From assembly GCA_003695675.1 (NCBI GenBank), contig RFIA01000289.1:1-53435 (forward strand): 53,435 nt of DNA, given 5' to 3'. Source of the DNA: Chloroflexota bacterium. Lineage in GTDB: Bacteria > Chloroflexota > Anaerolineae > Aggregatilineales > Phototrophicaceae. The position numbers and the translations under genes are program-made. Positions 1 to 53,435 of the stretch are shown in pieces (position 1 is the first letter of the stretch; each line of letters starts with the position of its first letter). The notes beneath the pieces are model-generated. The model made no database searches and was not told the DNA's origin. It saw only the letters and a list, made by a program, of their open reading frames with translations.

Positions 1-1679
1 AGAAAATGCCCGAAGTAATGATAATCGGCATCGCCTCTGCCGGGCAAATGCCACTCAAGATACATGCGGTCATCAGTCAGATGATAACCCGTGAGTTGCA
101 CGCCATTGCCAAATTGCACCGGCTCAATCGGCGTCAATAGCGGGCCGTGCCATTCGGGTGATGAGTCGAAGATGCTGATTGTGTACTCATCCGCACCGGG
201 ACGTATGGGGAATGCTTGCGCCCCCGCTTCCACATAGAGATTATCGACCGCATCGTTGGGGGCATTCGGTGCGATGGCCGCGGCGAATGGATGCGCCGGG
301 AAAATCGCCACGCCATCATCCGCGATTGTGCGGATACAACTCGCCTCGTCGTGCAGCATGACCGACCATATCGCCGGTTCTTGGTCGAGCAGAATGTCAA
401 AGCCATCGCTGACAATCAACACATCATCTTGTTCCATGAGTGTGTCGCGCACATCGAGCAGATAGTGCAACGGCGTGCCGAAGCCGCCCGGTGTCTCGGT
501 TGTATCGACATAATCGAGGAATCCTTGCCACCACAAGGCTTGCGTGATGAGAACGACGCCGAGTCCGCCGAGAATGATGACTTGCCCGGCGCGATGGTCA
601 CGCACTTGTCGTAATATCCATGCTGCGCCGACGCCCGCGAGTAAGGCCGTCGCCGGGATACTCGCGATGAAGTAATGCGGGAAGACTTCCGTCCATGTCG
701 GCGTGAAGATGATGAGTGGCAGCAATGCCCACAGCATGATGAGCGTTGCGAGGCGATGATGCTGTCTGATGAGCGTCGCTGCGCCGATGACTATCAACAC
801 GATGAGGCTATACCATATTGTTGTGCCGATCCCCACTGCTTCGCGTAATTCGTCTTGTTGTTGCGGTGCCGACCACGTTTCGACTTCGCGACCGGTCGCG
901 AGGCGCGTCATGAATGTCAAGCCATCAGCATTGAGTGATAGACCATCTTCGCCTGTCGCTTTGAATTCGTCTGTGAATAAATCAGGATTTTCTTGCGCAG
1001 TTTCGTATACGCCGACGGCATAAGGCAGCAAGGCTAGGGCAGCCAAAACGATGCTTGTGGCAAATGCTTTTCGCCTGATGTGTTTGCGCCCTACCCACAA
1101 AAACCACGCATATAACGGCAGCAACGCCCATGCCGCGAAATGAATCTGAAAGGCGAGTATCAATACGGGCAGCGTCAACACCTGCGCCCATCGTTTGCCC
1201 TCGACGAAGCCGTATAAACCGAGCATCAGCCCCAACAATACAAACGGCGTATGAAAATTTTGCGCCCATATTTTGCGGCTGTACAAAATCGCCCACGGGT
1301 TGAGCGCGTAAATCATCGCGGCCAACAGCGCCGCCATTCGACCGATGGAGCGCCGGGCAAGCGACCATAACAATCCCACACCGATGACATTCAGCACCGC
1401 GATGAACATCGTCGCCACAAGTGGATTGTTTGTGATGGCATAAGGAAGCGCCATGATGTACACGCTTATCGGCGGATTGGGAATGCCGACCGACGACGGG
1501 ATGCCGGTTGTCGGGATGGCACCGCCGTCCACAAAGTCGAGCGCTAGTAACGAGAGCATGGCTTCATCGTGTAAAAATTCGACAATGCCGGGCGAGGTCA
1601 ATCGCGTCAGCGCTGCGATTGCCAATATGAGCAACAGCGTCAGCCGGTCGAAAGATGATGATGATTTCAGGGCACGCAT
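1..1679 (-). CDS. GT-C type membrane glycosyltransferase-like protein, 3' end cut by window
   Basis: The minus-strand frame is open from an ATG at 1679 to the window edge, so at least 559 residues are present and the C-terminus is missing. The N-terminus is a short basic stretch and one membrane helix followed by an extracytoplasmic loop with a His-Asp-Glu motif (HDEA), the arrangement of the PMT/ArnT (GT39, GT-C fold) families, where this acidic pair binds the metal or sugar-lipid donor. Many Leu/Ile/Val/Ala-rich helices follow, then a more polar part near the edge. The start overlaps the end of the upstream gene by 13 bp, so the two are probably co-transcribed and translationally coupled. 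It probably transfers sugar from a lipid carrier outside the membrane. Acceptor and sugar cannot be told from the sequence. Confidence 0.75.
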   Translation of the reverse strand, partial: MRALKSSSSFDRLTLLLILAIAALTRLTSPGIVEFLHDEAMLSLLALDFVDGGAIPTTGIPSSVGIPNPPISVYIMALPYAITNNPLVATMFIAVLNVIGVGLLWSLARRSIGRMAALLAAMIYALNPWAILYSRKIWAQNFHTPFVLLGLMLGLYGFVEGKRWAQVLTLPVLILAFQIHFAAWALLPLYAWFLWVGRKHIRRKAFATSIVLAALALLPYAVGVYETAQENPDLFTDEFKATGEDGLSLNADGLTFMTRLATGREVETWSAPQQQDELREAVGIGTTIWYSLIVLIVIGAATLIRQHHRLATLIMLWALLPLIIFTPTWTEVFPHYFIASIPATALLAGVGAAWILRQVRDHRAGQVIILGGLGVVLITQALWWQGFLDYVDTTETPGGFGTPLHYLLDVRDTLMEQDDVLIVSDGFDILLDQEPAIWSVMLHDEASCIRTIADDGVAIFPAHPFAAAIAPNAPNDAVDNLYVEAGAQAFPIRPGADEYTISIFDSSPEWHGPLLTPIEPVQFGNGVQLTGYHLTDDRMYLEWHLPGRGDADYHYFGHF

Positions 1680-4369
1680 GATTGTTCCGCAATCGGCAGG
1701 ATGATGCGATTGTCTTGCACCGGGACACCGTCATGCGTGACTGATAAGCGCTCAAGCGTATCCGGCAGATAGAGACCGATGCCAATCGAATCGATAGGCT
1801 CATCTGTCGCGAGTGTGTAATGGTCGGCGAGTGACTGTCCCTCGCGCCAAAACGATGTCGGGTAATCACCATTGAGCGGCGGGCCGTCGAATTGCGTCAC
1901 GATAGCGCCGTCGGCATCAAGTGCGTGAATGAAGGCGACGTAATCATGCTCCGGCGAATTTTGTACATGCCAGAATAAATCAACTTGAAGCACGCCATCG
2001 TCATAAACGCTTGAGATACACTGTAGGCTGAGTTGATTTGCAAATTGATAATCGACTCGTGTGCTGACCGCTTCGCTGTCGCCTTCAATGCGGATGATGG
2101 TATCGAGTATCAAACGGTCAGACCCATCCGGCAGCAGGAGGGGAATGCCATCGTATTTTTCGACCATCTGCACCATGATGCGTCCAACATAAGGTTGCGC
2201 CGTCTCGAAGACGTGCAGTTGATGTGGGTCGGAGAAATATTTGTCCGGCGCGTGTCCGTTGGTGTTGCCGCCGCCGGGAACAGGCGGTTCGCTGACCGCC
2301 CATGCTTCAGAAACGGAGAGATTGACGAGTTGCACGCGCGACCGGTAACGACCTTCGATGACATTTTGTGCCCGCCAGAATAATGTGATGTCGAGTTTTT
2401 CGCCCGGCTTGACGGACTCCTGTTCGATGGTGTAACCGAGCAGCATGATTTCATCATCGCCCATGCGAAACGGCACATTGACTTCATGCGCCATCCCGAC
2501 CGGCGAGTCGGGTGGCGATTGTCGCCGGAAGAGCGTCGTGTTGGGTGAAATGTACAGCGCGTTGACCAAGGCGAGCAAGGCGACGGCGCCCGCGATAGCA
2601 ATTCCCCATCTCGATTCGAGCTTTTGTTGTGTCGCGGGCTGTTGTGGCATGGGGCGGCCGCTGATGATGAGCAGCGCCACAATGCCGAGACTGAGCAGCG
2701 TCATCGCTGTGCCTGCTCTTTGCGCGGTCGTCCCCGCGTAATTGAGCGTGACGGTGTGCTCACCCGCCGGGACGTCGACCGTCAGCAAGCCGAATTCATC
2801 TTCGCCATAGACTTCAGTCGGCTCACCGTCGAGCCACGCTTTCCAACCCGGAAAATAATATTGATGGAAGCGCACCGGTCTCGCGCTAGTCGTTTGTATT
2901 CGTATGGTCTTTGCCGCGATTTGCTCGGCCTGTAAATCCGGCCATTGTTCGAGTATATCTGTCGGGCGGACGACGATGCTGTACGGATTGTCGCGGTAAA
3001 CGCTGCTCTCGGCGACGCGCACAAGGGGAATATGCTCACCCCATATCGGGTCGAACTCATCATAACTCGTCGTGCCCCAAACGCGCTCATCTTCTTCCCA
3101 CAGAATCTCGTCCAATGGGTTATTCGCCTCAATCGTGAGCGGCGCTTGTATCGGGTACATCAACGGCGCAGCCGAGAGCAAAACCGCCGTCATGCTGCCC
3201 GCCAGCCACAACGCTTGCCAACGACGTGGGATGAGCAGAAGACTCGCGCCACCGGCCAGCGCGAATACGACGACGCCCGCCCGCAAGAAGCGCTCAGGAA
3301 AGCGCAATTGTTGAAAGAACGGAATTTCCGTCCAGACGGTGATGGAGATTTCGGTGAGCATGAACAGCGTGAAAAAGATCCCGGCGGTCAATAACGCGGC
3401 GATTGCGAAGTGACGTTTGCGCAGTAGAGCGCTGATACCGACGAGACCAAGCAGCCCAGCCATTGGCCCCAGTGTCGTCGGTAATTCATAGCGAATGTCT
3501 GCGAGATCGATCACCGGCGGTTGCATGAACAACTCCTCGGCGCTCAAGAACTGACTGCGCAGAAATTCAACCGTATCTTCCGCACCGCGTGACGCCTGTA
3601 CATATTGTAACTCTGCGGCCACCGGCAGCAAGAAAATCGCCGTCAGCCCACCGGCGAGGCATAACCCGCCGAAACTGTAAAGCAAACGTTTGCGCAGTGT
3701 GCCGGGATGTTGCCGCCCCGCCCAATACGACAAGATGACGACCAACGCCCCGACATAAAGCGCCGTGATGAATGTCATCGGTTGATGACTGAGGACGACT
3801 CCGGCGAGTGGCAGCGCGAGGGCGACAACATGTCGCCGAGTGGGTTGCTGTGTCACCAACCATGCGCCCATGAACACCCACGGAATCAAGGCCGCGCCCA
3901 TCATTTGCGGCATACTGCCTTGATCCCAGACTTCAAATAAACGCGATGGCGCATACGCCCACATCATCGCCGCCAGAATCGCCGCACGTCCCGGCAGAAA
4001 GATTCGCGCTAAGCGATACATGCCGACGCTGCCGACGATCCACGCCAACGTCGTGACGATGACAAAAGCCGTGTTCGCGCTGATGCCGAATTGTCCGATG
4101 ATACCGCTCAAGTAGAAGGTGCCCGGCGCATAAAAATTGAAGATCGGATAGCCGTAACCGAGATGAAACCACGGCACCCAACGCGGCCACAAATTGCCAT
4201 CGCCGAGCATCGTTATCATCGCCGAGATACGCTGAATGTGGAGCGGGCCGTCGGCTGTCTCGATGATGCCGTCACCGAGCGTCGGCAAGATGCCAATCAA
4301 CGGCAGCAGCGCCGCGACGAGATAACCGAAATCGAAATCTTGCAGATAATGACGAAAGGTTGCTTTCAT
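1667..4369 (-). CDS. Large membrane protein, 6-pyruvoyl-tetrahydropterin synthase-related (PTPS_2) / GT-C like
   Basis: About 900 residues. The first half is polytopic, roughly ten or more helices beginning at residue 15, and resembles the membrane proteins annotated as 6-pyruvoyl-tetrahydropterin synthase related. These are not pterin enzymes and look like GT-C glycosyltransferases. After about residue 380 a soluble, beta-rich part follows, then another helix pair near residues 545-590 and a second beta-rich C-terminal part of about 300 residues without helices, presumably outside the cell. I prefer the ATG at 4369; an in-frame GTG lies five codons upstream at 4384. Neither has a strong ribosome site. 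The stop overlaps the start of the next minus-strand gene, suggesting a two-gene unit for surface sugar or lipoglycan work. The family placement is from recognisable sequence style, not a search. Confidence 0.7.
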   Translation of the reverse strand: MKATFRHYLQDFDFGYLVAALLPLIGILPTLGDGIIETADGPLHIQRISAMITMLGDGNLWPRWVPWFHLGYGYPIFNFYAPGTFYLSGIIGQFGISANTAFVIVTTLAWIVGSVGMYRLARIFLPGRAAILAAMMWAYAPSRLFEVWDQGSMPQMMGAALIPWVFMGAWLVTQQPTRRHVVALALPLAGVVLSHQPMTFITALYVGALVVILSYWAGRQHPGTLRKRLLYSFGGLCLAGGLTAIFLLPVAAELQYVQASRGAEDTVEFLRSQFLSAEELFMQPPVIDLADIRYELPTTLGPMAGLLGLVGISALLRKRHFAIAALLTAGIFFTLFMLTEISITVWTEIPFFQQLRFPERFLRAGVVVFALAGGASLLLIPRRWQALWLAGSMTAVLLSAAPLMYPIQAPLTIEANNPLDEILWEEDERVWGTTSYDEFDPIWGEHIPLVRVAESSVYRDNPYSIVVRPTDILEQWPDLQAEQIAAKTIRIQTTSARPVRFHQYYFPGWKAWLDGEPTEVYGEDEFGLLTVDVPAGEHTVTLNYAGTTAQRAGTAMTLLSLGIVALLIISGRPMPQQPATQQKLESRWGIAIAGAVALLALVNALYISPNTTLFRRQSPPDSPVGMAHEVNVPFRMGDDEIMLLGYTIEQESVKPGEKLDITLFWRAQNVIEGRYRSRVQLVNLSVSEAWAVSEPPVPGGGNTNGHAPDKYFSDPHQLHVFETAQPYVGRIMVQMVEKYDGIPLLLPDGSDRLILDTIIRIEGDSEAVSTRVDYQFANQLSLQCISSVYDDGVLQVDLFWHVQNSPEHDYVAFIHALDADGAIVTQFDGPPLNGDYPTSFWREGQSLADHYTLATDEPIDSIGIGLYLPDTLERLSVTHDGVPVQDNRIILPIAEQSCVP

Positions 4370-4398
4370 ATGGTATGGATACACTCACAAGCATGACA

Positions 4399-4427
4399 AA
4401 GGCACAGCTTACAACGAACTGTGCCTT
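4399..4427 (-). terminator. Hairpin terminator candidate after the thiolase gene
   Basis: A perfect 9-bp inverted repeat, AAGGCACAG and CTGTGCCTT, is separated by 11 nt. In minus-strand sense the stem is followed by TTGTC, a weak U tract. It lies between the thiolase stop and the next minus-strand start, so it probably ends the HIT-thiolase transcript. Confidence 0.6.
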
Positions 4428-4470
4428 CGCAGTATATGTGTGCGGATTGATGTGTCAAGTCGTGGGTCGC

Positions 4471-5688
4471 TTAGTCGCACAATTCAACGGCCAACGCGAC
4501 GGCCTCTGCGCCACCGAGACATAACGCTGCCAGTCCACGCTTGAGGCCGCGACTTTGCAGCGCGTGAATCAATGTGACGAGGACGCGGGCGCCACTTGCG
4601 CCCAACGGATGACCGAGTGCAATCGCGCCGCCGTTGACGTTGAGTTTCTCCATCGGTAGATGATAGCCGTCGCGTTCGAGGCCTTTGATGTCCGCCAACA
4701 CTTGTGCGGCGAAGGCTTCGTTGAGTTCAAACAGATCGACATCATCGATTGACCAACCGGCGCGTTCTAGCGCGAGGGGAATCGCCTTGACGGGCGCATA
4801 GAAAAGCCACGCCGGTTCGACGGCTGCCTGTGCATAACCGACGATGCGGGCTGCCGGTTGATGGCTGTACGTCTCGGCATACTCGCGACTGCTGACGACG
4901 AGTGCCGCCGCACCGTCGTTCATGCCCGGCGCGTTACCGGCGGTGACGCTGCCGTCGTCTTCAAAGGCCGGGCGCAGCTTTGCCAATGCTTCGAGCGATG
5001 TGTCGCGCCGAATCGGTTCGTCGGCGTCAATGATGACTTCGCCTTTGCGTGTCTTGACCGTGACCGGTGCGATTTCAGTTTTGAATCGGTCGTTGTCGGT
5101 GGCTTCGGCAGCCAATTGATGACTGCGCAGCGCAAAGGCATCCATCTCATCGCGGGTAACTTCGAGTTGCCGCCCGATGAATTCTGCCGCGTTGCCCATG
5201 CCCCAATCACACAAGCTGCACCATAGGCCGTCGTGTTGCAGCGCATCGCGCACTTGTATGTGGCCGTACTTATTCCCCTGTCGCAAATGGTCATTCAGGT
5301 AGGGGGCGCGGCTCATGCTTTCAACCCCGCCACTGATGAACAAATCGCCGTCACCGGCTTTGATTGCGGATGCGGCTAGCATCACCGCTTTGAGGCCGCT
5401 GCCACAAACTTTGTTGATGGCGACACCGCCGACATTGGCCGGGATTCCCGCGCCGATACTCACTTGACGCGGCAACGCCTGCCCGACCCCCGCGCTGACG
5501 ACATTGCCGAGTATCACTTCGTTGACATTCGTCGTGTCGATGCCGCTGCGTTCAACGGCGGCTTTGACGGCAACCTGCCCCAACTCCGCCGCGCTAAGGC
5601 TCGACAACGCGCCGAGAAATTTGCCTTGGGGCGTCCGCGCACTGCCGAGAATGACGACTTCACGTCCATTTGTTCCATGACTTGCCAT
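4471..5688 (-). CDS. Thiolase (acetyl-CoA C-acyltransferase)
   Basis: 405 residues, the usual size for a degradative/biosynthetic thiolase. It condenses two acyl-CoA molecules or cleaves 3-ketoacyl-CoA in the cytosol. The nucleophile Cys95 sits in NKVCGSGLKAV, the catalytic His360 in ALGHPLGASGA, and the second catalytic Cys390 in LCLGGAEAV. The last motif departs from the common C-x-G-G-G-x-G: Ala replaces the third Gly and Glu-Ala follows. The gene starts 4 bp after the HIT gene on the same strand, so the two form an operon. No other beta-oxidation gene is beside it, so whether it acts in fatty-acid breakdown, acetoacetyl-CoA formation or polyhydroxyalkanoate synthesis is open. Confidence 0.93.
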   Translation of the reverse strand: MASHGTNGREVVILGSARTPQGKFLGALSSLSAAELGQVAVKAAVERSGIDTTNVNEVILGNVVSAGVGQALPRQVSIGAGIPANVGGVAINKVCGSGLKAVMLAASAIKAGDGDLFISGGVESMSRAPYLNDHLRQGNKYGHIQVRDALQHDGLWCSLCDWGMGNAAEFIGRQLEVTRDEMDAFALRSHQLAAEATDNDRFKTEIAPVTVKTRKGEVIIDADEPIRRDTSLEALAKLRPAFEDDGSVTAGNAPGMNDGAAALVVSSREYAETYSHQPAARIVGYAQAAVEPAWLFYAPVKAIPLALERAGWSIDDVDLFELNEAFAAQVLADIKGLERDGYHLPMEKLNVNGGAIALGHPLGASGARVLVTLIHALQSRGLKRGLAALCLGGAEAVALAVELCD

Positions 5689-5692
5689 GATC

Positions 5693-6199
5693 TTATTCGC
5701 CTTTATTTTCAGATAATTCTTGCCAGACGGCTTTCAACTCGCGATAGGTGTTGTCCAATGTGTCGGGGATGACTCGTGTCTCGCCGACGACGGACATGAA
5801 ATTGGCATCGCCCGGCCATCGCGGGACGATGTGAAAGTGATAATGTTCCTCGATGCCCGCGCCCGCCGCCGCGCCGATATTCGCGCCGATATTAAAAGCC
5901 GGGGGATTGTACAATTTGCGCAAGGCGGCTAATGCCCGGTTGACCATCAGCATCATATCGGTCAGCGCGTCGAGTGGCAGGTCTTCTTGTGACTGCACAT
6001 GTTCATAAGGCACAATCATCAGATGCCCATTGTTGTATGGATAACGGTTGAGCGTGACGTAAACATACGCCGACCGCGCAACGACGTGTTCAATATCGTC
6101 GGATTCAGGATCGCGTTTCTTACAAAATACGCAGCCTTCAGTCGGCTGCTTCTCGCCTTTGATATATGCCATACGCCACGGTGTCCATAAATGTTGCAT
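5693..6199 (-). CDS. HIT family nucleotide hydrolase/transferase (Ap4A phosphorylase-like)
   Basis: 168 residues. The histidine triad is His119-Tyr-His121-Phe-His123 followed by Ile-Val-Pro-Arg, the active site of the HIT family, where the middle His attacks the alpha phosphate. A CxxC pair at Cys23 and Cys26 near the N-terminus, with HTWxPWRM-like sequence (LWTPWRMAYI), matches the bacterial Ap4A phosphorylase/HIT branch in which these cysteines bind zinc. It probably cleaves dinucleoside polyphosphates or AMP conjugates in the cytosol. It is the first gene of a two-gene operon with the thiolase and is driven by a clear promoter at 6239-6268. A MITE-like insertion lies just upstream of that promoter. 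Confidence 0.9.
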   Translation of the reverse strand: MQHLWTPWRMAYIKGEKQPTEGCVFCKKRDPESDDIEHVVARSAYVYVTLNRYPYNNGHLMIVPYEHVQSQEDLPLDALTDMMLMVNRALAALRKLYNPPAFNIGANIGAAAGAGIEEHYHFHIVPRWPGDANFMSVVGETRVIPDTLDNTYRELKAVWQELSENKGE

Positions 6200-6238
6200 T
6201 GCGTCACTGTCCGTTTACTACGGGTCTTTACCGGCAAG

Positions 6239-6268
6239 ATTATACGGCGCATTTCGCGACTCTCGCAA
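6239..6268 (-). promoter_or_regulatory. Sigma-70-type promoter of the HIT-thiolase operon
   Basis: In minus-strand sense there is a -35 box TTGCGA (6263-6268), an 18-nt spacer and a perfect -10 TATAAT (6239-6244), 40 bp before the HIT start codon. The MITE target duplication begins 8 bp upstream of the -35 box. Confidence 0.7.
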
Positions 6269-6275
6269 GCAGACA

Positions 6276-6284
6276 ATAGTCCAC
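6276..6284. repeat. Left 9-bp target-site duplication of the MITE-like element
   Basis: ATAGTCCAC abuts the left inverted repeat and is repeated exactly at 6418-6426, immediately outside the right inverted repeat. The flanking bases beyond the 9 bp differ, so the duplication is exactly 9 bp. Confidence 0.85.
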
Positions 6285-6417
6285 GGGCGCATTTCACTTC
6301 AGTGCAAAAGCATCCGATTAATGAAGCGGGCAGAGCACGCTCTGCCCCCAACGCGTAGTTTTTCGTTGGGGTTTAGCTTGCTAAACCCGGTTAAGCGCAC
6401 GAACTTGAAATGCACCC
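6285..6417. mobile_element. 133-bp MITE-like non-autonomous transposon
   Basis: The ends are imperfect inverted repeats of 21 bp (6285-6305 and 6397-6417) that agree at 16 of 21 positions. The left end begins GGGCGCATTTCA and the right end, read inward, GGGTGCATTTCA. Exact 9-bp direct repeats flank the element. The interior codes for nothing recognisable but holds three palindromes in a row (6328-6347, 6346-6371, 6369-6388). The element fills the gap between the divergent HIT and birA promoters. Families that make 9-bp duplications include IS1, IS50 and the IS903 group. No transposase is present in the window, so the parent element is unknown. Confidence 0.85.
6328..6388. repeat. Three consecutive hairpins with shared arms inside the MITE
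   Basis: GGGCAGAG/CTCTGCCC (6328-6347, 4-nt loop), CCCCAACG/CGTTGGGG (6346-6371) and GGGTTTAGC/GCTAAACCC (6369-6388, 2-nt loop). Hairpin 2 shares 2 bp with hairpin 1 and 3 bp with hairpin 3, so full pairing of neighbours is mutually exclusive. In RNA read through the element this would fold strongly in either direction. Confidence 0.8.
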
Positions 6418-6426
6418 ATAGTCCAC
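6418..6426. repeat. Right 9-bp target-site duplication of the MITE-like element
   Basis: ATAGTCCAC, identical to 6276-6284. It directly abuts the -35 box of the birA promoter. Confidence 0.85.
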
Positions 6427-6454
6427 TCGACAAGTGTGTGATGTGCGGTACACT
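6427..6454 (+). promoter_or_regulatory. Sigma-70-type promoter of birA
   Basis: -35 TCGACA (6427-6432), a 16-nt spacer and -10 TACACT (6449-6454), about 34 bp before the GTG start. The same GGTACACT -10 context occurs in the nusA promoter at 38196-38203, which supports it. Confidence 0.6.
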
Positions 6455-6488
6455 ACCTTTGATATTGATATGTATAAAGGATGAAGAT

Positions 6489-7250
6489 GTGTCATTAGAC
6501 GCTGAGGCCGTGATGAAACAACTCGCACCGCGCCCGGTCAAATACTTCGCGCAGGTCGATACCACCAACGATATTGCCATGCAATGGTTGCGCGATGGGG
6601 CACCGACCGGTGCGGTCGTGATTGCCGACGAACAACGCAAGGGCAAAGGACGACACGGGCGGACATGGCAGACGCCGCCCGGCGTCGCGTTGGCGATGTC
6701 GGTTGTGCTGCACCCACCCGCGCAATGGCTTTCACAGACGACGATGCTCAGCGCGGTTGCCGTCGCCGAATTGTGTGAGCATGTCGCCGCGCCGGATGTG
6801 TCCATCAAGTGGCCGAATGATGTCTTGGTTGCGGGGCGTAAGGTGTGCGGTATCCTCTCCGAAGTGGCGTGGGAGGGCAATCGTTTGGTGGGCGTTGTGA
6901 CGGGTATCGGCGTCAATGTTAGAATTGACTTTAGCGGCAGTGAGTTGCAAGATACGGCCATCAGTCTTGAACACGCCGTCGGGCGTGTACTCAATCGCTT
7001 GGATTTGCTGGATTATTTGTTGGCGCGAATCGATCATTGGGCGGCACGGGTCGGGACGGATGTCTTATTTGAAGCGTGGCGGAGTCGTATGACGATATTC
7101 GGTCAATTGGTGCGCGTCGAGTCTGCAAACGAAGTCATCGCCGGGATTGCCGAGAAGGTCGAACCGGACGGCACATTGTATATCCGCAAAAATGATGGGA
7201 CATTGTTCCCCGCGCTTGCTGGTGATGTGTCGTTGCGGCAGGAGCGTTGA
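6489..7250 (+). CDS. birA: Biotin--[acetyl-CoA-carboxylase] ligase, monofunctional
   Basis: 253 residues from a GTG at 6489, chosen because AAAGGA lies 7 nt upstream; the frame is open further upstream only because it runs through the MITE. The enzyme activates biotin to biotinyl-AMP and attaches it to the lysine of biotin carboxyl carrier proteins. Visible motifs are the adenylate-binding loop GKGRHGRTW (about 52-60) and KWPND with catalytic Lys107, followed by the C-terminal domain. There is no N-terminal helix-turn-helix, so it should not act as the biotin-operon repressor seen in E. coli. It is followed after 6 bp by a membrane protein gene on the same strand. Confidence 0.92.
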   Translation: MSLDAEAVMKQLAPRPVKYFAQVDTTNDIAMQWLRDGAPTGAVVIADEQRKGKGRHGRTWQTPPGVALAMSVVLHPPAQWLSQTTMLSAVAVAELCEHVAAPDVSIKWPNDVLVAGRKVCGILSEVAWEGNRLVGVVTGIGVNVRIDFSGSELQDTAISLEHAVGRVLNRLDLLDYLLARIDHWAARVGTDVLFEAWRSRMTIFGQLVRVESANEVIAGIAEKVEPDGTLYIRKNDGTLFPALAGDVSLRQER

Positions 7251-7256
7251 TGTTTT

Positions 7257-8633
7257 ATGGGCATTCAAATCGAATGGGAAATTGAGTCAGAACAGCGCGA
7301 GATTCGCAGCGCTGGCGAAGACCCGGAGTCGCGTCGGCAGCGTCGCCGTCGTCGGTTGCGTATTCTCTTGCTGCTCGCCATTGTTTTAGGATTTTTCGCA
7401 TTTATCGTTGCGTTTTTCATTTTGCGATTGCGTCAAGTCGATGATGCGATTGAACAAGAATTGCGCGACACCGTTGATGCTGAGGTCGCCATGTTGCGCA
7501 TTGGCGACTTGCCCGGATTCATCAGTGTGCAGCAGAGCGCCACGGAAGATTGGGAACTCGCGCAACGTGCGTACTTCGATTCGATACAGAGGCTTAAGGT
7601 CGAGCAAGATGTGCAATTGCCCGGTCATATTCTTGATCTCGAAATTGATGGCCGCCGGGCGCGGGTGCATGTCCAAGAGATTATCAATAATGTGCCTTAT
7701 GAACGTGTGTGGTTCTACTGGCGTTTTCTTGACGAGGGCTGGTTGCATGTGCCGCCGGATTATACATTTTGGGGGGAATCAGGCGTGCTGGAATCCGACG
7801 GTGTGCGCGTTCAGTATATGCGTGTGGATGATACACTTGCGGCAGCGATTCATGAACGTTTGCGCACTTGGCGCGAAGTCGGCTGCAATGCGTTGATGTG
7901 CGATGGCTTGTCTACGATCAAAGTCGAGATTGTGCCGAACCTCGCGCAAGAAATTGTCTGGTCGCCGACTGACCCGTGGCAAATGATCGTGCCGTCGCCA
8001 TACACAACTGTCGCCCGCGCCGACCGCCCGCTCGATTCGAATCTCGAATTTGAATTGGCCGAATTGATGGCAGAGCGATTGGTGCAACACGCTTCTGGAA
8101 ACTTCCAACCGGTGTATCCTGCGGATGCCTTTTATTTGCGACAGGCAGTTGAGTCGTGGCTTGTCGGGCGTTTTGCGGGCATCAATACCAATTCATTTAT
8201 GGTCAACAGCCTTGCGACATTATACGGCGATGAGGCTGTCGGTCGCTTGCTTGCGGCCCTGCAACCCGATTCAACGATTGCCGTGATTAATCAAGTTGTC
8301 GGTACATCTTCGATTGATCAAACGGGGTTGGATTGGCGCGATGTGTTGACGTGGCGTTTGAATACCGAAAACGAACTGATTGCCCGGCGTGATGAGGATA
8401 ATTTCTTGGCATTGTATGACACGCGCGACGATGCGTCGCGTAATGTGGCGACGAGTCGCTTCAATGCTGGTGCATCGGGCGAGACAGCCGTTGTGCAGTC
8501 CGCCGTTGTCGAGAATAGCGCCGATGGCGTGCCTCAATTGCGGGCGATTGCGCGTATGAGTAGCGAGACGACCTCTCGTGACGAAGAAATTTTGTTCCGC
8601 CTTGTTGATGGGGTGTGGCGGCGCGTCAATTGA
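7257..8633 (+). CDS. Membrane-anchored protein of unknown function
   Basis: 458 residues. The N-terminus is acidic, then an arginine-rich patch (about 26-34) precedes a single membrane helix (about 34-57), so by the positive-inside rule the N-terminus is inside and about 400 residues are outside. The outer part has no motif I recognise. It is mixed alpha/beta with an AELMAERLVQHA-like segment near 270 that recalls, without proving, helical segments of gluzincin peptidases, but there is no HExxH. The gene starts 6 bp after birA and is probably translated from the same message. Next follows a separate promoter and a small membrane protein. Confidence 0.75.
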   Translation: MGIQIEWEIESEQREIRSAGEDPESRRQRRRRRLRILLLLAIVLGFFAFIVAFFILRLRQVDDAIEQELRDTVDAEVAMLRIGDLPGFISVQQSATEDWELAQRAYFDSIQRLKVEQDVQLPGHILDLEIDGRRARVHVQEIINNVPYERVWFYWRFLDEGWLHVPPDYTFWGESGVLESDGVRVQYMRVDDTLAAAIHERLRTWREVGCNALMCDGLSTIKVEIVPNLAQEIVWSPTDPWQMIVPSPYTTVARADRPLDSNLEFELAELMAERLVQHASGNFQPVYPADAFYLRQAVESWLVGRFAGINTNSFMVNSLATLYGDEAVGRLLAALQPDSTIAVINQVVGTSSIDQTGLDWRDVLTWRLNTENELIARRDEDNFLALYDTRDDASRNVATSRFNAGASGETAVVQSAVVENSADGVPQLRAIARMSSETTSRDEEILFRLVDGVWRRVN

Positions 8634-8654
8634 CTCACACCCGCTTCTCTTCTA

Positions 8655-8663
8655 TGCTACAAT
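8655..8663 (+). promoter_or_regulatory. Extended -10 promoter for the 71-aa membrane protein
   Basis: TGCTACAAT gives a TGn extension and a -10 TACAAT (8658-8663), 34 bp before the start codon. No convincing -35 box is seen. Confidence 0.45.
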
Positions 8664-8696
8664 AAAGCGAGTGCATCTTTTCTGGAGGATAGAACG

Positions 8697-8912
8697 ATGC
8701 TTGATGATCTTCGCAAAAGCACATTGGACGACGAACTCGAAGAATTCGATTCTTTCGACGATCAGTTTATGCCCACTGAAGCGCCGAAAAGCAATCGCGG
8801 TTTTCTGGGGATGACGCCAGTTGAGCGGATGTTCATCGCGATCTTCTTTTTCATGAACATCTTCATTTTGGGGTTGGCATTGTTGATTGCTACAGATCGT
8901 ATTTCTTTCTAA
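8697..8912 (+). CDS. Small acidic single-pass membrane protein, unknown
   Basis: 71 residues. A GGAGGA ribosome site lies just upstream of the ATG, and an extended -10 promoter precedes it, so the gene is credible despite its size. The first 30 residues are strongly acidic (DDELEEFDSFDD), then a MTPVERMFIA segment leads into one hydrophobic helix (about 45-65) and a short polar end. I do not recognise a family. It resembles small membrane subunits or regulators, but no partner is visible in the neighbourhood. Confidence 0.7.
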   Translation: MLDDLRKSTLDDELEEFDSFDDQFMPTEAPKSNRGFLGMTPVERMFIAIFFFMNIFILGLALLIATDRISF

Positions 8913-8995
8913 ATGTTGCCCCACGTCCCACAAATTTACACACGAGTCATCCACGTCGGCTAGCGCCGCCATATCGAAGCGATGAAAATGCTGCC

Positions 8996-9015
8996 GGGCA
9001 TTGCGTGCAATGCCC
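8996..9015. terminator. Palindrome between convergent genes, possible bidirectional terminator
   Basis: GGGCATTGC and GCAATGCCC form a perfect 9-bp stem with a 2-nt centre, in the 190-bp gap between the small membrane gene and the convergent acylase gene. It is followed on the plus strand by CCAACGGATTTTC. The flank CCCCAACG is shared with the MITE palindromes, so it may be a degraded intergenic repeat instead. Confidence 0.45.
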
Positions 9016-9060
9016 CAACGGATTTTCTCTGCGACCCAACGTCTGTGCGTTAAATCATTT

Positions 9061-9096
9061 CGCTTTTCTTTGCGATCTTTGCGCTTCAATGCTGTG
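9061..9096. repeat. Purine/pyrimidine-skewed intergenic repeat (TTTGCG units)
   Basis: Degenerate CTTTGCGATCTTTGCG units just past the acylase stop codon. A similar stretch occurs at 33918-33951. Such strings are common in intergenic DNA of many bacteria; no function is evident. Confidence 0.35.
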
Positions 9097-9102
9097 TCGT
9101 TT

Positions 9103-11628
9103 TTACGCATTTGGCAGCAGCGTTAGGGTTTGCACCGCCGCATTTTCGATGTCCTCACGAGTCCACAACAGAGGGTGATACTGAACAGTGCGCCACGAGT
9201 CGATCAAATCATCATAATGTGGACTCGTGGCGTGGCCACTTTGCCCGGTTGTGTGCATCGACACACTGTTCGAGAAATCGCTCAAATCGACGATGATGCG
9301 CAATGATGGTAGTGTGCGCACAGCGAAGTCGCCCGCGCCGATGTCAGCACCCCATCCGGTCGCATTGATGACGGCGTTTCCGCCGCCGGTTGCGACCGGC
9401 CCGCGATTGACGAGATTTTCCACAAGTTCGACTCCGCTTTGTCCGAGTGGTTGGTTCACGAAAGTGGCCGTGTGCAAGTCTCCCCAACGCCATGCAGAAC
9501 GGTCTTTGCCCAACAATTCGGTCGTCACGGCGACCGCTTCACGAAATGATTGACGCAGCGTGTCGTCGCGAGTTTCGACAACATCTGGCGTATTGATGAT
9601 GTCCCACCAGATGTTGTCGGGTTGTTGTGCGAGCAAATATGTCGCCCACATCTCTTGACTGCCGCCCCCTGATGTGATGTCAGAACCGAGTTGGTCGTTA
9701 TATAAATTGTCCAGCAAGCGACTCCAAAATTGCATGTAGAGCGCTGCCTGTGGGCTGTCGCTGTCGAGTTGATAATCCCAGTCCAACAACCAATCGCGCA
9801 TGTCAGTGAGGGACGGGTCGTCGAATGATAAATCTGCGATGAAAGGCATCAATTCCTCTGCGCTGATGAGTTTGTTGTCGCCCTGAATGGCTTGGAACGA
9901 GTCGACGGTATGCGGCCCCGTCGTTTCGAGCAATTCGTTGATGCGCTGCCCGCGATAGCCCCATGCCCATTCTTGGCTGATGAAATAATTTTGACTGCTC
10001 CCGAATTCCTCTTCGAGTTGCCCGTAATATTCAAGCGGGACGATAGCTTGATTGGCCGTCGCGATATAATCTCGTTGGGGATTGAGAATGCGCGGCAAAC
10101 TATCGTAGGGCAGAAAGCCGCGCCACTCAAAGGCGTCAGTCGAGCCATCGACCGGCAATAGCCCGCTGTGGTCTGCGGCGCGGATGGGGATACGTCCCGG
10201 CAATTGATACCCGATATTGCCTTCGACATCGGCATAGACAAAATTCTGCGCCGGGGTATCCCAATAACTGAGCGCCGTGCGAAATTCTTGCCAATTGCTG
10301 GCTTGGTTGAGAAGCAGGCTGGCTTGGAACAATGTGCCGGGTTCAAGCGCCGTCCAACGGAGCGCGAGCGGGTCTTCATTATTGAATCCGGTTGGCATAC
10401 CGGTCTTTTCGTCGAGTTGGTTGTCGTTGATGATCGGGCCGAGATGGGTGTGGCGTACCTGAATCGTGATTGGCTCAGCATCGCCAAAATGGATGACGGC
10501 TTCGCGCACAATCATGTCGCGCATGGCGCCATTCCACTCATATTGCAGTGGGTTGTCCGGGTTGACTTTGATACGGTACAAATCTTGTGTGTCGTTGATG
10601 GCATTGGTGACACCCCACGCAATGTGTTCGTTGTGACCGATGGTGATGCCTGGCGTCGCTGGTAACGAAAAGCCGACCACATTGAACGGACATTCTGTGC
10701 TGACCGGCTCGCAATGCAGGCCGATTTCGTACCATATCGATGGCATCTGAATGCTGAGGTGCGGGTCATTGGCGAGAAGTGGCAGACCACTCGCGCTCAT
10801 CGTATTGTTGACGACCCAATTGTTGCTGCCTATTTCGCGGTTGGGTGATAGGGTGTCGGGTAGGGCGATGTGTGTGTCAATCCCGATGAGTCCGGCTGAA
10901 TTGTCGGGCATGGTGACGAGGCTGTTTTCGCCGACGGGCAAGTCTTCGGGTTGTACAATGGTCGGCTTTTCACCGAACGGCCACGCCGGTGCCCATTGGT
11001 CGGTCATTTCTTGACCAATGGTGGCGTACAGCGTGGAACGAATTTGCTCACTCGCCATATTGCCGCTCAAGTTGAGCGCCATCGCTTTGCCCCATACAAG
11101 CGTATCGAAAGGCGTCCACGCTTCAACTTCGAGATCGATCCCAGCTAATGCGAGAGCGCTGTACTCGAAGGCGAGATTATTTTTCTCTGTTGTCAAAATA
11201 TACGCATTGACGCCATCGGTGAAGGCTTGCAGTGCGGCGCGTGTTTCGCTGTTGAGCATCTCCCATTCTTGCTCAACGACATCGCGAAAGTTGAGTGTCT
11301 GCAAGAAAATATCGCCGCTGAGTACATCGGCATTTCGTCCGGTGATTTCACCGATTTCGCCGTTGCCCACATGCCGCGAGAATTCCATCTGCCACCAACG
11401 ATCTTGTGCTTGTGTGAAGCCCTGCGCGAAGAATAAATCGTGGCTGTTGCTCGCATAGATGTGCGGGATACCGAATTCATCGCGCAAAATCTCAACGCGG
11501 TCATTCAGGCCATCGACCATGAGTTCGCCTTCTTGCACGGGCAATGTCGCTTGTGCTTGTAGACTCGCATTCGTGATGACGAACAACAATATGATGGATA
11601 ACATCGTAAACCACTTACAGCGTCGCAT
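9103..11628 (-). CDS. Secreted penicillin-acylase-family N-terminal nucleophile hydrolase
   Basis: 841 residues with an N-terminal signal peptide (basic start, hydrophobic 7-20, likely cleavage after AQA near 27). The family consists of periplasmic or exported amidohydrolases that self-cleave into alpha and beta chains. The catalytic serine is Ser268 in GSNNW, which becomes the beta-chain N-terminus, and the alpha chain has the typical GIPHIYA and FAQGFTQAQDRWWQMEF segments (about 53-83). Substrates in the family include beta-lactams, N-acyl-homoserine lactones and other acyl amides, so the substrate cannot be stated. A GAGG ribosome site precedes the start. A 17-bp palindrome lies upstream, suggesting regulation. 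Confidence 0.93.
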   Translation of the reverse strand: MRRCKWFTMLSIILLFVITNASLQAQATLPVQEGELMVDGLNDRVEILRDEFGIPHIYASNSHDLFFAQGFTQAQDRWWQMEFSRHVGNGEIGEITGRNADVLSGDIFLQTLNFRDVVEQEWEMLNSETRAALQAFTDGVNAYILTTEKNNLAFEYSALALAGIDLEVEAWTPFDTLVWGKAMALNLSGNMASEQIRSTLYATIGQEMTDQWAPAWPFGEKPTIVQPEDLPVGENSLVTMPDNSAGLIGIDTHIALPDTLSPNREIGSNNWVVNNTMSASGLPLLANDPHLSIQMPSIWYEIGLHCEPVSTECPFNVVGFSLPATPGITIGHNEHIAWGVTNAINDTQDLYRIKVNPDNPLQYEWNGAMRDMIVREAVIHFGDAEPITIQVRHTHLGPIINDNQLDEKTGMPTGFNNEDPLALRWTALEPGTLFQASLLLNQASNWQEFRTALSYWDTPAQNFVYADVEGNIGYQLPGRIPIRAADHSGLLPVDGSTDAFEWRGFLPYDSLPRILNPQRDYIATANQAIVPLEYYGQLEEEFGSSQNYFISQEWAWGYRGQRINELLETTGPHTVDSFQAIQGDNKLISAEELMPFIADLSFDDPSLTDMRDWLLDWDYQLDSDSPQAALYMQFWSRLLDNLYNDQLGSDITSGGGSQEMWATYLLAQQPDNIWWDIINTPDVVETRDDTLRQSFREAVAVTTELLGKDRSAWRWGDLHTATFVNQPLGQSGVELVENLVNRGPVATGGGNAVINATGWGADIGAGDFAVRTLPSLRIIVDLSDFSNSVSMHTTGQSGHATSPHYDDLIDSWRTVQYHPLLWTREDIENAAVQTLTLLPNA

Positions 11629-11668
11629 AAGAAAACCTCACTAATCACAATTGAAGGAATCGAATCTC

Positions 11669-11685
11669 AATTTGATTATCAAATT
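11669..11685. promoter_or_regulatory. 17-bp operator-like palindrome upstream of the acylase gene
   Basis: AATTTGATTATCAAATT is a perfect inverted repeat with one central base, 41 bp before the acylase start. Its size and position fit a dimeric repressor or activator site. No regulator gene is adjacent. Confidence 0.4.
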
Positions 11686-11725
11686 ATGAAAAGTGTAACC
11701 GATTTGGGCGGATTATGAAATGAAT

Positions 11726-12910
11726 CTATTCGTTCAAAAGTGACAATTGAGTTTCAATATCGGCGATGTATTGCGCGGCATCGTCTGCGAATTCGCCATC
11801 TGGCGCGAGTTCGAGGTAATGGGCGAAGTCCGTCAATGCGTCTTCGCGGACTCCTTGTGTGTAGAATAACAGGCCACGATGATAATAGGCATCGGCGTAG
11901 TCCGGCGCGAGTTCAATCGCCGTGTTGTAATCCGCCAAGACACGATCCCATTCGTAGATCAATAGGATGTGTTGCGCCCGTTGGACGTAAAGTTCGGCAA
12001 GGCGTGGTTGTGTGATCTGAAAAATATGATCCTCGGCAATGTCGATAGCGTCATCGAGATCGGTTATCGCGGCATCATAATCGAAGGTAAGTGCTTGTAT
12101 CTGTGCCCTCGCTTCAAGTGCATTGACCAAGAGACGATATGGGCCGTCCGAATCGTCCGGCGCAGCTTCGGCAACGAGTTCGTCCATTAATGCCAACGCC
12201 ATATCTTCTTGATTGAGTTGTAAGTATGTCCATGCGAGATTCATCGACGATTCAGGTGTGGGGAGTGAAGAGTCGTCGAAGATCAATTCACTTTCAAAAA
12301 GTTCTGCTGCAAGCTCAAAATCTTCAGATATTAATGCGCAGTTGCCTCGATAAAAGATCAAGTCGCTGATGCCAAATATTGGATCGTCTTCGGAATAATT
12401 TTCTTGCGCCAATGTGAAGAACTGTTTCGCGCTTTCGCAATTGCCCTGCGCATAAAATACGATACCTGAGAGAAAATCAGCGATGGTTTTACGTGCGGAA
12501 GGTGAATTGGCGTAAAACCAAACAGAGTGTGGATGTGGCGCTAAAATTGGTGAGGGGAGGGTGCTGACCTCCGGCAATATTGTAAGTTGAATAAGTGGCA
12601 CCCCATGAATATCAGCGTCATACCGTAGCGTTATATCGATCTGTGTCTTCGTTGACGATGTGTTATCTGATAACTGAACTTGCTGTGGTGCGAGATTTGA
12701 TGAAAGTTGATCAATCACATCTGCAAAGCAGCCCGCTTCTAACGGAATTCTGTAAATCGCAGCAATTGTATCCCGAACGGGCGGCGTCATTTGGCATTCG
12801 ACTACGATGCTTTGTATGTTGGTTTGCGCTTGTAGATAACCGAGATTCAAAGAAAATGGCGTGCTAAAAAGTAAAATCAACAATCCACGTATCAACATCC
12901 ACACCACCAT
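11726..12910 (-). CDS. Secreted or membrane-anchored TPR-repeat protein
   Basis: 394 residues. The N-terminus has a hydrophobic signal-like segment (about 6-26) ending in YLQAQ, so export is likely. Residues about 30-150 are beta-rich without a motif I know. From about 150 on the sequence is helical with tetratricopeptide repeats; the clearest are near 300-375, e.g. ALADYNTAIELAPDYADAYYHRG-like units here reading LADYNTAIELAPDYADAYYH, plus the following FAHYLELAPDGEFADDA. TPR domains bind proteins or peptides; the partner is unknown. It precedes the acylase on the same strand with a 97-bp gap, and its 5' side faces the palindromes in front of gyrA. Confidence 0.8.
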   Translation of the reverse strand: MVVWMLIRGLLILLFSTPFSLNLGYLQAQTNIQSIVVECQMTPPVRDTIAAIYRIPLEAGCFADVIDQLSSNLAPQQVQLSDNTSSTKTQIDITLRYDADIHGVPLIQLTILPEVSTLPSPILAPHPHSVWFYANSPSARKTIADFLSGIVFYAQGNCESAKQFFTLAQENYSEDDPIFGISDLIFYRGNCALISEDFELAAELFESELIFDDSSLPTPESSMNLAWTYLQLNQEDMALALMDELVAEAAPDDSDGPYRLLVNALEARAQIQALTFDYDAAITDLDDAIDIAEDHIFQITQPRLAELYVQRAQHILLIYEWDRVLADYNTAIELAPDYADAYYHRGLLFYTQGVREDALTDFAHYLELAPDGEFADDAAQYIADIETQLSLLNE

Positions 12911-12927
12911 TCAATACTCACGAAACA

Positions 12928-12990
12928 TTTATCCCACATATTCCAACTTATCCCAAATTTGGGATATATTCGGGCGAATTTGGGATAAAT
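12928..12990. promoter_or_regulatory. Nested operator-like palindromes between the TPR gene and gyrA
   Basis: A perfect 18-bp palindrome TATCCCAAATTTGGGATA (12949-12966) is flanked by an outer inverted pair, ATTTATCCCA (12928-12937) and TGGGATAAAT (12981-12990). All share the core ATCCCA/TGGGAT, giving four half-sites centred on about 12958. They overlap a possible minus-strand promoter (TTGGGA, 17 nt, GATAAA) for the TPR gene and lie 36 bp before the gyrA -10 box. Confidence 0.65.
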
Positions 12991-13025
12991 CGCTCTCTCA
13001 ATTCGCAATTTAACTTAATTTACGG

Positions 13026-13031
13026 TATAAT
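13026..13031 (+). promoter_or_regulatory. -10 element of the gyrA promoter
   Basis: Perfect TATAAT, with only a weak -35 (TTCGCA at 13002-13007, 18-nt spacer). Transcription should begin near 13038, giving a leader of about 140 nt. Confidence 0.55.
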
Positions 13032-13042
13032 AGACTCAGTTG

Positions 13043-13078
13043 CAACCCGCGCTTGCCTATGGTGAGTTAAGCGGGTTG
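13043..13078 (+). promoter_or_regulatory. Stem-loop at the start of the gyrA leader
   Basis: CAACCCGC (13043-13050) pairs with GCGGGTTG (13071-13078) across a 20-nt loop, a few bases after the expected transcription start. It could affect message stability or be a binding site; no U tract follows, so it is not a terminator. Confidence 0.5.
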
Positions 13079-13180
13079 TCGTGTGCTTGACATATTTGTA
13101 ACACACAAAAAAACAGATGAATTCTCGTCTGAATCACAACAGAACGAACCTCAGCAACATCTGATCTTGGAAAGGAGTCT

Positions 13181-15700
13181 GTGCTGCGACTGCACCCCGA
13201 TTGGCGCGGCACATTGTCTATGGCTATTGGTACAGTACGTCCCGTCAACATCAATGAGGAAATGCGCGGCAGTTATCTCGATTACGCCATGAGCGTGATT
13301 GTGGCGCGTGCGCTGCCGGATGCACGCGACGGCCTCAAACCCGTGCATCGCCGCATCTTGTATGCGATGCACGATATGGGTTTGCGCCCGAACACAGCAC
13401 ATAAGAAAAGCGCCCGCATCGTTGGCGAAGTGCTCGGCAAATATCACCCGCATGGTGACAGCGCAGTTTATGACGCGATGGCGCGTATGGCGCAAGATTT
13501 TTCATTGCGTTATCCCCTTGTTGATGGGCAAGGGAATTTCGGCAGTCTTGATGGAGACAGCCCGGCGGCGATGCGTTATACCGAAGCGCGACTCGCGAAC
13601 ATCGCCGAAGAACTCCTCGTGGACATCAATATGGACACGGTAGATTTTGTCGAGAATTATGACGGCACACAGGAAGAGCCGTCCGTCCTCCCGGCGCGGT
13701 TGCCGAACTTGTTGCTCAATGGCGCTAGTGGTATCGCCGTCGGCATGGCGACGAATATCCCGCCGCATAATCTCAACGAACTTGTTGAGGCGATTGTCTA
13801 TCTGATTGATCATTACGACCGCATAGATGACATCACGGTCAAGGATATGATGCAGTTTGTGCATGGCCCGGACTTCCCGACCGGTGCGGCGATTATTCCA
13901 GGCGATGGATTGGCCGAAGCTTATGCGACCGGCAAGGGCAGTGTCATCGTCCGCGCTCGTTATGAGATTGAGGAAGGGCGGCACGGTCGCTTCAAGATTG
14001 TTTTCAGCGATATTCCTTATCAGGTCAGCAAGACTTCGATTATTGAGCGCATCGTCACACTTGCACGCGATGGTCGGCTCGATCAAGTTGCAGACTTGCG
14101 CGATGAGTCCGACCGCAGTGGGATGCGTCTCGTCGTCGAACTCAAGCAAGGTGCGCAACCCCTCACCGTGCTCAACAAACTCTACAAATACACGCAGTTA
14201 CAGAGCACGTACAGCATTCAAATGCTCGCGCTTGTCAATGGCGAACCGCGCAACCTGAGCCTCAAACGTGCGCTGCAAATTTATATTGAGCACCGTTACG
14301 ATGTCATTGTGCGGCGCTCAGAATACGAATTGTCGAAATTGCGGGCGCGGGCACATATCCTCGAAGGGTTGCTCAAAGCCTTGTCGAGCCTCGACCGTGT
14401 GATTCAAACGATTCGCTCGGCTGAGACGGTTGATGTTGCTCGCACAAATTTGATGGGGCGCTTTGAATTGAGTGAAGCGCAGTCCAACGCGATTCTTGAA
14501 ATGCAACTGCGTCGTCTCGCCGCGCTTGAGCAGCAGAAGCTCAAAGACGAATACGATGAAGTCATGACACGCATCGCTTATCTTGAAGACTTGTTGCAAT
14601 CGCCGGGCAAGATTCTCGGCCTCATCCGCGATGATGTCAGCGAAATTGTCGAAACGTATGGCGACGAGCGCAAGACGGAAATTCTGTACGGCATTGATAC
14701 CGACATTGATGAAGAAGACCTTGTCCGCGAGGAAGAGGTCGTCATCTCATTGACGAGTCGTGGGTATATCAAGCGTGTGCCGAGCCGGACGTATCGTGCG
14801 CAGCGACGCGGCGGTAAAGGTCTCATTGGCATGTCAACCCGCGAAGAAGATGTCATCGTCGATATGCTCGCGGCAAATTCGCTCGATCATCTGCTGTTTT
14901 TCAGTGATCGCGGCAAAGTCTACTCCGAGCGTGCATATCGCATCCCCGAAGGCAGTCGAACGAGTAAGGGGGCGCTCGTCCACACGATTCTCAATCTCGG
15001 CCCGGATGAACAAATCACGGCTATATTGCCATTATCGTCTTTTGAGTTAGAAAATGTGCAAGGGCGCTATTTCGTGATGGCGACGCGCAAGGGGCGTGTC
15101 AAGCGGGTAGAACTTGAAGAATTTGCTGCTGTGCGACCGAGTGGTTTGATCGCGATGAGTCTCGACGATGATGACACGCTCGGCTGGGTTAAGTATAGCA
15201 ATGGCAATCAAGATATTATCATGGTGACGGAGCGAGGGCAGAGCATCCGCTTCCATGAATCCGAAGTGCGTGTGATGGGACGGCAGGCGCAGGGTGTCAA
15301 CGGGATTAAACTTGAGGACGATGTTGTCACCGGTGTTGACGTCATCGGAGAAGACCATACGCATGTTCTTGTTGTGACCGAAAACGGTTATGGCAAACGG
15401 ACAACGATTGATGAATATCGGCGACAAAGCCGATATGGTGTCGGGGTGCGGACACTCAAGCGCAATCAACGCACCGGCTCGATTATTGCCATGCGATGTA
15501 TTAAAGAGAGTGACGACATCATGCTCATCACGCGCGATGGGGTGGTGATACGCACGCAGCTCAGCCAAATTCGTGAAACAGGCCGCAGCACGCAAGGCGT
15601 CACTGTGATGAATCTCGCCGATGGTGATGCAGTCGTGGGGATTGCCATTATGGATGGCAACTCGAATACGGTTGCTTCGAATGGCGCCAATGCGGATTGA
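13181..15700 (+). CDS. gyrA: DNA gyrase subunit A
   Basis: 839 residues from the GTG at 13181. This start has AAAGGAG only 3 nt upstream; an ATG at 13220 gives an N-terminus matching other GyrA proteins (then SYLDYAMS falls near residue 18), but it has no ribosome site. The protein breaks and rejoins DNA in the A2B2 gyrase that introduces negative supercoils. The catalytic tyrosine is Tyr133 in AMRYTEARL. The quinolone-determining region reads [10 protein letters not shown], with Ser94 and Asp98 at the E. coli Ser83/Asp87 positions, i.e. the sensitive form. The GyrA box QRRGGKG (about 537-543) and a C-terminal beta-pinwheel mark it as gyrase rather than topoisomerase IV. gyrB is not in the window. 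Confidence 0.97.
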
Positions 15701-15734
15701 TTCAACAACAAGACTTAGGCAAAGGGGTTATTGA

Positions 15735-15853
15735 GAGGTGTTGGATCCAATACAGTACCCTTCAGGGGTACTTGGCTTTGTGGCAGCCGGAGACCGCTAT
15801 GTCTACGTGCGGAGCATTTATTCTCTGGTTGCCTCATGATTCAAATCCTAGAA
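15735..15853 (+). ncRNA. Candidate structured RNA or 3'UTR downstream of gyrA
   Basis: Between the gyrA stop and the terminator the plus strand has a perfect palindrome TTGGATCCAA (15741-15750), a hairpin AGTACCC/GGGTACT (15754-15772) and a 12-bp stem GGCAGCCGGAGA with TCTCTGGTTGCC (15782-15793 and 15822-15833, two G-U pairs) that encloses a smaller CCGC/GCGG stem. The intrinsic terminator follows. There is no reading frame of note. It may be a processed 3'UTR RNA or an independent small RNA. No Rfam family is recognised and no clear promoter is seen. Confidence 0.35.
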
Positions 15854-15854
15854 A

Positions 15855-15888
15855 TAAAAAAGCCCGCATTTGTTTTGTGGGCTTTTTT
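15855..15888. terminator. Bidirectional intrinsic terminator between gyrA and the L25 gene
   Basis: AAAAAAGCCCGCA and TGTGGGCTTTTTT form a strong stem with a short loop. It has A-runs on the left and T-runs on the right, so it ends both the plus-strand gyrA message and the minus-strand L25 message. Confidence 0.9.
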
Positions 15889-15912
15889 GATACGCTGTCA
15901 TGATTTGACGGA

Positions 15913-16590
15913 TTACTCTTCGTCTTCGTCTTGCTTGCCTTTGCTGATGACTTCAGGCTCGGCACTTTCGTCAATTTCTTCATCAAGTGCTTCGACATCT
16001 TCTTCGCCTTCTTCGCCGAGCAGCTCAGCACGTGCTGCCGAGGTTTGTGAAACGCGGGCGAGCATTTCATCTGGGTCATTATGAATCGTGACTTCATCGC
16101 CGAGATCAAGATCGCGGACATAAATGCCATCGCCGATTTCAAGCAATGACGAGAGGTCAACCTCAATACGGTTCAAGATTTTTGTCGGCATCATTTCAAG
16201 CGACAATGAATTCGGCCCCGTCAATAAAATACCTCTACGGGCTGCGACCACTGGGCTTTCACCGACAAAATGTACCGGGATGTCGGCGGTAATTGGTTTC
16301 GTCATGTCAATCGAAAGAAAATCAACATGCAGAATATTGCCGCGAATGACTTCGCGCTGCACTTCGCGGGCAAGCACGGTGTAGGTGTCGCCATTGACTT
16401 TGATGTCGATCAAATTTGTGCCGCCAGCTTTTTGCAGCGCAATTTCGAGCGCACGGTATGGGGTTTGAAGGGGTACAGGTTCGGTACCATAACCGTACAC
16501 AATGATCGGCACATAGCCGTTGTGGCGCAGTTGTTTGACCTTTTTACCAGTGACGGTACGCGGCTCGGCATTGATCTGATATTCAGCCAC
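15913..16590 (-). CDS. rplY: 50S ribosomal protein L25 (CTC/TL5 type)
   Basis: 225 residues, the long CTC form. The N-terminal L25 domain (about 1-95, beginning AEYQINAEPRTVTGKK) binds 5S rRNA, and the C-terminal beta domain (about 100-190) is the part found in general stress protein CTC and Thermus TL5. An acidic tail follows (GEEGEEDVEALDEEIDE...), ending in DEDEE. The start is a GTG with GAGGAGA upstream. The gene stands alone, convergent with gyrA, sharing its terminator. Confidence 0.95.
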   Translation of the reverse strand: MAEYQINAEPRTVTGKKVKQLRHNGYVPIIVYGYGTEPVPLQTPYRALEIALQKAGGTNLIDIKVNGDTYTVLAREVQREVIRGNILHVDFLSIDMTKPITADIPVHFVGESPVVAARRGILLTGPNSLSLEMMPTKILNRIEVDLSSLLEIGDGIYVRDLDLGDEVTIHNDPDEMLARVSQTSAARAELLGEEGEEDVEALDEEIDESAEPEVISKGKQDEDEE

Positions 16591-16770
16591 GATACATTCT
16601 CCTCATGAAAGAAAATAGAACGGATTCAACCACCTTAAAAACCAAATATGGTGTATGATTTGTGGGATTAGACCTAGAATAATTTGGCAAAATAATTGTG
16701 CCCGTTGATAAAGAGGGGCACAAACTGCATCATTCTAATCGGCGGGCAATTTGCCGTCAATGCCGAAGTC

Positions 16771-16810
16771 GAACAAACAAAAACGTCGCATGATGTAGGG
16801 CGACGTTTGT
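16771..16810 (-). terminator. Intrinsic terminator of the tRNA-Gly gene
   Basis: In minus-strand sense AAACGTCGC, a 10-nt loop and GCGACGTTT, followed by TTGTTTGTT. It begins about 10 bp after the tRNA 3' end. Confidence 0.8.
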
Positions 16811-16817
16811 CTTCAAG

Positions 16818-16890
16818 AGCGGGTAACGGGACTCGAACCCGTGACACCTTGCTTGGGAAGCAAGCGCTCTACCAACTGAGCTACACCCGC
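16818..16890 (-). tRNA. tRNA-Gly, anticodon CCC
   Basis: 73 nt folding into a full cloverleaf. The acceptor stem is GCGGGTG with TACCCGC. The D arm reads GCTCAGTTGGTAGAGC. The anticodon stem CTTGC/GCAAG encloses the 7-nt loop TTCCCAA with anticodon CCC, and the T arm has GGTTCGAGTCC. The discriminator base is U, and the 3' CCA is not encoded, so it must be added by nucleotidyltransferase. It decodes GGG and has its own strong promoter and terminator, so it is a one-gene unit. Confidence 0.95.
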
Positions 16891-16903
16891 ATCAATACTT
16901 ACA

Positions 16904-16932
16904 ATTATAAGATTCGCTTGAATGTGTGTCAA
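16904..16932 (-). promoter_or_regulatory. Consensus sigma-70 promoter of tRNA-Gly
   Basis: In minus-strand sense a perfect -35 TTGACA (16927-16932), a 17-nt spacer and a perfect -10 TATAAT (16904-16909), 13 bp before the tRNA 5' end. This is the best promoter in the window, as expected for a stable RNA. Confidence 0.9.
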
Positions 16933-17021
16933 TAGTTGCGCAAGTGTGTCAAGAATCTGTTTGACTTTGCGCTTTGTATACAGATATTTATCATTATTGA
17001 CGCTTCTCCTGTGCGACTTCG

Positions 17022-17030
17022 TGATATAAT
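17022..17030 (+). promoter_or_regulatory. Extended -10 promoter of the glycosylation island
   Basis: TGATATAAT contains a TGn extension and a perfect TATAAT (17025-17030). A TTGACG at 16997-17002 is 22 nt away, too far for a normal -35. It is 54 bp upstream of the first island gene's likely start. Confidence 0.65.
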
Positions 17031-17083
17031 GCGCCATTATAGACGAATTGACATCATGCAGTTGTTTTGAAAGTGAAGGCCTG

Positions 17084-18127
17084 TTGACGAAAAATTGGCG
17101 GCGGTGGTTGCTTGGTGGGGTGGTGAGTATTCTCGCAGTTTATTTCATCCTTTCACAAATTGACATTGCGCTCTTTAGGGACGCGATGCGCGATGCCCAC
17201 TACATTTATGTTTTGCCGAGTGTCTTGTTTTTGTTGGCTGGTCTTGTCACACGGGCGATTCGCTGGCGCGTATTGCTCAGCGACGGGTTATCATTTCATC
17301 GCGCCTTCAGCATTTTGAATGTCTCATATTTCGTCAATGGCTTGCTGCCATTGCGTGCGGGGGAATTCGCCCGCGCATATCTGGCGACGCAGGTCGAGCC
17401 TCCCGTGCCCGCGCCGAAGTCGATTAGCACGATTATTGTCGAGCGTTTGCTCGATTTGCTGGCTGTGTTGGCGTTGTTATTCTATGCGTTGATTTCTGGC
17501 CCGGTGCCGGACGAATTGCGAACGGTGGGTCTTATCGCTGCGCCGGTCGGCATCGCTGGTTTTTTGTTGCTTGTTATGCTGGCGAATCGTCCGCGCTTTG
17601 CACTCAATTCGCTCGCTTTTTTCACGAAACGATTGCCGATTCTTGAGCGCCTGCCTTTACAAAAATTGGCGCTTCAATTTTTTGACGGTCTTGCGCCGTT
17701 GCGTAGACGACGCGCCCTAACACAAGCGCTTTTCTGGACAGCGATCAGTTGGGGATTTTCGGTCGCTGCCGGGTACATATTGATGTTTACATTTTATGAA
17801 CGTGCTGATTGGGTCGTGACGGCATCGTTCATCGCTGCGGCGGCATTCGCGATTGCCGTGCCCGCCGTGCCGGGCAATCTCGGCACGTATGAATTGTCGA
17901 TTATCGTCGCGCTCGAAGCATTGGGGTATGGTGAACCGGCGAGTACCGCGAGCGCTTTTGCCGTGCTGGTACACGGCATCAATTTGGTCTTGTATGCGTT
18001 AGTTGGATTGATTGGATTTTTACAGGAGGGTGTCTCCCTGAATCAATTGTCTGCAGGTGTGCGGCAGCTACAACGAGATGCCACGAACTTAAAGGTAGCC
18101 ACGCAGGATGTCAGCCAACGGGACTAA
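17084..18127 (+). CDS. Flippase-like polytopic membrane protein (LPG_synthase_TM / UPF0104 family)
   Basis: 347 residues from a TTG at 17084, chosen because GAAGG lies 4 nt upstream; another TTG at 17048 would add 12 residues. The sequence shows about eight membrane helices and the family signature region with RAIRWRVLL and LPLRAGEFARAYL, then VERLLDLLAVL. This domain forms the membrane part of lysylphosphatidylglycerol synthase and related stand-alone proteins proposed to move lipids or lipid-linked sugars across the membrane. As first gene of the island, overlapping the next gene by 20 bp, a lipid or glycolipid flipping role is likely here, but it is an inference from family and neighbours. 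Confidence 0.85.
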   Translation: MTKNWRRWLLGGVVSILAVYFILSQIDIALFRDAMRDAHYIYVLPSVLFLLAGLVTRAIRWRVLLSDGLSFHRAFSILNVSYFVNGLLPLRAGEFARAYLATQVEPPVPAPKSISTIIVERLLDLLAVLALLFYALISGPVPDELRTVGLIAAPVGIAGFLLLVMLANRPRFALNSLAFFTKRLPILERLPLQKLALQFFDGLAPLRRRRALTQALFWTAISWGFSVAAGYILMFTFYERADWVVTASFIAAAAFAIAVPAVPGNLGTYELSIIVALEALGYGEPASTASAFAVLVHGINLVLYALVGLIGFLQEGVSLNQLSAGVRQLQRDATNLKVATQDVSQRD

Positions 18128-19289
18128 TCCCGACAAGCTCAAAATTCTAATCTGTTTGCTCTATTATGTGCCACATCGCACAGGCCTGACGATTCATGTA
18201 CAACGTGTTGCCGAAGAACTCGTCCGACGCGGGCATGAAGTCACGGTGTTGACAGCGCGGTATAGCAAAGACTTGCCGCGTGACGAAACAGTCTATAATG
18301 GGGTGCGCATCGTGCGTTTGTGGGCCCCCATCCGGGTGAGTCGTGGCATGATAATGCCCGCTTATCCGTGGGCGGCGTTGGGGCTGCTTTTGCAACACGA
18401 TGTGGTCAGCATCCACACGCCGATGATGGAAACCGCGCTTATCAGCTTGTTGGCGACATTGACCGGTCGCAAAGTCGTCGCGACTCATCATGGCGATTTG
18501 ATTTTGCCGAAAGGTTTCCTCAATCGTATGATTACCGCGTTTGTCTTCGGTATGTACAAGTTCATGGCGAAGCGAGCCGGACGTTTGATTGCGTATAGTC
18601 ATGATTATGCAGACAACTCATACTATCTACGACCTTTCCGCGACAAAGTCTCTGTCATTTATCCACCCATCGAGATGCCATTGCCGGATGCCCAACGAGT
18701 CGCTGCGCTGCGTGCTGCGTGGTCACACAATGGCGAGCCGGTTATTGGTTATGCCGGGCGTTTCGTCGAAGAAAAACGACCCGACCTTGCGATTCGCGCA
18801 TTAGATGTCGTCATAGAAAAATATCCCGATGTCCGGTTGGTATTCGCGGGCGAGTACGACATCAAATATGAAGATACTTGGCAGCGTCATCAAGCGCTTG
18901 TGCAGAAACATCAAGATCATCTCATTTTTCTTGGTCTTGTTGAAGATATGCAGGCATTGGCCGACTTCTACGCGGCTTGTGATGTCATTGTGCTCCCAAG
19001 CGATACAGAATGTTTCGCCCTCGTGCAGGTCGAAGCGATGTTGTGTGGCACCCCTGTTGTGATGACGGATATACCCGGCGGGCGCGTTCCGGTCACAGTG
19101 ACGGGAATGGGTAAGCTCGCGCAAAAAGGGGATTGGCGCTCGATAGGCGAAGCGCTCGTCGATGTACTCGACAATCCCGACGCATATCATCGGTCACGCG
19201 AATACATCGAGAAATGTTTTTCGTTTCAAGAGACGGTTGACCGCTATGAGAAACATCTACGTAACCACGCGAGGTCGCGCCATGATTGA
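18108..19289 (+). CDS. GT4-family glycosyltransferase (GT-B fold)
   Basis: 393 residues. The N-terminal half begins LKILICLLYYVPHRTGLTIHV, residues 11-30 or so, the glycine-containing loop of GT-B enzymes that start synthesis on a lipid acceptor. The C-terminal half has GYAGRFVEEKRPDLAI (about 203-218), LVFAGEY, and the donor-binding motif PSDTECFALVQVEAMLCGTPVV with the E-x7-E pattern typical of retaining GT4 enzymes. It should transfer sugar from a nucleotide sugar at the cytoplasmic face. The start codon overlaps the preceding gene, and its stop overlaps the next gene by 8 bp, so the three are translationally coupled. Confidence 0.93.
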   Translation: MSANGTNPDKLKILICLLYYVPHRTGLTIHVQRVAEELVRRGHEVTVLTARYSKDLPRDETVYNGVRIVRLWAPIRVSRGMIMPAYPWAALGLLLQHDVVSIHTPMMETALISLLATLTGRKVVATHHGDLILPKGFLNRMITAFVFGMYKFMAKRAGRLIAYSHDYADNSYYLRPFRDKVSVIYPPIEMPLPDAQRVAALRAAWSHNGEPVIGYAGRFVEEKRPDLAIRALDVVIEKYPDVRLVFAGEYDIKYEDTWQRHQALVQKHQDHLIFLGLVEDMQALADFYAACDVIVLPSDTECFALVQVEAMLCGTPVVMTDIPGGRVPVTVTGMGKLAQKGDWRSIGEALVDVLDNPDAYHRSREYIEKCFSFQETVDRYEKHLRNHARSRHD

Positions 19290-20130
19290 CGCGCAAACGC
19301 TCGACCGTATGACGCGCAATGAGGCGGACATGGCCTTCAAGCGCCGGGTTCGCACAATTTTCGAGTGGATCGAGCCGACCGATGACAAGGTCATCCTCGA
19401 TTGTGCCTGTGGGCGCGGCTTCTATCTGAATATGTTTCGTTACGTCAGCAATTGCAGGCTCGTCGGTCTTGAGCTGGAGTGGCCGATTATTGAGAAGGCG
19501 CGGCGTCATGTCGGGCATCTGCCGGATGTGATGCTCAATAACGCGAATATTTATCATTTACCGTATGCCGATGACACTTTCGACGCGGTGATACTTTCTG
19601 AAATTCTTGAACACATCGAAGATGATGTGGCCGGTTTGCGCGAAGTGTATCGCGTACTGAAGCCCGGCGGTGTTGTCGCCATCACCGTGCCGAATGCCAA
19701 TTATCCCTTCTGGTGGGATCCAATCAACAAATCGTTGGAAGCCGCTTTCAACACACACATCGGGCGCGGGCCACTGGCCGGTATTTGGGCGAATCATGTG
19801 CGTTTGTATGAACGTGATGCTTTGTGTGATGCCGTTCGTGCTGCTGGATTTGCTATTGAAGAAGAACGCGCTTTCACGCATTATTGTTTTCCATTCATTC
19901 ACAATTTGGTATATGGTTTCGGCAAGCCACTGTTAGAGTCGGGTTTATTGCCAAGGGCCATGGCAAATGCAGCAGACCGCACAACATTTGACAAGAATAA
20001 CGGCAGCATCCTCAATCCAATCAATCTTGGCTTGAAGGTGTTGAATTTTTTTGATCGCAAGAATGTGATGAGTGAACCTGTGGGGCGTTCAACGGTGAAT
20101 TTGTGTGTCAAAGGGCGAAAGTCATCATGA
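19282..20130 (+). CDS. Class I SAM-dependent methyltransferase
   Basis: 282 residues from the ATG at 19282, supported by GAGG 7 nt upstream; longer in-frame starts would lie inside the GT4 gene. The Rossmann motif I is VILDCACGRGFYL (about 37-49), motif II ends in an acidic residue (LVGLELEW), and the C-terminal side has FDAVILSEILEHIEDD and VLKPGGVVAITVPN, as in family-11/UbiE-like enzymes. After this a 120-residue extension with hydrophobic stretches (FIHNLVYGFGKPLL) may contact the membrane or a lipid substrate. It probably methylates a sugar or a lipid-linked intermediate made by the surrounding glycosyltransferases. Confidence 0.9.
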   Translation: MIDAQTLDRMTRNEADMAFKRRVRTIFEWIEPTDDKVILDCACGRGFYLNMFRYVSNCRLVGLELEWPIIEKARRHVGHLPDVMLNNANIYHLPYADDTFDAVILSEILEHIEDDVAGLREVYRVLKPGGVVAITVPNANYPFWWDPINKSLEAAFNTHIGRGPLAGIWANHVRLYERDALCDAVRAAGFAIEEERAFTHYCFPFIHNLVYGFGKPLLESGLLPRAMANAADRTTFDKNNGSILNPINLGLKVLNFFDRKNVMSEPVGRSTVNLCVKGRKSS

Positions 20131-22772
20131 CATCCCCGACAAATTTTGAATTGCCGGATGAGGCGCAAGAACTTCCTGAAGATGATGCGCAGGCAGAAGC
20201 CGTCGCGTTGGCCGATGATGTTGAAGCCCTGCGACATATCGAAGACCTGACACTGGCCGAGTTGTGTGGCGAGATGGTGCGAGCGCCATTTCGGACGTGG
20301 TTCACTTTAATTGAGATTGCACGCACACCGGCGCAGCATGAGGCTCTATCCCCTACGGAGGCCCCCGCTCATTCGATGACGATGCCTCAAGCTGGCGCAC
20401 AGGAGTCGTTCGTTTTAGATGACACGCCGGTGACTCCCGCCGTGCGAAAGTTGCGGGCGCGTGCAGTTATTGATCCGGCTGTGCTCAAAGAGCGGCGTAT
20501 CGCACTCGTGCAGCTTGGGGCGCGTTTGGCCGCCGTTTTGATTGGATTGAATGGCAGCTTTATTCTCGCGAGATCGCAACCGCGAACGATTGATGCGACC
20601 TTTGTGAGGGGAATGCCGTTTCTTATTCTGGCCTTCATGTTGTGGCTCGCCGCCGATGTTTATGCCGATTGGGACAGTCTCAAATTGTGGTGGGAACAGA
20701 AACGCCGCAACCGACGCAAGCGCAACCAATCTGCTGAAGATGGCGATGCGCCTTCCGCCGCTCAAACACAGGAAGCGCCTCAATCCAAAGCCTTTGATTG
20801 GCGCGATTATCATCCCGTGCGCTTGGTGACATGGCTGGCCTTCATCCCCTTTGCGTTGCTGACTTATTTTGCCTCAGGGGGCAATCAATTTCGATTGCTC
20901 GGCGTCATGACATGGCTCATCAGTATCGTGCTGGTGGTGATGGCCTTCGTGCCGATGCGCGACTTTGAATCGTGGTTTGATACAATGACCTTTCGGCTTC
21001 GCTCGTGGCGCCCGCGTTGGACGTGGCTGCTCTCGGTTCTCGTCATCATTTTCATTATGGGGGCGTGGTTTCGCCTCAAGGATATTGATCAATTCCCGCC
21101 GGAGATGACGAGCGACCACGTTGAAAAATTGCTCGATTCGCAGCGTATTCTCAGTGGTAACCCTCAAATCTTCTTTCCGAATAATGGCGGGCGCGAACCG
21201 CTACAAATGTACTTGATGGCCTTGTTTACACGATTGCCCGGCGTCAACATGGATTTTACATCGCTGAAGACGCTTTCGGCTCTCGAAGGTCTGTTGACGC
21301 TGCCGGTTTTCTTTTGGTTCGGGCGCGAGATTTTTGGCACGGACGACCGCAAGTTTGGCACGCTCGTTGGCGTTGCCCTCATGGCGTTAGTTGCGGTCAG
21401 TTATTGGCACGCGATGTTGAGTCGGCTGGCGCTGCGCATTGTGCTAGCGCCGCTCGTCACGGCGTTGGTGACGATTTATCTCGCGCGGGCGGTGCGTTAT
21501 AACCGGCGCACCGACTTTATCAAAACAGGCTTGCTCATCGGTATTGGGATGTACACCTATCAGGCGCTGCGGATGTTGCCGATTGTGGTGGTGATTGCCG
21601 TCGCTTTGGCGTTTTTCTTCCGGGTAAAAGGATGGCATCCGCGCGTGAATTTTTTGCGCAATTTCGTGATGTTGGTCGTGGTCTCGTTCGTTGTTTTTGT
21701 GCCGATGTTTCGTTTTTCAGTCGACTCGCCCGAATTATTTTGGATGCGGGCGGCTGGTCGTTTGTTCGGCGATCCGGCTCGTCAAGTTGTCGATGAGGAG
21801 ACCGGCGCTCTCGTCATGGAGTCTGTCTCTCTCTCAGACCGCTTAGATGCGTTCGAGGTCAATCTCGGCATTGTCCGGGACAATATGGTCAATTTGCTCC
21901 TCATGTTCAATTGGAAGGGCGATGTCGCATGGATTAACGGCGTGCCGAATAAACCGGAGATGGATCCTTTTACCGGCACTTTATTCATCGTCGGTTTGGC
22001 TGCGTGGTTGAGCCGGTCGGTGCGCCGTCGTGAGATCATACAGTGGTTGCTTCCGGTCATGCTGCTGGTTATGTTGTTGCCGTCTGCGCTTGCGATTGCC
22101 TTCCCGATTGAAAATCCGAGCGCGACTCGAACGAGCGGGGCGATTCCATTTGCCTATTTAATCGCTGCGTTGCCCATTGTTTTGCTGGCGCGGTCATTCA
22201 TCCGTGCAATTTCGGGTTGGCCGGGTTATGTGTTGGCCGGTGGGGTCGCTGTCTTCTTCGTTGTTGGTGCTTATATCGATAACACGAACACCTATTTCAA
22301 CGAATATCCACATTATTATCTTGGGCCTGCACTGCCACACAGCGAAGCTGGTGCCATTTTGCGTGGCTTTGCTGAGAGCGACGGCAGTTATGGCAATGCC
22401 TTCATGATTAGTTATCCCTATTGGTGGGATGCTCGTGCGCTGGGAATCGAGGCCGGGACGCTCGGATTAGTGCCCGGCGAAATGCTCTGGCCGAATGGCA
22501 TTGATACGACATTGATCGATATTCCGACGTTTTTGGACAACGCCGCTCATCGTTTGAATCCGGCTTATCGTTTGGATCCGGATCGCGATCTGTTGTTTTT
22601 CTACTCGAAAGATGACGAACAGACTCGGCTGTCGATGCAGGAATGGTTCCCGAATGGCCGCGAATTATTGGTCGATTCGTATCAAGAGAATGATGACTTC
22701 TTCATCTATCGCGTGCCGTGGTTGGGGCAGGCCGGTTTTCAAGAATTTGTGGCGACTTATAAGCCTTCATGA
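20127..22772 (+). CDS. Large GT-C type membrane glycosyltransferase (GT39-like)
   Basis: 881 residues from the ATG that overlaps the preceding stop in ATGA. The first 130 residues are cytosolic and acidic; two helices (about 125-180) and a charged lysine/arginine loop follow before the main membrane domain starts near 230. A typical GT39-like core has the loop FPPEMTSDHVEKLLDSQRI after a membrane helix (near 320-345), where GT-C enzymes carry their acidic catalytic residues, then about ten helices with the conserved LARAVRYNRR cytoplasmic segment. The last 150 residues are soluble. It likely uses a polyprenyl-phosphate sugar outside the membrane. The N-terminal extension is not typical of the family. 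Confidence 0.85.
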   Translation: MTSPTNFELPDEAQELPEDDAQAEAVALADDVEALRHIEDLTLAELCGEMVRAPFRTWFTLIEIARTPAQHEALSPTEAPAHSMTMPQAGAQESFVLDDTPVTPAVRKLRARAVIDPAVLKERRIALVQLGARLAAVLIGLNGSFILARSQPRTIDATFVRGMPFLILAFMLWLAADVYADWDSLKLWWEQKRRNRRKRNQSAEDGDAPSAAQTQEAPQSKAFDWRDYHPVRLVTWLAFIPFALLTYFASGGNQFRLLGVMTWLISIVLVVMAFVPMRDFESWFDTMTFRLRSWRPRWTWLLSVLVIIFIMGAWFRLKDIDQFPPEMTSDHVEKLLDSQRILSGNPQIFFPNNGGREPLQMYLMALFTRLPGVNMDFTSLKTLSALEGLLTLPVFFWFGREIFGTDDRKFGTLVGVALMALVAVSYWHAMLSRLALRIVLAPLVTALVTIYLARAVRYNRRTDFIKTGLLIGIGMYTYQALRMLPIVVVIAVALAFFFRVKGWHPRVNFLRNFVMLVVVSFVVFVPMFRFSVDSPELFWMRAAGRLFGDPARQVVDEETGALVMESVSLSDRLDAFEVNLGIVRDNMVNLLLMFNWKGDVAWINGVPNKPEMDPFTGTLFIVGLAAWLSRSVRRREIIQWLLPVMLLVMLLPSALAIAFPIENPSATRTSGAIPFAYLIAALPIVLLARSFIRAISGWPGYVLAGGVAVFFVVGAYIDNTNTYFNEYPHYYLGPALPHSEAGAILRGFAESDGSYGNAFMISYPYWWDARALGIEAGTLGLVPGEMLWPNGIDTTLIDIPTFLDNAAHRLNPAYRLDPDRDLLFFYSKDDEQTRLSMQEWFPNGRELLVDSYQENDDFFIYRVPWLGQAGFQEFVATYKPS

Positions 22773-22854
22773 GGAAATTGCAACGTCTGTGTGTAATGGT
22801 AAATGTGTCAGTGTCGATGCAGACTAAACGAGAATTTATTGTCGCAGGGTGTTT

Positions 22855-25800
22855 ATGTTAGATGTGAAGCCACAATCCAACATCGCGTTTGAAAGCGAAG
22901 ACGCGGTTATCTCGCAGCGTTTTCCGATAGCCCGCAGCGATGTCATCGTCGGTGCGCTATTGGTGCTGGTGATGTTCATCGGCGGTTATTTTCGCTTCGT
23001 CGGGCAAAATTGGGATGACTTCACCCATCTGCACCCGGACGAACGCTTCTTGACGGGCGTCGTCGCCTCGCTCGGTAGTGGACGGCTCGCCCCCTCATAT
23101 CCTGACCCAACGCTGCGTGCGCAACAGGAACAACTTTGCATTGAGCGCAACGGCGGTACAGGTGTGGGTGGTTATTTCGATACGCAATGCTCGACACTCA
23201 ATCCTCACAATACTGGGCACGGGCTTTATGTCTATGGCACGTTGCCGACCTTTCTCACCAAATGGTCGAGCAATTTCGCGGCATCGACATTCGACAATGT
23301 GCAGCTTGTCGGTTATAACGGCGCTCATCTGGTTGGGCGTACACTGTCCGCTATTGCGGATATGCTGGTGATAATCGTCATCTTCTTCATCGGTATCCGT
23401 CTGCACAGCAAGTGGGTTGGTTTGCTTGCGGCGGCGTTGTATGCGGCGGCGCCATTTCCGATTCAGCAATCGCACTTTTGGACAGTCGATGCGATGAGCA
23501 ATCTGTTCGTCATCCTGTCGATTTATTTTGCATTGCGCGTGCAAGATCATGGCAAATGGCGCGATTATGCGCTTTTTGGTTTATTTTTCGCGATGGCGTT
23601 GGCCGGGCGCGTCAACACTGCGCCACTCGTCGGCCTCGTGATTTTGGCGGCGATGTTGCGCATGATGCCGGTGCTTGACCGCAACTTCCCGATGGTGGAA
23701 AAACAACGCCTTGTCCAAAGCAATTTCATCGGGCTTGTGTTGGCCGGTATCATCACGCTGATTGGTTTTCGTTTGTTCCAACCGTATGCGTTTGCCGGGC
23801 CAAATATCTGGAATGTGACGCTCAATCCGCGTTGGTTGGACGACATCGCCACGGCGCGGCATCTGGTTAGCGGCTTTGCCGAGTCGCCACCGAATTGGCA
23901 ATGGGTCGGGCGCACGAGTTATCTTTTCCCCTTCAGCAACATGGTTTTGTGGGGGATGGGTATCGCACTTGGCCTGACTGGTTGGTTGGCGTGGGTGTGG
24001 GCCGGTTGGCGCTTGCTGCGCGGGCGCGAAGGGGCAATACGCCATCTGTTGCCGTTTGCATTTGTGCTCGTCTACTTCGGCTGGCTTGGCAGGCAGTGGG
24101 TGATGACGATGCGTTATTACCTGCCGTTGTATCCGTTGCTGGCGTTGTTCGCGGCGTGGGCATTGGTTGAATTGGTGCAGCGCACCAATTGGCGACCGGC
24201 ACGCTCATTGCCCCGACTCGGCAGTCGCGCATTGCTGATTGGCGTCGTCGGCTTCACGTTGTTGTGGGGCGCGATGTTCACCAATATCTATCGCCATCAA
24301 TTGACGCGAGTGCAGGCGAGTCACTGGATTTGGGAGAACGTCTCCGGCGATTTCTCGATGCGGATTGAAGGTGCATCGCCCGACGTGCCACTCATCAACA
24401 TCGCCATTCCGAATGGCTTTGGCGACAGCTTAGAGACGCAAGTTTCGCATTACCTCAACGATGCGCCACAAATTTTCGGCTTTACCGCCCCGGCTGATGG
24501 CGTCGTCGCGACGGTGTATGCGCCGCATCTCGGCGACCCGAATGATGACCCGGCGCCGGAATCGATTGAGATTAGCATCACACGCGCCGGTGATCCGGAA
24601 GAATTGACGCGCGGCACATTGACGGCGAACTTCACCCGCGAGAATCACGTCATCGGCGATGCGTATGAGATTCCACTGGACACGCCCCTTGTCTTACAAG
24701 CGGGCGAACAATACAGTTTCCTCGTGCGGGTGGTCTCTGGCGGGCCGGTGATCAGTTCGGGCGAAATCGTCTCGCATGAAGGCGCGTGGGACGACGCCGT
24801 GCCGACGAAAGTTTGTACGCTGCCGTTTGGTGTCACATTGGCTGATGACCCGCCGCCGGGTTTGCTTTCTGCGCAAGAATGCAACGGGCGCGACGCATGG
24901 GGCGGCCTCATCAATGGGCACGAGATGTCAATCGCCTTTGAAGATGTCGATATTAAACGCGATAAATTGCTCGAAGCCTTGGATGATAGCGAGTACCTCA
25001 CGATTAGCAGCAACCGCTTTTACGATACAATTTCGCGCAATCCGGCACGTTGGCCGATGACGATGCGTTATTATGATGCGTTATTCGATGGCGAACTCGG
25101 TTTTGAACTCGTCGCGACATTTCAAGAAACCTTTGAACTCGGCCCGTTGCGTGTCTCCGATCAAATTTTGCCGACACGGGATGGCGGCGAATTGTTGAAC
25201 GAATTCGAGGCCGAAGAAGCCTTCCACGTCTATGACCATCCGGTCGTGTTCATCTTCCGCAAGACCGACGCTTATGATTCCGAATACGTACACGACCTGT
25301 TCAACAGCATCACATTGACACGTGCCGACGCTAGTGTCGTTTCGTTCAATGACCCGACGCTCGTCGGCCCCATCTTAACGCAGTCCGCCGTCGTCGATGT
25401 CGCGCCGACACAATTGCAACTCACCGAAGAATTGCGCGAAACACAATACAACAATGGCGCATGGTATGAGCGTTTCAACCGCGATAGTATCATCAGCCGC
25501 CAACCGGTTGTCACGATTGTCGCGTGGTGGTTGACGATTATGGCCTTTGGTTGGCTAGCGTGGCCGTTGTTGTTTGTGCTGTTCCCAGCATTAGCAGATC
25601 GCGGCTACAGCTTCGCGAAACTCATCGGTTTGGTTTTGACGGCGTGGATGACATGGCTGGTCGCGAGTGCGCGGGTGCCGTTGTGGTCACGGACGGGCAT
25701 CATACTGGCTGCCATCATTCTTGTCACCGTCGGCTTGATGCTGGTGTGGCGTATTCGCGAACAATTTGTCGCGTATATGCGAACGCATTGGCGACGCCTG

Positions 25801-28056
25801 TTGGCTATCGAAGTCATCACATTGATTGCATTTGTGGCGTTTTTGTTCATCCGCCTCAGCAATCCCGATTTGTGGCATCCATCATTCGGCGGCGAGAAGC
25901 CGATGGATTTCGCCTATTTCAACGCGGTGTTGCGCAGTTCGGTCTTCCCGGCGTTAGACCCGTGGTATGCGGGTGGCTTCATCAATTACTACTACTTCGG
26001 CTTCGTCATTGTCGGGACGCCGGTGTTGTTGCTCGGACTGCCGCCGTCCATCGCCTACAATCTCATCTTACCGACATGGTTCGCGCTGACGGGCATCGCC
26101 GCGTTTTCGGTGGCGTACAATGCCGTCAGTGCTTTGCGCGTCCGTCAACGCACGACGACTGATGCCATTGCCGACGATGATTCCGATGAAGTGGATGACG
26201 ATACGCCGATGCGAACACGACGACTCGGCAATCCGTGGGTGGCGGGGATTGCGGCGCTCTTTTTGGCGGTCGTTGTCGGCAATTTGGACACGGTGCGCGT
26301 CTTTGCCAATGGTGTCGCCGACGCCGGATTTTATCAACAACCGGCGCGAGTCGAAGTCGAATTAATCGAAGATTATGTCAATGAGCATGGTGCCGCGCCC
26401 GAAGGTGACGCCCTCCTCGCGATTCGTGACAAAGCACAGGCACAAGCGGCTTCGTGGCCGGGCAGTATGCTGCGCGGTTTTAATCGTTTGCTTTCAGGCG
26501 AGCGTTTGCCGATTGCGACGAATCGCTGGTATTGGGCGCCGACGCGCATCATCGCCGAGAATGTGGGCGACAACGCCATCACCGAAATACCGTTCTTCAC
26601 ATTTTTATATGGCGATTTGCACGCCCATCTCATCGATATGCCGATATTGTTGTTCATCACGCTATTCTTGCTCAATGAAGCCTTGGTCGCCGGGCGCGAT
26701 AGGCGTGCGCGAGTAGCGACCATCTTGTCGTTTGGACTCGGCGCGTTGATGGTCGGCCTCACACGGGCGACGAATACATGGGATTGGCCGACGTTTTTGC
26801 TGCTCGGCATCGTCGGGATGACCTACATCTGGTGGCTGAGTTGGAAGCGCATCACGCGCTACTCGCTCATCAGTCTCGGCATTCGTGTCGGTGGATTTGT
26901 CGCCTTGCACGCGCTGTTGACCGCGCCGTATATCGCTAATTACTCGGCAGTGTATGGCAGCGCGAGTATCTGGGAAAATACGACGACGCCATTGTGGGCT
27001 TATCTTGACTTGCACGGTTTATTCTTGTTTTTGACGGCTTCGCTTTTAGCATGGGAGACATGGCGCTGGTTCCGCACGATTTATGTGCGTGCATTACGTG
27101 GGACGTGGCCGCTTTTGCTGGCTGGCTTGGTCGGCTTGGCCGCGATTGGCTTGGCGACGGTGATTCTCACGGTGACGAATTATCCGGTGGCGATAGTCGC
27201 GATACCCTTGCTGGTATGGACGGGGGTACTTTTCCTACGACCGGGACAATCGCGGGTGATGCAATTCTTGTTGGCGATGGCCGGGCTTGCGGTCGGCCTG
27301 ACGTTGGGTGTTGAGTTCATCGTGCTTGACGGTGACATCGGACGCCAAAACACCGTCTTCAAGTTTTATTTGCAAGCGTGGTTATTGTTCAGTGTCGTCG
27401 GTGGGGCGGCCTTCGCGTGGTTGATACAAAGCTCGATTCGCTGGTCAGCGCCGGTGCGTACTGCTTGGGTCGCGATGGCGGCGCTTTTGGTGACATTGGC
27501 CGGATTATATCCGGTGATGGCGACTCGTGCCCGGTCGATTGACCGCATGGCGCCAGAAACACCGTTCACGCTCGACGGCATGACGTATATGAAATACGCG
27601 ACGCACGGCGAGAACGGTCAATGGTTTCAACTCGACGATGATTACAATATGATTCGCTGGTTGCAGGATAACATACATGGCACGCCGGTCATCATGGAAG
27701 CGCAAACTGTCGAGTATCATTGGGGTTCACGGGTTTCGATTTATACCGGGATGCCGTCGGTTGTTGGTTGGAATTTCCATCAACGGCAGCAACGCACCTT
27801 CACGCCGTTACCGAGTTTGGTGCAACGGCGTGTCGCGAATGTCAATGCCTTCTATACCACAGAGGATACCAATGTCGCGGCGGATATTCTGAAACATTAT
27901 GACGTCAGCTATATCATCGTCAGTGACCTTGAACGTGCGTATTATCCCGAAGCAGGCTTGGCGAAATTCGATCAAATGGTGGAAGATGGTTTGCTTGGCG
28001 TGGTCTATGAACAAGGCGACGCGATTGTCTATCAGGTCAACAAGGACGCGCTCTAA
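22855..28056 (+). CDS. 1733-aa fusion of a GT39-like domain and a YYY-motif (DUF2298) domain
   Basis: The ATG at 22855 is preferred to a GTG two codons earlier because CAGGG is then well spaced. Residues about 35-475 form a GT39-like polytopic domain with the catalytic-loop motif LHPDERFL near 60. Residues about 480-875 form a long soluble, beta-rich extracytoplasmic insert without a motif I know. From about 890 a second polytopic domain begins, with GGEKPMDFAYFNAVLR and the hallmark NYYYFG at about 1043-1048, which marks Chlor_Arch_YYY (TIGR03662/DUF2298). The next gene carries the same domain alone (TEKPMELAFLSAVQR, SYYYFG), so the YYY part has been duplicated. Function is unknown; position and GT-C likeness suggest sugar transfer. 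Confidence 0.88.
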   Translation: MLDVKPQSNIAFESEDAVISQRFPIARSDVIVGALLVLVMFIGGYFRFVGQNWDDFTHLHPDERFLTGVVASLGSGRLAPSYPDPTLRAQQEQLCIERNGGTGVGGYFDTQCSTLNPHNTGHGLYVYGTLPTFLTKWSSNFAASTFDNVQLVGYNGAHLVGRTLSAIADMLVIIVIFFIGIRLHSKWVGLLAAALYAAAPFPIQQSHFWTVDAMSNLFVILSIYFALRVQDHGKWRDYALFGLFFAMALAGRVNTAPLVGLVILAAMLRMMPVLDRNFPMVEKQRLVQSNFIGLVLAGIITLIGFRLFQPYAFAGPNIWNVTLNPRWLDDIATARHLVSGFAESPPNWQWVGRTSYLFPFSNMVLWGMGIALGLTGWLAWVWAGWRLLRGREGAIRHLLPFAFVLVYFGWLGRQWVMTMRYYLPLYPLLALFAAWALVELVQRTNWRPARSLPRLGSRALLIGVVGFTLLWGAMFTNIYRHQLTRVQASHWIWENVSGDFSMRIEGASPDVPLINIAIPNGFGDSLETQVSHYLNDAPQIFGFTAPADGVVATVYAPHLGDPNDDPAPESIEISITRAGDPEELTRGTLTANFTRENHVIGDAYEIPLDTPLVLQAGEQYSFLVRVVSGGPVISSGEIVSHEGAWDDAVPTKVCTLPFGVTLADDPPPGLLSAQECNGRDAWGGLINGHEMSIAFEDVDIKRDKLLEALDDSEYLTISSNRFYDTISRNPARWPMTMRYYDALFDGELGFELVATFQETFELGPLRVSDQILPTRDGGELLNEFEAEEAFHVYDHPVVFIFRKTDAYDSEYVHDLFNSITLTRADASVVSFNDPTLVGPILTQSAVVDVAPTQLQLTEELRETQYNNGAWYERFNRDSIISRQPVVTIVAWWLTIMAFGWLAWPLLFVLFPALADRGYSFAKLIGLVLTAWMTWLVASARVPLWSRTGIILAAIILVTVGLMLVWRIREQFVAYMRTHWRRLLAIEVITLIAFVAFLFIRLSNPDLWHPSFGGEKPMDFAYFNAVLRSSVFPALDPWYAGGFINYYYFGFVIVGTPVLLLGLPPSIAYNLILPTWFALTGIAAFSVAYNAVSALRVRQRTTTDAIADDDSDEVDDDTPMRTRRLGNPWVAGIAALFLAVVVGNLDTVRVFANGVADAGFYQQPARVEVELIEDYVNEHGAAPEGDALLAIRDKAQAQAASWPGSMLRGFNRLLSGERLPIATNRWYWAPTRIIAENVGDNAITEIPFFTFLYGDLHAHLIDMPILLFITLFLLNEALVAGRDRRARVATILSFGLGALMVGLTRATNTWDWPTFLLLGIVGMTYIWWLSWKRITRYSLISLGIRVGGFVALHALLTAPYIANYSAVYGSASIWENTTTPLWAYLDLHGLFLFLTASLLAWETWRWFRTIYVRALRGTWPLLLAGLVGLAAIGLATVILTVTNYPVAIVAIPLLVWTGVLFLRPGQSRVMQFLLAMAGLAVGLTLGVEFIVLDGDIGRQNTVFKFYLQAWLLFSVVGGAAFAWLIQSSIRWSAPVRTAWVAMAALLVTLAGLYPVMATRARSIDRMAPETPFTLDGMTYMKYATHGENGQWFQLDDDYNMIRWLQDNIHGTPVIMEAQTVEYHWGSRVSIYTGMPSVVGWNFHQRQQRTFTPLPSLVQRRVANVNAFYTTEDTNVAADILKHYDVSYIIVSDLERAYYPEAGLAKFDQMVEDGLLGVVYEQGDAIVYQVNKDAL

Positions 28057-28064
28057 GGACTCTC

Positions 28065-30683
28065 ATGCTCTTTGACTGGTTACTACGAGAAGGCGATATT
28101 GTCTTGAGTTGGTGGGCGTTGGTGACGCTGGCCGGTATCGCCGTCTTCCCGTTGACATTGCGCCTCCTCAGCGGCTTGCCCGACCGCGGTTATACGATGG
28201 CGCGTGCGGCTGGCTTACTCGTCGTTGGTTTCACCTATTGGGCGTTGGCATCGCTCGGCTTTCTGCGCAACACACCGGGCAATATCGCCTTGGCGTGGTT
28301 GATTGTCTTGACCGGTTCGCTTGTCCTCTACTTTCGTGCTGAAGACCGCATCGACATGCGCGAATGGTGGGGCGAGAACCGCCGCGTGGTCATCGCAGGT
28401 GAGGTGTTGTTCATCGTATTGTTGTTCGCATGGGCGCTTGTACGCTCGTTCCAAAACAGCCTCACCGGAACCGAGAAGCCGATGGAACTCGCGTTTCTCA
28501 GCGCGGTGCAACGCAGCGAGACTTTTCCGCCGAATGACCCGTGGATGTCCGGTTACGCCATCAGTTATTATTACTTCGGCTACGTCATGTCGTCGATGTT
28601 GTCGATGATGAGCAATATCGTCAGCACGATTGGTTTCAATATGACGATTTCGCTCTTATTCGCGCTCACGGGTTTGACATCGTTCGGCGTTGCCTACAAT
28701 CTCGTGCGGTCGCGGGCATTTCGGGTGCCGGGCGAATTGCTTGAGAAAGCCTCCTCACAACGCACGGCAATCGGCGTCGGTGTGCTCGGCATGGTCTTCG
28801 TGATTTTGTTGGGCAACTTTCAATTACCGTTGATTGAGCTACCTTATCAAACCCGCACCGCGCCGGAGTCATATCTCGAATTTTGGCAGATTAACGAGCG
28901 CACCACCTATCCCGAACGTCAACAGGCACGGGCGGAAGGCATCCCGGACACAGAACCGATTGTCACGCATCCGGTCAATCTGCTGAGTGTGGACGATGCG
29001 GGGGCTGCATTTTGGTGGTGGTTCCGGGCGAGTCGTGTGTTGACCGACCGCAATCTCGACGGCACAGAAATCGGCGTGCAGCCGATTGACGAATTCCCAC
29101 AGTTCAGCTTCTTGTTGGCGGACAATCATCCGCATGTATTGGCATTGCCGTTTGCGATGTTGGCGTTAGGTTTGGCATTGAATGTGCTGCTCGTCGGGCG
29201 TGCGCCAAATGGCGGCGAGATTGTTTTCTATGGCTTGTGCCTCGGCGGATTGGCATTTCTCAATGCGTGGGACGGGCCAATATACACGGTCGTCTTACTC
29301 GCTGTTGAAGGGGTACGCCGCTTGATTCGCAACGGCACGGGGCGACTACGCATTGACGATGTATGGGCGATTGGTCGTCTTGCGCTGACGCTGCTCTTTT
29401 TGACGCTGCTGTTTTATCTGCCGTGGCTCGTCAGCTTTCGCTCACAAGCCTCGGGTGTGCTGCCGAATTTGTTGCACCCGACCTTGTTCCGGCAATTTTT
29501 CATCATGTTTGGGCCGTTCATCTTGTTGCTCGGCGCATATCTTGCTGTTGAAACATGGCGCGGGCGCTTGACCGGACGTTTGAATTTGCGACTCGGTCTG
29601 CTGGTTGCGTTGAGTGTTCTGTTGGTGTTGGTCGGTGCGATGCTTTTCTTGACATTGCTCGGTTCGCTTGTGCCGGAACTGCGCGGCATTGTCTTACGCT
29701 TTGTCGACCAAAATGGCGGGTGGGGCGTTGTCCTCCCGCAGTTGTTAGAACGCCGTGTGACGTACAGCATCACAACGCTCGTGTTGTTGAGTGGAATCGC
29801 TTTGGTTGTGGCGCGATTGTTCCCGCGTCACTTATCAATTGTAGGACTCGCCGATGTTGATGATGAGCAACGTCGCGTCGTGTCGTATCCACCGGCGACG
29901 GGATTTGCATTAGCTGTTGCGGCGGTGGCGATGCTATTGACGTTGTTCCCGGAATTTTTATTTTTGCGCGACAACTTTGCAGTACGCATCAACACTGTCT
30001 TCAAATTTTATTATCAAGCGTGGTTGATGTTTTCGGTGGCGAGTGCTTATGCGGTCTACTCCATTATGCGTGACAATCATCTACAATTGCCATCACCATC
30101 TGTGCGCCTTGTATTCGCTGGCGGGACGGCATTGATTGTGACTGCCGGGTTGTTGTATCCGGTGTTGGGTGTGTACAATCGCATCTTTTTGGAGAGCGGT
30201 TTTCTCGCGTCCGACAATCCGCGCGCTCTCACCCTAGATGGCGGCCCGACACTCGTACAATCCGACGATTTTCTGTCGATTACATGCTTCCGCGATTTCG
30301 TGACGGATGATGATGTCGTCGTCGCCGAAGCGATTGGCCCGGCGTATCGGTCGCAATTCGGGCGTGTCGCCGGGTTGAGCGGCGTGCCGATTGTGCTCGG
30401 CTGGGAGAATCATGAGCGGCAATGGCGCGGCTCGACATACAACGAAGTTGCTGGGTCGCGGGCACAAGATATTGCCTTGCTCTATGCCGACGTGCCGTGG
30501 GAACGCGCTCAAGAGGTCATCGACCGTTATGGCATCGATTATATATTCTACGGCAGCAGCGAGCGTTCGTCGTATGGCCCTGCCGGGGAAATCAAATTTC
30601 AAGAACGACTTGAGCCGGTGTGTCAACAAGGCGGCAGCGTCTTTTATCGGGTCGGTGTGCAGCATGTTGCACAAGCGAGATAG
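28065..30683 (+). CDS. Stand-alone YYY-motif (DUF2298, Chlor_Arch_YYY) membrane protein
   Basis: 872 residues, the usual size of the single-domain class. AAGGA lies 5 nt before the ATG, 8 bp after the previous stop. The protein is almost wholly hydrophobic with more than fifteen likely helices. The conserved EKPMELAFLSAVQRSE segment (about 146-160) precedes the SYYYFG motif near 166-171, and a second conserved region is DNHPHVLALPF (about 353), equivalent to YGDLHAHLIDMP in the neighbouring fusion protein. Both His-containing loops are candidates for the active site. The C-terminal 150 residues are soluble and include the conserved pair of aromatic Tyr/Gly-rich stretches seen at the end of the previous protein. 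Biochemical function of the family is not known. Confidence 0.9.
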   Translation: MLFDWLLREGDIVLSWWALVTLAGIAVFPLTLRLLSGLPDRGYTMARAAGLLVVGFTYWALASLGFLRNTPGNIALAWLIVLTGSLVLYFRAEDRIDMREWWGENRRVVIAGEVLFIVLLFAWALVRSFQNSLTGTEKPMELAFLSAVQRSETFPPNDPWMSGYAISYYYFGYVMSSMLSMMSNIVSTIGFNMTISLLFALTGLTSFGVAYNLVRSRAFRVPGELLEKASSQRTAIGVGVLGMVFVILLGNFQLPLIELPYQTRTAPESYLEFWQINERTTYPERQQARAEGIPDTEPIVTHPVNLLSVDDAGAAFWWWFRASRVLTDRNLDGTEIGVQPIDEFPQFSFLLADNHPHVLALPFAMLALGLALNVLLVGRAPNGGEIVFYGLCLGGLAFLNAWDGPIYTVVLLAVEGVRRLIRNGTGRLRIDDVWAIGRLALTLLFLTLLFYLPWLVSFRSQASGVLPNLLHPTLFRQFFIMFGPFILLLGAYLAVETWRGRLTGRLNLRLGLLVALSVLLVLVGAMLFLTLLGSLVPELRGIVLRFVDQNGGWGVVLPQLLERRVTYSITTLVLLSGIALVVARLFPRHLSIVGLADVDDEQRRVVSYPPATGFALAVAAVAMLLTLFPEFLFLRDNFAVRINTVFKFYYQAWLMFSVASAYAVYSIMRDNHLQLPSPSVRLVFAGGTALIVTAGLLYPVLGVYNRIFLESGFLASDNPRALTLDGGPTLVQSDDFLSITCFRDFVTDDDVVVAEAIGPAYRSQFGRVAGLSGVPIVLGWENHERQWRGSTYNEVAGSRAQDIALLYADVPWERAQEVIDRYGIDYIFYGSSERSSYGPAGEIKFQERLEPVCQQGGSVFYRVGVQHVAQAR

Positions 30684-30700
30684 TTGAGGAATATTGGGGG

Positions 30701-32641
30701 ATGATGCAAACTGTTGCGCTGGACACCACGACGACAAGCGAAGACTCGCGACCACAACAGGTCGTCATCACGCTTGAGTTGTTGTTATATATCGCGCTGA
30801 TTGTGTTGGCATTGGTGTTGCGCTTTGCCGACTTGAATGATATTCCGATGACGCCTGCCGAAGCGCGTGAGGCCTTGGCCGCGTGGCGCACCGTTGAACC
30901 TGACGCGCCTGGTTCGACCATCATCCCGCAAAGTCCGATTATTTTCTTGGCGCAAAGTATCACATTCAGTTTGCTGGGCGGCACAGAACTCGCAGCTCGT
31001 TTGTTGACGGCGCTTGTCGGTAGTGCGCTGGTCTTGACGCCGCTTTTGTTCCGCGAGTTGCTCGGTCGGGCACGGGCGCTCTTGCTCAGCGCATTGTTGA
31101 CACTATCGCCGGTATTCTTGGCAGCTTCGCGTTACAGCAGTTCGATGGTCTGGGCTGTGTTGGTCGCTGTTCTGATGTTGTGGATGCTGTGGCGTTACTG
31201 GGAACGTGGACGCAGCAATGATGCCATCATAACAGTCATTCTGGCTGTTTCACTCGTCTTGCTGACCGATCCCTTCGGTTTCGTCATGCTGCTGACTCTT
31301 GTCGGGGCGTTGCTTATCGCGTACAACATCACGCCACGACCCGACGATGATGACGGCGAAATCGCGAACCGTGTTCGCGAGCGGATTCGCGCGGTGCCGT
31401 GGCAATTCGCCATCACCTTGACAGGCTTGACCGTCTTGCTGGTGAGCACGATATTTTTGCTGCATCAGTCTGGGTTGAGCGCTGTCGGCGAGTTGCTGTC
31501 GGTTGGCGCGAGCGGCATTTTCAATCCAGCGACGGACTCGACGCCGCCGCTGCTTTCGCTGGCGACGGCCTTGTTTTATGAGCCGGTTTTCTGGATATTC
31601 GGTTTCGTCGCTTTGTGGTTGATGTATCGTCGGCGCACACAGTCATTTATCGAGAATTTTTTGGCTGGGTGGTTGCTTCTTGCGACGGCTGCGTCGTTGT
31701 ATCGTGGCGCACAACCCGATCATGCTGTGTGGTTGATTTTGCCATTATATGCGCTTTCATCGAATTGGTTGAGCGAATTATTCATCGACGACCGGCGTGC
31801 CTACTGGGAGATTCCCTGGTGGACTCGCCCCGTTCTTGCGCTGGTGACGGTCATCTTGCTGGCGATCTTGTTGCTGCATTTGCAGGTTGTCGGGCGTTTT
31901 ATGCTGCGTGTGCCGGAGGTGACATTCCAAATCCTGATGGATGAAGTGCCCGTCAGTTTGTTGTGGATGTTGGCGGCGGTTTTGTTCCTCATTGTCGGCT
32001 TTTTTATGGCCGGGGGTCTCTGGGGGAATACGACGACTTTGCAAGGCGGCGCACTAGGGCTATTGATTTTTGGTGCTATCGTCGGCGTTAGTCGTGGATG
32101 GGTCGCTGCCGTTCCACATTCCGATGATGCACGAGAAGTGTGGCATACCGACGCCACGGGGCGCGAGACGATATTCTTGCGCGAGACATTGCTCGAACTT
32201 GCTGATCGCGAGTCCGTCGGTTTCCCACGCATTCCGATACAGGTATACGCACCCGATGATGGAGTCGTTGCTTGGTTGATGCGCGATTTTGTCAATGCGA
32301 CATTCATCGATGATATTGCGGATGCCTTTCAGCAAGAGATTGTCCTACTCGCTGCGCCGGAGGGCATCGCGCCCGAACTCGGCGGGAGTTATGTCGGTCA
32401 AGACTTCGTCATCAATCGGCAATGGAATGCGTCAACAATGGCGCCGAAAGATATATTGACGTGGGTGCTGCAACGCGATTCACGTGTGCCGAGTCAACCG
32501 ACGGAGACGATGATATTGTGGTTGCGGCAGGATATTTATGACGGTGCGCCGTTCATCAATCCGGCCTCAGTCACCCAAAAAGATGCGTCCGAATCCGACC
32601 CGGATGCGGAATCGCAAGATGCAGTTGAAGCCGCTGGGTGA
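30701..32641 (+). CDS. GT39-like membrane glycosyltransferase
   Basis: 646 residues from the ATG at 30701 (a second ATG follows directly; GAGGA and a GGGGG run lie upstream). The N-terminus is a short polar tail and a membrane helix, then the loop DIPMTPAEAREALAAW with acidic residues where GT39 proteins place theirs, followed by eleven or so helices. The last 190 residues are outside, beginning after the helix near 460-480, and end in an acidic Asp/Glu/Ser tail. It has the general shape of the TIGR03663/ArnT-like group but lacks the HGP motif, so I leave it as GT-C. It is the last GT gene before the sigma factor and is 17 bp after the YYY gene. Confidence 0.78.
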   Translation: MMQTVALDTTTTSEDSRPQQVVITLELLLYIALIVLALVLRFADLNDIPMTPAEAREALAAWRTVEPDAPGSTIIPQSPIIFLAQSITFSLLGGTELAARLLTALVGSALVLTPLLFRELLGRARALLLSALLTLSPVFLAASRYSSSMVWAVLVAVLMLWMLWRYWERGRSNDAIITVILAVSLVLLTDPFGFVMLLTLVGALLIAYNITPRPDDDDGEIANRVRERIRAVPWQFAITLTGLTVLLVSTIFLLHQSGLSAVGELLSVGASGIFNPATDSTPPLLSLATALFYEPVFWIFGFVALWLMYRRRTQSFIENFLAGWLLLATAASLYRGAQPDHAVWLILPLYALSSNWLSELFIDDRRAYWEIPWWTRPVLALVTVILLAILLLHLQVVGRFMLRVPEVTFQILMDEVPVSLLWMLAAVLFLIVGFFMAGGLWGNTTTLQGGALGLLIFGAIVGVSRGWVAAVPHSDDAREVWHTDATGRETIFLRETLLELADRESVGFPRIPIQVYAPDDGVVAWLMRDFVNATFIDDIADAFQQEIVLLAAPEGIAPELGGSYVGQDFVINRQWNASTMAPKDILTWVLQRDSRVPSQPTETMILWLRQDIYDGAPFINPASVTQKDASESDPDAESQDAVEAAG

Positions 32642-32682
32642 GGAATGTGACACGCTGATGTGTAAAATTGATTGTGTATGTT

Positions 32683-33297
32683 ATGGATAAACACATGACC
32701 GGACAAATAGACAATCAACATGTCGAAGCGCTTGTTGCGCGATGTTTGCACGGCGAGCAAACGGCCTATTCGCAATTGTACGATTTGTTCGCGCCGGGCA
32801 TCTATCGCCTGTGTTACGGTCTGTTGCTCAACCCACAAGATGCCGAAGACGTGATGCAAGAATCGTTCGTCTACGCTTTCAAAAATCTCAAGCGTTATGA
32901 TGCGAATCGTGCCTCGTTCAAGACTTGGTTGTACACAATCACCATCAGTCGTTGTCGCAATATGTATCGGCGTAAGCGACCGGTGCTGTCGGCATTGACC
33001 GATGTCGTGCGTTCAAGCATTTTTGCGCCAGAAGCCGATAGCCCCGAAGCGGCTGTCGCCCGGCACGAAGCCCAGAATCACCTCGAAGTTGCGTTATCGG
33101 CGCTGTCGCCGAATATTCGCGAGGCGATTGTGTTGCGTTATGGGCACGGCCTCACCTATCGCGAAATCGCTGAGGTCATGGGTTGCCCACAAAAAACGGC
33201 GGAGAGTCGCGTGCGGTTGGGGCACGAAGGGTTGCGTAAAGTGTTGCAACCTGAAGGTCATGCTTTGCTAGAAGAATTGTTGAGTTGGTCGTCATGA
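32683..33297 (+). CDS. ECF-type RNA polymerase sigma factor
   Basis: About 204 residues from the ATG at 32683; the ATG at 32695 is an equally possible start. Region 2 reads NPQDAEDVMQESFVYAF with RASFKTWLYTI, and region 4 reads LSPNIREAIVLRYGHGLTYREIAEVMG with a helix-turn-helix and ESRVRLGHEGLRKVL. No region 3 is present, so it belongs to the extracytoplasmic-function class. It directs RNA polymerase to its own set of promoters when released from the anti-sigma factor encoded by the next, overlapping gene. Target promoters are unknown; surrounding cell-surface genes are obvious candidates. Confidence 0.94.
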   Translation: MDKHMTGQIDNQHVEALVARCLHGEQTAYSQLYDLFAPGIYRLCYGLLLNPQDAEDVMQESFVYAFKNLKRYDANRASFKTWLYTITISRCRNMYRRKRPVLSALTDVVRSSIFAPEADSPEAAVARHEAQNHLEVALSALSPNIREAIVLRYGHGLTYREIAEVMGCPQKTAESRVRLGHEGLRKVLQPEGHALLEELLSWSS

Positions 33298-33824
33298 CGA
33301 AGCATTCGCGAATATCGTGCTATCAATGTCAATCGCAACTGTCACATTATGTGCATGATGAATTGTCGCCTTTGCAGCGTCGCAAAGTCGCACAACATCT
33401 GACGTCCTGCGCAGATTGTGATCGGATTTATCGGACTGAAAAACAAATCGCCCAGCAGCTTGGCAGCGAAATGCTGTTTGTTGGGCGCGGGCATGTGCCA
33501 GATTTTGCGACGATATGGGCTTCTGTCGAGCACGAGGTCTTCAAGCCGAAGTCACAACCGGCGCGTTATTCAGTACGGCACGGTCTGGTCGCGATTGTGT
33601 TGATGTTGGCTCTCATGTTGCCGTTGATGTGGTTAGGGCGTGGCACATCGTCTGTTCTCGTACAACAGCCTGTGCCGGTCATCGAAGCGGCGACGCAAAT
33701 GCCGCTGCGAACCGAAGCGGCGACTGATGTTGCATTGAATATCAACGAAACTGTTGAAAGCATCATCGTTCGGCGTGGGTTGCCCGACGCTGTTCCTGTT
33801 CCTAGCGCCACGCAGACGCCTTGA
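33294..33824 (+). CDS. Zinc-binding anti-sigma factor with one membrane helix
   Basis: 176 residues from the ATG at 33294, whose ATGA overlaps the sigma-factor stop. The N-terminal zf-HC2 domain has Cys12, Cys15 and His-x3-Cys-x2-Cys (HLTSCADC, about 38-45), the zinc anti-sigma (ZAS) signature, and binds the sigma factor. A single membrane helix follows (about 102-122), leaving about 50 residues outside, rich in Pro, Ala and Thr, with no sensor domain. Release of the sigma factor by regulated proteolysis is known for the family and would put the island under envelope-stress control; this is inferred. Confidence 0.88.
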   Translation: MTKHSRISCYQCQSQLSHYVHDELSPLQRRKVAQHLTSCADCDRIYRTEKQIAQQLGSEMLFVGRGHVPDFATIWASVEHEVFKPKSQPARYSVRHGLVAIVLMLALMLPLMWLGRGTSSVLVQQPVPVIEAATQMPLRTEAATDVALNINETVESIIVRRGLPDAVPVPSATQTP

Positions 33825-33843
33825 AATATGATTGATCTGTCGG

Positions 33844-33858
33844 AAATGCTCAGCATTT
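33844..33858 (+). other. Small hairpin downstream of the anti-sigma gene
   Basis: AAATGC and GCATTT around TCA form a weak 6-bp stem followed by T, 20 bp after the anti-sigma stop. It is a poor terminator candidate; the 158-bp gap up to the Agl23-like gene holds otherwise only the repeat at 33918-33951. Confidence 0.3.
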
Positions 33859-33917
33859 TAATGCCTAGCGGTATGGTACAAAGCGCCTTACGGTTCAAGT
33901 GCGCAACGCCTAAATTA

Positions 33918-33951
33918 TTTTCTTCGCGTTCTTCGCGTCTTTGTGGTTTTT
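33918..33951. repeat. TTCGCG-unit intergenic repeat
   Basis: TTTTCTTCGCGTTCTTCGCG followed by TCTTTGTGGTTTTT, similar in style to 9061-9096. Read on the minus strand it is the AAAACCACAAAGACGCGAAG type of string often seen between genes in cyanobacteria and Chloroflexi. Confidence 0.4.
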
Positions 33952-33982
33952 ACGATATTGCATAACACAAAGTTGAGGTCTT

Positions 33983-36900
33983 ATGGCTAGTCAGGTGCGA
34001 GTTTCATCTGATTTTGAAACTGAAATTAATCCGCTCAATCGGATATTGGCGCGGGCGTATACGCTGGACTGGTATACGCTTGCCATGTTCACGATTTTAG
34101 CGCTGGCGATCTTCACACGCTTTTTTGAACTCGGCGTGCGCGTCATGAGTCATGACGAGAGTTTGCATACGAAATTCTCGTTTGACTTATATCGCGACGG
34201 CAACTTCAGGCATACGCCGTTGATGCACGGGCCGATATTGTTCCACGCAACCGCCTTTTTCTTCTGGTTGTTCGGTGACAACGACTTCACCGCACGTCTC
34301 TACCCGGCTATCTTCGGTGTCGGCATGGTGATGTTCCCGTTCCTCATGCAGCGTTGGATAGGGCGCATCGGTGCGTTACTCGTGTCGATTATGCTGCTCA
34401 TCTCGCCACTGACGCTCTATTACAATCGATACATCCGGCACGATACCCCGGCGATATTCTTCAGCCTTGTGATGATTTATTCGATATTCATGTATCTCAA
34501 CGGGCCGGACGCGCAGCGAAGACGGGCGCATTGGTTGTACATTTTTGCCGCAGCGATGTTGGGCAATCTCGGTTCAAAAGAGACGGCTTTTATTTACATC
34601 GCCATCTTCGGCAGCTTCTTAACGTTGTATTGGGTCGTGCGTGTTGTGCAGCATTATACTCAATCGCCGGGCAAGACCATCTTTTACTTTAGCGCGGTTT
34701 CAATATTGGTGGGCGGGCTGGCGGCGCTTGCCATGTATGTTGTCTTGTCGATTGTGCCGTTCTCCGGTTTTCGAGTGGCGCTCAGCGAAGCTGGCTTCAA
34801 TGCGCTTGAAGTCCAATCATTTGTTCTGTGGACGTTGCTCATCATTATTTTCTTGGCGCTAGTTGTGCTCGGCAGCGCTTTTTATGCGTTTCGTAGGGCA
34901 GCGGCGCGTTTTCGTTGGTCAGACGTCGTGGTTATCTTCCTCGTGGCGGCGATTGTCGCCGTCGGCTTGATTGTTGTCGAGGAACGGTCTCGCTCAATTT
35001 CTGACCCCAACGAGACGGCGGCGCCGGCTGTGCCCGGCGAAGCGGTCGAACAAACTGGCATATCTTATGATACGCTCCCCCTCAGTCTGACGTGGGTGGC
35101 GGCTGCGCTTGTGATTGGCGCCGCCGTCGTGACTTACAATCGCGGATGGTGGCGGCACCTCAGGCCTTTCCCTGAATTCGATATTTTAATCTTGATGGGG
35201 GTGCTGATTTTGCCGTGGCTGGCACCATTTATTGTGGCCGCGACCGGCGCCCAACCGACCGATTACAGTTCAGGCAGTTTGCGATTGGCACGAGAAGCCA
35301 TTTCTCAAGGCCATCTGCCTGAGGCCATTGATTTTCTCGCCAATGCGATACAGACCGATGGCATCGCCCGGTCACTCATGGCTGTCGTCCCATTGTTCAT
35401 GATTTCTATCACGTTTGGTGTGTTGTGGAATTGGAAACGTTTTGCAATTTCGGCGGCCATTTTCTATGCGTTGTTTGCCTTCTTCTTCACGACGATGTTT
35501 ACCAATGGCGAAGGTGTGGCGAGTGGGTTAGTCGGCAGTCTCGGTTACTGGATAGAGCAGCAAGGTGTCCGACGTGGGAGTCAGCCGCAATATTATTATT
35601 TGCTCGTGATTATGCCGTTCTATGAATTTTTACCGGTTATCGGCAGTGCGTTGGCGATGATTAGTGGCTTCAGCATCTTCTGGAAATTCCGCCAAAAGCG
35701 GCTCGAAGCACTTGGCGAAACGAAACCCGTCACCATCGACGAGAGCGTTTCGGTTGAAGCAGATGCGGCTGAGGCATACCTTGATGTCATCGATGCGGTT
35801 GATGACGAACCGGATGAAGTGCCGACTGTTGAGCGGATTGTCGGCGAAGATGCGGTGCGTGATGGCGATGTTGTCATGCCGATGGTGCGCAGGCGTTGGG
35901 CGGGGGATTATCTCGACCGCGTGCCCTTCATGTTGTTTGTCGCGTGGTGGGCGATTCTGAATCTGATTGCTTACACGCTCGCCGGTGAGAAGATGCCATG
36001 GCTCGGCATTCACATGACGTTGCCGTTGATTATCATGAGCGGTTGGTATTTCGGGCGCGTGATTGAACGCATCGATTTTCGTCTATTCATGCAGCGCGGC
36101 TGGTTGTATTTATTGCTGTTGCCGTTGTTGTTCATCGCGATCTTTCGGGTGACTTCGCCGATATTCTTGCAACCCGGCATATTCGGCTTGCGGCAAGAAG
36201 ACCTCGCGAACACGGGGGGCTTTTTTGCGGCGGTGCTCATCACAGGTTTGATTCTCTTCGGCCTCTATCAGATTGTGCAACAAACCGGTTGGCGACACTT
36301 GCGCCACATGACGGCTGTCTCGGTGTTCGTCTTTCTCGCTTTCCTCACTTTTCGCTCAGCATGGATGGCGGCCTTCATCAATCCTGACCTCGCGACCGAA
36401 TATCTCGTTTATGCTCATGCGGCGCCGGCTATCAAGACCGTGCTCAACGAAATCGAGGAACTCAGCTTACGCACGACCGATGGGCTTGAATTGTCGTTCG
36501 CTTATGATAACGAGTCTTCGTGGCCGTATAGTTGGTATTTCCGCAATTTCACGAATGCGACTTTTGTCGGCGGCAATCCGACGATACAGAATTTGGATGG
36601 CAAGGTCGCTGTTGTCGTCGGCGAAGGCAATCGTTCGCGTGTTGAGCCGATCCTCGAAGACCGCTACTTTCACTTTGAACATATTCGTTTGTGGTGGCCC
36701 ATGCAAGACTACTTCGGCTTGACACCGCAACGCATCAATGACGCTTTGGCGCTTGATGCAGAAGGCGCACGCTTCCGCCGCGGGTTGTTCGACATCTGGT
36801 GGGCGCGGGATTACGATGCGTATGGGCAAGCTGTCGGGCGCAATTTCGACATCACTCAATGGCCTGTCTCCGACCGGATGCACTTTTATGTCCGCAAAGA

Positions 36901-38146
36901 TATTGCCGCACAAATTTGGTCGCTTGGTGTGGGCGATGGCACTGTCCTTGCCGAACAACCCGACGTGACAGAGGTCAGCGCTTGTGTCGCCAATTGGCAA
37001 CCATTGAGCGCGAATCTCGTTTTTGGCGCTCCGGGCACGGGTTCTGGATTTTTCAATCGCCCCCTTGATCTCGCCTTGTTGGACAATGGCAATATTCTCG
37101 TCGCCGAAGAATTCAACAACCGCCTCTCGCTGTTCGACAACAACGGCGTGTTTGTGTCGCATCTGTTGCCCGGTGTTCCCGATGAACTCAATCCGATATT
37201 TACCCGACCGAATGGCGTTGCTGTCGGGCCGGATGGCAATGTTTATGTCGCCGATACATGGAATTATCGCGTTCAAGTATTCTCGCCGGACGGCGAGTTC
37301 ATTACCGCATGGGGCGAGCCGGGACAATATGGCTTTGAGGCCGAACGCGAGCCGATCTACGGATTTTGGGGGCCGCGCGATGTTGTTGTTGATGACAGTG
37401 GGCGTGTCTTTGTTTCCGACACGGGGAACAAACGTGTTCGTGTCTATGATACGACTGGCGCCTTTCTTTACGATATAGCGTCCGGCGGCAGCAATCCCGG
37501 CGAGCTTAATGAACCTGCCGGTCTCGCCATTCATCCGGATGGGCGCTTATTTGTTGCCGACACATGGAATCGCCGCGTTTCAGTTTTTGATCTCGACGGT
37601 CAATTCCTCGAAACATTTCCGGTACGTGCGTGGTTCGACGAACAGGGTAACCGGCCATATTTAGCGATAGACCCGGCTCGTGATTTGCTCTATGTGACCG
37701 ACCCGGATGCAGCCCGTGTGTTGGTTTATAATACTGCCGGTGAGTGCATCGGGTCGTTCGGTGAACTCAATCGCGAAAATCCCGGCGCGACACAATTCAA
37801 TATCATCGGCGGTATTACCGTTGATGATGCCGGGCAAGTCTATGTGTCGGATGCCGGGTCGGGTCGAGTGTTGCGTTTTGACCCATTCCCAGCGCCGCAA
37901 CAATCGTTTGATGCGCCCGATGAACAATCGGATGCTGCCGTGGCTGACGATGCAGTTGATGAAGCCGACGCAGCGTCGGATGATGCTTCCAATGTGAGCC
38001 AGAGCGAGCCGGATGACGAGCAACAGCCTGATGCGGAATTGGCAAATCCCCCTGATGATGCGTCGCAATCGGATGATGCTGATGTGGCCGATGAAGGGAA
38101 TTCCGGTTTGAGTTGGCCGGGCAACGACGCTGCCCAAGATGACTGA
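33983..38146 (+). CDS. Agl23-like (TIGR03663) GT-C protein fused to a six-repeat NHL propeller
   Basis: 1387 residues; GAGG lies 7 nt before the ATG. The N-terminal domain is TIGR03663: after the first helix comes SHDESLHTKFSF (the invariant DE, near 53-54) and then TPLMHGPILFH (the invariant HGP, near 81-83), followed by about ten helices to residue 560. A cytosolic acidic loop, more helices (about 640-800) and a soluble stretch follow. Residues about 1015-1310 hold six NHL repeats of the form RPxGVAVxPDGxVYVADTWNxRVQVF, a complete beta-propeller. The last 75 residues are almost only Asp, Ala, Glu, Gln and Ser. It is probably a surface-exposed glycosyltransferase or flippase-associated protein; the NHL part should bind protein or carbohydrate. 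Confidence 0.88.
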   Translation: MASQVRVSSDFETEINPLNRILARAYTLDWYTLAMFTILALAIFTRFFELGVRVMSHDESLHTKFSFDLYRDGNFRHTPLMHGPILFHATAFFFWLFGDNDFTARLYPAIFGVGMVMFPFLMQRWIGRIGALLVSIMLLISPLTLYYNRYIRHDTPAIFFSLVMIYSIFMYLNGPDAQRRRAHWLYIFAAAMLGNLGSKETAFIYIAIFGSFLTLYWVVRVVQHYTQSPGKTIFYFSAVSILVGGLAALAMYVVLSIVPFSGFRVALSEAGFNALEVQSFVLWTLLIIIFLALVVLGSAFYAFRRAAARFRWSDVVVIFLVAAIVAVGLIVVEERSRSISDPNETAAPAVPGEAVEQTGISYDTLPLSLTWVAAALVIGAAVVTYNRGWWRHLRPFPEFDILILMGVLILPWLAPFIVAATGAQPTDYSSGSLRLAREAISQGHLPEAIDFLANAIQTDGIARSLMAVVPLFMISITFGVLWNWKRFAISAAIFYALFAFFFTTMFTNGEGVASGLVGSLGYWIEQQGVRRGSQPQYYYLLVIMPFYEFLPVIGSALAMISGFSIFWKFRQKRLEALGETKPVTIDESVSVEADAAEAYLDVIDAVDDEPDEVPTVERIVGEDAVRDGDVVMPMVRRRWAGDYLDRVPFMLFVAWWAILNLIAYTLAGEKMPWLGIHMTLPLIIMSGWYFGRVIERIDFRLFMQRGWLYLLLLPLLFIAIFRVTSPIFLQPGIFGLRQEDLANTGGFFAAVLITGLILFGLYQIVQQTGWRHLRHMTAVSVFVFLAFLTFRSAWMAAFINPDLATEYLVYAHAAPAIKTVLNEIEELSLRTTDGLELSFAYDNESSWPYSWYFRNFTNATFVGGNPTIQNLDGKVAVVVGEGNRSRVEPILEDRYFHFEHIRLWWPMQDYFGLTPQRINDALALDAEGARFRRGLFDIWWARDYDAYGQAVGRNFDITQWPVSDRMHFYVRKDIAAQIWSLGVGDGTVLAEQPDVTEVSACVANWQPLSANLVFGAPGTGSGFFNRPLDLALLDNGNILVAEEFNNRLSLFDNNGVFVSHLLPGVPDELNPIFTRPNGVAVGPDGNVYVADTWNYRVQVFSPDGEFITAWGEPGQYGFEAEREPIYGFWGPRDVVVDDSGRVFVSDTGNKRVRVYDTTGAFLYDIASGGSNPGELNEPAGLAIHPDGRLFVADTWNRRVSVFDLDGQFLETFPVRAWFDEQGNRPYLAIDPARDLLYVTDPDAARVLVYNTAGECIGSFGELNRENPGATQFNIIGGITVDDAGQVYVSDAGSGRVLRFDPFPAPQQSFDAPDEQSDAAVADDAVDEADAASDDASNVSQSEPDDEQQPDAELANPPDDASQSDDADVADEGNSGLSWPGNDAAQDD

Positions 38147-38173
38147 GCGACATCATTAGAATGAATATCAGAC

Positions 38174-38203
38174 TTGTCAGGTTTCAATCAAATATGGTAC
38201 ACT
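38174..38203 (+). promoter_or_regulatory. Sigma-70-type promoter of the nusA operon
   Basis: -35 TTGTCA (38174-38179), 18-nt spacer and extended -10 TGGTACACT (38195-38203). Transcription should begin near 38210, leaving a leader of about 140 nt before the nusA ATG. Confidence 0.65.
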
Positions 38204-38214
38204 TTGAACGGCGC

Positions 38215-38237
38215 AAAAGTGGGCAACCCCCACTTTT
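38215..38237 (+). terminator. Hairpin at the 5' end of the nusA leader, terminator- or attenuator-like
   Basis: AAAAGTGGG and CCCACTTTT form a 9-bp stem with a 5-nt loop. The stem ends in TTTT but no U tract continues beyond. It could end read-through from the upstream Agl23-like gene, or attenuate nusA transcription since it is just inside the predicted leader. Confidence 0.5.
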
Positions 38238-38350
38238 CGTCGTATTATGGCGGATTTAAGGGGTTGATTCATAACCTTTGCGGTCTCGTCGTTCTTGAGA
38301 AGCCCCTCACCCATAACTGCAAAATTGAATCGGAGTTGAAAGCTAAACTA

Positions 38351-40348
38351 ATGAGAAGCGAGTTTGAAGTCGCCTTCAATGAGATCACTGAATCGCGTGC
38401 ATTGCCGCGCGATGTGGTGCTCGAAGCCTTGAAGACAGCGTTGGTTTCCGCCTATCGTCGCGACTCGAATGCGAGTGCCGCGCAGCGTGTCGAAGCGGTT
38501 TTAGACCCGGATACCGGGCGCCCGCGCATTTATGTTGAAAAAGAAGTCGTCGAAGAGGTCGAGAATCCGAATACAGAAGTTGCGCTCGAAAAGGCGCGTT
38601 TCTATCATCCTGAAGCCCAACTCGGCGAAACCGTCATGGTGCAGGTTGAAGGTTCGACGAAAAATTTTGGGCGGATTGCCGCGCAAACCGCTAAACAGGT
38701 GATTTTGCAAAAAATTCGCGAGGCTGAGCGTAATTCGCTTTATGATGAGTATGTCGAGCGCGAAGGCGATTTGATTACCGGGACGGTGCAGAGTGTCAAC
38801 TCGCACATGGTGACGCTCAGTCTTGGACGTGCGGAGGCGATTATGCCGCGTGCGCAGCAGATTCCCGGCGAGCGTTATCGCCCACACGAGAAACTGCGCA
38901 CCTATGTTCTTGAAGTTAAGCGGAGCAATCGCGGCCCACAAATTGTTGTCAGCCGTGCGCATCGGAATATGCTGCGTCGTCTGCTGGAATACGAAGTGCC
39001 CGAAATCTTCAACGGTCAGGTCGAGATTAAGAGCATCGCGCGTGAGGCGGGGTATCGCTCGAAAGTGGCGGTCGCCGCGTTGCAAGAAGGCATCGACCCG
39101 GTTGGCGCGTGTGTCGGGATGCGCGGGATGCGTATTCAGAATATTGTCAAAGAATTGCACGAAGAAAAAATCGATGTCATTGAGTGGAATCCTGACCACG
39201 AGGTGTTCATCGCGAAGGCGCTTAGCCCGGCGCGGGTGAGTGGGGTCTTTCTCGACGAAGACCTCGACGGCAACCGCACGGCTGTTGTCGTCGTGCCGGA
39301 TGACCAATTGTCCCTTGCGATTGGTCGCGAGGGGCAAAATGCACGGCTGGCTGCAAAATTGACCGGCTGGCGTATTGACATCAAGAGTGTCAGCGAGGTT
39401 GCTGCCGAGGCGATTGAAAATCTCGACTCGCCGATTTTGGCCGACCTGCAAACATCGCACGCCGACATCATTGAAGAAGTCGGCCTGATCCTCCAAAAGA
39501 AAGCGGCAGAACTCACCGTGATGCCAGAAGAGTACACGACATTGGGGCGCTTCGCTGCTTTGGTTGAAGCACGCTATCAGGCCGCCCGCACTGCCGAACG
39601 GGAAGCCCGGCTTGGCGAGATTAACGCTGTCAAAGCGACGTTGCCCGAAGGCGTTTTCGCTTTGCCGGTTGATGCTCGTGTGGCTGAATTTTCGGAACAG
39701 GCGATGGAGGCGTTGCAATCTTTCGAGAACTTCGGCGAGATTTTGTGGCGTTACTTGCTTGACGAAGAGGCCTTGAAAAAGCGGCTTGGTGATTTCCCGG
39801 AGGAGGAGTATTGGCGTCTGACGGCATTGCTGGACAGGCTCATCATCCCCGAAGAACTTGAAGCGCTTGTCGCGACATTATCCGATGATGTTGCCGAAGC
39901 GGAAGGCGAAAATGCTGACGAAGCCGTCGCTGTGGACGTTGCGCAAGGGGAGATGGTTGCAGAAGGCGAAGAACAAGCACAGGTGATGCCCGAAGCAACT
40001 GCCGAGATTGCGGAAGAAACGATTGGCGAACAGGCTGAGTTGCCGGATGCTTTTGGTGATGAATCGACGCCGATGAGTGCCGAATCAGAAACCGATGCGG
40101 TTATCGAGCAACCTGAAGAAGAGATTCCACAGCGTGTGGGTAAGCGGCGTGGCAAATCTGCCCGCGATATTCTTGTCGAAGAATTTGATGATGTCGATGA
40201 GATGCCTACTACCAAGAAGGGTAAGAAGAAGAAAAAGAAGAAAAAATCGCGTCAATTATTGTTCGACGAGGATACCGGCGAACTTGTGACCCGGTATCGC
40301 CGTAAAAGCAATCGTGCCCGTGACAATTGGGATGAATATTACGAATAG
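38351..40348 (+). CDS. nusA: Transcription termination/antitermination protein NusA with long charged tail
   Basis: 665 residues from the ATG at 38351 (an upstream in-frame extension would run through the promoter). Order: N-terminal RNA-polymerase-binding domain (1-125), S1 domain (about 135-200, [21 protein letters not shown]), KH1 (about 225-280, with [10 protein letters not shown] and [15 protein letters not shown]) and KH2 (about 295-345, [21 protein letters not shown]). These bind RNA and polymerase to control pausing, termination and antitermination. After about 350 a 315-residue extension follows that is unusual for NusA: a helical part, an Ala/Glu-rich acidic part and a lysine-rich run ([11 protein letters not shown]) before the end. 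rimP, the common upstream partner, is absent. Confidence 0.95.
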
Positions 40349-40364
40349 TTGTCCGTGAGTGTGG

Positions 40365-40676
40365 ATGATGAGCGATAACCGTCGAAATCAGGATGATTCC
40401 TCGCAGCAAGAGGATAAGATTGAAATGGCGAATGTTATTGACGAAGCCGATCTTGAAAATCTACGCGAAACGCAACGCGAGCGTCGCAATGACAAAAAGA
40501 AACTCAAAAAGAAAGGGCGCTCATCCCATCATGACGACGACGATGATGACAGCCGTCTGGAACGTCTCATGAAGAGTAACAGCAAGAAGGGTAAGAAAAA
40601 GAAACGGCATATTCACCCCAAAGGCAAATTTCGTCCTGAAGATTTTGATGATTGGGACGAATGGGACGAGGGTTGA
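40365..40676 (+). CDS. Small highly charged protein between nusA and ylxR
   Basis: 103 residues; ATG codons at 40365 and 40368 are both possible, with no strong ribosome site. The protein is low-complexity: an acidic front part, KKLKKKGRSSHHDDDDDD in the middle and KKGKKKKRHIHPKGKF then DDWDEWDEG at the end. The Lys-run followed by Trp-Asp-Glu resembles the end of the NusA protein just upstream, so it may be a detached relative of that tail. It abuts the ylxR start (stop and start codons adjacent), and its position between two ancient operon genes suggests translation from that message. No family is recognised. Confidence 0.65.
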   Translation: MMSDNRRNQDDSSQQEDKIEMANVIDEADLENLRETQRERRNDKKKLKKKGRSSHHDDDDDDSRLERLMKSNSKKGKKKKRHIHPKGKFRPEDFDDWDEWDEG

Positions 40677-40967
40677 GTGGGCATCATGGGTAGTAAGCAA
40701 GCTGCGCGACAAAAGCATGTGCCGATGCGTACCTGTGTGGTTTGTCGCGAGAAGAAAGCAAAGCGCGATCTCATTCGTATTGTTCGTACAGATGAGGGGA
40801 TCGTTGTCGACTCGTCTGGCAAACTCGCCGGGCGTGGTGCTTATTTATGTGGCCGGAAAAGTTGCTGGGAACGTGCGGTGAAAACGAATGTTTTGAACAA
40901 AGCGCTGCAAACAGCATTGACCGACGAAGACCGCTTGCGCCTTGAGAAGGCACAACCGTCATCATGA
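40677..40967 (+). CDS. ylxR: YlxR family (DUF448) RNA-binding protein
   Basis: 96 residues from a GTG with GAGGG 4 nt upstream, directly after the preceding stop; an ATG at 40686 is an alternative. The family motif is clear: PMRTCVVCREKKAKRDLIRI (about 16-35), then EGIVVDSSGKLAGRGAYLCG with the GRGAYLC core, and a cysteine-containing end. DUF448 proteins are found beside nusA and infB in many bacteria and bind RNA and possibly nucleoid. The usual L7Ae-like ylxQ gene between ylxR and infB is absent here. Confidence 0.93.
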   Translation: MGIMGSKQAARQKHVPMRTCVVCREKKAKRDLIRIVRTDEGIVVDSSGKLAGRGAYLCGRKSCWERAVKTNVLNKALQTALTDEDRLRLEKAQPSS

Positions 40968-41070
40968 TGGTTTACAAGTTTTATCAAATTTGGGTGGTGA
41001 GGCACTGATGTAGACTTTTGGCAGCCTGCGTCTGTCTTGCCGCCTAGTCTAGCAGAATTGGGAGGTGGCT

Positions 41071-42870
41071 ATGACACAAGACAAACAGGCTGTACTGGTA
41101 CCTGATTATTTGACCGTTCGCGAATTGGCTGAATTGATTGAGGCCAGCCCGATTGATGTGATGAAACAGCTCATCAATAATGGGATTATGGCGGCCATTA
41201 ATCAACAAATTGATTTTGAAACGGCGGCAATTGTCATCGAAGAAATGGGTTTCGAGGCGTTGTCCGCGAGTGTTGTCGCAGCAGAAGCCGAGCGTGAGAA
41301 AGCTGCCGAAGCACAAACTTGGCGGCGTTTGTATGACGCCGAAGACGAAGCAAATCTTGTTGAACGTCCCCCGATTGTGACCATTCTCGGCCATGTCGAT
41401 CATGGAAAGACCACATTGCTCGATGCCATCCGGTCATCACAAATTGCCGAAGGCGAAGCCGGTGGTATCACCCAGCATATCGGCGCCTATCGCGTTCGGC
41501 ATGACGGACGCTATATCACATTTCTCGATACGCCCGGTCATGAAGCATTTACAGCGATGCGTGCGCGCGGTGCCCAAGGTGCAGACATTGCCGTGCTTGT
41601 GGTCGCCGTGGACGATGGCGTTATGCCGACGACACGCGAAGCGATAGACCATGCACGCGCGGCCAATGTGCCGATTGTCGTCGCGCTCACAAAAGTTGAT
41701 AAGCGCAATGCCAACCCGGAGAGAGCCAAACAACAACTCGCTGAGCTGGGTCTCGTACCGGACGAATGGGATGGCAATACTTTGATGGTGCCTGTCGCTG
41801 CGCTTGAAGGCCAAGGTTTGGAAGATTTGCTCGAAGCAATTTTGCTCGTCGCCGACGACAATAAGATTGTCGCCAATCCGAAAGCGAATCCTGCTGGGAT
41901 TGTCATCGAGGCGGAGGTTGACCCGTCGCGTGGGACGATTGCGACGCTGTTGGTGCTCAACGGTACCCTTAGAACTGGCGACATCGTTGTTGCCGGGGAG
42001 ACGTATGGGCGCATCAAGGCGATGTTTGATGAGTATGGGAAGCGCGTCAAAGAGGCCGAGCCGTCGACGCCCGTCGCTGTGTTGGGGTTGAATGATATGC
42101 CTTCGCCCGGCGACCATTTCGAGAAAGTCGCCAAAGAGCGACAGGCGCGGCAACTTGCAGAGGAGCGGCGACGCGAATCTCAAGATCGAAGTGTTTCGTC
42201 GCGTCCGGGCTTGACACTTGAAGACATCTTCGCTCAATACGAAGCAGGTACTGCTAAGGAGTTGACGCTCATCGTCAAGTCCGATGTGCAGGGGACGCTG
42301 CAACCGGTCATCGATATTCTTCAGGAACTTGATGCGAACAATCAAGATGGCATCGGTATCAACATCCTCTCAGCCGGTGTTGGGGACATCAACGAGAGCG
42401 ATGTCATGCTTGCGAGCGCGTCGAATGCGATTATCGTCGGCTTTAATGTCGATGTCGACAGCGCGGCCCGCCGTGTCGCCGATTCGCAAGGGGTCGATAT
42501 TCGCTTGTATAAGGTCATCTACAAATTGCAAGAAGACATCGAACTCGCGTTGCATGGTTTGCTCGACCCGGTTTATGAGAAGAAGGTTATTGGCCGCGCA
42601 GAAGTGCGGCAGACATTCAAGATTCCGCGTATTGGGACGATTGCCGGAAGCTATATCCGCGATGGTGAAGCCCGGCGTAATGCTCGCGCCCGGCTCATCC
42701 GCGATGGCGAGGTGATTGTTGAAGATGTCGCAGTTTCTTCGCTCAAACGCTTTGAGGAAGATGTTCGCGAGGTTCGCAGTGGCTTTGAGTGCGGTATCGG
42801 CCTGCAAAATGTTCGGGACATTAAAGAAGGCGATGTGATCGAATTTTTCGTCTCCGAGCGTGTGACGTAG
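41071..42870 (+). CDS. infB: Translation initiation factor IF-2, short form
   Basis: 599 residues from the ATG at 41071, which has GGGAGGT 4 nt upstream. IF-2 is a GTPase that brings initiator tRNA to the 30S subunit and joins the subunits. G1 is GHVDHGKTT (107-115), G3 is DTPGHE, and G4 reads TKVD instead of NKxD, a known variant. Domain IV binding initiator tRNA is at the C-terminus (SGFECGIGLQN..., ending FFVSERVT). The N-terminal part is only about 95 residues and holds a single IF2_N-like helical domain (YLTVRELAELIEASPIDVMK), whereas many bacteria carry several hundred residues here. So it is a near-minimal IF-2. Confidence 0.96.
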   Translation: MTQDKQAVLVPDYLTVRELAELIEASPIDVMKQLINNGIMAAINQQIDFETAAIVIEEMGFEALSASVVAAEAEREKAAEAQTWRRLYDAEDEANLVERPPIVTILGHVDHGKTTLLDAIRSSQIAEGEAGGITQHIGAYRVRHDGRYITFLDTPGHEAFTAMRARGAQGADIAVLVVAVDDGVMPTTREAIDHARAANVPIVVALTKVDKRNANPERAKQQLAELGLVPDEWDGNTLMVPVAALEGQGLEDLLEAILLVADDNKIVANPKANPAGIVIEAEVDPSRGTIATLLVLNGTLRTGDIVVAGETYGRIKAMFDEYGKRVKEAEPSTPVAVLGLNDMPSPGDHFEKVAKERQARQLAEERRRESQDRSVSSRPGLTLEDIFAQYEAGTAKELTLIVKSDVQGTLQPVIDILQELDANNQDGIGINILSAGVGDINESDVMLASASNAIIVGFNVDVDSAARRVADSQGVDIRLYKVIYKLQEDIELALHGLLDPVYEKKVIGRAEVRQTFKIPRIGTIAGSYIRDGEARRNARARLIRDGEVIVEDVAVSSLKRFEEDVREVRSGFECGIGLQNVRDIKEGDVIEFFVSERVT

Positions 42871-42901
42871 TATTCTGCCTTGCACGACAAGTATTTTGCT
42901 C

Positions 42902-42932
42902 AATCCGGTAATGTATGCTATTGCCGGATTTT
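42902..42932 (+). terminator. Intrinsic terminator after infB
   Basis: AATCCGGTAAT and ATTGCCGGATT form an 11-bp stem with one G-U pair and a 7-nt loop, followed by TTTTGTCT. It lies 31 bp past the infB stop and 42 bp before rbfA, so rbfA may be expressed partly by read-through. Confidence 0.75.
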
Positions 42933-42973
42933 GTCTCGTATTCGCGTTGTAATTTTGTGCAAGGGAGGGTGCA

Positions 42974-43387
42974 GTGTCTTTCAAACAAGATCGTTTGACC
43001 GAGCAGATTCGGGTCATTTTGAGCGAAGTGTTGTTGCGCGATGTGGCTGACCCACGACTGAAAAATGTGACCGTGACTGAAGTGAAGCTCACATCCGAAT
43101 TTGAATTTGTGGATGTTTATGTCAATGCGTTGGGTGACGAAAGTCGTCATGATGAAGTGCTAAAGGGGCTGGAACGTGCCAGAGGGTTCTTGCGGCGCGA
43201 GCTTGGCAAACGGGTTCGTATGCGTTCTACGCCCGATTTGCATTTTCATTGGGACTTTACGCTTGAGCGTGGCGAACGCATCAACGCGCTGATTGAAGGC
43301 CTTGATATTCCACCGGCTGAGGATGTGGAAGAAACCGATTTCGATGATGAATACAACTTCGACAACGAACATGATGGATTGGACTGA
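42974..43387 (+). CDS. rbfA: 30S ribosome-binding factor RbfA
   Basis: 137 residues from a GTG with a strong GGGAGGG site 4 nt upstream. The KH-like fold is recognised by QDRLTEQIRVILSEVLLRDV at the start, the central DPRLKNVTVTEVKLTSEFEFVDVYV, and the segment LERARGFLRRELGKRVRMRSTPDLHF. RbfA binds late 30S precursors near helix 1 of 16S rRNA and is needed for maturation, especially at low temperature. The C-terminus adds an acidic tail of about 25 residues (VEETDFDDEYNFDNEH). It overlaps nrnA by 17 bp. Confidence 0.94.
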   Translation: MSFKQDRLTEQIRVILSEVLLRDVADPRLKNVTVTEVKLTSEFEFVDVYVNALGDESRHDEVLKGLERARGFLRRELGKRVRMRSTPDLHFHWDFTLERGERINALIEGLDIPPAEDVEETDFDDEYNFDNEHDGLD

Positions 43388-44348
43388 TGCGGCGGCGGCG
43401 GCGCGTGCTGCCAAGTCGATCTTATTGGTGACTCATGTCAGCCCCGACGGTGATGCGATTGGGTCGATGTTGGGGCTGTACAATTTTTTTGTCGCGCAGG
43501 GCAAGCAAGTCGTCGCGGCTGTCGATGATGGGGTGCCGAAATTTTTACAATTTTTGCCAAGTGCTGAGCATGTCGTCGGCAAGCTCAAACGTGGCAAGTG
43601 GGATTTGATGATTGCGCTCGACGCAAGCGATGTTGAACGCATGGGCAAAGTCGGCGCTTATGGACTCAAACATAGCAAAATGGTCATCAACATCGACCAT
43701 CACCCGACCAACACGCAATTCGGCGATATATGGTTGATTGACTCGCAGGCTGTCTCGGCTGCCGAATTGGTGTATCGTTGGTTGGACACGATGCAAGTGG
43801 AAATGACTGAGCCGGTTGCCGTCCCGCTTTTGACGGGGTTGATTACCGATACACTCGGTTTTCGCACGAGTAATGTGACGGCGCAAACGCTGCGTATCGC
43901 GCAATCACTCGTCGAAGCGGGCGCGTCGCTGACGGAAGTGATGGCGCGTGCATTGGTGCATAAGCCATATAGTTATATTGAGTTGTGGAAGCACGCGCTG
44001 CCTTCTGTTCAACTCGATGGCGCGATTGCATCCGCCAACATCACACAGGCCGACTTGAAGGCCGCCCATCTCAACGAGGTAACCGATGGTGGACTGGTTG
44101 GCTTGTTGATTTCGGCCGATGAAGCGATGGTCGCGGTTGTTTTCAAAGAGCACGAAGACAACAGCATTGAAGTTAGTTTGCGTTCAAAGCCGGGTTATGA
44201 TGTGGCAACCGTCGCTTTTGAATTGGGGGGCGGGGGCCATCGGCAGGCTTCCGGCGCGACAATCGAAGGGCCGCTTGCTGCTGCTCGTGAACGGGTGTTG
44301 AAATTGTTGGCGAAAGCGGTACAAGAAGGCGAGTTGATGATTGCTTAG
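43371..44348 (+). CDS. nrnA: DHH-family phosphoesterase (NrnA-like oligoribonuclease/pAp phosphatase)
   Basis: 325 residues; the ATG at 43371 or 43374 lies inside rbfA, so translation is coupled. The DHH domain shows THVSPDGDAIGS (His22, Asp26, Asp28), DASD, and the name-giving DHH at 109-111 in INIDHHPTN, all metal ligands. The DHHA1 substrate-binding domain ends in GGGGHRQASGA (about 290). Family members remove 2-5-nt RNA ends or dephosphorylate pAp or c-di-AMP products. The place after rbfA and before truB is conserved in many bacteria. Exact substrate is not decided by sequence. Confidence 0.92.
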   Translation: MMDWTDAAAAARAAKSILLVTHVSPDGDAIGSMLGLYNFFVAQGKQVVAAVDDGVPKFLQFLPSAEHVVGKLKRGKWDLMIALDASDVERMGKVGAYGLKHSKMVINIDHHPTNTQFGDIWLIDSQAVSAAELVYRWLDTMQVEMTEPVAVPLLTGLITDTLGFRTSNVTAQTLRIAQSLVEAGASLTEVMARALVHKPYSYIELWKHALPSVQLDGAIASANITQADLKAAHLNEVTDGGLVGLLISADEAMVAVVFKEHEDNSIEVSLRSKPGYDVATVAFELGGGGHRQASGATIEGPLAAARERVLKLLAKAVQEGELMIA

Positions 44349-44349
44349 C

Positions 44350-44376
44350 GGGAGTAGCTTCGTGAAGCATACTCCC
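44350..44376. terminator. Strong hairpin between convergent nrnA and gltA
   Basis: GGGAGTA-GCTTC pairs with GAAGC-TACTCCC, one A bulged and a 2-nt loop. It starts 2 bp after the nrnA stop and is 18 bp from the gltA stop. There is no U tract on either side, so it may work with Rho or protect 3' ends. Confidence 0.6.
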
Positions 44377-44394
44377 ACATGTCTAGCAATTTAA

Positions 44395-45681
44395 TCAACG
44401 TTTATCGAGTGGTACAAAATCTCTGTTCCGCTCACCCGTATATATCTGCCGCGGGCGATTGATGCGACTCGTCGGGTCGTCGTGCATTTCCTTCCATTGC
44501 GCAATCCAACCCGGTAAACGCCCCATCGTGAACATGACCGTGAACATATTGGTCGGGATGCCCATCGCGCGATAGATGATGCCGCTGTAGAAATCGACAT
44601 TGGGATACAATTTGCGGGCGATAAAATACTCGTCGCTCAAGGCGACCTCTTCGAGATTCTTCGCGATTGACAATAATGGGTCGTCGATGCCGAGTTCGTT
44701 GAGCACTTCGTCCGCCGCTTCTTTGAGAATACGCGCACGCGGGTCAAAATTTTTGTAGACTCGATGCCCGAATCCCATCAACCGGAAACCGGATTCGCGA
44801 TCTTTCGCCATATTGACATATTTTTTGTAATCGCTGCCATCGTCGCGAATGCGCTCAAGCATTTGAATCACGGCTTGATTCGCGCCACCATGCAACGGCC
44901 CCCACAATGCCGTCACACCAGCGCCAATTGACGCGAACAGACTCGCGCCGCTGCTGCCGACCATGCGCACAGTCGAGGTGCTGCAATTTTGCTCGTGGTC
45001 GGCGTGGAGGATGAGCAGCAGATTCAAAGCACGCGCCACGACGGGGTTGACGACGTATTCTTCTGCTGGGACAGCGAACATCATGTGCAAAAAGTCTTCG
45101 ACATAATTGAGGTCATTGCGTGGGTAAATGTATGGCTGGCCGATAGATTTCTTGTATGCGAAGGCGGCTAATGTTTTGACCTTTGCTAGCAAGCGGATGA
45201 TATTGAGGTTGATCATTTCGGCGGAGGATTCGTTCTCGTTGAGATTGGGATAATATGTCGCCAATGAAATGACCATCGCCGCCATGATTGCCATCGGATG
45301 CGCATTAGCCGGATAGCCCTCGAAGAATTTTTTCATATCTTCGTGCAGCAATGTGTGATGGGTGAGGTCATTCTCGAATTTTGTCAGCTCGTCTTTTGAT
45401 GGCAATTTGCCGTAAATCAACAAATAGCAGACTTCGACAAAACTCGCATTTTCGGCGACTTGTTCAATCGGATACCCGCGATAACGCAGGATGCCTTCTT
45501 CGCCGTTGATGAATGTGATGGCGCTTTCGGTTGCGCCGGTGTTGCCATAACCGGGGTCGAAACTGATTGCACCTGTCGTCGCTCTCAATTTGCGAAAGTC
45601 GATGCCCACCTCATTTTCGGATCCGACAATGACCGGAAATTCATATTCCTGCCCATTCAGAATTAATTTTGCGTTGTCCAT
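44395..45681 (-). CDS. gltA: Citrate synthase
   Basis: 428 residues, the length of the hexameric type II enzyme. It condenses oxaloacetate with acetyl-CoA to citrate, first step of the TCA cycle. Catalytic residues align with E. coli: His264 in LWGPLHGGANQA, His306 in GFGHRVYKNFDPRA and Asp363 in NVDFYSGIIYRAMGIP. An N-terminal beta domain (about 1-50) typical of type II is present. The gene is on the opposite strand to the nusA-truB operon it splits, and its 5' end faces truB. A hairpin (45728-45746) is in its leader. With pckA and mdh within 9 kb it adds to a local central-carbon group. Confidence 0.96.
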   Translation of the reverse strand: MDNAKLILNGQEYEFPVIVGSENEVGIDFRKLRATTGAISFDPGYGNTGATESAITFINGEEGILRYRGYPIEQVAENASFVEVCYLLIYGKLPSKDELTKFENDLTHHTLLHEDMKKFFEGYPANAHPMAIMAAMVISLATYYPNLNENESSAEMINLNIIRLLAKVKTLAAFAYKKSIGQPYIYPRNDLNYVEDFLHMMFAVPAEEYVVNPVVARALNLLLILHADHEQNCSTSTVRMVGSSGASLFASIGAGVTALWGPLHGGANQAVIQMLERIRDDGSDYKKYVNMAKDRESGFRLMGFGHRVYKNFDPRARILKEAADEVLNELGIDDPLLSIAKNLEEVALSDEYFIARKLYPNVDFYSGIIYRAMGIPTNMFTVMFTMGRLPGWIAQWKEMHDDPTSRINRPRQIYTGERNRDFVPLDKR

Positions 45682-45727
45682 ATTATGTTGTCTCCATGTT
45701 GTTCGTTGTTCGATAAAAAATGATTTG

Positions 45728-45746
45728 CGGGGTTTCGTGTACCCCG
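45728..45746 (-). promoter_or_regulatory. Stem-loop in the gltA 5' leader
   Basis: CGGGGT and ACCCCG around a 7-nt loop, about 47-65 nt upstream of the gltA start, inside the predicted leader. Confidence 0.45.
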
Positions 45747-45771
45747 ATTGTTTGATGCTTTGTCGGCGCAG

Positions 45772-45801
45772 AGTCTATCGACAAAATCATTGATATTGCA
45801 A
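45772..45801 (-). promoter_or_regulatory. Candidate gltA promoter
   Basis: In minus-strand sense -35 TTGCAA (45796-45801), 18-nt spacer and -10 TAGACT (45772-45777), about 90 bp before the start. One mismatch class per box makes it moderate. Confidence 0.45.
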
Positions 45802-45809
45802 TCGAGCAG

Positions 45810-45815
45810 TATAAT
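45810..45815 (+). promoter_or_regulatory. -10 TATAAT toward truB
   Basis: A perfect TATAAT in plus sense, 130 bp before truB; the best -35 (TTGATA) is only 14 nt away, so it is uncertain. It could drive truB-ribF. Confidence 0.4.
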
Positions 45816-45826
45816 TCGCACAATGA

Positions 45827-45835
45827 TTATCCACA
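45827..45835 (+). other. Perfect DnaA-box sequence TTATCCACA
   Basis: One exact match to the DnaA-box consensus between gltA and truB. A second, TTATTCACA, is at 46842-46850 between truB and ribF. About this many matches are expected by chance in 53 kb, so no replication origin is claimed. Confidence 0.3.
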
Positions 45836-45852
45836 AATTTGCATTCGCTTGG

Positions 45853-45872
45853 CTTGTGCCTTGCGTCACAAG
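45853..45872. promoter_or_regulatory. Operator-like palindrome upstream of truB
   Basis: CTTGTG and CACAAG separated by 8 nt, followed closely by the smaller palindrome GTGTACAC. Both lie downstream of the TATAAT at 45810, so a bound protein would block or modulate truB-ribF transcription. The regulator is unknown. Confidence 0.35.
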
Positions 45873-45944
45873 TTGTGTACACGGTATGATTGTCGCACAG
45901 CTTCAATAATTTCGTATAGTGATGAATAACATAGCATACTGTGG

Positions 45945-46829
45945 ATGACTATCACACGCCCTTTTGGTTTTCTAAATATCGACAAACCACGCGGCATGAC
46001 GAGTCATGATGTCGTTGCCCGCATCCGACGCGGTTTGCGAATCAAGAAAGTCGGTCATGCTGGGACGCTCGACCCGATGGCGACCGGTGTCCTCGTGATA
46101 TGCCTCGGCCCGGCAACACGCCTCAGCGAGTATGTCATGCCCGGCACAAAGCAATATCGCGCGACGATGCGGCTTGGTGTCACAACGACGACGTATGATG
46201 CCGAAGGCGAAGTGTTGCAAGAACGCGATGTGAGTCATATCACTCAGGACGACATTGAACACGCGCTGGCACAATTTCGCGGCGATATTGCGCAAGTTCC
46301 GCCGATGTACAGCGCTGTCAAACGAGGCGGACGTAAATTGTACGAACTTGCCCGCGCCGGTGAAGTGGTTGAACGTCCACCGCGCCCGGTGACGATTCAC
46401 GCGCTTGAGATTGTGCAATGCGATTTGCCCGATGTCGTGCTTGATGTGACGTGCAGTGCGGGGACGTATATACGAAGCCTCGCCCACGACGTGGGCGAAA
46501 CGCTCAATGTTGGGGCGCATTTAACCGCGTTGACGCGCACCGCAAGTGGTGCATTTTTGTTGGACGATGCGCTTGAGCTTGACGCGCTGTTCGATCATCC
46601 TGATTGGCAACAATGCTTGCTAGCGCCGGAAGTTGCATTAGCCGATATGCCCGCCGTCCAACTCGATGATGTGGATGTCAATGATATACAACATGGGCGT
46701 GCAATTGTGGCGGATGCGCCGACAGACAGCGATATGATAGCGCGTGCCCATGCGCCGGATGGTCGTCTCGTCGCCATCGTCAAACCCGGTCATGGAAAAT
46801 GGCACCCGCTTAAGGTATTCTTGACGTAG
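45945..46829 (+). CDS. truB: tRNA pseudouridine-55 synthase
   Basis: 294 residues. The enzyme converts U55 in the T loop of tRNAs to pseudouridine. The catalytic Asp43 sits in GHAGTLDPMATGVL, preceded by the conserved NIDKPRGMTSHDVV near the N-terminus; VPPMYSAVKRGGRKLYELAR and SAGTYIRSLAHDVG follow as in other TruB proteins. A C-terminal PUA-like part (about 225-294, HGRAIVADAP...) completes the fold. Its usual upstream partners rbfA and nrnA are separated from it by the inverted gltA gene, so truB-ribF must have its own promoter. Confidence 0.95.
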   Translation: MTITRPFGFLNIDKPRGMTSHDVVARIRRGLRIKKVGHAGTLDPMATGVLVICLGPATRLSEYVMPGTKQYRATMRLGVTTTTYDAEGEVLQERDVSHITQDDIEHALAQFRGDIAQVPPMYSAVKRGGRKLYELARAGEVVERPPRPVTIHALEIVQCDLPDVVLDVTCSAGTYIRSLAHDVGETLNVGAHLTALTRTASGAFLLDDALELDALFDHPDWQQCLLAPEVALADMPAVQLDDVDVNDIQHGRAIVADAPTDSDMIARAHAPDGRLVAIVKPGHGKWHPLKVFLT

Positions 46830-46874
46830 TTATCGGCGAATTTATTCACATTCCGCACGTCTGAGACGACATTC

Positions 46875-47801
46875 ATGACCCATATCTATCATTTGACGAA
46901 AGTACAGCTCGACCATCCGTCAATGGTGACGATTGGTGTTTTTGATGGTGTTCACAAAGGGCATCAGCACCTCATCACACGATTGGTCAAGCGGGCGCAC
47001 GACACGGGTCGTCTCGCCGTCGTGTTGACATTCTTCCCACATCCCGACTTGGTTCTGCGTGGCCTAAAAGGCCGGTACTATCTGACAAGTGCCGAGCAAA
47101 AAGCGGCATTATTGCATGAACTCGGTGTTGACCATGTAGTCACGCATCCATTCGATGAGTCCGTGCGGCAGATTCGTGCGGCAGATTTTGTCGATTTGTT
47201 GCTCAAGCATCTGAATCTCGATGTGTTGTGTGTCGGCACAGATTTTGCCATGGGTTACAAGCGCGAGGGCAATGTCGATTTTTTGCGCGAGCAGGCAGCG
47301 GGGAAAAATTTCACCGTCGAGGTGGTTGACCTTGTGCAGAACAATGACAGCAAAGTCAGCAGCAGCGCCATTCGAGCCGCTTTACTCGATGGCGATGTTG
47401 AGCAAGCGAGCAAGTGGCTTGGTCGTTCTTATGCGCTCAGTGGAGAAGTCATTCACGGCGATCATCGCGGCCGGTCGATTGGCTTCCCAACGGCGAATAT
47501 CGCTTTATGGGACGAGCAAGTGATCCCGGCGAATGGTGTTTATGCCTGTTGGGCGCGTCTCGGCGATGCGCGTTATATGGCGATGACGAACGTCGGCGTC
47601 CGCCCGACATTTGATGGCGAGCGCATCACGGTGGAAGCGCACCTGCTCGACTTCGACGCAGAAATTTATGGGCAGCAGCTTGAAATCAGCTTCGAGACTC
47701 GTCTACGCGCAGAAAAGCGTTTCAACGGTGTTGATGAACTCGTCGCGCAAATCAAAGCAGATGTCGAAGCCGGGCGTGCTTACCTCTCGCAATTGGTTTA
47801 A
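46875..47801 (+). CDS. ribF: Bifunctional riboflavin kinase/FAD synthetase
   Basis: 308 residues. The N-terminal FAD-synthetase (nucleotidyltransferase) domain has GVFDGVHKGHQHLI (about 22-35) with the GxHxGH-type motif, TFFPHPDLVL, and later SSSAIRAALLDGDVE. The C-terminal riboflavin kinase domain starts with GDHRGRSIGFPTANI (about 195-209) and has MTNVGVRPTF and the C-terminal FETRLRAEKRFNG. It makes FMN and then FAD in the cytosol. Follows truB after 45 bp, as in many bacteria. Its last 4 bp overlap the convergent era gene. Confidence 0.96.
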   Translation: MTHIYHLTKVQLDHPSMVTIGVFDGVHKGHQHLITRLVKRAHDTGRLAVVLTFFPHPDLVLRGLKGRYYLTSAEQKAALLHELGVDHVVTHPFDESVRQIRAADFVDLLLKHLNLDVLCVGTDFAMGYKREGNVDFLREQAAGKNFTVEVVDLVQNNDSKVSSSAIRAALLDGDVEQASKWLGRSYALSGEVIHGDHRGRSIGFPTANIALWDEQVIPANGVYACWARLGDARYMAMTNVGVRPTFDGERITVEAHLLDFDAEIYGQQLEISFETRLRAEKRFNGVDELVAQIKADVEAGRAYLSQLV

Positions 47802-48745
47802 TTTTCTCGCTTCGGCAGGCGGTAACCTAAGCGCCGCATCAAATCTGCATTGCTGCGCCAATTTTTGAGTGTCTTCACTCGGAGGTCGAGATGGACTTTC
47901 TTGCCCATCATCGATTCGAGTTCTTGCCGCGCTTCCGTCCCGATTTTCTTAATCATCGTGCCACCCTTGCCGATGATGATGCCTTTTTGTGAATCGCGCT
48001 CGACATAGATAATCGCGCTGATGCGATTGATGTGTTCTTCTTCGCGGAAACTGTCGATTTCAACAGCGACGGCATGCGGGACTTCTTGGCTCGTGTTGAG
48101 GATGATTTTCTCGCGCACGACTTCCGCCGCGATGAAACGCATATTGACTTCGCTGACTTGATTGGCCGGATAATAACGCGGGCCTTCGGGCAAACGTCGC
48201 AGCAAGTCTTGCGTCAATTCTGCCACGCCGTCGCCATTTATCGCGCTAATGAGATAATTGGCCTCGTGCGCCATCAGTTCGATGTGTGCCGCGAGTATTT
48301 CATTGTGTTGCGCTGTGGGGAGTAAATCGCGTTTATTCAACGCCAGCACGACCGGCGTTTGCCCGCGAATCGCGTCGATGGTTTCGGCGATATACTCATC
48401 GCCGCGCTGCGGCATTTCGGAGACATCACGCACCCACAAAATCACATCGGCATCCTTGAGCGACTCCTCCGCCACGCCGACCATGTATTCGCCGAGTTTG
48501 TGATGCGGCTTATGCAGGCCGGGCGTGTCCACAAATAAAATTTGCCCGTGCGCTTCGGTGTAAATGCCAAGTTGCTGCCGCCGCGTCGTCTGTGGGGTCG
48601 GCGTGACAATCGCGATTTTTTGACCGAGAATGGCATTAATCAATGTGGACTTGCCGACATTCGGGCGACCGACGACGGCGACGACTCCCGAACGATGGTC
48701 GTCCGGCCATTCGTCATTGAAAATCGAATCGAGGTCGTCATTCAT
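47798..48745 (-). CDS. era: GTPase Era, 30S ribosome assembly factor
   Basis: 315 residues with a 20-residue acidic extension at the N-terminus. G1 GRPNVGKS (26-33), G3 DTPG (73-76), G4 NKRD (137-140), and a C-terminal KH domain with KGIIIGKGGTMIKKIG (about 253-268) that binds the 3' end of 16S rRNA. Era couples GTP hydrolysis to late 30S assembly at the membrane. The start overlaps the end of the upstream unknown gene by 8 bp. Convergent 3' overlap with ribF is only 4 bp, so no terminator space exists between them. Confidence 0.96.
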   Translation of the reverse strand: MNDDLDSIFNDEWPDDHRSGVVAVVGRPNVGKSTLINAILGQKIAIVTPTPQTTRRQQLGIYTEAHGQILFVDTPGLHKPHHKLGEYMVGVAEESLKDADVILWVRDVSEMPQRGDEYIAETIDAIRGQTPVVLALNKRDLLPTAQHNEILAAHIELMAHEANYLISAINGDGVAELTQDLLRRLPEGPRYYPANQVSEVNMRFIAAEVVREKIILNTSQEVPHAVAVEIDSFREEEHINRISAIIYVERDSQKGIIIGKGGTMIKKIGTEARQELESMMGKKVHLDLRVKTLKNWRSNADLMRRLGYRLPKREN

Positions 48746-49244
48746 CGCTTGCCTGCCATTCTGCTAATGTGGTGAAGCTTGGTAGATATTCACGAATGCG
48801 CGGCGCAACATCGGCCTCTTCCGGGGCGATGAGCGCTGTCGGATTGGCGAGTGGGGTGGTGGCGGCGTCATCGGCATAAACAAAGACTTCGACCGGCAGC
48901 GCGAGGTCGAGTTGTTTGACGAATGGCATATCTTCCTTACCATCGCTACGATAACCGATGACTTCGGCGCGTGGATATAGATTGCTGCCCTTGAGCAAAA
49001 AATGCCATGCTTCGTCGCCGGTCATCGTCTCGCCATAATCCATCACTACGAGACCCGGCACAATAGACAGATGCGCAGGCCCAGCGTAATGAATCGCGTA
49101 CCGCACGATAAAGTCGCCTCGCGCGATAACTGCGCTGCCCGAAAGATGCTCCAACGCCAATATCTGCACATCGTCAAGCTGAAGCACGAAGCCAGTGAAC
49201 GAATCGCCCGGTGGCTCAGGCGTTGGCAATGATTGACCCGGCAT
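48738..49244 (-). CDS. Hypothetical protein upstream of era
   Basis: 168 residues with no signal peptide or membrane helix. The N-terminal part is Pro-rich (SLPTPEPPGDS), followed by alternating hydrophobic residues suggesting a beta sheet (FTGFVLQLDDVQILALEHL, VIARGDFIVRYAIHYAG). The segment DEAWHFLLKGSNLYPRAEVIGY lies in the middle. I do not recognise a family. It starts 5 bp after the His-rich gene and overlaps era by 8 bp, so it is translated with them. No function is suggested by the neighbours. Confidence 0.7.
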   Translation of the reverse strand: MPGQSLPTPEPPGDSFTGFVLQLDDVQILALEHLSGSAVIARGDFIVRYAIHYAGPAHLSIVPGLVVMDYGETMTGDEAWHFLLKGSNLYPRAEVIGYRSDGKEDMPFVKQLDLALPVEVFVYADDAATTPLANPTALIAPEEADVAPRIREYLPSFTTLAEWQASDE

Positions 49245-49249
49245 ACAAG

Positions 49250-49549
49250 CTACTCGTGTGCGGCCTCGTCGGTGTGTTCCGCATCGTCGTGATGGTCGTG
49301 CCCGTGATAATGCGGCTCGTTGATGTCATCAAAATGTTTGTGTGGTTGGGCGTAAAAGAACCACGCCAGCAAACCGGTGATTAACGCCAGCAAACCGCCG
49401 ACGAATAACCCGGTGATGAGGCTGTCATTGGCTGCGTTGCCTTCAATGACGCCGATGCCAAGCGCGACCATCATCAGCGTGAGGCCGATACCGCTGACGA
49501 AGGCCAACATCAATATGATATTTCTCGATGGATTTGATTCTGATTCCAC
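49250..49549 (-). CDS. Small two-helix membrane protein with His/Asp-rich tail
   Basis: 99 residues from a GTG preceded by AGGAG (12 nt upstream, rather far). Two membrane helices lie at about 11-33 and 44-65. The C-terminal 34 residues after YAQPHKHFDDI are rich in His, Asp and Glu (HYHGHDHHDDAEH), about ten histidines in all, a pattern that binds zinc, nickel or copper in other proteins. By charge distribution the tail could be on either side. It is first in the three-gene unit with the unknown gene and era. No family name is certain. Confidence 0.7.
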   Translation of the reverse strand: MESESNPSRNIILMLAFVSGIGLTLMMVALGIGVIEGNAANDSLITGLFVGGLLALITGLLAWFFYAQPHKHFDDINEPHYHGHDHHDDAEHTDEAAHE

Positions 49550-49616
49550 TTGTATGATACTCCTGCTATGCTAGACTTTGAACGCATCTGAATTGTGCCG
49601 TTATAGCAAGGCGGCG

Positions 49617-49643
49617 TCAAGTCTTGGGTCGCCTAGCCGCTCA
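49617..49643. repeat. 27-bp sequence shared with the thiolase 3' end
   Basis: GTCAAGTCTTGGGTCGCCTA and following CCGC matches 4455-4481 at about 23 of 27 positions. Here it lies upstream of the His-rich gene and downstream of nothing on the plus strand; it can form a GCGGC/GCCGC stem. Confidence 0.35.
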
Positions 49644-49774
49644 TTCGGTTCATCATATTTAACGTCGGTTTTGTTTAAGGCAATGAACCCATTTTGCAAA
49701 ATAAACACGAAAAGATTCAACTTAATCGATTTATGGCATCATGCTGAATAATGACGATTTTGGGGACACAACGC

Positions 49775-50392
49775 ATGACACTCAAACGCATATTGCTCAT
49801 CCGGCACGGACAAACCGCGTACAATGTGCAACGCCGTTGGCAAGGGCAACTCGATATTCCGCTTGATGACACGGGCAAAGCACAAGTGAAGGCCCTTGGC
49901 GCATATTTGCGGGGGCGCCCCATCGGCGCGATTTACAGCAGCGATTTGTCGCGGGCGTGGGACACGGCTTGCGCTGTCGGGCAGGCTGTCGGTGTTGAGC
50001 CGATTGTTGAACGACGCTTGCGTGAAATCAATGTGGGCATCTTTGAAGGCTTGACGCACGATGACATGATTGAGAAATTCCCCGAAGAATCGGCGGCTTA
50101 TTTAACAGGCGACCCGACGTATGTCATCCCAAACGGCGAGTCGCGCCTTGATGTGCAGGTTCGTGCCTATCAAGCATGGCAAGAAATCATCCAACAGGCG
50201 AATGGTGCAGAAGAGATCGCCTGTGTATCGCACGGCGGCACCTTGCGTCATTTGTTGCCCAAAGTGCTTGAACACAACCTGCCGGATTTGAACGATATTC
50301 GCATCCCGAACACATCGATCACGACGATTGCATGTGACGGTCAACATTGGCAACTTGGCGAGATTGGCGCGACACCGCATCTGCTTGATTAA
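49775..50392 (+). CDS. Histidine phosphatase superfamily protein (phosphoglycerate mutase-like)
   Basis: 205 residues from the ATG at 49775, giving the usual short lead to LIRHGQTAYN (residues about 7-16); another ATG at 49751 would add eight residues. His10 or so in RHG is the phosphorylated nucleophile, and the acid/base pair is completed by Glu in LREINVGIFEGLT and His in CVSHGGTLRHLL. The small size and FEGLTHDD motif fit the cobC/PhoE-type branch with broad phosphomonoesterase activity rather than glycolytic phosphoglycerate mutase. A cofactor (cobalamin) role is not supported by the neighbours. Confidence 0.88.
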   Translation: MTLKRILLIRHGQTAYNVQRRWQGQLDIPLDDTGKAQVKALGAYLRGRPIGAIYSSDLSRAWDTACAVGQAVGVEPIVERRLREINVGIFEGLTHDDMIEKFPEESAAYLTGDPTYVIPNGESRLDVQVRAYQAWQEIIQQANGAEEIACVSHGGTLRHLLPKVLEHNLPDLNDIRIPNTSITTIACDGQHWQLGEIGATPHLLD

Positions 50393-50591
50393 CGCACATT
50401 ACGCAGTCGCACAGTCAAAATTTAGAGCGGTCTAAAAAATGCTGCGAAATGGCTTTCCTTTTTGTAAACACAAAGCGCGTGTTTTGTGATAGGCTGTTTT
50501 CAGGACTGAGTGAGCAAGGACTGAGGCGTTGTGTGATGCGTTGAAAGCGATGCTTGATGCGTGGTTGTTGCAGTGAGAGCGACGATTGGCA

Positions 50592-50618
50592 CTGCTGCAA
50601 CTGCCGCAACTGCTGCAA
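50592..50618. repeat. Three tandem 9-bp units
   Basis: CTGCTGCAA, CTGCCGCAA and CTGCTGCAA in succession, one base differing in the middle unit. Confidence 0.75.
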
Positions 50619-50648
50619 CAGCGAGTATTTAGCAATCAGCCGGTCAAT

Positions 50649-50687
50649 TTTATGGCGGCTGCCCCCCCCTATGGCCGCCGCCATAAA
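50649..50687. repeat. Long perfect inverted repeat
   Basis: TTTATGGCGGC and GCCGCCATAAA (11 bp each) enclose 17 bp including eight consecutive C. The C run is a likely slippage or assembly-error site. Confidence 0.75.
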
Positions 50688-50774
50688 CACTCAAGCGCAA
50701 GCCCCTATCGCGAGAACCATTGCGAAAGAGTGCGGCGAATACAGCGGGCTTGGTTGTGTCATGTCAGTGATTGC

Positions 50775-50792
50775 TGAGTGCTGTGAGTGCTG
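50775..50792. repeat. Tandem pair of TGAGTGCTG
   Basis: Two exact 9-bp units followed by a partial AGTG, part of the degenerate CTGAGTG-type repeats in this stretch. Confidence 0.6.
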
Positions 50793-50866
50793 AGTGATTA
50801 AATCATTGCATGGATTTCACTTGTGAAATTGGACTCAGATGATATGTGCTCTTTTGGAACAATATG

Positions 50867-50875
50867 TGGTACGAT
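50867..50875 (+). promoter_or_regulatory. Extended -10 promoter of pckA
   Basis: TGGTACGAT with TGn extension; -10 is TACGAT (50870-50875). No good -35 box. Transcription should begin near 50882, within the CRP-like palindrome. Confidence 0.5.
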
Positions 50876-50880
50876 TTCTA

Positions 50881-50896
50881 TGTGATTTTTATCACA
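50881..50896 (+). promoter_or_regulatory. CRP/FNR-like operator before pckA
   Basis: TGTGATTTTTATCACA is an exact match to the TGTGA-N6-TCACA pattern bound by CRP-family dimers. It overlaps the expected transcription start, which would favour repression by a bound regulator if the promoter above is right. A hairpin CGCTTT/AAAGCG follows at about 50902-50917 in the leader. Confidence 0.6.
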
Positions 50897-50966
50897 ATAG
50901 GCGCTTTGAGCAAAGCGTCTGCAAAATCATACCTTAAAGATGTTCAGGAAGGGGTATACATATCAC

Positions 50967-52574
50967 ATGGCTGTGCCAATCCGGACGCAAGCACGTAATC
51001 TGTTGGATGATGTTGGGCTGACGAATGTCGGCCAAATCTATCGCAACTTGCCGACCTCGGTGTTGTACGAACACATCATCCGCAATAAGGAGGGGTTAGT
51101 TGCCGACACCGGGCCACTTGTCGTCACGACCGGCGCATTCACCGGTCGTACACCGAAGGATAAGTTCATCGTCCGCGATACAACTGTAGACTCGTCAATA
51201 TGGTGGGGAGAAGTCAATCAAGCGATTTCTCCCCATCATTTTGATGCGATACATCGGCAAATGATTGATTATTTTGCCGGTCATGACGTTTATGTGTTGG
51301 ATACATTCGTTGGGGCTGATGCGCGCTATCGGATGCCGGTACGCTTGGTTACCACGTCAGCATGGCATAAGTTGTTCGCCGACATTATGTTTATTTCCGG
51401 CGACGACGATGTGCTGCCTGCACAGGAATCCCGCTTTACGATTCTTCATGCGCCACATTTCAAAATCACGCCTCACGATGTTTATGGTTTGCGTTCATCG
51501 ACATGTATTCTCGTCAATTTTACGAAACGCTTGATTCTCATCGGTGGGACGATTTATGCCGGTGAAATCAAGAAATCGATTTTCAGTGTGCTCAATTATC
51601 TGTTGCCGAAAAGTGGTGTGCTCACGATGCACTGCTCGGCGAATTATGGCGCGAACAACGATGATGTGGCCTTATTTTTTGGACTCTCTGGTACGGGGAA
51701 AACAACGCTGAGCAATGACCCCAATCGTACTCTTATTGGCGATGATGAACATGGCTGGGGTGACGACGGCATTTTCAATTTAGAAGGGGGTTGTTATGCC
51801 AAGGTGATTCGCTTGAGTGCGTCGGGAGAACCGGAGATTTACGCGCAGACTCATCGTTTCGGCACGGTGCTCGAAAATGTGGTCATTGACCCCGAAACCC
51901 GTCGCATCAATCTTGATGATGACTCGCTGACAGAAAATACTCGTGCCGCTTATCGCATTACCAATCTTAAGAATGTGGATGTTTCCGGCGTTGCCGGGCA
52001 TCCGAAGCATGTGATTTTCTTGACAGCGGATGCGTTTGGTGTGCTGCCGCCCGTTTCTCGCTTGACGCCCGAACAAGCATTATACTACTTCATCAGTGGC
52101 TACACGGCTAAAGTCGCTGGGACGGAACGCGGCGTCGATGAACCGCAGGCCACATTCAGCGCGTGCTTTGGTGCGCCATTTATGCCGCTGCATCCGGCAG
52201 TTTATGCGGACTTGTTGCATAAGAAGTTGCGACAGCATGATGTGAAAACATGGCTTGTGAACACCGGGTGGACTGGTGGCGCGTATGGTGTGGGGCATCG
52301 GATAGCCCTTGAGGACACACGGACGATTATTTCCGCCATCCTCAATGACACGCTGGACGATGCGCCGTATGAAGTTGACGCGGTATTCGGCTTACGCCGG
52401 CTGGCGTATGTGCCGGGTGTGCCGATGGCTATCCTCAAGCCACGCGATACATGGGCGGACTCAAGCGCTTATGACCGCAAAGCGCAACAACTGGCGGTCA
52501 TGTTCATCGAGAATTTTGCCCAATTTGCCGATCATGTTGCGCCGGAAGTTGTGGCAGCCGGGCCGCAATTGTAA
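50967..52574 (+). CDS. pckA: Phosphoenolpyruvate carboxykinase (ATP)
   Basis: 535 residues from the ATG at 50967; AGGAAGGGG ends 12 nt upstream. A nine-codon longer start at 50940 is possible but has no ribosome site. The enzyme converts oxaloacetate and ATP to phosphoenolpyruvate, the entry to gluconeogenesis. The substrate loop is TGAFTGRTPKDKF with Arg61, the kinase P-loop GLSGTGKTTLS (about 241-251) and the downstream metal-binding DDEHGW and GIFNLEGGCYAK mark the ATP type. Regulation by a CRP-like site, as seen, fits a gene for gluconeogenesis. Confidence 0.97.
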   Translation: MAVPIRTQARNLLDDVGLTNVGQIYRNLPTSVLYEHIIRNKEGLVADTGPLVVTTGAFTGRTPKDKFIVRDTTVDSSIWWGEVNQAISPHHFDAIHRQMIDYFAGHDVYVLDTFVGADARYRMPVRLVTTSAWHKLFADIMFISGDDDVLPAQESRFTILHAPHFKITPHDVYGLRSSTCILVNFTKRLILIGGTIYAGEIKKSIFSVLNYLLPKSGVLTMHCSANYGANNDDVALFFGLSGTGKTTLSNDPNRTLIGDDEHGWGDDGIFNLEGGCYAKVIRLSASGEPEIYAQTHRFGTVLENVVIDPETRRINLDDDSLTENTRAAYRITNLKNVDVSGVAGHPKHVIFLTADAFGVLPPVSRLTPEQALYYFISGYTAKVAGTERGVDEPQATFSACFGAPFMPLHPAVYADLLHKKLRQHDVKTWLVNTGWTGGAYGVGHRIALEDTRTIISAILNDTLDDAPYEVDAVFGLRRLAYVPGVPMAILKPRDTWADSSAYDRKAQQLAVMFIENFAQFADHVAPEVVAAGPQL

Positions 52575-52603
52575 GCATTTTTACACTGGAACGGGATAAA
52601 AGG

Positions 52604-52633
52604 ACGCCGCGCTTTGTGTTATAATCGCGGCGT
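52604..52633. promoter_or_regulatory. Inverted repeat enclosing the mdh -10 box
   Basis: ACGCCGCG (52604-52611) and CGCGGCGT (52626-52633) form an 8-bp stem whose 14-nt loop holds the promoter -10. The hairpin may also end the pckA transcript; TTAATGCTT follows. Confidence 0.5.
52617..52625 (+). promoter_or_regulatory. Extended -10 promoter of mdh
   Basis: TGTTATAAT: TGn plus a perfect TATAAT (52620-52625), 47 bp before the ATG. No strong -35. Confidence 0.65.
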
Positions 52634-52671
52634 TAATGCTTCTATGACGCATACAGGAGTGAAGAATCATT

Positions 52672-53435
52672 ATGGGACGCAAAAAAGTCACCATTGTCGG
52701 CGCGGGGAATGTTGGTGCGACGTGCGCACATTGGATTGCAGGCAAAGAATTGGCCGATGTTGTTCTCGTCGATATTGTTGAAGGGGTCGCCGCCGGTAAA
52801 GCGCTTGACCTCGCCGAAGCCGCGCCGGTGATGAATTTCGATATTAACCTCGTGGGTTCGACCGGTTATGATGAAACCGGCGATTCGGATGTTGTTGTTA
52901 TCACGGCGGGGGTGCCGCGCAAGAAAGACCCTAAAACCGGTCAATTCCCCAGCCGTGACGAACTCGTCAAAACCAATCAGAATATCGTCGGCGCAGTGAC
53001 GAAAGAAATCGTCAGCCGGTCGCCGAATGCGATACTCATCATCGTCTCGAATCCGCTTGATGCGATGTGCCATGTCGCGTTGCACGAGAGTGGCTTCGAC
53101 AGCAAGCGCGTCATCGGGCAAGCTGGCGCCTTGGACACCGCGCGTTATAAGACCTTCATCGCGATGGAACTCGGCGTCAGTGTGCGCGATGTGCATGGCA
53201 TTGTACTCGGCGGGCACGGCGACCAAATGGTGCCCCTGCCGCGTCACACATCTGTCGCCGGTATTCCGGTACGCGAATTGATAGCCGAAGATAAATTGCA
53301 GGCAATTATCGAACGCACGCGCAAAGGCGGCGGCGAAATCGTCGGCTTGCTCGGTTACAGTGGTTATTACGCGCCATCTGCGGGGACTGTTGAGATGGTC
53401 GAAGCGATTTTGAAAGATCAGAAACGTGTCATTCC
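52672..53435 (+). CDS. mdh: Malate dehydrogenase, LDH-like type, 3' end cut by window
   Basis: The frame from ATG 52672 is open to the right edge: 254 residues of an expected 310-320. The NAD-binding motif is GAGNVGAT (10-17), Asp in VVLVDIVEG selects NAD, the substrate-binding loop begins AGVPRKKD with Arg, and the catalytic His182 is in [32 protein letters not shown] is very close to Chloroflexus-type MDH. It oxidises malate to oxaloacetate in the TCA cycle. Compared with the usual PRKPGMSRDDL loop, this protein has an insertion ([17 protein letters not shown]), about five residues longer. CAGGAG lies 12 nt upstream of the ATG. Confidence 0.96.

Follow-up and report, generated by a model that had tools for sequence, protein, structure and literature searches.

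ISKra4-family insertion sequences (ISs) duplicate 8-9 bp of their target according to ISfinder, and 9-bp duplications are made by several IS families. RUP, NEMIS, Bcr1 and Nezha descend from parent families other than ISKra4. All four have been named as bacterial MITEs (PMC3733652). Full-length ISs of the ISKra4 group land at a distance of about 16 bp upstream from sigma-A -35 boxes, and ISH6 and ISLre2 have been assigned to the same Mutator-like group as ISKra4 (Guerillot et al. 2014, PMC3942029). In A. variabilis and H. neapolitanus, longer palindromes have been described that contain REP dimers (Di Nocera et al. 2013, PMC3733652), so that the association of REP dimers with palindromes is of a known kind. 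A literature search on ISKra4 MITEs found no paper.

The 133-bp element described here resembles the ISKra4 ISs (p-MULT 4 group; PMC3942029) in its GGG ends, in duplications of 8-9 bp, in the related transposase that lies between the same ends in relatives, and in its insertion about 16 bp upstream of a sigma-A-type -35 box. It differs from them in being only 133 bp long and non-coding, in having a REP-like dimer as its interior, and in residing in a genome with no detectable transposase of the family. With the classic MITEs RUP, NEMIS, Bcr1 and Nezha it shares a short, non-coding, intergenic body with inverted ends, but its ends are different.

The element occupies positions 6285-6417 of the window, by which we mean the whole stretch of 53,435 nucleotides that was analysed (contig RFIA01000289.1 of a Chloroflexota bacterium). 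It stands between a HIT-family gene (5693-6199, minus strand) and a divergent birA-like gene for biotin--protein ligase (6489-7250, plus strand), and it is bordered directly on either side by the 9-bp sequence ATAGTCCAC (6276-6284 and 6418-6426). The left terminal inverted repeat, GGGCGCATTTCACTTCAGTGC (6285-6305, plus), and the right one, which reads inward as GGGTGCATTTCAAGTTCGTGC (6397-6417, minus), are equal at 16 of 21 positions; a GGGT variant of the left end is present in the second copy discussed below and in elements of another genome (G012). At 133 bp, the element is too short for a transposase gene. When the whole window was scanned for inverted ends (at least 14 of 21 matches, spacing 60-400) with an exact 9-bp direct repeat abutting them on both sides, no further such place was found, and the same scan of 20 shuffled windows returned 0 structures. 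The only Rfam match of the window is a tRNA gene at 16818-16890 (minus strand); an Rfam-type RNA identity for the element itself was tried and rejected, as the search gave no match to it.

The assembly to which the window belongs (4.70 Mb, 421 contigs, 92% complete) has a second full copy at 5801-5936 of contig C396 (G000:C396:5801-5936). The two are 90% identical, but the C396 copy stands before a gene unrelated to HIT or birA and is flanked by a different 9-bp duplication, CGTAACATC as opposed to ATAGTCCAC. The ends GGGNGCATTTCANNT occur at these two genomic places only. The duplication of the window copy establishes transposition for that copy, and the existence of two copies at separate sites with different duplications establishes it for the element family. 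The preliminary description had read the same architecture (133 bp, 21-bp inverted ends with 16 identities, exact 9-bp repeats) as a complete MITE that arrived by transposition, and had looked to genomic copies with other 9-bp duplications for proof; the architecture is confirmed on the sequence, and the C396 copy bears out both the identification and the mode of arrival.

At least 12 relatives have HIT and birA side by side in divergent orientation, which gives a view of the site without the element. Eight of the 12 have a spacer of 91-141 bp and the remaining four one of 240, 508, 547 and about 1000 bp, with some gene starts estimated from alignments; the window spacer is 289 bp, or 147 bp once the element and one duplication are subtracted. 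The MITE ends were found in the HIT/birA spacer of 0 of the 12 relatives. In three of them (L252, L258 and L259) the spacer reaches 508 to 1000 bp owing to sequence other than these MITEs. A HIT -10 (GATTATA on the plus strand) is visible by eye in the short spacers of most relatives, and the birA -10, TACACT here, resembles TACAAT in several of them, also by eye. A scan of the HIT/birA spacer for intrinsic terminators found none. As for an empty site with a single copy of the 9 bp, the comparison answers in part: most relatives' spacers are shorter and all 12 lack the ends, but when the nearest relatives' spacers were aligned base by base they proved too diverged for the 9-bp site to be placed.

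These comparisons also bear on the suggestion that the sequence is conserved for a regulatory or RNA function, such as that of an attenuator or riboswitch before birA or HIT, and that its inverted ends are incidental. Such a region could well be intergenic and rich in hairpins, as the element is (z = -5.1 against shuffles when folded as DNA), yet Rfam gives no match at the element or close by, relatives lack it in their orthologous spacers, most of which are shorter, the second copy precedes an unrelated gene and has another duplication, and the ends recur across many genomes with 8-9-bp duplications. The preliminary description would have given up transposition for a single-copy sequence with a spacer conserved among relatives, and neither was found. 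We regard a regulatory origin as extremely improbable.

Of 154 genomes from the order, 23 have ends of the form GGGTGCATTTCA(NN)T(NN)GTGCA, and in the public collection inverted pairs of GGGTGCATTTCA-type ends at MITE spacing are common among the genomes of Anaerolineae and Bacteroidota. Among 170 such TIR pairs, drawn from many genomes, the exact duplications at their flanks were 8 bp long in 54 cases, 9 bp in 44 and 10 bp in three, with none of 5-7 bp or of 11 bp and longer; the 9 bp of both copies in the window genome falls within the 8-9 bp of ISKra4. Longer elements with the same type of end encode the matching enzyme. Two of these, of 1402 bp (L085, genome G028) and 1401 bp (L090, genome G151), are bounded by GGGTGCATTTCA-type ends, and L090 is flanked by the perfect 9-bp duplication TCGAGAAAG. 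The best NCBIfam match of their proteins is the ISKra4 transposase (E 1.9e-42 and 6.3e-55), followed by weaker matches to ISH6 and ISLre2, and the G028 transposase read whole scores 214.7 bits, above the curated cut-off of 205. With a profile search, 13 of 98 genomes from the taxonomic family gave ISKra4 transposases. In G117 an ISKra4 transposase (G117:C44) is followed, 70 bp beyond its C-terminus, by the end GGGTGCATTTCAAGTTCGTGCA, which matches the right end of the window element at 21 of 21 bases; 89-bp MITEs of the same genome bear this end too. Ends in common with transposase-encoding elements are thus found by way of L085/L362, L090 and G117:C44.

That several IS families make 9-bp duplications leaves room for a MITE of another such family (IS10/IS50 or IS1, for example), with the likeness to ISKra4 ends arising by chance. 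The 21-base identity to the end beside a transposase C-terminus in G117, the ISKra4-type transposases encoded by 1.4-kb elements with GGGTGCATTTCA ends and the agreement of the promoter offset with the ISKra4 group (see below) all speak against this, and we consider it very unlikely. The preliminary description, which knew no named family with these ends, was largely right in its interpretation; the ends and the transposases of relatives now supply the name ISKra4. It had also sought an autonomous element with the same ends, and relatives do harbor ISKra4-transposase elements of autonomous length, although no intact transposase bounded by exactly these ends was found among them: the L085/L362 transposase is interrupted by an in-frame stop, the one of L090 is spread over two frames, and in G117 the contigs end within the copies. 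Its statement that the window contains no transposase extends, for the ISKra4 family, to the window's own assembly, in which neither protein nor profile searches detected one (92% complete), so that we infer the donor transposase. The shared ends, the transposases of relatives and the lack of one in the window genome thus point to a MITE of ISKra4 descent, with a helper that is either absent or not in the assembly.

Two further features of the ISKra4-type elements were observed. In four genomes (L090, minus strand, about 2480-2560; L363; L364; L365) the transposase is in two overlapping frames, split at a conserved TTTTCCCCCTNGATGA, and could be rejoined there by a +1 shift on CCC-C; a programmed frameshift is likely, and a -1 shift has been reported for the ISMich2 group (PMC3942029). 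At 1480-1510 of L085, two ISKra4-type ends facing away from each other stand back to back with exactly 9 bp (TGTGTAATA) between them, as if one element had inserted beside the duplication of another.

The position of the element relative to promoters follows the pattern described for the ISKra4 group. At 135 distinct junctions from the order, which are not mutually independent as there are several per genome, promoter-like sequences (at least 9 of 12 matches to the consensus) were found 15, 16, 17 and 18 bp outside the end in 4, 12, 9 and 5 cases; these 30 of 135 junctions compare with 10 for the other 37 offsets combined and with 0.12 per offset in shuffles. Among elements with a verified duplication, 20 of 35 have a promoter at 15-18 bp on one side and 0 on both, against 0-2 at control offsets. 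A like peak at 16-17 bp was seen in the public-collection set minus Microscillaceae, a set that overlaps the order set in part (G075 and G117 are in both). Microscillaceae elements have no promoter peak with either consensus tried, including the Bacteroidota promoter consensus, and those of G075 almost none. Statistics over many copies therefore support the view that distance to a promoter determines the target, which would lie about 16 bp upstream from the -35 box.

The window copy sits on this peak. The predicted sigma-70-like HIT promoter TTGCGA-18-TATAAT (6239-6268, minus strand; 10 of 12 matches) has its -35 exactly 16 bp outside the left end, while on the other side a predicted sigma-70-like birA promoter, TCGACA-16-TACACT (6427-6454, plus strand), begins directly after the duplication. 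The second copy has a weaker promoter match (8 of 12) at 17 bp. The ISKra4 habit of landing about 16 bases upstream of promoters explains why the element lies between the divergent HIT and birA genes. An ISKra4 MITE might also have come to this distance by coincidence, through random insertion into a short promoter-containing intergenic region: minus the element, this one measures only 147 bp and holds two promoters, so that one is always near. Yet the copies show a sharp offset peak at 15-18 bp instead of a spread over the spacer, the window copy is on that peak, and a coincidence seems unlikely. We conclude, with a probability of roughly 0.93, that the window element is a MITE that derives from an insertion sequence of the ISKra4 family, and thus from a prokaryotic Mutator-like DDE element, and that it reached this site by promoter-proximal targeting.

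A course of events consistent with this conclusion would begin with an ISKra4 transposase acting in trans, since lost or missing from the assembly, that recognised the ends and inserted the element close to a promoter, at a distance of about 16 bp upstream from its -35; in this case the promoter is the predicted one of HIT. Strands cut 9 bp apart would have given rise to the duplication of ATAGTCCAC; the predicted pre-insertion site reads ...GCAGACAATAGTCCACTCGACAAG... with a single ATAGTCCAC. In that site the back-to-back -35 boxes would have been 16 bp apart; they are now separated by 158 bp, with a hairpin-rich spacer between them. The two predicted promoters may thereby have been uncoupled with both core promoters intact, and at 158 bp they would no longer share upstream DNA. 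The REP-like hairpin dimer of the interior is the cargo of the MITE.

This interior is built like a REP dimer, from two 20-bp hairpins of opposite orientation. The first unit (6328-6353, plus) is the hairpin GGGCAGAGC-AC-GCTCTGCCC followed by the tail CCAACG, and the second (6364-6388, plus, in opposite orientation) is CGTTG followed by the hairpin GGGTTTAGC-TT-GCTAAACCC. In having two 20-bp GC-rich hairpins in opposite orientation and a short conserved tag, the dimer is like the GTAG/CGTC REP dimers (PMC3733652), but it differs from them in its tag, GTTG/CGTTG, and in that its carriers have target-site duplications. The tag of the window element (CGTTGGGG...) is thus GTTG, not GTAG; GTAG-tagged hairpins do occur inside related MITEs. 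ISKra4 MITEs of other genomes contain different hairpins; the tag GTWGGG/CCCWAC is present in 13 of 30 of their non-redundant interiors, where shuffling predicts 2.65, and its density of 8.5 per kb inside MITEs is about ten times the 0.87 of their flanks.

The hairpins are not confined to these ends. Allowing one mismatch, unit 2 is found at 58 places in the genome, and the interior module 6306-6394 (plus) is about 87% identical over 90 columns to the interior of inverted-repeat elements with other ends in the window genome. The module, or one unit of it, is in at least three further miniature inverted-repeat families there. Carriers of the module with ends GTAACTACTCAG... are complete in L003 and L004 and otherwise partial; those with ends TATTCACCTATCC... 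are L007, L009, L010, L011 and L013. Elements with ends GCTCTGTTGACATTTG... have a different arrangement, with one exact 26-bp hairpin unit in common and a CTAG duplication; this family has a complete 159-bp copy in L030 (145-315), its ends number about 42 genome-wide, and many of the assembly's contigs stop inside its elements. The hairpin half-unit (CACGCTCTGCCCCAA or AGCACGCTATGCCCCAAC) also forms tandem arrays (L014, 1-270; L005/L037, around 1430-1560), pointing to growth of REP-like units by slippage.

No REP-associated transposase with hairpins matching those of the window element was found in the genome. Its one clear Y1 (IS200-type) transposase, a 145-aa ORF (L218, 1211-1911), is flanked by hairpins (GCGCTGCGGGTTCAAACCCGCAGCTC) unlike those of the MITE, and these unrelated hairpins do not favour a Y1/RAYT transposase as the mover of the module. 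It is conceivable, if rather doubtful, that the MITE families of this genome are interchangeable carriers of one REP-dimer module, or a unit of it, which has entered at least four sets of ends and is itself a small mobile unit spreading by way of transposons; the ISKra4 ends would then be those that place it at a fixed distance upstream of promoters, so that promoters would repeatedly gain a hairpin spacer.

Precedents are known for each part of the window element, and the explanation of its position is well supported. The presence of one REP-like module inside several unrelated miniature elements of a single genome bears on how REP sequences spread. The promoter-upstream target preference of full ISKra4-group ISs also holds, over many copies in Chloroflexota, for tiny derivatives that lack a transposase; these MITEs therefore sit where expression could change without gene breakage.
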